Part shown: piece by piece, positions 1 through 34,109 of the stretch
Layout: each line of letters begins with the position of its first letter
Position numbering within the stretch: the stretch's first letter is position 1
Notes under the pieces: model-generated
Databases searched by the model: none
Seen by the model: the letters and a program-made list of their open reading frames with translations, nothing else
What the model was told of the DNA's origin: nothing
Source of the DNA: Bacteroidales bacterium OttesenSCG-928-M11
Lineage (GTDB): Bacteria; Bacteroidota; Bacteroidia; Bacteroidales; Azobacteroidaceae
DNA: 34,109 nt
Assembly (NCBI GenBank): GCA_030265685.1
Contig: JAJDGO010000016.1
Location: 1-34,109 of the forward strand
Direction: 5' to 3'
Position numbers and translations under genes: made by a program

Positions 1-286
1 AACTTTATACTACTCTGAAACAACGTAATGGTAATATCTTGCGGAAATAAAATAAACACCAACCCAGTATCAATATAGGTATAGAATTGGAGAAGAGATG
101 CTTTGCTGTGGAGTGAATAAGAGGACTGGTTAAGATTCCGAGCAAATTATTCGAACGAGGATATATTCCTAATCTGTGCCAATTGGTATCAAGTCCGAGC
201 TCTAAAAGCCAAATTAACCATAAGGCTAAGACGAATAGAGCAGGAATGACTAAGGAGAAAACGATATTTTTGACTTCTTTTTTCAT
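1..286 (-). CDS. Rhomboid-family intramembrane serine protease, N-terminal part, probably frameshifted
   Basis: The visible N-terminal part has one hydrophobic helix (about residues 8-27), then the Bacteroidetes rhomboid signature LGIYPRS, GILTSPLIHS, KHLFSNSIPILILGW and the start of the next helix. The catalytic Ser and His would lie beyond the window edge. I chose the ATG at 286. A reading that begins four codons upstream would need TTG and adds only MKKK. In this frame a stop (TAA on the minus strand) appears at 5-7, just after FYFRKILPLRCFRVV, which does not look like rhomboid sequence. One frame over, the codons read PQDITITLFQSSIK and stay open to the window edge. This fits the expected FYFYRDIA-type continuation. 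A one-base loss near 43-47 is therefore likely, either a real mutation or a sequence error. Family assignment is fairly sure; intactness is not. Confidence 0.7.
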
Positions 287-343
287 CTTTTTTTTCAAAA
301 CAGGATAATTTTGAACTAAAAGTACAAAATTTCTTCTATTTAT

Positions 344-374
344 TTTGTTTTATCCGATAAAGATAGTATTTTTA
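344..374 (+). promoter_or_regulatory. Candidate Bacteroidetes-type promoter of the glycogen cluster
   Basis: TTTG at 344-347 is followed 19 bp later by TATTTTTA at 367-374, one base off the consensus -7 box TAnnTTTG. It lies about 28 bp before the ATG of the debranching enzyme gene. The region is AT-rich, so a chance match is possible. Confidence 0.35.
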
Positions 375-401
375 ATCGTTTAAAATTAACTAAGTAACAA
401 C

Positions 402-2345
402 ATGGGCTACCTTAAATTTGATAAAACACTTTTGATCAATCTTGAAGAATCTCTAAAAAGAGAAATTCTTCGGACCAATCGAGGAGGAGCATATCACTCT
501 ACCACCGTTGTAGATTGCAATACCAGAAGATATCATGGCTTGTTGGTTATTCCGGTTCCTGAACTTGATTCGGATAATCATGTACTTCTCTCTTCTCTCG
601 ACGAAACGGTTATCCAACATGGAGCCGAATTTAATTTAGGAGTTCATCAATACCCAAATAATCATTTTAGTCCGAATGGACATAAATATGTTCGCCAATT
701 TGAGTTTGATGATTTACCCAAAACAATTTATAGGGTAGGGGGAGTAGTCTTGTCGAAAGAAAAGGTATTTACTGCTTTCGAAAACAGAATATTGATAAAA
801 TATACATTGTTGGATGCTCATTCTCCTACAACTCTTCGTTTTAAACCGTTTTTGGCGTTTAGAAATGTAAATCACCTGACTTTCGAGAATGGGAACGTTA
901 ACAGGAATTATACGGAAATAACAAACGGGATAAAGACAAAAATGTACGAAGGTTATCCGGATCTTCACATGCAATTTTCGAAACCGGTCAAGTTTGTTTT
1001 TAATCCAAACTGGCATAAAAATGTAGAGTATTATAAAGAGTTCGAAAGAGGATTCCCGTGCAACGAAGATCTTTATGTGCCGGGATATTTCGAAGTGGAA
1101 ATAAAAAAAAGCGAGCCGATCTACTTTTCGGGGGGAGATACTTTTATTGATCCGGAATTGATAGAAGAGAATTACAAGGCCGAACTTAATACAAGAACTC
1201 CGAGAACAAGTTTTTTTAATTGTTTGAAAAACTCGGCTCAACAGATGTATTATCGTCCGAACGAAAACGATGCTTACTTATTAGCCGGGTATCCTTGGTT
1301 CAAAGTTCGAGCCCGAGACTTATTTATTTCTCTTCCCGGTGGAACTTTAGCTATTGATGACCCTATTCGTTTCGAAAAGATAATGACAACGGCCATGCCT
1401 GCCGTTCGATCTTTTATGAAAACAGGGAAAATGGATCCGGTTATTCTCGAATTAGATCAACCGGATGTGCTGTTTTGGATTATTTGGGCTTTACAACAAT
1501 ATGCGAAAGCGGAAGGAAAAGCAAAGTGTATCGAAAACTATGGAGCCTTCATAAACGAAATATTAAACTATATAATAAAACATAAAAATCCGGATCTTCA
1601 TCTTGATCCGAATGGTTTGGTATATGCGGCTGGGAAAGACAAGTCGATTACCTGGATGAACTCAACATCGGATGGAAAACCAATTGTTCCCCGATCGGGT
1701 TATATCGTTGAATTTAACGCTTTGTGGTATAATACTCTCCGGTTTGCTGCCGAATTGGAGAGAGAAAAAGGGAAAGAAAAAGAAGCCGTCAAATATGAAG
1801 ACATGGCTCTCAAGACAGGTGAATCATTTGTAGAAACATTCTTGAATGGTTATGGCTATCTATATGATTCTGTGGATGGAAACTATATCGACTGGAGCGT
1901 TCGTCCTAATATGTTATTTGCTGTATCATTAGACTATTCGCCTTTGGATCGAGCACAAAAGAGAAAAATTTTGAACATTGTTACCCGCGAATTGGTTACT
2001 CCTAAAGGAATACGTTCTTTAAGTCCTAAAAGTGAAGGTTACCGCCCTTATTATGTTGGTCCCCAATACGAACGAGATTTAGCATATCATCAAGGAACTG
2101 CTTGGCCTTGGCTTTTCGGAGCATACCTGGAAGCGTATTTACGTTTGTATCAATACGCAGGAGTTTCTTTTGTTGAGCGTATGTTGATCGGTCTTGACGA
2201 AGAAATGAATACACATTGTATTGGAACTCTCTCTGAGTTGTTTGATGGCAATCCTCCATTCCAAAGTCGAGGAGCTATTTCATTTGCAATGAATGTAACA
2301 GAGATATTAAGAGTATTGAAGTTGTTAAAGTCATATAATCAATAA
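402..2345 (+). CDS. Glycogen debranching enzyme (amylo-alpha-1,6-glucosidase, GH133 type)
   Basis: This cytoplasmic enzyme should hydrolyse alpha-1,6 branch points of glycogen or maltodextrin. The 647 residues show two parts. The first is an N-terminal beta domain typical of bacterial and archaeal GDE proteins, with RGGAYHSTTVVDCNTRRYHG near residue 30. The second is a C-terminal (alpha/alpha)6 barrel of roughly residues 270-640, with YPWFKVRARDLFISLPG, DQPDVLFWIIWALQ, TWMNSTSDGKPIVPRSG and VEFNALWYNTLRFAAELE. The C-terminal block SELFDGNPPFQSRG is also typical. It begins a same-strand set with a glycosyltransferase (13-bp gap) and a GH57 protein. This order is familiar from Bacteroidales glycogen clusters, and I infer co-transcription. 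Length is normal for the family and nothing looks broken. Confidence 0.92.
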   Translation: MGYLKFDKTLLINLEESLKREILRTNRGGAYHSTTVVDCNTRRYHGLLVIPVPELDSDNHVLLSSLDETVIQHGAEFNLGVHQYPNNHFSPNGHKYVRQFEFDDLPKTIYRVGGVVLSKEKVFTAFENRILIKYTLLDAHSPTTLRFKPFLAFRNVNHLTFENGNVNRNYTEITNGIKTKMYEGYPDLHMQFSKPVKFVFNPNWHKNVEYYKEFERGFPCNEDLYVPGYFEVEIKKSEPIYFSGGDTFIDPELIEENYKAELNTRTPRTSFFNCLKNSAQQMYYRPNENDAYLLAGYPWFKVRARDLFISLPGGTLAIDDPIRFEKIMTTAMPAVRSFMKTGKMDPVILELDQPDVLFWIIWALQQYAKAEGKAKCIENYGAFINEILNYIIKHKNPDLHLDPNGLVYAAGKDKSITWMNSTSDGKPIVPRSGYIVEFNALWYNTLRFAAELEREKGKEKEAVKYEDMALKTGESFVETFLNGYGYLYDSVDGNYIDWSVRPNMLFAVSLDYSPLDRAQKRKILNIVTRELVTPKGIRSLSPKSEGYRPYYVGPQYERDLAYHQGTAWPWLFGAYLEAYLRLYQYAGVSFVERMLIGLDEEMNTHCIGTLSELFDGNPPFQSRGAISFAMNVTEILRVLKLLKSYNQ

Positions 2346-2358
2346 ACTTCCAAAAGTT

Positions 2359-3621
2359 ATGAAAGCATTAATGTTTGGATGGGAGTTTCCTCCTCATATC
2401 TTGGGAGGATTAGGAACTGCAAGCTACGGATTAACAAAGGGTATGTCTCTTCAACAAGATATGGAGATCACTTTTGTTATGCCAAAACCTTGGGGAGACG
2501 AAGATAAAAGTTTTCTTCGGCTTATTGGTGCATGTCATGTGCCTATTGTATGGAAAGATGTTTCTTACGAATATGTAAAAGAGCGTATAGGTAAATACAT
2601 GGATCCTCAACTTTATTTTGATTTAAGGGATCATATTTATGCCGATTTTAGTTACTTTCCAACAAATGATTTGGGTTGTATTGAGTTTTCCGGGAGATAT
2701 CCGGATAATCTAATGGAAGAGATAAATAATTATTCGATTGTTGCGGGAGTTATCGCTCGAACATTGGATTTTGATGTTATCCATTCGCACGATTGGTTGA
2801 CTTATCCTGCCGGAATACACTCAAAAACAGTTAGCGGTAAGCCAATGGTAATTCATGTTCATGCTACAGATTTTGATAGAAGTAGAGGTAAAGTCAATCC
2901 CCGTGTATATGGAATCGAAAAAGATGGGATGGATCATTCGAATCATATTATTACGGTAAGCAATTTAACCCGTAATATTGTTTTGGATAAGTATTATCAA
3001 AACCCATCAAAAGTAACAACTGTACATAATGCAGTAGAACCCCTTAGCCAAGATATATTAACTATTAATTCGAAAAAGGGAACAAACGACAAAGTCATTA
3101 CTTTTCTTGGTCGTATTACAATGCAAAAAGGACCGGAATATTTTGTTGAAGCAGCAGCAAAAGTGCTGAGTAGAACAAAAAATGTTCGTTTTGTGATGGC
3201 AGGAAGCGGAGATATGATGAATCAGATGATACGTTTGGTGGCACAACGAAAAATATCTGATCGTTTTCATTTTACGGGTTTCATGAAAGGTACTCAAGTG
3301 TACGAAGTTCTTCGCTCAAGCGATGTCTATGTTATGCCTTCTGTTTCCGAACCTTTTGGGATTTCTCCGTTAGAAGCGATGCAATGTGGTGTCCCTACTA
3401 TTATATCTAAACAATCCGGGTGTGCCGAAATATTAGAAAAAGCTTTCAAGGTAGACTATTGGGACATAGAAGCTATGGCTGATGCAATGTATTCGATCAT
3501 TACTTATCCATCGATGTACGAATATCTTCACGAAGAAGGTAAAGCCGAAGTAGATCTTATTACTTGGGAAAAGGCAGGATGGAAAGTTCGTGAAATATAT
3601 AATAACGTCTTAAACTATTAA
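2359..3621 (+). CDS. GT-B glycosyltransferase, glycogen synthase-like
   Basis: A 420-residue GT-B fold transferase, probably the chain-elongating glycogen synthase of the cluster, using a nucleotide-activated glucose. The N-terminal domain opens with MKALMFGWEFPPHILGGLGT, whose GGLG loop contacts the donor phosphate in glycogen synthases. DVIHSHDWLTYPAG follows near residue 140. The C-terminal Rossmann domain has FLGRITMQKGPEYFVEAA (R252, K257), MAGSGD, and the E-x7-E retaining motif EPFGISPLEA (E331, E339). At 420 residues it is shorter than classical GlgA (about 480) and closer to the GT4-like synthases of Bacteroidetes. The gap of 13 bp after the debranching enzyme gene supports one operon. 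Donor and acceptor specificity cannot be read from sequence. Confidence 0.88.
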   Translation: MKALMFGWEFPPHILGGLGTASYGLTKGMSLQQDMEITFVMPKPWGDEDKSFLRLIGACHVPIVWKDVSYEYVKERIGKYMDPQLYFDLRDHIYADFSYFPTNDLGCIEFSGRYPDNLMEEINNYSIVAGVIARTLDFDVIHSHDWLTYPAGIHSKTVSGKPMVIHVHATDFDRSRGKVNPRVYGIEKDGMDHSNHIITVSNLTRNIVLDKYYQNPSKVTTVHNAVEPLSQDILTINSKKGTNDKVITFLGRITMQKGPEYFVEAAAKVLSRTKNVRFVMAGSGDMMNQMIRLVAQRKISDRFHFTGFMKGTQVYEVLRSSDVYVMPSVSEPFGISPLEAMQCGVPTIISKQSGCAEILEKAFKVDYWDIEAMADAMYSIITYPSMYEYLHEEGKAEVDLITWEKAGWKVREIYNNVLNY

Positions 3622-3708
3622 TATGCAATATATGAAACGCAGCATGTGCTTTTCTAATACCATTCCATGCGAGTTCCATACGACCATAAACAAAATAAAT
3701 AATAAGGT

Positions 3709-5052
3709 ATGAAAACAATTTGTTTTTATTTTCAGATTCATCAGCCGTTCAGACTGAAAAGGTATCGTTTTTTTGATATTGGAGCTGATCATTATTATTA
3801 TGATGACTTTTCCAACGAAGATATTATTCATGGGATTGCTCATCGCTCTTATCTCCCGGCAAACGACTTAATGTTGGATTTGATAAAGCAGTATAATGGC
3901 AAGTTCCGTGTTGCTTATTCTATTTCCGGAGTAGCATTAGAGCAGTTGGAGATATATGTTCCTGAGGTAATTGATAGCTTTAAGGAATTAGCCAAGACGG
4001 GTTGCGTTGAGTTTTTAGCCGAAACTTACGATCACTCTCTTTCGTCTATGGAAGATCCGGAGGAGTTTCGTAAGCAAGTTAAGAACCATTCAGACAAGAT
4101 CGAACTGTTATTTGGCCAAAAACCCAAAACATTCCGCAATACAGAGTTGATCTATTCGGATGATATTGCTCATTTGGTGGCGGAAATGGGATATAAAACA
4201 ATGCTTACCGAAGGAGCTAAGCACGTTTTAGGTTGGAAAAGTCCGAATTATCTATATGCTTCGGCTGCTGTTCCTAAGCTAAAACTTTTAACTCGGAATA
4301 TGAAACACAGCGATGATATTTCGTTTCGTTTCTCTAATTACGATTGGAGCGAGTATCCTTTAGTTGCAGATAAATTTATTAATTGGATAGCCAATACACC
4401 AGATGAGGAACAATTGGTAAATATATTTATGAACTACGAAGTTTTAGGTAGTTGGCAAACTTACGAAACTGGGATATTTGAATTTTTCCGACACATTCCT
4501 CGTATAGCTTTTGAGCGAGGAATTGGTTTTTCTACTCCAACTGAGGTCGCTAAAATTATGAAGCCGGCAGGATATTTATCAGTTCCTTATCCATGTTCTT
4601 GGTCGGGAGAAGAGAAAGATACCAGCCCTTGGACAGGAAATATTTTGCAACAGGAAGCACTTCAAAAACTATATGGAATTGCAGAAAAAGTACATATGGT
4701 ACAAGATCGTCGGATACTTCAAGATTGGAACTATTTACAGTCGAGCGATCATTTTAATTTTATGAGTACTAAGCTATTTTCAGGGCCAAGTGTTTATAGT
4801 CCTTACGAAAATGCTTACGATGCTTTTAATAACTACATGAATGTTCTCAGTGATTTTATAGAACGTGTAAATACTCAGTTTCCGGAAGGAGTAGAAAACG
4901 AAGAATTGAATGCTTTACTTACTACTATTCTTAATCAAGAAGAGGAAATTAAGAAATTGGAAAAGAAATTAAGGGCAAAAAAAGTGGTAGCGTCTCCCAA
5001 GTCGGTGGTTGAAAAAAATTCATCAGCTAAATTGGCGAAAAAAACAAATTGA
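3709..5052 (+). CDS. GH57 family alpha-amylase-like protein with altered catalytic motif
   Basis: The 447 residues follow the GH57 plan. Motif 1 is FQIHQPF (residues 8-14), the region before motif 2 is CVEFLAETYDHSL (99-111), and motif 3 is FRNTELIYSD with the nucleophile Glu at 146. Motif 4 reads IFMNYEVLGSWQ, and motif 5 is around FSTPTEV. In active GH57 enzymes motif 4 carries the acid/base Asp; here that position is Asn242 (codon AAC at 4432-4434), one transition from GAC. After about residue 400 comes a charged coiled-coil-like stretch (LNQEEEIKKLEKKLRAKK) and a lysine-rich tail. The 87-bp gap before it is larger than elsewhere in the cluster. There is no signal peptide, so it is cytoplasmic. 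It may be a weak or inactive glycogen-binding partner rather than an amylase. Confidence 0.85.
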   Translation: MKTICFYFQIHQPFRLKRYRFFDIGADHYYYDDFSNEDIIHGIAHRSYLPANDLMLDLIKQYNGKFRVAYSISGVALEQLEIYVPEVIDSFKELAKTGCVEFLAETYDHSLSSMEDPEEFRKQVKNHSDKIELLFGQKPKTFRNTELIYSDDIAHLVAEMGYKTMLTEGAKHVLGWKSPNYLYASAAVPKLKLLTRNMKHSDDISFRFSNYDWSEYPLVADKFINWIANTPDEEQLVNIFMNYEVLGSWQTYETGIFEFFRHIPRIAFERGIGFSTPTEVAKIMKPAGYLSVPYPCSWSGEEKDTSPWTGNILQQEALQKLYGIAEKVHMVQDRRILQDWNYLQSSDHFNFMSTKLFSGPSVYSPYENAYDAFNNYMNVLSDFIERVNTQFPEGVENEELNALLTTILNQEEEIKKLEKKLRAKKVVASPKSVVEKNSSAKLAKKTN

Positions 5053-5068
5053 TATAAAACTTGATACT

Positions 5069-5101
5069 AAAAACCTCGATAATATTTATCGAGGTTTTTT
5101 T
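5069..5101. terminator. Bidirectional Rho-independent terminator between convergent genes
   Basis: A perfect 12-bp stem (AAACCTCGATAA at 5071-5082, TTATCGAGGTTT at 5086-5097) with a 3-nt loop is followed by a run of T on the plus strand and preceded by a run of A, which is a T-tract on the minus strand. It lies in the 68-bp gap between the convergent GH57 and AsmA-like genes and should end both transcripts. Confidence 0.92.
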
Positions 5102-5120
5102 ATGAGATTTGCTTTCTCTT

Positions 5121-6497
5121 TTATAGATGTAATTTCTCTCTAACCCATTCTACGGCTTCTTGTCTACTCTCCGTATAGCCAATTACTTCAATCAATGCTG
5201 AATACATAGTTTTCCAAAGGTAATTGAACGACGAATGAAGCGGATCTCGTTCGTAATGACTTGTGATAATTCGAACTTCTTCCCCATTATCCGGGTTATT
5301 TCTCGAAATAACTCCATTTGCCAAGAATGAGAAAAAAGGAATGTCTGTTTTTTTGTCTCCATTTTGAGCCAATATATCAACAGTCAAGTCATTATAAAGT
5401 AGTTTCATTTGAATAAATGCTCTTTTGCTATTGCCTTGTATATGGAAATTACCTTCTCGAATAAATCCATTTTCGGCTCTAACAGGAGTCATGTTTTCCA
5501 AGATAGGATTCAAAGATATCATACTCATTGCTCCAAGATGAATATCAAGGCTTATATGATCGTAGGTTGAATCGACAGGTAAAACTACTTTAGCCGTGAA
5601 TTTACCTTCTCCCATTAATTTTCCATTTGCTTCTAATAGAGAAGTTTGTTTAGGAGATGTTATGATATTTGTATAATTATAGAATGTTCCGTTCAAATCG
5701 CTCACGTTGATACGCCCGGGTTTATTGCCTTTCTTGGGTAACTCTTCGTATTCTACATTCATGTGTGTTGCCCGGACAAAAGAAATGTGAAATGGTATGG
5801 GTAATCTTTGCACTACCGTGTAAATCATTGGCATATAATTGTGCTTGATCGGTATTTGTGCGTTTTTATAGTTCTGAAGATTTATTTTATCAACAAATAA
5901 ACTATCTGCATATAGTTTTTTGTCGCTCAATAACGAGTCTAATTCAATCCCTTTCATTTCGATTGAATTGATTTGTAGGTCGAACCAATCAGAGTGTTTC
6001 GGATCTTTTTGGGCAAACTCCCACTTCGGAACAATAGAAGAAAATGAAATGTCATGAATTTTCAGATTTTTCTCCATTATTTTAAAGTCAATAGATTCTA
6101 TTTCCAATGTATATAGATTTCCCGGCAAAACAAGATTGCTTTTCAAAAGAGAGAAGTGAATTTTTGAAGTGTCGATAGATAACTTCCCATTAGAGAATTT
6201 CGGACTTAGTTTGCTAATCCCGGCCGAAGTAATATTGATTATTTTTGTTCCACTTTCTCTTTCTTTCAAAAGTATATCTTCTACTAAGATTTCTCTTTTC
6301 AGTAGTTTTACTTTTACTTTACCTGTTTCGGCAAAATAAATACCTTTCCCTTCTTTGTCAATAATTTTTTCTAAATAAGAAGTGACATAATTCTCTATCT
6401 TATTTTCGATAATATAAGTAGCCAAAGCATAAGAAGCGACTAATATTGTTAATATAATTGCTCCACTTATTATAAACTTTCTACCGGATCGCTTCAT
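5121..6497 (-). CDS. Membrane-anchored AsmA-like protein, function unknown
   Basis: A 458-residue protein with a short basic N-terminus (MKRSGRK), one hydrophobic helix at about residues 8-29, and a long beta-rich remainder without cysteines or enzymatic motifs. The pattern of repeated amphipathic strands (KVKVKLLKREILVEDILLKE, LYTLEIESIDFKIMEK, LNGTFYNYTNI, LEANGKLMGEGKFTAKVVLP) resembles the AsmA/DUF748-type repeating beta-groove proteins, which face the periplasm from an inner-membrane anchor. That resemblance is by pattern only. It is a single-gene unit: the GH57 gene converges on it and the next gene diverges. The start ATG at 6497 is followed directly by the anchor helix. I do not recognise a specific function. 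Confidence 0.6.
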   Translation of the reverse strand: MKRSGRKFIISGAIILTILVASYALATYIIENKIENYVTSYLEKIIDKEGKGIYFAETGKVKVKLLKREILVEDILLKERESGTKIINITSAGISKLSPKFSNGKLSIDTSKIHFSLLKSNLVLPGNLYTLEIESIDFKIMEKNLKIHDISFSSIVPKWEFAQKDPKHSDWFDLQINSIEMKGIELDSLLSDKKLYADSLFVDKINLQNYKNAQIPIKHNYMPMIYTVVQRLPIPFHISFVRATHMNVEYEELPKKGNKPGRINVSDLNGTFYNYTNIITSPKQTSLLEANGKLMGEGKFTAKVVLPVDSTYDHISLDIHLGAMSMISLNPILENMTPVRAENGFIREGNFHIQGNSKRAFIQMKLLYNDLTVDILAQNGDKKTDIPFFSFLANGVISRNNPDNGEEVRIITSHYERDPLHSSFNYLWKTMYSALIEVIGYTESRQEAVEWVREKLHL

Positions 6498-6625
6498 GGC
6501 AATTAAACAAAATAGAATTTATTTGGTTTACTAAGAATCGAAGATTACCTTTCTTTCGGTATGAAATGGGATGATAATATCAAAAAAAGTAGTAACTTGC
6601 ATCGTTTTTATCAAATAGCTGGTTT

Positions 6626-7870
6626 ATGAAGAAAATCCTTTATCTTTTTCTACTAACTATTCTCTGTTATTCGTGCAGTGACAAGACTGATGGATATATC
6701 GTTTTTGAGACAAACGAATCGTCTTGTTGGAATATTCAGGGACAAGTTGAACGAAGTGAAAAAGAAATCGTCTTGAAAGGTAATAAGTCTAAAGCGATTA
6801 CCACTACTTCTTATCGTGATTTTATTTTGGAGTTTGAATGTAAGACTTCACCGGATGCTATCGGTGGAGTTGTTTTTCATTCGAATGGTTATGATAGTCA
6901 GAAACGGGGCTATGAAGTTTTGATTAATAATAATCAAGAATCAGAAGAATGGCGTAAAACCGGGAGCTTATCCGCAATTCGTAATTATGGAAAATGCTTA
7001 TCCGAAAATGACACTTGGGTTAAGATGCGGATTGAAGTAGAAGGATCTAACATAAAAGTACATGTTGGTGATTATTGGGTTGTTGATTATTCTCAACCGA
7101 AAAACCCTTATCGCCAGAACGAATATAAAGGTCGTCTCCTTTCTAAAGGAGTTTTTGTATTTGCTAACTATTCGGAGGCTCCCATAGCTTTCCGCAATAT
7201 CAAGGTAAAGCCTCTTGATGCCATTCCTTTCAATAAAACGGATGCGATAAATGAAGACAATGATGAGTTTATCCGTTTACATCAAAAAAACTTCCCATTA
7301 TTCGATACAAATATCCAGTTAGTCGACAGCTTAACGCCGGATAGTATGGATAGTTTGACACGAAAATATGGAATTACATACGGAGTGGTTGCTTTGTGCG
7401 GAACAAACTCTGCAATTAGTACGGACAAACAGGTCGACGAATGGTTTGATAGGGTAGGGAACCATCTTTTCCTTTTGGGAATGAAAGCAGAAGGCAGCGG
7501 TTGGCAAAATCTCTTTTCTCAAAAAAGCGTTGATCGTTTCGATTATGTTTTAACAGATGCTCTTACCTGGACCGAAAGTGTTGGACAAACTAATATTGTT
7601 TCGAATCTTAATTTTCTTACCGAAGAAATAATTACGGCTTGTGTGGAAAATCAAGTAGCGATAGAAATCAACTGTCAAGACAAGATCCCAAACATACAAT
7701 CGATTCTGTTGGCAAAAGAAAGTGGTGTGCATTTTTCTTTTGCTATGAATAATAAAGTAATGATGAATAGAGGAGAAGATAACCAATTAGATTATCCTAC
7801 CGAAGTCATTAAGTCCTGCGAGTTAGAAGCGAAAGACATATATATACCTCTTGCTAAAATTAATCGATGA
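6626..7870 (+). CDS. Lipoprotein with DUF1080 domain and a degenerate PHP-like C-terminal domain
   Basis: The 414 residues begin with a lipoprotein signal (lipobox ending at Cys17). Residues about 25-197 form a DUF1080 (3-keto-disaccharide hydrolase / concanavalin-like) domain, with YRDFILEFECKTSPDAIGGV, WVKMRIEVEGSNIKVHVG and a closing APIAFRNIKVKPL. Residues about 212-414 resemble the PHP-like metal-hydrolase domain that accompanies DUF1080 in other bacteria: MKAEG near 287-290, RFDYVLTDALTWT near 304-316 and VAIEIN near 344-349. The opening metal motif, normally D-x-H-x-H, reads FDTNIQL here (N229, Q231), and the middle of the domain seems shortened. The protein may therefore bind rather than hydrolyse. 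The stop overlaps the next start by 4 bp (ATGA), so the two genes are translationally coupled. Location is probably periplasmic or surface membrane. Confidence 0.75.
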   Translation: MKKILYLFLLTILCYSCSDKTDGYIVFETNESSCWNIQGQVERSEKEIVLKGNKSKAITTTSYRDFILEFECKTSPDAIGGVVFHSNGYDSQKRGYEVLINNNQESEEWRKTGSLSAIRNYGKCLSENDTWVKMRIEVEGSNIKVHVGDYWVVDYSQPKNPYRQNEYKGRLLSKGVFVFANYSEAPIAFRNIKVKPLDAIPFNKTDAINEDNDEFIRLHQKNFPLFDTNIQLVDSLTPDSMDSLTRKYGITYGVVALCGTNSAISTDKQVDEWFDRVGNHLFLLGMKAEGSGWQNLFSQKSVDRFDYVLTDALTWTESVGQTNIVSNLNFLTEEIITACVENQVAIEINCQDKIPNIQSILLAKESGVHFSFAMNNKVMMNRGEDNQLDYPTEVIKSCELEAKDIYIPLAKINR

Positions 7871-9375
7871 GCATCATTCAATCCATAGCTCAATTATATT
7901 TCTCCTATTATTTAAAGGAGATAGACGTTTTCGTAAACAATCCATCTAAAGTACAAGAAAAGATATTCCGCTATTTACTTGAAAGTGGAAAACAAACCCT
8001 ATTTGGTGAGCAATATGGTTTCGATACAATTCGCAATATCGACGATTTCAGACAAAAAGTACCTCTTATGCGCTACGAGGATCTAAAACCCTATGTAGAA
8101 CAAATCATCGAAGGTAAGAATAAGAATGTACTTTGGAATAAACCGGTTCGTTGGTTTGCCATGTCTTCGGGGACAACTAAAGACAAAAGTAAATACATTC
8201 CGGTTACAGAAGAGTCTCTTCGCGACAGTCATTATAAATGTGGTAAGCAATTATTAGCTTTATATCTGGATGCTCATCCTGATTCTCGTTTTTTTTATGG
8301 GAAAACTATGGTTTTAGGAGGAAGTAAACAGATTAATACTTTGGGTGATCGACTTTTTACAGGAGATATTTCGGCTATTTTGATGAAACATCTTCCCTTT
8401 TGGGCAAAGAAACGTCGTACGCCGGAAGAAATAGCTCTTATCCCGGATTGGGAAACTAAGTTTGGAAAGTTGGTTGATTATGCAATAAAAACTGATATTC
8501 GCGCCATGATGGGAGTTCCCTCTTGGATGTTAGTTTTAATTCAGAAGATAGTAGAACAAACAGGTCGTCCAATGCATGAGATATGGCCCAATATTGACGT
8601 GTTTTTTCATGGAGGAGTTAACTTTACTCCATACGAAATACAGTTTAATCAACTATTTGAAAAAACAAACCTGCATTATTGGGAAACATATAATGCTTCG
8701 GAAGGTTTCTTCGGAATACAATATAAGCAAAATAGTCGCGATATGTTGCTTATGCTCGACAATAATATCTTTTATGAGTTTCTCCCGGTTAGCGAAATAG
8801 GATCGGAAAATCCTCGTACTCTTTTATTAGATGAAGTTAAAACCGGAGAGAATTATGCTCTGATCATAACAACGAACGGGGGACTTTGGCGTTATATGAT
8901 AGGCGATATGATTGAGTTTACTTCTACTCATCCCCACCTTATAAGGATAACCGGTCGTACTACTCACTATATTAATGCATTCGGCGAAGAACTTATTGTC
9001 GAAAACGCAGACAATGCTATCCGAAAAGCATCAGAACGTACAAATAGTATCTTTTCGGAATACACAGCTGCTCCTATCTTTTTCGGCAAAAAAGGAGGTG
9101 GAGCCCATGAATGGATGATAGAATTTGAAAAAATGCCGGAAGATTTAGAGCAATTTACAAATATTTTGGACGAAGAATTAAAGGCTCAAAATTCGGATTA
9201 CGAAGCAAAACGTTCCTATAATCTTTCTTTAAAGCAACCGATTGTTCATGCTCTTCCCAAAGGTACATTTTATGAATGGCTGAAGTCGCGCAATAAGCTC
9301 GGGGGACAAAACAAGATTCCTCGCCTAAGCAACGACAGTGTTTACATAGATAGTTTGCGGGACTTTATTCAATGA
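7867..9375 (+). CDS. GH3/JAR1-family adenylate-forming enzyme (GH3 auxin-responsive promoter family)
   Basis: This 502-residue cytoplasmic protein belongs to the GH3 branch of adenylate-forming (ANL) enzymes. In plants these link carboxylic acids to amino acids through an acyl-AMP intermediate; the bacterial substrate is not known. Visible features are KVPLMRYEDLKPYVE near the N-terminus and the nucleotide-binding loop FAMSSGTTKDKSKYIPVT (about residues 98-115). Further on are the helix and strand NLHYWETYNASEGFFG (adenine and acid pocket) and the hinge and C-terminal lid beginning LWRYMIGDMIEFTS and ITGRTTHYINAFGEELI. Length matches other Bacteroidetes GH3 proteins. The 4-bp overlap with the DUF1080 lipoprotein gene implies co-translation, but a shared pathway is not obvious. 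A tandem palindrome array starts 15 bp after its stop. Confidence 0.88.
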   Translation: MSIIQSIAQLYFSYYLKEIDVFVNNPSKVQEKIFRYLLESGKQTLFGEQYGFDTIRNIDDFRQKVPLMRYEDLKPYVEQIIEGKNKNVLWNKPVRWFAMSSGTTKDKSKYIPVTEESLRDSHYKCGKQLLALYLDAHPDSRFFYGKTMVLGGSKQINTLGDRLFTGDISAILMKHLPFWAKKRRTPEEIALIPDWETKFGKLVDYAIKTDIRAMMGVPSWMLVLIQKIVEQTGRPMHEIWPNIDVFFHGGVNFTPYEIQFNQLFEKTNLHYWETYNASEGFFGIQYKQNSRDMLLMLDNNIFYEFLPVSEIGSENPRTLLLDEVKTGENYALIITTNGGLWRYMIGDMIEFTSTHPHLIRITGRTTHYINAFGEELIVENADNAIRKASERTNSIFSEYTAAPIFFGKKGGGAHEWMIEFEKMPEDLEQFTNILDEELKAQNSDYEAKRSYNLSLKQPIVHALPKGTFYEWLKSRNKLGGQNKIPRLSNDSVYIDSLRDFIQ

Positions 9376-9390
9376 TTTTTTCCCTTGCTC

Positions 9391-9473
9391 AAGTTTTACT
9401 ATAACTTACTCAAAGTTTCCTAATAACTTTACTCAAGTTCTACAACAACTTGCCCCAAGTTTTACTATAACTT
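9391..9473. repeat. Array of four 17-bp palindromes at an exact 22-bp period (locus 1)
   Basis: Each unit reads AAGTT-N7-AACTT: 9391-9407, 9413-9429, 9435-9451 and 9457-9473. The 5-bp spacers are ACTCA, TACTC and GCCCC. The inner 7-mers are TTACTAT, TCCTAAT, CTACAAC and TTACTAT. All four units keep both 5-bp arms without error, while the interiors and spacers vary. A decayed fifth unit, GAGTT-N7-TTCTT, fits the same phase at 9479-9495. The array is non-coding, between the GH3 stop (9375) and the glmM terminator. The same element recurs at 32511-32593. Confidence 0.93.
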
Positions 9474-9517
9474 GAGATGAGTTGTGGGGTTTCTTCGATG
9501 CCCATCCCAAAAGTCAT

Positions 9518-9550
9518 AAAAAAAAATAAGCAGGTACTATGACCTGCTTA
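9518..9550 (-). terminator. glmM: Rho-independent terminator of glmM
   Basis: A perfect 9-bp stem (TAAGCAGGT at 9527-9535, ACCTGCTTA at 9542-9550) has a 6-nt loop. On the minus strand it is followed by a run of T (the A run at 9518-9526). It lies about 47 bp past the glmM stop and ends the rpe-to-glmM direction of transcription. Confidence 0.88.
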
Positions 9551-9597
9551 CTATCTTTAATTATTAATTTCTTTCTTTTTTCTTCAGTCTGCTAATA

Positions 9598-10959
9598 TTA
9601 TATCACCGAGTTTGCCAAGTCTTCTGCCTCCTCTTGTGTCATAGCTTCTGTATAAATACGGATGATCGGTTCGGTATTCGATTTGCGGAAGTGAACCCAT
9701 TTGTCCGGGAAGTCAACTTTTACTCCATCAATGTCATTGATAGGGTATTGAGAATATTTTTCCTTAATAGAGTTAAGTAGAGCATCAATATCAGTGTCTG
9801 GAGTTAAATCAAGTCGCTGTTTAGCCATATAGTAATTTGGATATTGTGCACGTAGTTCACTAACCGAAAGTTTTGATTTAGCTAATTGAGTAAGAAACAA
9901 TCCTATCCCAACCAAAGCATCTCTTCCATAGTGAGAAGCCGGATATATAATTCCTCCGTTGCCTTCTCCTCCGATAACAGCACCGGTTTCTTTCATTTTA
10001 GTTACTACATTAACTTCTCCTACTGCCGATGCGGTATAGTTTCCTCCGTGTTTTACGGTAATATCGCGCAAAGCTCTGGTTGAACTCATGTTTGATACCG
10101 TATTTCCTGGTGTATGGGAAAGAACATAGTCGGAAACTGCAACTAAAGTGTACTCTTCTCCGAACATACCACCTTTTTCGTCAACAATAACCAAGCGATC
10201 AACGTCGGGATCTACAACAAATCCGACATCCGCTTTTTTTGTTTTCATAGTATCCGAAATCTGAGTCAAGTTTTGTGGTAGTGGTTCCGGATTATGAGCA
10301 AATTCTCCTGTCGGTTCTGCATTTAATTCGATAATTTCTTTTGCTCCTAATGCCTTTAATAGTTTAGGAAGAACCACTCCTCCTACGGAGTTTACCGCAT
10401 CAAAAGCAATGGTAAATCCGGCTTGTTTAATCAAATCGGCATCAACCAACTCAAGTCCGAGAACATGTTCGATATGTTTTTGATCGTATGTATCATCTGT
10501 TCTAAGCTTTCCTAATTTATCTACCGGAGCAAAGTCGTAATTATCAGCCATCGAAAGCTTTAGTATTTCTTCTCCTTCAGCAGCACTTAGAAATTCGCCG
10601 CGTTCGTTTAATAGTTTCAAAGCATTCCATTGCTTAGGATTATGACTTGCTGTCAAGATAATTCCTCCTGCTGCTTTTTCCATTGTTACAGCTAACTCAG
10701 TAGTAGGAGTAGTTGCAAGACCAATATCAACAACATCGAATCCCATGCCCATAAGTGTACCAATAACAAGGTTGCGCACCATAGGTCCTGAAATGCGAGC
10801 GTCGCGCCCTAAAACGATTGTGTTCGACGGATTGTTTCTCTTGCGTATAAGAGTAGCATAGGCGGAAGTGAATTTAACAATATCAACCGGAGTTAAAGCA
10901 TCATCTACCCGGCCGCCAATGGTTCCCCGGATACCTGATATGGATTTAATAAGAGACAT
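9598..10959 (-). CDS. glmM: Phosphoglucosamine mutase (alpha-D-phosphohexomutase family)
   Basis: The likely reaction is glucosamine-6-phosphate to glucosamine-1-phosphate, needed for UDP-GlcNAc, peptidoglycan and LPS. All four phosphohexomutase signatures are present in 453 residues. These are the phosphoserine loop TASHNPKQWNALKL (Ser105), the metal loop DPDVDRLVIVD (D250, D252, D254), the sugar loop GEGNGGIIYP (331-340), and the phosphate-binding loop RKSNTEPIIRIY (425-436). RKSNTEP differs from the RxSGTEP of proteobacterial GlmM. It is the form I associate with Bacteroidetes and archaeal relatives, so phosphomannomutase or phosphoglucomutase activity cannot be excluded. It lies 27 bp after the DUF4827 gene and has its own terminator. 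The start is an ATG at 10959. Confidence 0.85.
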   Translation of the reverse strand: MSLIKSISGIRGTIGGRVDDALTPVDIVKFTSAYATLIRKRNNPSNTIVLGRDARISGPMVRNLVIGTLMGMGFDVVDIGLATTPTTELAVTMEKAAGGIILTASHNPKQWNALKLLNERGEFLSAAEGEEILKLSMADNYDFAPVDKLGKLRTDDTYDQKHIEHVLGLELVDADLIKQAGFTIAFDAVNSVGGVVLPKLLKALGAKEIIELNAEPTGEFAHNPEPLPQNLTQISDTMKTKKADVGFVVDPDVDRLVIVDEKGGMFGEEYTLVAVSDYVLSHTPGNTVSNMSSTRALRDITVKHGGNYTASAVGEVNVVTKMKETGAVIGGEGNGGIIYPASHYGRDALVGIGLFLTQLAKSKLSVSELRAQYPNYYMAKQRLDLTPDTDIDALLNSIKEKYSQYPINDIDGVKVDFPDKWVHFRKSNTEPIIRIYTEAMTQEEAEDLANSVI

Positions 10960-10986
10960 AATATATTAATAAAAGTATTGATCGAT

Positions 10987-11544
10987 TTAATAAAATCGAG
11001 TGTATTGTAAGTTTTTATAGTATCGTGCTACATAATAAGTTCTATCAGATGAACTTCCAATTTTCGAAGGGACTATAAGGTTAACTATCGCTCCTTCTCC
11101 TACATGTTCTAATACTTCTGCCCAACCAACGCAAGCCGGATGAGTATAAGTACTTGAAATACCATAGCTAAACTCGTATGGAAGTTGGTAATAAGGATCG
11201 GGAGAAAATTTTGCGCTCTCATCTCCTGATACATAACCGGCTATATCATAAGAATAATCGAAACGAACAGTCACGTCTGTTTTGTATAAACTGGCTCGTT
11301 TACCGTTGCCCGAGTCAACAACATTAATATAAAGTCCGCTATTAGTAAGATAATATTCGTTTTCTTTGAATACTCCGTTTGACGGATATTTTGTTGTGGT
11401 TTTAAATCCTTCTCGATCAACAAAACGATCTACTGCTTTTTGCTCGTCGCGTAACATTTCTTGCGCCGACTTTGATTTACTACATGCCGGTAGTAATATG
11501 AAAAGAAGGGCAAAACTTACGATCAGTACGATTGATTTCTTCAT
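10987..11544 (-). CDS. DUF4827-type lipoprotein, FKBP-like
   Basis: A 185-residue envelope lipoprotein: MKKSIVLIVSFALLFILLPAC gives a signal peptide with lipobox Cys21. After it come a charged helix (EMLRDEQKAVDRFVDREGF), then YYLTNSGLYINVVDSGNGKRA and a C-terminal part, GEGAIVNLIVPSKIGSS, with the layout of FKBP-type peptidyl-prolyl isomerase folds. I match it to DUF4827, a family commonly found next to glmM and a DHH phosphoesterase in Bacteroidales. I chose the ATG at 11544. A longer reading from 11565 needs TTG and puts seven residues before the signal peptide. A -7 box (TATCTTTG) sits just upstream inside a 30-nt inverted repeat. Isomerase activity is not established by sequence. Confidence 0.78.
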   Translation of the reverse strand: MKKSIVLIVSFALLFILLPACSKSKSAQEMLRDEQKAVDRFVDREGFKTTTKYPSNGVFKENEYYLTNSGLYINVVDSGNGKRASLYKTDVTVRFDYSYDIAGYVSGDESAKFSPDPYYQLPYEFSYGISSTYTHPACVGWAEVLEHVGEGAIVNLIVPSKIGSSSDRTYYVARYYKNLQYTRFY

Positions 11545-11562
11545 TATATGCTGTTTTGCGGA

Positions 11563-11592
11563 CAAAGATAAGAAAACTCTTTCTTATCTTTG
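11563..11592. promoter_or_regulatory. 30-nt perfect inverted repeat carrying a TAnnTTTG box in each arm
   Basis: The arms CAAAGATAAGAAA (11563-11575) and TTTCTTATCTTTG (11580-11592) pair over 13 bp around a 4-nt loop. Each arm contains TATCTTTG reading outwards, one on the minus strand towards the DUF4827 gene (11570-11563) and one on the plus strand towards the DHH gene's 3' end (11585-11592). No T-tract follows on the minus strand, so a plain terminator is less likely than a promoter, an operator or an mRNA-end hairpin. Confidence 0.6.
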
Positions 11593-11601
11593 CTTAATTA
11601 A

Positions 11602-12624
11602 TTATAATAAATCCTTGAATAAAGGCAATGATTTTTCAAAGTGCTTGATCGCATCTTCCAATGATCCACGATATTCTCCTCCGGAAGCATTTAAGTGACC
11701 TCCACCTCCGAATACTTCTGCCGCAAATTTATTGCTTGGGAAATCACCTTTCGAACGAAGTGATACCTTTACATAGTCTTCTTCTTCCCGAATAAAGACC
11801 GAGAAAACAATATTCTCAATACTTAATGGAATATTAACAAAACCTTCGGTATCTCCTTTTTTCCACTGAAATTTTTTTCTATCTTCGAGCGATAAGAATA
11901 TAAGCGATGTCTTATACTCTTCGTATATCTTCATTTTTTCGTAGAGAGCATATCCTTGAAGTCTTACTCGTGTTTCTGTGTAATCATTATAAACTTTAGA
12001 ATAAATTTCATCTTTATTTATTCCTAATTTAAGTAGTTCGCTGATTATGTAATAGATAGCAGGTTGATTAGAGTTATAAGTAAAGGCTCCTGTATCGGTC
12101 ATCATTCCGGTATAAATACATTCGGCGCACTTTTTAGTTATATATTCGTACATTCCCATCCTACAAATAAATCGAAAGACCAGTTCGCTGGTTGAAGATA
12201 TTGTAGGATAACTAATAGAAATATCGCAAAAGTTATCGGGTTCTAAGTGATGATCAATAAGAATCTTTTTTGCTTTCGCTTTTTCAACCAAAGGGGCTAC
12301 ATGTTCAATACGAGACAATGTATTAAAATCTAAACAGAAAATGAGCTCGGCATTGTCTATTAACTCGGCTGCTAATTCTTTTTTTCGATCAGCTAATATA
12401 ATGTCTTTGCTACAGGGAAGCCATTTGAGAAACTCGGGAAAGTTGTCCGGCATGATAATGTTTACATTTTTTCCAATTTCATTCAGAAAATGAGAAAGGG
12501 CCAAAGAAGATCCTAATGCATCTCCATCGGGGGAAACATGTGATACAATCACTATATTATCATACTTGTCGATTATTTTTTTTGCTTGTTGGATAAGTTG
12601 TTCGTCAATGACTTTGTTTAGCAT
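11602..12624 (-). CDS. DHH-family phosphoesterase (NrnA-like oligoribonuclease / pAp phosphatase)
   Basis: This 340-residue cytoplasmic enzyme probably degrades short RNA oligonucleotides (nanoRNA or linear dinucleotides) and perhaps pAp. Motif I is IVIVSHVSPDGDALGSS (H29, D33, D35). Motif II is CLDFNTLSRIE (D99). The DHH motif is LIDHHLEPD (D124, H125, H126), and motif IV is MMTDTGAF (D177). The C-terminal DHHA1 domain ends in the substrate loop FGGGGHLNASGG (306-317). I start it at the ATG at 12624 (MLNKVIDEQL), the usual start of Bacteroidales homologues. The upstream ATG at 12660 would add MDYTTFAKNKKK, which is encoded by the -7 box and leader and overlaps comEC. DUF4827 follows with a hairpin in between. 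Confidence 0.87.
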   Translation of the reverse strand: MLNKVIDEQLIQQAKKIIDKYDNIVIVSHVSPDGDALGSSLALSHFLNEIGKNVNIIMPDNFPEFLKWLPCSKDIILADRKKELAAELIDNAELIFCLDFNTLSRIEHVAPLVEKAKAKKILIDHHLEPDNFCDISISYPTISSTSELVFRFICRMGMYEYITKKCAECIYTGMMTDTGAFTYNSNQPAIYYIISELLKLGINKDEIYSKVYNDYTETRVRLQGYALYEKMKIYEEYKTSLIFLSLEDRKKFQWKKGDTEGFVNIPLSIENIVFSVFIREEEDYVKVSLRSKGDFPSNKFAAEVFGGGGHLNASGGEYRGSLEDAIKHFEKSLPLFKDLL

Positions 12625-12637
12625 CTTTTTTTTATTT

Positions 12638-14209
12638 TTAGCAAAGGTAGTATAATCCATTCACTAACGCAAGTAAGAAAAGAAGATAAAACCATAGAAC
12701 CTGCTTCTTGGATATTCCTATCCCACATAGGATAAAAGCAAGATAAAGGCTTAAGGTTTGGAACGAATCGATGTATATTTCAGATATTGAACTATAAGGA
12801 ATAGAATTGAGCCAAGTGATAAGATGAATCATTAATTCTAAAACCTTATTTAATATAATGGCATCTTGAAAATAAATGGAAATGAGCAAAGATAGGGGTA
12901 TTAAACATAAAATAAGGCTCGTCAAAGGAATTAATAAAATATTTGTCAACAAAAAGAGAGTAGGGATGTGGTGGAAATAATAGATAGATAAGGGAAGTAC
13001 TCCTATTTGAGCCGCGAGGGATATGTATATGATGTTCCAAGTATAGTTTAGAATCTTATTTTCGGAGGAGTAAATTTTATTTGAAAGAGGATTTAGAATA
13101 ATAATCGCTATTACGGCGAGAAAACTGAGTTGAAAACTAATATTATATAGCAAAAGCGGATTAAATAAAAGCATAAGGAAAGCAGTTGCAGCTGTAGAAT
13201 TAAGAGAAAAAGCCCGATAGTAAAAAGTATATCCGATAATCCAAATACTTGTCATCCCGGCTGCCCGGTTTACAGAAGGAGAAAATCCTGTCATAAAAGC
13301 AAATCCCCAAATCAAAGGAAGCACAATTAGTAAACGAAAGAGTCGACCTTTAGGACTTACATTCATAAAAGAAAAAAAATAAAATAATATCCCAAAAACA
13401 ACATTGAAATGTAAGCCCGAGATTGCGAGTATATGTCCGGCTCCTACGTTTGCAAATTTTTCTTTTAAGTTTTTGTCTAAATCATTTTTATATCCAAACA
13501 TAAGGGCCGATGCTAAAGCATAGGAATCTTTGTCTGGGATTATGATTTGAAGTTGCTTTAAAAGTGATCTACGAATAGCTAAAGCTTGATATTTTAACTT
13601 TTCGTAGCAAGGAATTGGAATATCTATTAGTTTCCAATCATTTTCTTTTATAAATCCTGTTGCGGCGATGGATTGTTTTCTTAGATAAAGAGGGTAATCA
13701 AACTTGGATTGCGAAAATTGTTTAGGTTTAGTAAGATTTGCTTTAATGTGAATACTTTGTCCGGGAAGAAAAAAAGACTCTTTGGCTTGCTGTTTAGGCA
13801 AATAGATAATGATTTTTTTATTTTGGACATCCGAATTGATTTGTTTTTCTGCAGATAGTATACGAGCTTTATACATAATACTACGAGGCTTTTCCACCGG
13901 TTCTTCCAATATGCGTATGATGTATTGATATTCTTTGGATGAAATTTCCCAATCAGACTCTTTCCACGCTTGCCTACTTAAATAACTTCCGGCGAATAAT
14001 AAGAAAAAAGCGATCCCGATTCCATATATCCATCGCATAGAATAAGAGACTTGATATTTGGAGATAAAAGAAAGAATAAGTAAGGTTATGGACAAAATAA
14101 TAAAAAGCGGGTAGATATTTTTCATATCTACGTGATATTGTATAACGATTCCGGATATAAAGAATAATATCAAGCGGGAGAATGGCTCTCGCAGTATAGG
14201 TTTTGGCAT
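12638..14209 (-). CDS. comEC: ComEC/Rec2-type DNA channel protein, short form
   Basis: An inner-membrane protein of 523 residues expected to carry single-stranded DNA across the inner membrane during uptake. It has N-terminal membrane helices (RLILFFISGIVIQYH, then YPLFIILSITLLILSF). A soluble DUF4131/OB-like section follows at about 90-190 (YIIRILEEPVEKPRS, LPGQSIHIKANLTKPK). The Competence domain, about 220-520, holds the family motif GAGHILAISGLHFNVVFGI near residues 252-270 and many helices. It ends at LALVNGLYYLC without the metallo-beta-lactamase domain that makes up the last third of Bacillus ComEC (about 770 residues). The stop codon is clean, with no obvious remnant downstream. It is 35 bp after rpe, so co-transcription is likely. 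Confidence 0.85.
   Translation of the reverse strand: MPKPILREPFSRLILFFISGIVIQYHVDMKNIYPLFIILSITLLILSFISKYQVSYSMRWIYGIGIAFFLLFAGSYLSRQAWKESDWEISSKEYQYIIRILEEPVEKPRSIMYKARILSAEKQINSDVQNKKIIIYLPKQQAKESFFLPGQSIHIKANLTKPKQFSQSKFDYPLYLRKQSIAATGFIKENDWKLIDIPIPCYEKLKYQALAIRRSLLKQLQIIIPDKDSYALASALMFGYKNDLDKNLKEKFANVGAGHILAISGLHFNVVFGILFYFFSFMNVSPKGRLFRLLIVLPLIWGFAFMTGFSPSVNRAAGMTSIWIIGYTFYYRAFSLNSTAATAFLMLLFNPLLLYNISFQLSFLAVIAIIILNPLSNKIYSSENKILNYTWNIIYISLAAQIGVLPLSIYYFHHIPTLFLLTNILLIPLTSLILCLIPLSLLISIYFQDAIILNKVLELMIHLITWLNSIPYSSISEIYIDSFQTLSLYLAFILCGIGISKKQVLWFYLLFLLALVNGLYYLC
12642..12672 (-). promoter_or_regulatory. Promoter of the DHH phosphoesterase gene, inside the comEC 3' end
   Basis: On the minus strand TTG (12672-12670) is followed after 20 bp by TACCTTTG (12649-12642), an exact match to the Bacteroidetes -7 box. 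It overlaps the last codons of comEC and lies 17 bp before the ATG at 12624. It supports that start over 12660, since a transcript from it would begin downstream of 12660. Confidence 0.7.
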
Positions 14210-14244
14210 CGATGTTGGTTAGTAACAGTGAGATTGCTCTATCT

Positions 14245-14898
14245 CTAAAAGCTTCGCTTCATAGTTTGTATGTATTCGATCGGATTATCGGCACTAAATA
14301 CGGCATTTCCGGCAACAAGAACATTGGCTCCGGCTTCGACTAATAGCTTTCCGGTTTCCATATTTACTCCTCCGTCAACTTCAATAAGCGTATTCAATCC
14401 TCGTTTTTCGATCATATCCCTTAGTCGGTATATTTTATTTAATGAATTTGGAATAAACTTTTGTCCGCCGAATCCAGGATTAACCGACATGATTAATACC
14501 ATATCGATTTGGTCAAGTATATCTGTTAATAGTTCTACCGGAGTATGAGGATTTAATGCAACTCCGGCTTTCATTCCTGCATCTTTAATTTGCTGAACTA
14601 TCCTGTCTAAATGAATACAGGCCTCATAATGAACGGTTAATGTTTCAATTCCAAAATCTCGGAAACGAGTAATGAATTTTTGTGGTTCAACAATCATCAA
14701 ATGAGCGTCTAAAGATTTGTTAGTAATACTCGACAACCGTTCTATAACAGGAAACCCGATCGAAATATTCGGAACAAAGACACCATCCATAATATCAAGG
14801 TGAAACCAATCTGCTTCACTTTGATTAAGCATTTCTACATCTCGTTCTACATTCAAAAAATCAGCAGATAATAAAGAAGGGGCTAATAGGAATGACAT
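14245..14898 (-). CDS. rpe: Ribulose-phosphate 3-epimerase
   Basis: Interconverts ribulose-5-phosphate and xylulose-5-phosphate in the pentose phosphate pathway. This TIM barrel of 217 residues has APSLLSADF near the start, the catalytic HLDIMDGVFVPNI (H33, D35), DAHLMI, SVNPGFGGQKF and the second catalytic aspartate in EVDGGVN. NVLVAGNAVF forms the phosphate site. I start at the ATG at 14898 (MSFLLAPSLL). The open frame runs 43 codons further upstream, but those codons read through a promoter and a terminator and the resulting residues are not Rpe-like. It is the first gene of the rpe-comEC segment. Confidence 0.95.
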   Translation of the reverse strand: MSFLLAPSLLSADFLNVERDVEMLNQSEADWFHLDIMDGVFVPNISIGFPVIERLSSITNKSLDAHLMIVEPQKFITRFRDFGIETLTVHYEACIHLDRIVQQIKDAGMKAGVALNPHTPVELLTDILDQIDMVLIMSVNPGFGGQKFIPNSLNKIYRLRDMIEKRGLNTLIEVDGGVNMETGKLLVEAGANVLVAGNAVFSADNPIEYIQTMKRSF

Positions 14899-14913
14899 AA
14901 ATAGTTTTTTTTG

Positions 14914-14921
14914 CAAAGATA
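14914..14921 (-). promoter_or_regulatory. rpe: -7 box of the rpe promoter
   Basis: TATCTTTG followed by C on the minus strand is an exact -7 box, 15 bp before the rpe ATG at 14898. I see no clear TTG at the -33 position (only TTTC). The 5' leader should be very short. Confidence 0.6.
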
Positions 14922-14982
14922 GGAAAATTAATATGAATCTTGAAATTGAAGGATAAGCTTTCTGATTAGAATAGTTTAAAAG

Positions 14983-15014
14983 AAATAAAGCATCCTTTTC
15001 GGGATGCTTTATTT
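14983..15014 (-). terminator. Rho-independent terminator downstream of the BACON-like T9SS protein gene
   Basis: A perfect 13-bp stem (AAATAAAGCATCC at 14983-14995, GGATGCTTTATTT at 15002-15014) has a 6-nt loop and is followed on the minus strand by a T-rich stretch (TTTATTTCTTTT). It lies 26 bp past the stop at 15040 and separates the uptake locus from rpe. Confidence 0.88.
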
Positions 15015-15039
15015 TATAGTATATCAATAAAAAGATTGA

Positions 15040-16809
15040 TTATTTCAAAATTTTCACTGATTGATTGATACCGTTGAATCTAAGGATATAAGCTCCATTG
15101 ATCAAGTTTGCAGCTGGTAAAGAGAATGAACCACTTTCTGTTAATTGATATTCGGCTACTTTTTGTCCGGAAATATTATAAAGACTAACAGATGTTGCTG
15201 CTGTCGGATAAGTTAATTCAAAACTTTCAGGGTTACGTACAACTTTCAACTCTTCAGATGAAGCAATTTCTCCAATTCCTACTCCGCCAGTACCTTGAGT
15301 AACTTTAACTTTTGCAGTTATTCCATAAGAACCAAAAGTAATATATCCTGTTCTTCCATCTACTCCAGTTGGTAAAGCTTCAGCTTTAGCATAAGCGAAT
15401 AAAACATTGTAATCGCTATAGTTTTCATCATCAATTTCAAACTCACCAATCCAGCTTGGAGCACTTTCAATCCAAACATCATCTGCTCCATAAGAAGAAT
15501 TGATAAATATATTATTATAAGTTTCTTTTTCTTCTTCGCTATACCATTCTAAGTAACCACCTTCTACAGGAGCAGTTAAGTTTTTAGTTTCTTCATCAAC
15601 CACTAAACAGTTATAAATAGCATTTATTTGAATATTTAAATCTACAGCATTGCTTCCATCGTCCCAAGAGAATGAAGACAACTGTCCTTTATGTAAAGTA
15701 TATGCAGAGCCTCCCCAAAGGTCTTGATGTGACGAAAGGACGAATTTCATATTACATTCGTCAATACCAGAAATAACGATAACAAAATTGTCTGACAAAG
15801 TTAATGGCGCTTCTGTAATAATTCCTAAATCATCTTCTTCGAAGAATGTGAAATGAAGAACGTCGCTGAACTTCCCAGTTTTAAGATCATCTGCTGTTAT
15901 TGACGAAGTACCGATCGGCTCGCTATAATTAATTTTTCCTTCTTCTGTAAGATAATATACGCTACAAGTTACACTTTTTCCTTCCGGAATAAGAGGTTTA
16001 CTATCGTCAACAGGAATTACAAAGGCGTCAATGCTTGGTACATAAATAGGTGAAATCGGGGCTTGATAAAGTTCTACAACTCCATCACATGGAACTCCAT
16101 CAACAGAATATCCGGTTCCAAAATATTCGGTAGCCGACCATGCTACAAATATATTGCTTCCGCCATTCGGAAATTCAAAAGTAATATCTGCATTAGTCAT
16201 AGCATTTACAGCTGGCTCGGAAAGAATCAGAAATTGGTTTGGCATGTGTTCAGCATATTTATAAGAAGATGCATCGCTCCCGTTTTTACCACGTAATTCT
16301 ATCATGGAATATCCTTTTCCTAATGCGGATGGTCGACCCATTATGAAAGATAAATTTCCTGCTCCGTCAATATCTCCTGTTATTTCATTGTTGTTGATAA
16401 ACCAAGAGTAAGTAGTTGTATTAGAAAGGAAATCCAATGCGTAAAATTGCATAGCTAAATTAGATGGACCATATAATGCTGGATAGCATTTTCCATCATA
16501 ATTAGTAAATCCTCCAAAATAAGTACCTAAAGGACGTGGGTAGTAAACACTAGTTGCAGCAAGAGGTGCTCTGTTGATAGGAGAGCTAAACGCAAAGTCT
16601 CCGACTGGAGTTAGTTCTGTTGCTTTTACTTGTTCCGAAATAACATCTTGAGCTAAAGGTGTTATTGTTGCATGTTTTAATTCCGGAGTTACCGTAGTTG
16701 CAATCACTGCATTTGTTTTTTCCGGAAGAGAAGTTCTTTTTTGTCCTTGTGCTAAAGCAACAGAAGAACAAAGAACTGTCATAATTAATAAGAGATAAAT
16801 TCTTTTCAT
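15040..16809 (-). CDS. Secreted protein with BACON-like domain and T9SS C-terminal sorting signal
   Basis: A signal peptide (MKRIYLLLIMTVLCSSVALA, then QGQ) opens a 589-residue exported protein. The central 350 residues are beta-rich and unrecognised. Residues about 420-512 look like a BACON-type beta-sandwich, with APVEGGYLEWYSEEE, WIESAPSWIG and, at the end, GRTGYITFGSYGITAKVKVTQG. The last 70 or so residues match the type A sorting domain of type IX secretion: SVSLYNISGQKVAEYQL, GSFSLPAANLINGAYILRF and the basic ending NGINQSVKILK. It should therefore be cell-surface attached or released. It sits last in the SusC/SusD locus but has its own -7 box, so it can also be transcribed alone. It may capture a substrate for the transporter. 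No catalytic motif is visible. Confidence 0.8.
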   Translation of the reverse strand: MKRIYLLLIMTVLCSSVALAQGQKRTSLPEKTNAVIATTVTPELKHATITPLAQDVISEQVKATELTPVGDFAFSSPINRAPLAATSVYYPRPLGTYFGGFTNYDGKCYPALYGPSNLAMQFYALDFLSNTTTYSWFINNNEITGDIDGAGNLSFIMGRPSALGKGYSMIELRGKNGSDASSYKYAEHMPNQFLILSEPAVNAMTNADITFEFPNGGSNIFVAWSATEYFGTGYSVDGVPCDGVVELYQAPISPIYVPSIDAFVIPVDDSKPLIPEGKSVTCSVYYLTEEGKINYSEPIGTSSITADDLKTGKFSDVLHFTFFEEDDLGIITEAPLTLSDNFVIVISGIDECNMKFVLSSHQDLWGGSAYTLHKGQLSSFSWDDGSNAVDLNIQINAIYNCLVVDEETKNLTAPVEGGYLEWYSEEEKETYNNIFINSSYGADDVWIESAPSWIGEFEIDDENYSDYNVLFAYAKAEALPTGVDGRTGYITFGSYGITAKVKVTQGTGGVGIGEIASSEELKVVRNPESFELTYPTAATSVSLYNISGQKVAEYQLTESGSFSLPAANLINGAYILRFNGINQSVKILK

Positions 16810-16846
16810 ATCAGATAATTTTTAAGTAATTAATTATTTGCTGATG

Positions 16847-16854
16847 CAAAGTTA
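16847..16854 (-). promoter_or_regulatory. -7 box upstream of the BACON-like T9SS protein gene
   Basis: TAACTTTG followed by C on the minus strand is an exact TAnnTTTG box, overlapping the stop codon of the DUF4302 gene and 38 bp before the ATG at 16809. The -33 element is weak. It suggests extra transcription of the cargo protein. Confidence 0.5.
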
Positions 16855-18267
16855 TTTTTTTTGAGTGATAAATTCTAAATCAAACCAATTTTCTTTGTTG
16901 TTTTTATCAGAAAATCGAAGTATACTAGGATTTAAATCACCTGTTTGCGATGTAATTTCAAAATTTGTACTCATTAAATTAATTAACTCTGGTAAACCTC
17001 CTAGAATATCATAGAATGTTTTTCCATTCCTAAGTAAAATTTCTTGAGAATATCCGTCTTCGAACCCTCTAAAATGAGTTTTGATTTCAGAATCACTTAT
17101 TTTTTCTAAATCAAATAGATACATCCCATCCGAACCTAAAGCCCCACTTTGTAAACGAACTACAGCAGTATGTTTCCAACTACTATTCGATTTGAATGTA
17201 GAACTGTTAAATCCTACGTGTCCTAGAGTTCTTTTCGCGCCTACAGCACTTTCCTTAACTGTTTTATATGAAGAAGCAAAATTTTCACTCATAGTATTAT
17301 CTGAATCAATTGCTGTCCATCTATAATCTGTACTGGAGTTTGATAAACTCATGATGTGGAAAAATAAATCACTAACCGAGTAGTATGATTGTATTTTTAT
17401 ATTGGCATTTTCCATTGATACTAAGCAGCTTTTGTCTTCTGCTAATTTAAATCGTTGAACAGAATAGTCTCCTTCTTCAAAAGGCTCATTTAATCGGATT
17501 CCGTATTCAGTTACAACAAATGGAACTTTTTCTGTTTGAGAAATAGCATCTCCTCCTTCCGGGTAAACAGAAAACTCAGTAGTATAACCATTCGAAGAAG
17601 TATCATCTCCACTATCATCACCTTTTTTGAATGATAAATTGAAGTTGTTTCCATCGGGCATCCGTAAAGACAAAGGAATGATTCCTTTGTTAAACATAGT
17701 TGCTTCTATTGCATCCAAATGGGTAAAGAAGTTTTCCCAATTTTGATTTTCATCTAATTTTCTTAGAGTTAGACGTGTACCTCTCTTTTTCCCTTTTAGG
17801 TTAATCTGCGTTTTATCCCCACTTATAAGCATGAATTCATAATCTCCTTCATATCCTCTTCCTGATTCATTGTCGGAAGTACTCGGAATGTCGTAAGGCT
17901 CGCTAAATTTATGGATTATGTTATTGAATGTGTTAAAAGATAAAACAGGTCCATTATCTCCGATAACTTCAAATAACGAAGAATCACGAAGAAATTCTCC
18001 TCCATTTAATACTTTATTTTTGCATGCGACTTCTGTAAATCCTCCTTGTTCAAAGCGAGCTAGAAAAATATAACCGACAGATGAGGTTGTTGGGAAATAT
18101 TCAAAAATCCAGCCATTAGGAGAACTACAAAGCAAATCATTGTATTCGTTGATAGATTTTGTTAGGCGATTCGCAGCAGAGTCTGAGAAAATATCTTTTT
18201 CTTCTCCGGCGCATGAAAATATAAAAAGAGCCAATACGAGACTATATAATATTTTAATTTTATCCAT
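16852..18267 (-). CDS. DUF4302 family lipoprotein
   Basis: A 471-residue lipoprotein: MDKIKILYSLVLALFIFSCAG has its lipobox Cys at 19. The start of the mature part, SAANRLTKSINEYNDLLCSSPNGWIFEYFP, is the hallmark opening of DUF4302, followed by GGFTEVACKN and the pair EGDYEFMLISGDKTQINLKGKK and GTRLTLRKLD. The family is known mainly as a companion of SusC/SusD and of an HExxH lipoprotein, exactly as here (18-bp gap to the latter). Its role is not known. Surface-exposed substrate binding is a reasonable guess from the setting. There is no predicted catalytic motif. It is probably in one transcript with the three upstream genes. Confidence 0.8.
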   Translation of the reverse strand: MDKIKILYSLVLALFIFSCAGEEKDIFSDSAANRLTKSINEYNDLLCSSPNGWIFEYFPTTSSVGYIFLARFEQGGFTEVACKNKVLNGGEFLRDSSLFEVIGDNGPVLSFNTFNNIIHKFSEPYDIPSTSDNESGRGYEGDYEFMLISGDKTQINLKGKKRGTRLTLRKLDENQNWENFFTHLDAIEATMFNKGIIPLSLRMPDGNNFNLSFKKGDDSGDDTSSNGYTTEFSVYPEGGDAISQTEKVPFVVTEYGIRLNEPFEEGDYSVQRFKLAEDKSCLVSMENANIKIQSYYSVSDLFFHIMSLSNSSTDYRWTAIDSDNTMSENFASSYKTVKESAVGAKRTLGHVGFNSSTFKSNSSWKHTAVVRLQSGALGSDGMYLFDLEKISDSEIKTHFRGFEDGYSQEILLRNGKTFYDILGGLPELINLMSTNFEITSQTGDLNPSILRFSDKNNKENWFDLEFITQKK

Positions 18268-18285
18268 GTTGTTTTCTATATTTAA

Positions 18286-19266
18286 TTATTCGTAATCAGC
18301 AGTTATTTGACTTCTTAAAAATTCAATGTCGATGTTTGCTTGACGGTATTGTACTTCATTTCGAATATCATCTAGCTCTACGCCCCAAGCGGATGAAAGC
18401 CAGTTCTTACATATTTCTAACTTTTCCAAGATAACTTCGCGCCCATTGACTCCATCATAAACGATGTTGCCTTCATCGTCTGTGTTGTATTCTTTTTCTG
18501 CCATTTCGAGTATTTTATTCCATTGAGCATCTGTTTTTACAATATAATTGGCAATAACTTCAACAAAATCTTCTTGGGTTTCGGATCCGGCGTATGGACT
18601 TACAAAACCAAGAGATGCCGCTTCCTCATGTTCTCGTGATTCCCAGTTGAAAGGCATATAATGAGCAGTTGAAATTAATCGAAAATCTTTTGGATACGTT
18701 TTCATTTGGTGTAAGATATGAGAAAACTCATGATGCATAGTTTTGAAATATTGTTCATTCATGTAGTCTATGTCATTATAGTCCATGTCATTGCATTGAA
18801 ATAGAGACACTTTTATTCCTCCTTCAGCCAGCCCTAATATTTTAGTTCCATTGTTTGGATTATAAGCAGCAGAGCCAATCAAGTGTATTATTCGGGGGCC
18901 ATATAATTTCAAGAAATTAGGACCTACGATTTTATCGTAAACATCAAACCAAAGATATTTTGTTAATACTGCCATATCTATAGCTTTTTCGTAGCGAGTA
19001 GGAACTAAGTTGTAGTTCATATCCGCACCTACATCTTGCATTTTATATCGATATTGAAGGTTGTACGGCAATAAATAATTATCCCATAGCCAGCGATCCA
19101 GTTCGTAAGAATAAGAATTGGGGTTGAGGCCAACTCTTCCTTCTTCATCGGTTTCTACATCAGTGAATATACTAGTGGAATCAAGATCATCATTATCACA
19201 AGAAGTAAAACTGAAGATCATTCCTACAGCTAATAATAAAATGCCAATATATATCTTTTTATCCAT
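18286..19266 (-). CDS. Substrate import-associated zinc metallohydrolase lipoprotein
   Basis: A 326-residue lipoprotein (lipobox FTSC, Cys23) with a zinc-metallopeptidase motif in TMHHEFSHILHQ (H179, E180, H183). The downstream stretch SETQEDFVEVIANYIV (228-243) probably supplies the third ligand. The layout matches the family of HExxH lipoproteins found beside SusC/SusD pairs (TIGR04549-like, putative zinc-binding metallopeptidase). Upstream blocks include ELDRWLWDNYLLPYNLQYRY and YEKAIDMAVLTKYLWFDVY. It sits between SusD (22 bp) and DUF4302 (18 bp). Cleavage of a peptide or protein ligand at the cell surface or in the periplasm fits. The substrate is unknown, and hydrolysis is inferred from the motif only. 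Confidence 0.85.
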   Translation of the reverse strand: MDKKIYIGILLLAVGMIFSFTSCDNDDLDSTSIFTDVETDEEGRVGLNPNSYSYELDRWLWDNYLLPYNLQYRYKMQDVGADMNYNLVPTRYEKAIDMAVLTKYLWFDVYDKIVGPNFLKLYGPRIIHLIGSAAYNPNNGTKILGLAEGGIKVSLFQCNDMDYNDIDYMNEQYFKTMHHEFSHILHQMKTYPKDFRLISTAHYMPFNWESREHEEAASLGFVSPYAGSETQEDFVEVIANYIVKTDAQWNKILEMAEKEYNTDDEGNIVYDGVNGREVILEKLEICKNWLSSAWGVELDDIRNEVQYRQANIDIEFLRSQITADYE

Positions 19267-19288
19267 AATCTTATTTTTTAGTCTTTTT

Positions 19289-20971
19289 TTATTTACCAGT
19301 ATTGAGTTTAGTAGGCTCTTCGGAAGGAGTAGTTACGATAAGCCGTTCATTAGACTGCATTCCTGCTGCAATTACTTCGGCTGGGATTTGTAATGCTCTA
19401 CGAGGATCATCCCATGTTAAAACTTCAACACGGTCTTTCCCTATATAGTGAGTAACTTCGATTCCGTAACGTTTCACATCAAACCATCTTAATCCGGATA
19501 AAATTGTTTCTATACGGCGGAAGTGTAGTGCGCATTGCAATAACATTTCTCTATCGCCGGAATATGAACCCTTCCAGCCGAGTTCTGTTTTGTCCATATT
19601 TAAGACCGGTGCAACGCCATATTGATTTTTTGAATAAAAATCACTTATGTTTTGAAATGTCAATTCTTTAATATTTGCTACCGTTGGTAAATTAGCTCTA
19701 GATGTGTTCCAAACTTCCAAATCAGAGAGTGCTAGGTCTAACTCATTCAAGTGAACATAAGCTTCAGCTCTACATAATAGAGTTTCTTCAGCTGTAAATT
19801 CCGTACGAACAATCCTGGCATAACCAATCCCTGCTACTTTATCCGTGTATTCGAATAGCTCACCGGCATTAGGAAACCATACTCCATAATCTTGTTTGCC
19901 GCTAATATATAACTTACCACTATAGCATGGATGAAAGTTGTAGCCACTCCAAGATGGTCCTGGCCCAAATATTGTATTCTTTGCTACATTGCCGTTTTCA
20001 AAATCTCTATCATTGATAGTATAACGGTAACTGCCGGAGTAACGTCTCTGTGCTCCGGAGTATGTTGCCTGAAGCATGAAATTGTTTCGCGAAGTGGCAT
20101 TAATAATCCAATATATTAATGATTCATAGGTTGCTGGTTTCACATTCCAATCACGCATTTTTAAGCTTGGGTCATACCCTAATGCTTTTGTTGCATATTT
20201 CACAGTGTTTTCCCAGTCCTTTTTGTAAAGATAGAACCGAGCAGCAAACGCGTATGATGCTTCTTCATTAAAATGGTATTTGGGTACAGAATAATAAGCA
20301 GTTCCGGATTGATTTAAGTAATTTTCAATCAAAAATAATCCTTCTTTCAAATCCTCTTCAATTAATTCATACACTTTAGCTACAGAAAGTCGCTCTCTAG
20401 AAACAGATACTTCCTCTTCCGGTTCTGTAACATAAGGAATTCCGAGATCAGATTGACTTAATGTTTCATTTTTATATGTATGAGCAAATATATTAATCAA
20501 ATTAAAGTGACAAAATGCGCGAAGTAATAAAGCTTCTCCTTTGTGAGGATATACTTCAGATGCTCTACCCTCATCTTCTAATTCATAGATTCTTCTTAAT
20601 GCATGATTTGCTGCGGCTATCCCATAATAGTTACTCTCCCAAATAGCAGACGGGCTATCTTGATTTACTGCAGAAACGATATCTTCCCAAGCAAAGGCTT
20701 CGTCATCTTGACGTCCGTAAGAAGGTAAATTGTATCGATTGCCGTTTAAATCCGGAGCATTATTATCTTGGAAATTATCTGCACTCAACTCCGCGATAGT
20801 AGAGTAGTTTCCATCAGGGTAACTATTAGTTAAGAGTTTCCTTATCTGGGTTGGCGTTTTTAACTCCATTCGATTGTCTGGCACTTTATCCAAAAAATCA
20901 TCACAAGCTGTAAATGATAACCCAAATAGACAAATAGCAGTGATAAATAGATATTTTTTCATTTTTTTCAT
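19289..20971 (-). CDS. SusD/RagB family nutrient-binding outer-membrane lipoprotein
   Basis: The 560-residue surface lid of a SusCD importer. The signal peptide ends in a lipobox (LSFTACDDFLDKVPDNR, a typical SusD start). TPR-like helical segments follow, including GIAAANHALRRIYELE, GEALLLRAFCHFNLINIFA and ASYAFAARFYLYKKDWENTVKYA. The C-terminal SusD domain contains AEAYVHLNELDLALSDLE and, near the end, LHFRRIETILSGLRWFDVKRYG, which is the RagB/SusD C-terminal signature. It lies 12 bp after susC. The start could be the ATG at 20971 or the one at 20962 (MKKYLFITA); both give good signal peptides. Ligand identity is not readable, though the partner genes argue for a proteinaceous ligand. Confidence 0.93.
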   Translation of the reverse strand: MKKMKKYLFITAICLFGLSFTACDDFLDKVPDNRMELKTPTQIRKLLTNSYPDGNYSTIAELSADNFQDNNAPDLNGNRYNLPSYGRQDDEAFAWEDIVSAVNQDSPSAIWESNYYGIAAANHALRRIYELEDEGRASEVYPHKGEALLLRAFCHFNLINIFAHTYKNETLSQSDLGIPYVTEPEEEVSVSRERLSVAKVYELIEEDLKEGLFLIENYLNQSGTAYYSVPKYHFNEEASYAFAARFYLYKKDWENTVKYATKALGYDPSLKMRDWNVKPATYESLIYWIINATSRNNFMLQATYSGAQRRYSGSYRYTINDRDFENGNVAKNTIFGPGPSWSGYNFHPCYSGKLYISGKQDYGVWFPNAGELFEYTDKVAGIGYARIVRTEFTAEETLLCRAEAYVHLNELDLALSDLEVWNTSRANLPTVANIKELTFQNISDFYSKNQYGVAPVLNMDKTELGWKGSYSGDREMLLQCALHFRRIETILSGLRWFDVKRYGIEVTHYIGKDRVEVLTWDDPRRALQIPAEVIAAGMQSNERLIVTTPSEEPTKLNTGK

Positions 20972-20983
20972 TTTTAAAATTAA

Positions 20984-23900
20984 TTAAAGACCGATTCTTA
21001 CTGTCATTGTAAATTGTTTTGGCATTGGAGTTGCAACTCCTCCGCTATTAAAGAACTCTGGGTCTTGTCCATTCAGTTTTTTATCTGCATAGATAAGGAA
21101 TAGATTAGTAGCCTGTACTCTTATCGATGCACTTGAAAGTCTTAAGTCGTCGATAAGTTTGCTAGGTAAATCATAAGTTAGAGATATTTCTTTCATGCGG
21201 ATAAAGTCTCCTTTAGCAATGCGCTCTGTTGAGTAGTTATATGCATTGTATGCACGGCTAATTTGATTGTCGTTATAGTATTGACGACGGCTGGCAATAA
21301 CAGGAATGTTTGTCCTCAACTCATCGCCTGGTAGTACCCAGCGGTTTTTAAATTCTTTTGGGGATGCTGTTACGTCTGAATATACAGCACTAAATATAGG
21401 ATCTAAACGGACAACATTACCAAAAGAGTATGTTATAAAAGCATTTAGTCGGAAGTTTTTATATTTGAATAAGTTTCCAAATCCTCCTGTTATGGTTGGG
21501 TCTGAAGGACCTTCATAAACTAAGAAATCTAATTTTTCATATTCTTGGAAATTTATGTCTGTAATGGTAACTTCTCCGTCTTGATTAATGAACTGAGGAA
21601 GTCCTTCATCATTCAATCCAACAAATGGAATAGAAAATATTGCTCTTACCGGATACCCTTCCAAAGCATAACCACTTCCCGAAACTAAAGACATTACATT
21701 TGCACGAGTTTTTAAGTTCGTAATTTCGTTCTTCGTTTTTGAAAAAGTTAAGTCGGTTGTCCAAGAAAAATCTTTTGTTTCTATATTTTTCGTCGAAATA
21801 GTTGCTTCTACTCCATGAGATTTCATATCGGCAACGTTAGCATATTTTCTAATTTCACCGCCTGTTCCTTGTGTGTAGACTTGTCCTATTAGATCATAAT
21901 TGTCACGATTGTAATAGTCAAATTCTAAATTGATTCTATTATCCAAAAATCCGGTACTAAAACCAATGTTAAACTCATGTTTTTTCTCATAGGTCAATTC
22001 TTTATTTCCTAATTGGAAATCTAGTCCTGGCTCTCTTAACTCAGAAAAAGGTTTCCATCCAATGGATGGAGAATATACAGGTTCTGCATTTGTTACCCAA
22101 GCCGGACCTCGATCTCCAGTCAATGAATAAGACGTTCTTAAGGTAGCGTGAGACAATATTGGATTGTTGAACCAAGACTCTTCATGCATATTCCATGCTA
22201 AACCTACATTCCATGTTGGTAGCCAACGAGCTTGACGTGATTTTCCTAATTGGTTGGTGCCTTCATAACGTCCGGTTAAGTTGATTGTGTACTTGCCTTT
22301 GTAAGAATAGCTGTCAGAGGTGTAAAAAGCAACGCTTCGATAGCAAGATTGTTTGTTACTATAATAGTCATTCCCTTCTTCTACTAACTGTTTAAATAGT
22401 GTAGGATCATAAGCCGGGAGTCCTCCATCATCATATACAAAGCCATAACCAGTCCAAGAACGAGCAACTCGATCTGTTTGATTAATGTCAGATCCTACAA
22501 ATAAATTGATTATGTGTTTATCTTTAAGTTGGGTGACATAAGAACCAGTAAAGCGAAAGTCCACTTGTGTTTGTTTGTTAATTGAGTTTCGATAAATTCC
22601 TCCTTCAGGAAGAACTGTTTCAGGCAATGCATTTTCATCTGCAGGATTCTTATATAAGAATGGATTTACATCCCGAATAGAATTATTTACAGGGTCAATA
22701 CCAGCTCGATAAGCATTAGCTTGGTTTGAATGATCCTTTATGTGGTGTTCTTGTTCAGAACTACTGTGACGATAAGCTATTAATCCTGCAAGGTCAAGTC
22801 CTTGTATCGGTTTCCAATCTAATTGAGCCTGGAATTTAACATCAACAAGAGATAAATCGATATAATTATTTTCTAATTCATCAAAAATATTGAAAGATGC
22901 ATAATTTCTAGTGAATTTTTGGGTTGGACTAATTGTTCGTGAAGTATTTAATGCATAGCTATATGGATTAATGTCAAAGTCACGCTTAACTTCTCCACTT
23001 ACTACATCTGTTTCTTGGCTAAGTGTTCCTGGAGCTTTTTGTTCTCTGTAAGAATCTTGTGTTAAAAGAGTTAATTTAACTGTCGGCGAAATTTCAGTAA
23101 CAGCATTTGCATTAAAAGTATAGCGTTTTACATTACTAGATAAAGTCCATCCCGGATCAGACATAGCAGAAGCAGATGTGTAAAATCGAGTTTTGTCGTT
23201 ACCTCCAGAGATGCTTACCGAGTGGTTCTGCATGATATTATCTTGAAATAGAAGGTCAAACCAATCTGTATTTCTATATTCTGCTTGACGGAGATAAGCA
23301 TTCATCGAATTTTGATCATGACGAATCCCATATTGTCCGGAAGATTCATTATATGCATTGATTAAGCTATACATTTGTCCATAAATTCCGGCGCTTGAGC
23401 TATTAGCTATACTTGCAAATTCCAACCATCCACGAGCTTCCATTTCCTTATAGATACCCATTTGTTCTTGAGAATTGGAAATGTTGAAATTGCTATAATT
23501 AGGTTTCATTCTATATGTAAATTCTCCAGTATAGTTTACTGAACTGCTTCCTGCTTTTCCTCTTTTGGTTGTTACAACAACAACTCCTGCCATAGCTCGA
23601 GCTCCATAAATAGAAGTTGCAGAACCATCTTTCAAAATGTCAAAACTTTCAATATCATCTGCGTTTAGGCCTGCAATAGCTGAAGAAATCAAAGTAACAG
23701 CATCTCCGGATGATAATTGATCTGCTGAAACTTCCACAACATCTTCCATAATAACGCCGTCTACTACCCAAAGAGGTTTTGAACTACCATAAATAGATGT
23801 AGCTCCACGAACGCGAATTTTTGGTGCTGTTCCAAAAGTTCCCGATACATTTTGTACCGAAACCCCAGCAGAACGACCTTCTAATGAGCGGGAAATATCT

Positions 23901-24304
23901 GCAATCCCATCTATTTTAGAATCTGCTGCGCTGATTTTCGTTGAAGCTCCGGTAAACATTCGTTTGTCTACCTTTTGCATCCCTGTTACTACTACTTCTT
24001 GTAGTTTAGTAGAGCCACTTTCTAATACTACATGTACAGATGGCTTGATTGGAATTTCTTTTGTACTCATTCCAACATAAGAAATAGTTAATGTTTTTGA
24101 TCCTTCTGGTGCTTCTAATGTAAATTGTCCATCAATGTTAGTTATTGCACCGACAGTCGGATGTTCTTTTACAAAAACTGAAGCTCCAATAATGGGTTCC
24201 TTAAATTCAGAGTCAATTACTGTTCCATTTACTGTCATTTTTTGCGCGAAAGCAATAGTCGACGTAAAAAAGAAGAGCAAAATTAAGCGTAAGCAATACT
24301 TCAT
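20984..24304 (-). CDS. SusC/RagA family TonB-dependent outer-membrane transporter
   Basis: The 1106-residue barrel that imports substrate using TonB energy. The order is: signal peptide (MKYCLRLILLFFFTSTIAFA), carboxypeptidase-D-like domain (VNGTVIDSEFKEPIIGASVF to about residue 105), TonB box region LQEVVVTGMQ, plug domain with RSLEGRSAGVSVQNVSG, KIRVRGATSIYGSSKPLWVVDG and SIYGARAMAGVVVVTTKRG, then the barrel, ending FTMTVRIGL. There is no FecA-like N-terminal signalling extension, so direct ECF/anti-sigma control is not indicated. I start at the ATG at 24304; three codons upstream, a TTG at 24313 would add MNN. It is first in the operon with SusD, the HExxH lipoprotein and DUF4302. Confidence 0.95.
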   Translation of the reverse strand: MKYCLRLILLFFFTSTIAFAQKMTVNGTVIDSEFKEPIIGASVFVKEHPTVGAITNIDGQFTLEAPEGSKTLTISYVGMSTKEIPIKPSVHVVLESGSTKLQEVVVTGMQKVDKRMFTGASTKISAADSKIDGIADISRSLEGRSAGVSVQNVSGTFGTAPKIRVRGATSIYGSSKPLWVVDGVIMEDVVEVSADQLSSGDAVTLISSAIAGLNADDIESFDILKDGSATSIYGARAMAGVVVVTTKRGKAGSSSVNYTGEFTYRMKPNYSNFNISNSQEQMGIYKEMEARGWLEFASIANSSSAGIYGQMYSLINAYNESSGQYGIRHDQNSMNAYLRQAEYRNTDWFDLLFQDNIMQNHSVSISGGNDKTRFYTSASAMSDPGWTLSSNVKRYTFNANAVTEISPTVKLTLLTQDSYREQKAPGTLSQETDVVSGEVKRDFDINPYSYALNTSRTISPTQKFTRNYASFNIFDELENNYIDLSLVDVKFQAQLDWKPIQGLDLAGLIAYRHSSSEQEHHIKDHSNQANAYRAGIDPVNNSIRDVNPFLYKNPADENALPETVLPEGGIYRNSINKQTQVDFRFTGSYVTQLKDKHIINLFVGSDINQTDRVARSWTGYGFVYDDGGLPAYDPTLFKQLVEEGNDYYSNKQSCYRSVAFYTSDSYSYKGKYTINLTGRYEGTNQLGKSRQARWLPTWNVGLAWNMHEESWFNNPILSHATLRTSYSLTGDRGPAWVTNAEPVYSPSIGWKPFSELREPGLDFQLGNKELTYEKKHEFNIGFSTGFLDNRINLEFDYYNRDNYDLIGQVYTQGTGGEIRKYANVADMKSHGVEATISTKNIETKDFSWTTDLTFSKTKNEITNLKTRANVMSLVSGSGYALEGYPVRAIFSIPFVGLNDEGLPQFINQDGEVTITDINFQEYEKLDFLVYEGPSDPTITGGFGNLFKYKNFRLNAFITYSFGNVVRLDPIFSAVYSDVTASPKEFKNRWVLPGDELRTNIPVIASRRQYYNDNQISRAYNAYNYSTERIAKGDFIRMKEISLTYDLPSKLIDDLRLSSASIRVQATNLFLIYADKKLNGQDPEFFNSGGVATPMPKQFTMTVRIGL

Positions 24305-24395
24305 GTTATTCAAATTTTAGTAATATTTCATTTTATAGGGCTATTATTTTAATGTCTCAAAGGGTCAAAAGACACCCTGCCTAATAAACAATTTG

Positions 24396-24430
24396 CAAAG
24401 ATATAAACTTTGACATCAAAACAAAAGTTT
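24396..24430 (-). promoter_or_regulatory. SusC operon promoter with overlapping inverted repeat
   Basis: On the minus strand TTTG (24425-24422) is followed 18 bp later by an exact -7 box TATCTTTG (24403-24396), giving a leader of roughly 85 nt. Between and overlapping them, AAACTTT (24405-24411) and AAAGTTT (24424-24430) form an inverted repeat with 12 nt between arms, a possible operator. The leader can form mutually exclusive small hairpins (AGGGT/ACCCT versus TGTCT/AGACA) around 24354-24377. Confidence 0.55.
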
Positions 24431-24485
24431 TTTTAATTTTATAGTATTTTTTAATTATTTGGAGTTGTGATGCGTTGTTTTTTAT

Positions 24486-24863
24486 TTATTTATGTCGACT
24501 TTTTAGCGGAGGATGAAATGCATCTTCAATATGGTCAAATTCGAAATAAGGGTCGTAGCCAATAATCGAAATAATATCGAAGCGTACAGGTAAATCAATT
24601 TGAAATGTTTTAATATAAATATGAGATGCGGTAACAATATTGTTGATTTTCTGTGGAGTAACAGCGTTGTATGGGTCGGAATAGAAGTTGTCTGTTCGTG
24701 TTTTTACTTCTACCACCACTAATTCATCCCCTTGCTGAGCAATAATGTCTAACTCGAGATGTTTCCAACGCCAATTATGATGAAGAATAAGATAGTCTTG
24801 ATTTTTTAAATATTCAATCACGGCTTCTTCGCCGCTTTTACCCAAATCGTTATGCAGTGCCAT
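24486..24863 (-). CDS. YraN/UPF0102 family nuclease-fold protein
   Basis: A 125-residue protein of the UPF0102 family, which has a Holliday-junction-resolvase or restriction-nuclease-like fold. Conserved elements are the N-terminal LGKSGEEAVIEYLKNQDY, then NWRWKHLELDIIAQ and ELVVVEVKTRTDN. The last two supply the E-x-D and E-V-K catalytic pattern. The C-terminal AVTPQKINNIVTASHIYI and VRFDIISII also match. Substrate and cellular role are not settled for this family. It is monocistronic, transcribed away from the small-protein operon across a 75-bp gap, with its own promoter. Confidence 0.9.
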   Translation of the reverse strand: MALHNDLGKSGEEAVIEYLKNQDYLILHHNWRWKHLELDIIAQQGDELVVVEVKTRTDNFYSDPYNAVTPQKINNIVTASHIYIKTFQIDLPVRFDIISIIGYDPYFEFDHIEDAFHPPLKSRHK

Positions 24864-24882
24864 AGTTAAGATTATTTCGCAA

Positions 24883-24913
24883 CAAAATTAAGAGATTTCT
24901 TTTATTTTTCCAA
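24883..24913 (-). promoter_or_regulatory. Promoter of yraN
   Basis: On the minus strand TTG (24913-24911) is followed after 20 bp by TAATTTTG (24890-24883), an exact -7 box 19 bp before the ATG. Confidence 0.6.
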
Positions 24914-24923
24914 TATAAAAGAG

Positions 24924-24931
24924 TATTTTTG
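24924..24931 (+). promoter_or_regulatory. -7 box of the small-protein/cyclophilin/tadA operon
   Basis: TATTTTTG matches TAnnTTTG and ends 7 bp before the ATG at 24939, so the transcript would be leaderless or nearly so. No clear -33 element is visible. Confidence 0.45.
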
Positions 24932-24938
24932 TCGGGTA

Positions 24939-25166
24939 ATGGCTAAAAAGAAGAAAAATAAACCGAAAGTATCTAAACAACCTCGCGACAAACGTGTTGC
25001 CTTTATGGTTACGCCGGAGGAGTTAAATGCTTTGAATAAATATTTGGGGAAATATAAAATTAATAATCGTTCCCGTTGGTTTAGAGAAACATTACTTGCT
25101 CATATTCTCAAAGTTTATGATGATGACTATCCTACTCTTTTTGGTGAAAATGAAATGAGGAGATAA
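24939..25166 (+). CDS. Small basic protein, possible ribbon-helix-helix fold, function unknown
   Basis: The 75 residues start with a lysine-rich tail (MAKKKKNKPKVSKQPRDKR). A predicted beta-strand with a helical hairpin follows: VAFMVTPEELNALNKYLGKY, then NNRSRWFRETLLAHILKVY. This resembles the strand-helix-helix of RHH DNA-binding or MobC-like proteins, and the basic tail would suit nucleic acid binding. I do not recognise a named family. The AT-rich codon use resembles its neighbours, so recent acquisition is not indicated. It lies 31 bp before the cyclophilin gene. Confidence 0.75.
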   Translation: MAKKKKNKPKVSKQPRDKRVAFMVTPEELNALNKYLGKYKINNRSRWFRETLLAHILKVYDDDYPTLFGENEMRR

Positions 25167-25197
25167 TTGCTTTAATCTATATTAATATAAAACAGAA

Positions 25198-25854
25198 ATG
25201 AAAAAAATTATACCGTTATTATTGTGTTTATTATTTACTACAATTGCTTGTAAAACTCAAGATATGACAGATACGTATACAATAGAAACCTCTTTAGGGA
25301 ACATCAAGGTTAAACTGTACGACAACACTCCCTTGCACAAAGCTAACTTCGAGCGTTTAGTAGAAGAACAACTTTACGACAGCACTCTTTTTCATCGTGT
25401 AATAAATGAATTCATGATTCAGGGGGGCGATTTGGAAACAAAACCGGCTTCGATGCAGGCTAAAGTTGATAAAACGGAAGAAGAAAAAACTATTCCAGCC
25501 GAATTTGTACGAGAAAATTTCCACAAAAAAGGAGCTTTGGCAGCAGCTCGTATGGGAGACCAAGTAAATCCTGAGAAACGTTCTTCTCCAACTCAGTTTT
25601 ATATTGTTCACGGACGTTCATGGACGGACGCTCAATTAAAAGAAATAGAGGACTATTATGGGTCTTATTTTCCGGAAAACCAAAAAGAAGTATATAAGTC
25701 GTTAGGAGGAACTCCTTTTCTTGATAATGAATATACTGTTTTTGGAGAAGTAGTAGAAGGTTTAGGAGTAGTAAATCAAATTGCTTCCGTAGCAACTGGG
25801 TCTATGGATCGCCCAAGAGAAGATGTTTACATTATTCGAATTGTAAAAGATTAA
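25198..25854 (+). CDS. Cyclophilin-type peptidyl-prolyl cis-trans isomerase, lipoprotein
   Basis: A 218-residue envelope isomerase assisting protein folding. The signal peptide ends in lipobox TIAC (Cys18), so it is membrane anchored. The cyclophilin core runs from TYTIETSLGNIKVKLYDNTP. The active-site segment LFHRVINEFMIQGGD (R67, F72, Q75) is intact, as are the aromatic FYIVHGR strand and the C-terminal NEYTVFGEVVEGLGVVNQIA. An insertion of about 40 residues (around WTDAQLKEIEDYYGS) lengthens it relative to minimal bacterial cyclophilins and is usual in Bacteroidetes members. The stop overlaps the start of tadA by one base (TAATG). Confidence 0.92.
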   Translation: MKKIIPLLLCLLFTTIACKTQDMTDTYTIETSLGNIKVKLYDNTPLHKANFERLVEEQLYDSTLFHRVINEFMIQGGDLETKPASMQAKVDKTEEEKTIPAEFVRENFHKKGALAAARMGDQVNPEKRSSPTQFYIVHGRSWTDAQLKEIEDYYGSYFPENQKEVYKSLGGTPFLDNEYTVFGEVVEGLGVVNQIASVATGSMDRPREDVYIIRIVKD

Positions 25855-26294
25855 TGTTCCCTCGCGACGATAGTTTTTATATGAAACAAGCTCTTATTGA
25901 AGCTCAAAGTGCTTTTGATAGGGGAGAGGTTCCTGTTGGAGCTGTAATTGTTTCGAATGATACGATAATTGCCCGATCTCACAATCTTACAGAGTTATTA
26001 AATGATGTAACTGCTCATGCGGAAATGCAGGCGATTACTTCTGCTGCAAATGTTTTAGGAGGCAAATATTTACAAGACTGTACGATTTATGTTACTGTAG
26101 AACCTTGCCCAATGTGTGCCGGAGCTTTGGCTTGGTCGCAGATTTCCCGCGTAGTTTATGGAGCGAAAGATGATAAACGAGGATATAGTAAGTTTGATCC
26201 TGATTTGCTTCATCCCAAAACACAAGTTACAAGCGGAGTAATGGCAGAACAAGCAGCAGAGTTGATGACGTCTTTTTTTAAATCTAAAAGATGA
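25854..26294 (+). CDS. tadA: tRNA-specific adenosine deaminase
   Basis: Converts A34 to inosine in the wobble position of tRNA-Arg(ACG), enabling decoding of CGC and CGA codons. It has 146 residues, normal for TadA. The zinc site is formed by HAEMQAI (H55, catalytic E57) and PCPMCAGAL (C85, C88), and PVGAVIV near the start and SRVVYGAKDDKRGY after the site are typical. It begins at ATG 25854, overlapping the cyclophilin stop by one base; the Met at residue 10 is a less likely start. The stop overlaps the next gene's ATG by 4 bp, so the three genes are coupled. Confidence 0.95.
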   Translation: MFPRDDSFYMKQALIEAQSAFDRGEVPVGAVIVSNDTIIARSHNLTELLNDVTAHAEMQAITSAANVLGGKYLQDCTIYVTVEPCPMCAGALAWSQISRVVYGAKDDKRGYSKFDPDLLHPKTQVTSGVMAEQAAELMTSFFKSKR

Positions 26295-27256
26295 AAAAGA
26301 TACTTATCACGGGTGCTGGTGGATTTATAGGGAGTTTTCTTGTTGAAGAAGGATTGAAAGCGGACTGGGAAGTTTGGGCTGGAGTTCGTAAAACGACAAA
26401 TAGGGAATTTTTACAAGATTCGCGAATCCATTTTATCGATCTGCACTTTTCGCATAAAAGTTCTTTGGTTAAGCAATTGGCAGAACATGTTCGTATTTAT
26501 GGTAAATGGGATTATATTATTCACAACTTGGGAGTTACTAAATCTCTTAATCCGAAAAACTTTGATACGATCAACTTCGAATATGTATGCAATTTCGTGA
26601 AAGCCCTCCAGGATGTTGATGCGATACCGGAAAAATTTGTTTTGATGAGTAGTCTGAGTGCGGATGTGCCGGAAAAAGAACAAACTTATTATGGGCGTAG
26701 TAAATTGAATGCAGAAGCTTTCCTTTCTCAACAACAAAACTTCCCATCTTTGATTTTTCGTCCGACGGGAGTTTACGGACCAAGAGAAAAGGATTATTTA
26801 TTGATGCTAAAAACAATAAAAACGGGTTTTGATGTTGCAGCCGGATGTCAGACTCAATACCTTTCTTTTATTTATGTACGCGATTTGGTAAATCTTATTT
26901 ATACGGCTTTGTTAAGTCCGATAAATAAAGGAACTTATGCTGTGTCTGATGGTCGGGTGTACACAAACGAAGAATATACTAAATTGGCAAAAGAAGCGAT
27001 GAATAAAAAACGAGTTCTTAAAATACGCATCCCTTTACCAATTGTCAAACTAGTATCTGTTTTAGCAGAAGATATTTCTAGAATAACTCAAAAACCATCG
27101 ACTTTGAATAGAGATAAATACCGAATAATGAAACGCCGCGATTGGAGTTGTGATATTTCGCCTATTCGAGAAAAATTTGCTTTTGATCCCCAATACGATT
27201 TAAAAAGAGGATTAGAAGAATCTGTAGCATGGTATCAAGAGAATGGATGGTTGTAA
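26291..27256 (+). CDS. NAD-dependent epimerase/dehydratase (extended SDR)
   Basis: A 321-residue extended short-chain dehydrogenase. It has the NAD(P)-binding motif ITGAGGFIGSFLVEEG (glycine motif at residues 8-14), an aspartate in HFIDLHFS, an active-site serine region LMSSLSADVP and the YxxxK pair in TYYGRSKLNAE. FRPTGVYGPREKDYL then FIYVRDLVNLIY are typical of sugar-nucleotide or steroid-type epimerases. The C-terminal half ends RGLEESVAWYQENGWL, a common closing in this family. The substrate is not clear. It overlaps tadA by 4 bp and converges with the barrel-protein gene across 28 bp. Confidence 0.88.
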   Translation: MKKILITGAGGFIGSFLVEEGLKADWEVWAGVRKTTNREFLQDSRIHFIDLHFSHKSSLVKQLAEHVRIYGKWDYIIHNLGVTKSLNPKNFDTINFEYVCNFVKALQDVDAIPEKFVLMSSLSADVPEKEQTYYGRSKLNAEAFLSQQQNFPSLIFRPTGVYGPREKDYLLMLKTIKTGFDVAAGCQTQYLSFIYVRDLVNLIYTALLSPINKGTYAVSDGRVYTNEEYTKLAKEAMNKKRVLKIRIPLPIVKLVSVLAEDISRITQKPSTLNRDKYRIMKRRDWSCDISPIREKFAFDPQYDLKRGLEESVAWYQENGWL

Positions 27257-27284
27257 CTTGAGTTATACAAACTAAATGCTTTTT

Positions 27285-28514
27285 TTAATTAAGATTGATG
27301 CGAATCCCGGCGGCAATCCCAATGTTAAAAGGATGTTCGGTACGAATACTTACTGGTTGGTCGTTCTCGAAAAAATATCCGGCTTTAGGTTCAAAATAAA
27401 TACTGTAACTTTCGTCTAACTTATATTCGATCCCTAAGGCTGCATTGAGGGAAAACTGCACGCCTTCTACGCTTCCACTGATAGTAGATTCGCTTAAGTT
27501 TCCTCCGGCTTCCATCTTCTTTTGTTTGTATAACGAATGAATTCCTTTTTCTATCATTCCTCCAAACGAAGCATAAGCTTGCCATGAATTAGTCTGGTGA
27601 ATTTTTACTACAAAATTAAGTGGGATTCCCAAGTAATGAACTTGCATTTTAGCATCCCGATAAGGATTTGTGTTCTCAAACTTAGTATATAGGTAGGTGT
27701 ATATTAGTCCGGATTCGATAGAAACTGTCGGATGTAACTCTTTCCGGACACTTATTCCGAAAGATATTGGAGCTGCATGTTTGACTTTCGAAAAATTACT
27801 ATAAGAATATATGTCTTCTTGTTTGGTCGGTATCGGAGCTAAATCCGGTTCGTCGCTTGAAGATAATATCGGATTACTATTCGGATTGGTATAGTTATTT
27901 CCGATCGACGCCAACAATCCCATACTGCTTTTTGTCTTTTTCTTATGTTTAGGTAATTCCCAATCGTCGTAAGCGAAAGGATCGGGGGCAACTAAAATGA
28001 CTTCTGTGTTTTTGTTGGTTTCTTGTTTTTGTTCTGCTAAATAATCAGATTCGGAAATAACCAAAGTATCTTCTTCCGGCTTTTCCGAAATTACTATCTC
28101 ATCCCCATTACTAATACAGATATTTGGTTCGTTGGATTTACTTTTTCTATCTTCCCTTTTTGAGACGATAGCCACATGCGGACTTTTATGTATGGCATCG
28201 ATAGAAGCAGGAACATCTTTCTCTTCCAATACATCCTTTTTAATGTGCGATTCATTTTCGGAAAAGTACTCGTTTTCATAGTTGATACTTATTTGACTGT
28301 TGAACGGAAATATTAACCATAATATAGCAATACTTGCTGCTACGGATGCTACAGAGATCCACAGAGTCAATGTTTTTCTTCTCTGTTTTGTCTTTAATTT
28401 TTCATCAATCTCTTTCCAGTAAGTTTCATCGACTGGAACCGAAAAGTTTTGTAGCTTCTTCTTGACAACGTTTTCAAAACTATTATTGTTTGTTGACTTG
28501 TCTTCTTTTTTCAT
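27285..28514 (-). CDS. Dual-membrane-spanning anti-sigma-like protein (cytoplasmic head, TM helix, C-terminal OM barrel)
   Basis: The 409 residues have a cytoplasmic section of about 48 residues containing FENVVKKKLQNFSVPVDETYWKEIDEKL and a basic KTKQRRK before one transmembrane helix (TLTLWISVASVAASIAILWLIF, about 48-70). A charged, low-complexity linker of roughly 120 residues follows (about 72-195). From about residue 200 comes an outer-membrane beta-barrel domain of the OMP_b-brl_2 type (SMGLLASIGNNYTNP; FGISVRKELHPTVSIESGLIYTYL; VHYLGIPLNFVVKI; NIGIAAGIRINLN). This is the layout of the Dma (dual membrane-spanning anti-sigma) family described in Bacteroides. The start overlaps the ECF sigma gene by 4 bp, which supports a sigma/anti-sigma pair. 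What the barrel senses is unknown. Confidence 0.82.
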   Translation of the reverse strand: MKKEDKSTNNNSFENVVKKKLQNFSVPVDETYWKEIDEKLKTKQRRKTLTLWISVASVAASIAILWLIFPFNSQISINYENEYFSENESHIKKDVLEEKDVPASIDAIHKSPHVAIVSKREDRKSKSNEPNICISNGDEIVISEKPEEDTLVISESDYLAEQKQETNKNTEVILVAPDPFAYDDWELPKHKKKTKSSMGLLASIGNNYTNPNSNPILSSSDEPDLAPIPTKQEDIYSYSNFSKVKHAAPISFGISVRKELHPTVSIESGLIYTYLYTKFENTNPYRDAKMQVHYLGIPLNFVVKIHQTNSWQAYASFGGMIEKGIHSLYKQKKMEAGGNLSESTISGSVEGVQFSLNAALGIEYKLDESYSIYFEPKAGYFFENDQPVSIRTEHPFNIGIAAGIRINLN

Positions 28515-29065
28515 TTTTTACTAAATAATTCTTTTATGCGAATTTGTAAAAGTTGTCTTGCTCTTGCGTATTGAGATCTTGAGCTAGCTTCTTTGATGTG
28601 AAGCATAGAAGCAATTTCGGCATGTGAATAGCCTTCTATTGCATAAAGATTGAATACGGTACGAAATCCATCGGGAAGTTCTTGTATGCAATCAATAATT
28701 TCTTTTGCAGATAATTCATTTACAACTGAAACAGAAAAATCTTCGATCGATTCTTGATAGTTAGATATTTCTGTATGATAATGAAGTGATTTGTCATCTC
28801 GAAGATATTCCAAAGCCGTAGTGACAAAAACTTTCTTCATCCACCCTTCAAAAGAGCCAGTCCCGGAATAAGTATTTATTTTTGTATATATCTTTATGAA
28901 CCCATCTTGTAAAATATCCCGGGCAGTCTCTTTTTCTTTTGTATAGCGAACACATATTCCCAGCATTGCCGGAGCATATAACTCGTATAGTTCCTTTCTG
29001 GCCTGAGTGTCATTGCGCTTACAGCCTGCAATTATTTTGTCCAGGTCAAGAGTTCGAGTGTCCAT
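28511..29065 (-). CDS. ECF-type RNA polymerase sigma factor
   Basis: A 184-residue group 4 sigma factor. Region 2 is RKELYELYAPAMLGICVRYT and ETARDILQDGFIKIYTKI, with EGWMKKVFVTTALEYLRD at 2.4. Region 4 is ELPDGFRTVFNLYAIEGY with the helix-turn-helix HAEIASMLHIKEASSRSQYARARQ. It is transcribed from an apparent ECF-like promoter directly before its ATG and overlaps the anti-sigma-like gene by 4 bp. The target regulon may be read by searching for the same promoter elements. Confidence 0.95.
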   Translation of the reverse strand: MDTRTLDLDKIIAGCKRNDTQARKELYELYAPAMLGICVRYTKEKETARDILQDGFIKIYTKINTYSGTGSFEGWMKKVFVTTALEYLRDDKSLHYHTEISNYQESIEDFSVSVVNELSAKEIIDCIQELPDGFRTVFNLYAIEGYSHAEIASMLHIKEASSRSQYARARQLLQIRIKELFSKK

Positions 29066-29072
29066 TTACTAG

Positions 29073-29102
29073 TTAGATGAAAAGTGATAAGAAAACGTTG
29101 CA
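29073..29102 (-). promoter_or_regulatory. Candidate ECF-type autoregulated promoter of the sigma operon
   Basis: On the minus strand TGCAAC (29102-29097), then a run GTTTTC, is followed after 17 bp by CATCTAA (29079-29073). An AAC-containing -35 and a CGTC-like -10 with this spacing are typical of ECF-dependent promoters, unlike the TAnnTTTG boxes of neighbouring genes. The start site would fall within a few bases of the ATG at 29065. Confidence 0.55.
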
Positions 29103-29119
29103 CGGTTTATTTATGTATT

Positions 29120-29884
29120 TTATGAAGAATGATAAAAAATGTACTTGTGTTTCTTGTCTTTTGCCCATTCTTTGATTTTACGTTTGCTTTCCAGAGATTT
29201 CAAAGGTTCGATGTCATAGGCGGAGATCCATTCGTCGGATAAATGGGCTCTTGTAGGTATTACGTCGCTTGGGAAAATAAGCCATTCATTATTGTTTATA
29301 TTAATGTATGCGGCTAATTGATTGTAGGTATGACCATCGTATAGCTTAATCTCTACACCGGGTAATAATTCTATGTCTTCCTCGATTAAGTGAAGCAATC
29401 CTTTCTCTTCGATCGGCAATATATCTTCCTTACGAAAAGAATCTCGTTCCAAATCGTTCGGATTTAAGAAGTTTTGCCATTGTTTTGCTCCAACATAGTG
29501 CTTTGCATTGGGAAAAGCAATCTGAAGATTTCCCGAGTTGTCCCGATAAGTACATCCTCCGCAATGGTCGAAATGAAGATGGGAGAGAATAACATCGGTA
29601 ATGTCTTCGGGTTTGATATTTATTTCTTCAATGAAAGTTCGGATGTCTTTCACTTTTTGAAAATTATAATAAGATAGCTTTTTTAAGTCTTTCGACCCGA
29701 TGCCTGTATCAAACAATAAGATACGATCATCAATTTGAACCAAAAGACAATTCATGGACATAAGACAACGATTTTCTTCATCGGCAATGATTTTTCTTTT
29801 CCAAGCTCTTTTTGGAATGGCTCCAAACATTGCTCCGCCGTCGGCATAAAAGAATCCTGTTTCTAATATGTGATATTGTATCAT
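29120..29884 (-). CDS. Metallo-beta-lactamase-fold hydrolase
   Basis: A 254-residue MBL-fold enzyme. The metal signature HLHFDHCGG (H101/H103-D-H type, around residues 102-108) is intact, preceded by ILLFDTGIGSKD with the typical DTG. Later ligands are plausible in NAKHYVGAKQW (H127-type), LYDGHTYNQLAAYI and IFPSDVIPT. It ends HKYIFYHSS. There is no signal peptide, so it is cytoplasmic. The overall layout is close to the lactonase-like MBL branch (N-acyl homoserine lactonase relatives), but that activity cannot be concluded. It is read divergently from rfbD across 35 bp. Confidence 0.88.
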   Translation of the reverse strand: MIQYHILETGFFYADGGAMFGAIPKRAWKRKIIADEENRCLMSMNCLLVQIDDRILLFDTGIGSKDLKKLSYYNFQKVKDIRTFIEEINIKPEDITDVILSHLHFDHCGGCTYRDNSGNLQIAFPNAKHYVGAKQWQNFLNPNDLERDSFRKEDILPIEEKGLLHLIEEDIELLPGVEIKLYDGHTYNQLAAYININNNEWLIFPSDVIPTRAHLSDEWISAYDIEPLKSLESKRKIKEWAKDKKHKYIFYHSS

Positions 29885-29893
29885 ATTATTTTG

Positions 29894-29911
29894 TACTTTT
29901 GCACAAATTTA
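29894..29911. promoter_or_regulatory. Divergent -7 boxes between the MBL gene and rfbD
   Basis: The 35-bp gap holds TACTTTTG on the plus strand (29894-29901) and TAAATTTG on the minus strand (29911-29904). The -33 regions must lie inside the opposite coding starts, and both messages would have very short leaders. The two promoters should compete for polymerase. Confidence 0.55.
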
Positions 29912-29919
29912 CGTAAAAT

Positions 29920-30777
29920 ATGTCGAAAAATGTACTGGTAACAGGAGCAAATGGACAATTAGGACAAGAAATTCAAGCAATAGCAATCGATTACGATATG
30001 AATTTCTTCTTTACAGATGTTGAGGATTTGGATTTAACTCAAGCCGAAGATGTCCGGTTGTTTATTGAGAACAAGGATATTGATCTTGTTATTAATTGTG
30101 CAGCTTATACTGCAGTTGATAAAGCAGAGGATGAGCCGGAAGTAGCTTATAAGGTAAATGCTGAAGCCGTAAAAAATCTCGCCGAAGCAGTTTTCGGGAA
30201 AGCTTGCTTGATTCATATTTCAACTGACTACGTTTTCTCGGGAAAACAGACCAATCCGATAAAAGAAACCGAACAACTTGATCCTCAATCTGTCTACGGA
30301 AGATCTAAGTTGGCAGGCGAACTTGCACTGCAAGCTGCTTGCCCGAATAGTATTATTATTCGAACAGCTTGGCTTTATTCGGTTTATGGAAACAACTTTG
30401 TTAAGACAATTCTACGACTCGGGGCTGAACGAGATAGCTTAAATGTTGTATGCGATCAATTAGGAACGCCCACTTATGCTTCCGACTTGGCTCGTGCAAT
30501 AATGACTATGGTTTCCGAACGGGAATTTGTTCCGGGAATTTACCATTATAGTAATGAAGGAGAAGCTAATTGGTTCGATTTTGCTCAAGCAATCGTAAAA
30601 AATGCAGGTTTGACATGTGTAATCAATCCGGTATCGACTTCCGAATATCCAACTAAAGCAACGCGTCCATCATACAGTATATTAGATAAAACCAAGATAA
30701 AAGAAACATTTCATATTACTATTCCACAGTGGGAAGAGTCATTAATTAAATGTATCGACCTATTAAAAGCTAATTAA
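29920..30777 (+). CDS. rfbD: dTDP-4-dehydrorhamnose reductase
   Basis: Catalyses the last step of dTDP-L-rhamnose synthesis. The 285 residues show the reductase-type SDR plan: VLVTGANGQLGQEIQ for NAD(P)H, DLVINCAAYTAVDKAEDE, HISTDYVFSGKQTNPIKE with the catalytic Thr-x-x-Tyr pattern, and VYGRSKLAGE for the YxxxK pair. Then come RTAWLYSVYGNNFVKTI and CDQLGTPTYASDLA, both strongly RfbD. KATRPSYSILDKTKI near the C-terminus is also characteristic. Other rhamnose genes are not in the window. It is 15 bp before prfC and probably co-transcribed with it. Confidence 0.94.
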   Translation: MSKNVLVTGANGQLGQEIQAIAIDYDMNFFFTDVEDLDLTQAEDVRLFIENKDIDLVINCAAYTAVDKAEDEPEVAYKVNAEAVKNLAEAVFGKACLIHISTDYVFSGKQTNPIKETEQLDPQSVYGRSKLAGELALQAACPNSIIIRTAWLYSVYGNNFVKTILRLGAERDSLNVVCDQLGTPTYASDLARAIMTMVSEREFVPGIYHYSNEGEANWFDFAQAIVKNAGLTCVINPVSTSEYPTKATRPSYSILDKTKIKETFHITIPQWEESLIKCIDLLKAN

Positions 30778-30792
30778 ATCATCACTCATTAT

Positions 30793-32373
30793 ATGTCCGA
30801 ATTAATTCAAGAAATACAACGCCGCCGTACTTTTGCTATCATTTCTCACCCGGATGCCGGGAAAACTACTTTGACCGAAAAATTACTATTATTCGGAGGA
30901 GCTATCCATGTAGCAGGAGCAGTTAAGTCAAATAAAATAAAAAAATCGGCCACTTCCGACTGGATGGAGATTGAGAAACAGCGTGGTATTTCGGTTGCAA
31001 CTTCGGTCATGGGTTTTGAGTACGAAGGCTATAAGATTAATATTCTTGATACTCCCGGACACCAAGATTTTGCAGAAGATACTTATCGCACCCTAACTGC
31101 AGTTGATAGTGTAATTATTGTAGTTGATATTGCTAAAGGAGTAGAGGCTCAAACCCGTAAATTGATGGAAGTATGTCGGATGCGTAAAACTCCGGTTATG
31201 ATCTTTATCAATAAAATGGATAGAGACGGACAAAATCCTTTCGACTTATTAGACGAGTTGGAACAAGAATTGAAAGTTAATGTCCGCCCATTAAGTTGGC
31301 CAATCGATCAAGGTGTACGATTCAAAGGAGTCTATAATATATACGAACACAAATTAGATCTTTATACTCCGAGCAAACAACATGTAACCGAGTCGGTAGA
31401 ATTTAAGGACTTGAATAGTCCGGACCTCGAAAAACACATAGGTCTTTCCGAAGCAGAACAGCTTCGAGCCGATTTGGAGTTAATCGAAGGCGTTTATCCG
31501 GAATTTGATGTAAATACTTATCTCGATGGAAACATTGCTCCCGTTTTCTTTGGCTCGGCATTGAACAATTTCGGAGTAAAAGAATTATTAGATTGTTTTA
31601 TTCGTATCGCACCATACCCTCGTCCTGTTCAGGCAGAAGAAAGAAAAGTAGATCCGGAAAACGATCCTATGTCCGGTTTTATATTCAAAATCCATGCAAA
31701 TATGGATCCGAATCACCGAAGTTGTATTGCTTTCTTGAAAATATGTTCCGGACGCTTCGATCGTAATACAAACTATAAACATGTCCGTCATAATAAAATG
31801 ATGAAATTCAATTCGGCAACTGCTTTCATGGCACAAAAGAAAGAAACCGTAGACGAAGCTTATGCCGGCGATATTATAGGGATTCCGGATACAGGAAACT
31901 TTAAGATCGGCGATACTATTACTTCGGGCGAAACTCTACACTTCAAAGGTTTGCCCAGCTTTTCTCCCGAAATGTTCAAGTATATAGAAAATGCAGATCC
32001 AATGAAAACCAAACAGCTCAATAAAGGGATTGATCAGTTGATGGATGAAGGTGTTGCTCAGCTTTTTACTAATCAGTTCAATGGAAGAAAAATCATCGGA
32101 ACGGTCGGTCAACTTCAGTTCGAGGTCATTCAATACCGTCTTTTGCATGAATACGGAGCACAATGTCGTTGGGAATCGCTTAGTCTTTACAAAGCCTGTT
32201 GGATAGAGAGCGAATCGGACGAAGCTTTGAATAACTTCAAAAAAAGAAAATACCAATATATGGCTTTAGACAAAGAAGGACGTGATGTTTTTCTTGCCGA
32301 CTCCAACTATGTTCTTCAAATGGCTCAACAAGATTTCCCGGAATTAAAATTCCATTTCACATCAGAATTTTAA
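30793..32373 (+). CDS. prfC: Peptide chain release factor 3
   Basis: A translational GTPase of 526 residues that recycles RF1/RF2 from the ribosome after peptide release. G1 is [20 protein letters not shown]2 lies at [12 protein letters not shown]3 is [15 protein letters not shown] and G4 is FINKMDRDG. The RF3-specific insert is present ([20 protein letters not shown]), as is domain II starting [19 protein letters not shown]. The C-terminal domain III carries [14 protein letters not shown]. The length is normal and no key residue is missing. A long gene-free region with palindromes follows. Confidence 0.96.
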
Positions 32374-32481
32374 GTTCTGCTTGGGGGGATTATAAGATTT
32401 TCAAAAAAAACAATAGCTACCAAATTATCAACAGATAGCTTGGGGTACTACTTGGTTTATTTCTCCCAAGAGATAGTATTT

Positions 32482-32513
32482 CTTTATACTTTTCTGTACA
32501 GAAAAGTGTAAAG
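32482..32513. repeat. 32-nt palindrome abutting the second array
   Basis: ACTTTTCTGTACAGAAAAGT at 32488-32507 is a perfect 20-nt palindrome. Beyond it the match continues to CTTTA...TAAAG at the ends, with one T/G mismatch that would be a wobble pair in RNA. Its last bases overlap the first array unit. There is no T-tract, so a terminator is less likely than a protein site or cruciform. Confidence 0.85.
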
Positions 32514-32593
32514 TTATGGTAAAACTTTGACCAAGTTCTAGTAGAACTTTACCCAAGTTATACAACAACTTTGTTCCGGTTATACTATATTCT
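32511..32593. repeat. Array of 17-bp palindromes at an exact 22-bp period (locus 2)
   Basis: Three intact AAGTT-N7-AACTT units lie at 32511-32527, 32533-32549 and 32555-32571. A decayed fourth (CGGTT-N7-ATTCT) holds the phase at 32577-32593. Inner 7-mers are ATGGTAA, CTAGTAG, ATACAAC and ATACTAT; spacers are TGACC, TACCC and TGTTC. The second unit is a perfect palindrome of 8-bp arms around one G. Period, arm sequence and pyrimidine-rich spacers match locus 1 at 9391-9473, although the flanks are unrelated. Confidence 0.93.
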
Positions 32594-32813
32594 CAAAAAA
32601 CGCCACAAATATTACAACCCAAAACTTGTTTATTAAGATTTATTTACTTAATATTGTGGCTGGTAATCAAAACACACAAGAGCCATACGATTTTTTTCTT
32701 TTTGAAAAACAAAATAATTTATCTAACAAGTAGCGCTGTCGAAAGGAGCAGCAAAAGGGAAAACTATTTATTAATAAGATTAAATTGCAGTTGATATATT
32801 TAATTTTACAGTC

Positions 32814-34109
32814 ATGAAACCAATAAAACTAATACTTGTTATTTTATTTCTTATTTCATTTGGAATAAATGCTCAGCAAATATATCTTGATCCTAATTTT
32901 GGGAAAGAAGGAGTTGCTGTTTTTGGAGGCATTGATGTCTATTCAATGGAAACTGATCAGGATGGAAATGTTTTTGCGGTGGGTTATTTCTTGGAAAATA
33001 CAGATGACTATCGGCATTATGGAAAAAAGGTCGTCGTATTAAAAATAGACTCTCAAGGAAATTTAGACAAAAATTTTGGCAGTGACGGGATTGTAATTAC
33101 AGAAGTAGAGTTCGAATTGCTTCGACCCAGTTTGATAACAAGGCAACCAGATAGTAAAATTATTGTAGCAAGCCAATGTAAGGGTAATTTATGTAATTTA
33201 GCTCTTCTACGTTATCTTCCTAATGGTAACTTGGATGATTCGTTTGGCAAAAATGGGATCTCGATTATTAATTCGAACAGTCATTGGATCGATGGATTTT
33301 CTTTATTACCATTGGCTGATAACTCTCTTTTTATTAATGCTTCGTTTGGAGACGAAGACGGTTACTCTTATCCGGCGATTGCTAAGATAAAAGAAAACGG
33401 ATCTTTGGATGAGAGTTTTCAAGACAAAGGTATTCTGTATATAAAATCAATGTCAGGCTCAAAACTCTGCTCGAAAATCTTATCCTTATCCGATGGGAAT
33501 TTTTTAGGGTTATTAGCTTCCTGCAAAAGCCTTATTGGAGGCGCCGATTATTATTACTTAAAATTTGACCACAAAGGTGATTTAGATAATACTTTTGGGA
33601 ATAACGGAATTTTGAAAGAATCTTGTAAGGATGAAACAGTTTCAACATATTACACCACAGCTTTTGAACAACAAGACGGGAAGATTATTATTGGTAGCCC
33701 TTCTGTTAGTTACAAACGACTCCATTCTGACGGAGTATTAGACGAAAGTTTTAACGCAGACAAGGTTTCTGGACGAGATATAATCTCTCAATCTGATGGA
33801 AAATTATTATTTGTCGGGCCATACTTAAAATCTACTATTCGAGTCATTCGAGTAACCAATAATGGTTCTATTGATTTCGATATATCTACTCCTAAGTTAG
33901 TTGGTGATTATTATTATTTCAAATTTATCAATGATAGAAGTTTTATTGCAAGTGGAGTTGATAAAGATAAGAATCTTGTTTTTACGAAAGTAATCATTGA
34001 TCCCGATGCTACTCTCATTCCAGATATAAACAATGAAGAATCAATTTCTGTTACTCAAGAATCAGAAAATATTTCTGTTCGATCCGAATCTCCTATTCAA
34101 TTGATTCAG
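32814..34109 (+). CDS. Secreted delta-60-repeat protein, T9SS cargo, 3' end outside window
   Basis: The 432 codons run open to the window edge. A signal peptide (MKPIKLILVILFLISFGINA, then QQ) is followed by repeats of the delta-60 type. Their motif LDxxFGxxG appears at residues 25 (LDPNFGKEG), 84 (LDKNFGSDG), 140 (LDDSFGKNG), 198 (LDESFQDKG), 257 (LDNTFGNNG) and 309 (LDESFNADK), spaced 52-59 residues. The companion strand DGKIIIG or DGKLLFVG lies about 20 residues before the next motif. Such repeats probably build a beta-propeller. The last visible stretch, ESENISVRSESPIQLIQ, looks like the start of a type A T9SS sorting domain. Export to the surface is inferred. The ligand is unknown. Confidence 0.8.
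   Translation, partial: MKPIKLILVILFLISFGINAQQIYLDPNFGKEGVAVFGGIDVYSMETDQDGNVFAVGYFLENTDDYRHYGKKVVVLKIDSQGNLDKNFGSDGIVITEVEFELLRPSLITRQPDSKIIVASQCKGNLCNLALLRYLPNGNLDDSFGKNGISIINSNSHWIDGFSLLPLADNSLFINASFGDEDGYSYPAIAKIKENGSLDESFQDKGILYIKSMSGSKLCSKILSLSDGNFLGLLASCKSLIGGADYYYLKFDHKGDLDNTFGNNGILKESCKDETVSTYYTTAFEQQDGKIIIGSPSVSYKRLHSDGVLDESFNADKVSGRDIISQSDGKLLFVGPYLKSTIRVIRVTNNGSIDFDISTPKLVGDYYYFKFINDRSFIASGVDKDKNLVFTKVIIDPDATLIPDINNEESISVTQESENISVRSESPIQLIQ

Follow-up and report, generated by a model that had tools for sequence, protein, structure and literature searches.

Evenly spaced arrays of phased palindromes between the genes of a Bacteroidales bacterium

Is a short row of palindromes beside prfC a stray repeat, or one member of a set of sites placed along the chromosome? 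The question is raised by locus 2 of the window (the whole stretch of DNA analysed, 34,109 nucleotides from Bacteroidales bacterium OttesenSCG-928-M11), which also holds a similar array, locus 1 (Table 1). The original prediction described locus 2 as three intact units and one decayed unit in perfect phase at 32511-32593, with the second unit perfect over 8-bp arms; the exact 22-bp steps and the 8-bp arms were both confirmed. The array is longer than that, since an in-phase B unit and a decayed K-type unit lie upstream. The centre of the B unit is 21.5 bp from that of the first A unit, and the centre of the K-type unit is 21.5 bp ahead of that of the B unit. The K type is defined from other loci, and this example of it, with three mismatches, falls outside our scripted unit listing, which allowed at most two. 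The inner heptamers are TTACTAT, TCCTAAT, CTACAAC and TTACTAT at locus 1, and ATGGTAA, CTAGTAG, ATACAAC and (in the decayed unit) ATACTAT at locus 2. Over both loci T occupies position 2 in 7 of the 8 heptamers and A occupies position 6 in all 8, the counts that had been given. The differing spacers and inner bases, and array flanks with only short matches in common, bear out the claim that locus 2 is no recent copy of locus 1. The pattern AAGTT-N7-AACTT (at most one mismatch) has 10 matches in the window against 3.46 expected, a number reached in 0 of 100 shuffles, and 7 of the 10 are in-phase array units.

Table 1. Array units of the two loci in the window, with neighbouring genes
Feature	Positions	Strand	Basis
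Decayed K-type unit AAGAGATAGTATTTCTT (three mismatches to AAAAGATASTATCTTTT)	32468..32484	.	read directly from sequence
B unit, perfect 16-bp palindrome TTTTCTGTACAGAAAA	32490..32505	.	sequence
A unit 1 AAGTTATGGTAAAACTT = AAGTT-ATGGTAA-AACTT	32511..32527	.	sequence
A unit 2 AAGTTCTAGTAGAACTT = AAGTT-CTAGTAG-AACTT, 8-bp arms perfect	32533..32549	.	sequence
A unit 3 AAGTTATACAACAACTT = AAGTT-ATACAAC-AACTT	32555..32571	.	sequence
Decayed end unit CGGTTATACTATATTCT (four mismatches to the hybrid end unit AAGTTnTASTATCTTTT)	32577..32593	+	comparison; within model match 32511-32593
Locus 1, four intact A units in 22-bp steps (starts 9391, 9413, 9435, 9457)	9391..9473	.	sequence
Locus 1, decayed fifth unit GAGTTGTGGGGTTTCTT	9479..9495	+	arrays read in register
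prfC (peptide chain release factor 3), upstream neighbour of locus 2	30793..32373	+	Pfam RF3_C, 152 bits
GH3-family protein, left neighbour of locus 1	7867..9375	+	Pfam GH3, GH3_M, GH3_C
Phosphoglucomutase/phosphomannomutase, right neighbour of locus 1, convergent	9598..10959	-	Pfam PGM_PMM I-IV

The neighbouring prfC has full-length or nearly full-length matches in congeners, 82-88% identical, with the exception of one in congener G003 (44% identity). The latter (C5:766609-768165) carries 24 internal stops and is an apparent pseudogene in a small genome (1.2 Mb, 99% complete). Adjoining the prfC of another congener, G033, is an ordinary-looking minisatellite of about 24 bp (AAAAAAGCACCGAGGATTGTT...; L032) that is non-palindromic by eye.

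The finding of two loci within the window had been taken to suggest a genome-wide dispersed family, an idea to be given up if no further copies appeared elsewhere. The opposite was found: many further copies occur in the genome, a draft assembly of 1.48 Mb in 83 contigs that is 51.7% complete. The tandem AAGTT-N7-AACTT pair (at most two mismatches) is present at 141 places and its reversed control at 1, and TTTTCTGTACAGAAAA (at most one mismatch) at 76 places, against 0 for its control. Model searches for A arrays and for B arrays, once merged, yield at least 89 array loci on 44 contigs (45 with A only, 44 with B), as counted from the matches listed out of 168 and from the best 150 of 1543 and the best 150 of 2496 first-look candidates; matches less than 400 bp apart were taken as one locus.

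Unit structure was read at 88 loci (86 fetched stretches plus the two window loci, leaving aside C12:34986). Four kinds of unit recur: A (AAGTTnTASTAnAACTT), K (AAAAGATASTATCTTTT), an A/K hybrid (T or t by direction), and B (TTTTCTGTACAGAAAA). At up to two mismatches the 88 loci contain 212 A, 76 B, 89 hybrid, and 14 K units, with 4 or 5 recognised units in 71 loci. Centre-to-centre steps measure 21.5-22.5 bp in 292 cases of 303; the remaining 11 are steps of 21 bp (3) or double steps of 43-45 bp (8). The hybrid unit (at most two mismatches), which carries a T run, ends 24 of the first 42 arrays examined. Class II loci have one to three central B units flanked by hybrid, K or A units. AA/TT dinucleotide power at 11-11.5 bp is 3.5 within the arrays, versus about 1 in their flanks.

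The arrays are intergenic. Though 85% of the stretches is coding, 86 of the 88 loci lie outside ORFs of at least 120 aa, and the two that overlap ORFs (L065, L157) may reflect over-long calls, gene calls here being simple ORF calls. Neighbouring genes at the 80 two-sided loci are convergent in 27 cases, codirectional in 38, and divergent in 15; only 1 of 25 other gaps of at least 100 bp in the same stretches is convergent. A preference for convergent genes was dropped as a general argument, because the convergent share is not clearly raised in two genomes of other families that carry arrays of this design (G240, 7 of 23 array gaps vs 17 of 84 others; G124, 3 of 21 vs 13 of 96).

The arrays are also evenly spaced. 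The 45 same-contig intervals between the loci range from 5.2 kb (5177 bp) to 28.2 kb, with a median of 11.2 kb and a coefficient of variation (CV) of 0.40, one or a few starts per locus having been entered from the matches listed. No interval is shorter than 5 kb where uniform placement predicts 16.4, and 0 of 20,000 simulations were as extreme. The evenness persists when sites are confined to a random subset of transcription-unit boundaries 2.5-6 kb apart (8 settings, 4000 runs each). The set of loci may lack some degenerate arrays, and random misses would lower the regularity rather than raise it. Loci of different class stay well apart too, the joint minimum being 5.2 kb. Of 44 pairs of neighbours, 32 combine different classes (P=0.0024 by global label shuffle, P=0.24 by shuffling within contigs), so a strict A/B alternation, significant under global shuffling alone, is weak and was rejected. 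A replichore-oriented (KOPS-like) polarity was rejected too, since the orientation of the T end seemed constant on contig C1 and proved inconsistent overall. Bacterial supercoil domains are usually put at about 10 kb.

Three roles had been proposed for such arrays. Even spacing favours the first, a nucleoid-type site; strand, terminator and divergent-gene data weaken the second, a transcript-end element; the third, a mobile repeat, stays a live rival. Our leading explanation, to which we assign a probability of roughly 0.4, is that the arrays are phased protein-binding sites that organise the chromosome and whose sequence turns over fast. Each locus would be a double-stranded DNA docking array of, usually, three to six dyad-symmetric putative protein sites. 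Neighbouring sites two helical turns (22 bp) apart would all present about the same face of the helix, so that a dimeric protein could bind cooperatively along some 110 bp. The arrays would be of two classes, one A-type (AAGTT..AACTT, often with a hybrid end unit) and one centred on TTTTCTGTACAGAAAA, and, lying between genes about every 11 kb, they could anchor or delimit chromosome loops or supercoil domains at even intervals. From species to species the sequence that is read would change quickly, with architecture and spacing staying. Dyad symmetry, helical phasing, intergenic even spacing, and replacement of the sequence from species to species together fit a DNA-binding protein that acts cooperatively in organising the chromosome; the existence of the protein and its role are what we infer from them. 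Dispersed short sites read by chromosome-organising proteins are familiar (matS, parS, KOPS). These are single sites that favour certain chromosome regions and are conserved from genus to genus, whereas the arrays described here are tandem, evenly spread, and replaced in sequence between species. The inconsistent polarity along contigs counts against docking arrays.

If a protein reads the arrays, the units should be looked at base by base. Information content was computed for 191 A units (21 of the 212 were dropped, having a centre other than G/C). The 12 detection positions hold 1.7-2.0 bits, a conservation of the arms that is partly built in, as units were recognised by their arms (at most two mismatches in those 12 positions), and that counts the less in favour of docking arrays. 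Position 10, outside the detection set, holds 1.8 bits and position 8 holds 1.0, versus just 0.2 and 0.5 at positions 6 and 12. Complementary bases at positions 6 and 12 occur in 21 of 191 units, compared to a fraction of 0.289 after shuffling, and spacer bases in the first 42 arrays are likewise under-paired (bases 1/5 pair at 0.22 vs 0.32 shuffled, bases 2/4 at 0.30 vs 0.41). Symmetry is thus retained in the arms and shunned at positions whose pairing would extend a hairpin, and the rarity of complementary bases 6 and 12 argues against selection for RNA or cruciform pairing. When A units are turned so that the central base is G, C occurs at base 12 in 0 of 191, and any of the four letters can stand at base 6.

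A duplicated gene pair on contig C15, with an array at the same place in both copies (L066, L067) and 84% identity alongside over 322 bp, supplies a natural test of arm constraint that is independent of detection, small, and mixed in outcome. Where the alignment is clear, in two units, the copies match at 19 of 20 arm bases and at 16 of the 24 remaining ones; including a third unit, which sits at the edge of the L067 array, changes these to 26 of 30 and 23 of 36. The small size and mixed outcome count against docking arrays. Selection on the arm bases is supported, short of proof.

The particular sequences are missing from the relatives sampled. The exact A pair pattern was found in 1 of 58 genomes and the B tandem pattern in 1 of 393, in both cases our own. 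In a wider collection of genome contigs, from which our own or near records may be missing, the exact A triple has only one locus besides our own, in a Methanosarcina contig (L016, 3020-3102). That locus consists of four near-identical 22-bp copies of AAGTTTAAYCTGAACTTTACAT, the last diverging at its end, and matches the A pattern by chance or convergence. It and a match in a viral contig (L087) were rejected as family members, being single-locus tandem repeats in those collections.

Arrays of the same design with unrelated sequences (near-palindromic units every 21-23 bp) do occur, in congener G026 and in G124 and G240 of other families, as found by de novo scans with a lag-match threshold that cover 500, 400 and 400 kb, respectively. 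Families P (GAAAC..GTTTC, 23 bp), Q (TASTA core, 23 bp; 141 triple matches vs 0 for the control), and R (ACGTACGTAAATTT, 22 bp) are present in G026. For its spacing, unassigned clusters at C1:58973, C3:113370 and C4:25523 were left out, a weak one at C4:12008 was counted as Q, and R was merged with Q at C1:74119. Taken jointly, P and Q (26 loci in 500 kb) are even (CV 0.47 vs 0.87 at random, P=0.0005; 1 interval below 5 kb vs 5.1), as are all three families (29 loci; P=0.0037 for the CV; 3 intervals below 5 kb vs 6.5, P=0.05). Q alone (16 loci) has a CV like random (P=0.47), with 0 intervals below 10 kb where 3.6 are expected (P=0.005), and R arrays lie near Q arrays, within 0.3 kb at C1:74119 and at 3 kb at C5:77085; the random-like CV of Q and the closeness of R to Q count against docking arrays. 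One of the clusters left out (G026:C3:113370-113487) is a different tandem repeat, with core CACTATATGTTTTTGAGG and a 23-bp lag, seen at one place in the stretches read. Two further results weigh on the same side. Samples of congeners G006, G016 and G028 (80-100 kb each) and G024 (an 18-kb contig) gave no such family, only single matches at background level. Nor are positions shared with G026, where orthologues of 16 array-adjacent genes lie a median of 5.5 kb from the nearest array (4.2 kb for random positions).

Across the order, TAGTA triplets at 22/23 bp have matches in 30 of 393 genomes, many of them ordinary local tandem repeats. The reversed control also matches many genomes, mostly once or twice, which means that presence alone says little; high counts and repeated loci were used instead, and by this measure G240, G067 and G124 show one motif at several places. 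At a lag of 22 bp, G124 has 27 clusters and G240 has 24, with 0-3 at other lags of 14-40 bp apart from lags 21 (18) and 14 (7) in G240. Chains of palindromes sought blind to sequence likewise peak at a step of 22 (G124 20, G240 17), other steps giving 0-4 except for 9 at step 33 in G240. This separate peak, alongside a GC-rich family (AAAAGGCCGGCGGCCTTTT) at 21-bp steps on G240:C4, hints at multiples of 11 bp. By script, 26 of 32 clusters in G124 and 24 of 34 in G240 are palindromic; the spacing test excluded 5 of the 26 in G124, which overlap ORFs. Spacing is even in G240 (CV 0.49 vs 0.94, P=0.0001; 1 interval below 5 kb vs 6.0) and more weakly so in G124 (CV 0.65 vs 0.93, P=0.03; 1 interval below 5 kb vs 4.6). 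Each of the two genomes holds several unrelated palindromes, which is hard to square with one sequence-specific protein.

The main rival, which we regard as a serious possibility, is that the arrays are non-autonomous mobile repeats (MITE- or BrickBuilt-like) whose putative transposase, through a target immunity that blocks insertion close to a copy already present, produces even spacing in the absence of any cellular role. This explanation is strongest for family Q of G026, whose copies have a common unit order and, by eye, similar leader and tail sequences; there the arrays were dispersed by copying. The array sequences are limited to species, and positions differ between our genome and G026, as mobility would have it. 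Two of our 88 loci have inverted matches between their own two flanks, 34 bp at L083 and 22 bp at L120, that are not common to other loci; the match at L083 (contig C39), at 91% identity, is a possible terminal repeat. Against mobility, no family-wide leader, tail or terminal repeat was found among the 88 loci when flanks of 25-350 bp outside the array were compared, the 39 matches all being 16-48 bp long with the duplicated gene pair excepted. A Y1/RAYT transposase, the one transposase type covered, has 0 matches to PF01797 in our 51.7%-complete assembly, a result on which, with about half of the genome covered, a RAYT/REP identity was provisionally set aside. Finally, the mutual distance kept by both classes is not what immunity within a single family predicts.

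Comparison to known repeats bears on the same rival. The arrays fall under none of the families compared; BrickBuilt and REP/BIME come closest, each with a defining feature that is absent here. The known element most like our arrays is BrickBuilt of Porphyromonas gingivalis, which Klein et al. (2015, PMC4596501) describe as a MITE containing a minisatellite of 23-nt repeats. According to the portions of PMC4596501 consulted, it consists of tandem 23-nt units with no extra spacer, is intergenic, and occurs in P. gingivalis and P. gulae only; there are 19 copies of 1 to 22.8 repeats each, a leader and/or tail in 16 of 19, and IS5-like terminal repeats. Two copies lie within about ten genes (PGN_0550-0559), and those portions do not describe even spacing. 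Our arrays are similarly tandem (22-bp units) and intergenic, and by inspection the BrickBuilt consensus AGAYCATARTATCCTCTCRTRTG (PMC4596501) is an imperfect 17-bp palindrome, AGAnnATA-R-TATnnTCT, plus 6 bp, near to our K unit plus 5 bp. They differ in having at least 89 loci of 2-7 units, several unit types in one phase, and even spacing, and in lacking a common leader and tail with terminal inverted repeats in our genome (a leader and tail are seen, by eye, only in Q of G026). REP/BIME elements, in the portions of PMC3733652 consulted, are high-copy intergenic palindromes tagged GTAG or CGTC, often in convergent or codirectional gaps, with a hypothesised role in supercoiling. Our arrays are intergenic, palindromic and high-copy too, but no GTAG/CGTC foot is present (by inspection the arms are AAGTT/AACTT, AAAAG/CTTTT or TTTTCTGT/ACAGAAAA), units run head-to-tail in 22-bp phase, and loci are evenly spaced. 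PINSR, a repeat of the Prevotella intermedia/nigrescens group, shares a lineage-specific and intergenic distribution; as far as the consulted portions of PMC4755523 describe it, it is a 188-bp unit of very high copy number with no terminal inverted repeats, and phased palindromes and even spacing are absent from that description. The portions of PMC5771137 consulted contain nothing on these arrays, and those of PMC12306157 gave background on REP searching. No evenly spaced phased palindrome arrays are named in the listed titles and abstract openings of the literature surveyed, most of it outside subscription journals. CRISPR, with near-identical repeats and unique spacers of about 30 nt beside cas genes, was rejected on repeat layout, the arrays having a 22-bp period and 5-6-bp spacers.

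Remaining explanations fare worse. The arrays could be structural elements in which only symmetry and phasing are selected, phased palindromes that extrude cruciforms or bend DNA and so absorb supercoiling; the unrelated near-perfect palindromes with a common 22-bp step in G124 and G240, and the strong 11-bp AA/TT phasing of our own arrays, are what this would lead one to expect. We think it unlikely, for A units in our genome are sequence-specific, and bases 6 and 12, in avoiding complementarity, interrupt the stem after 5 bp, which argues against a cruciform. Somewhat more doubtful still is a role in RNA as 3'-end elements, either terminators or mRNA stabilisers. The many convergent and codirectional gaps and the T run of the hybrid end unit would suit such a role, and both window loci fold better than 200 of 200 shuffles (z -4.3 and -3.2), but z is only -2.2, -1.3 and -1.25 for three other arrays. 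The 15 arrays between divergent genes, the convergent shares in G240 and G124, and the avoidance of pairing by bases 6 and 12 also oppose it. The T-run side has no tie to gene strand, by reading of 42 tabulated arrays with no statistics applied, and a scan of locus 2 called no intrinsic terminator. A simple intrinsic terminator (GC-rich stem, T run oriented with the gene) was accordingly rejected, as was an RNA hairpin with covariation, inner bases and spacers avoiding pairing; no Rfam family matches the window at gathering threshold. Very improbably, a conventional repressor binds the arrays as the operators of a single large regulon: tandem conserved dyad-symmetric sites would suit this, but the even spacing, the 65 of 80 loci that adjoin at least one gene 3' end, and the lack of a common function among the few named neighbours (8 proteins) do not.

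The work suggests that the arrays are no stray repeat but a set of chromosome sites, placed at regular intervals, that has so far gone unrecognised. More tentatively than we propose docking arrays, we raise the possibility that some bacteria of this order carry a chromosome "ruler", an array every 10-12 kb read by a fast-evolving nucleoid protein that sets the size of loops or supercoil domains. If this is true, architecture and spacing are selected and the recognised sequence is replaced wholesale between species, as with fast-evolving centromere or PRDM9-type sites, and wholly different sequences under one conserved architecture and spacing would be a striking example of chromosome sites that evolve fast. 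Should the arrays be mobile instead, such regularity would imply a target immunity both strong and unusual. Even repeats at the scale of supercoil domains would make the determinant of domain size directly testable.
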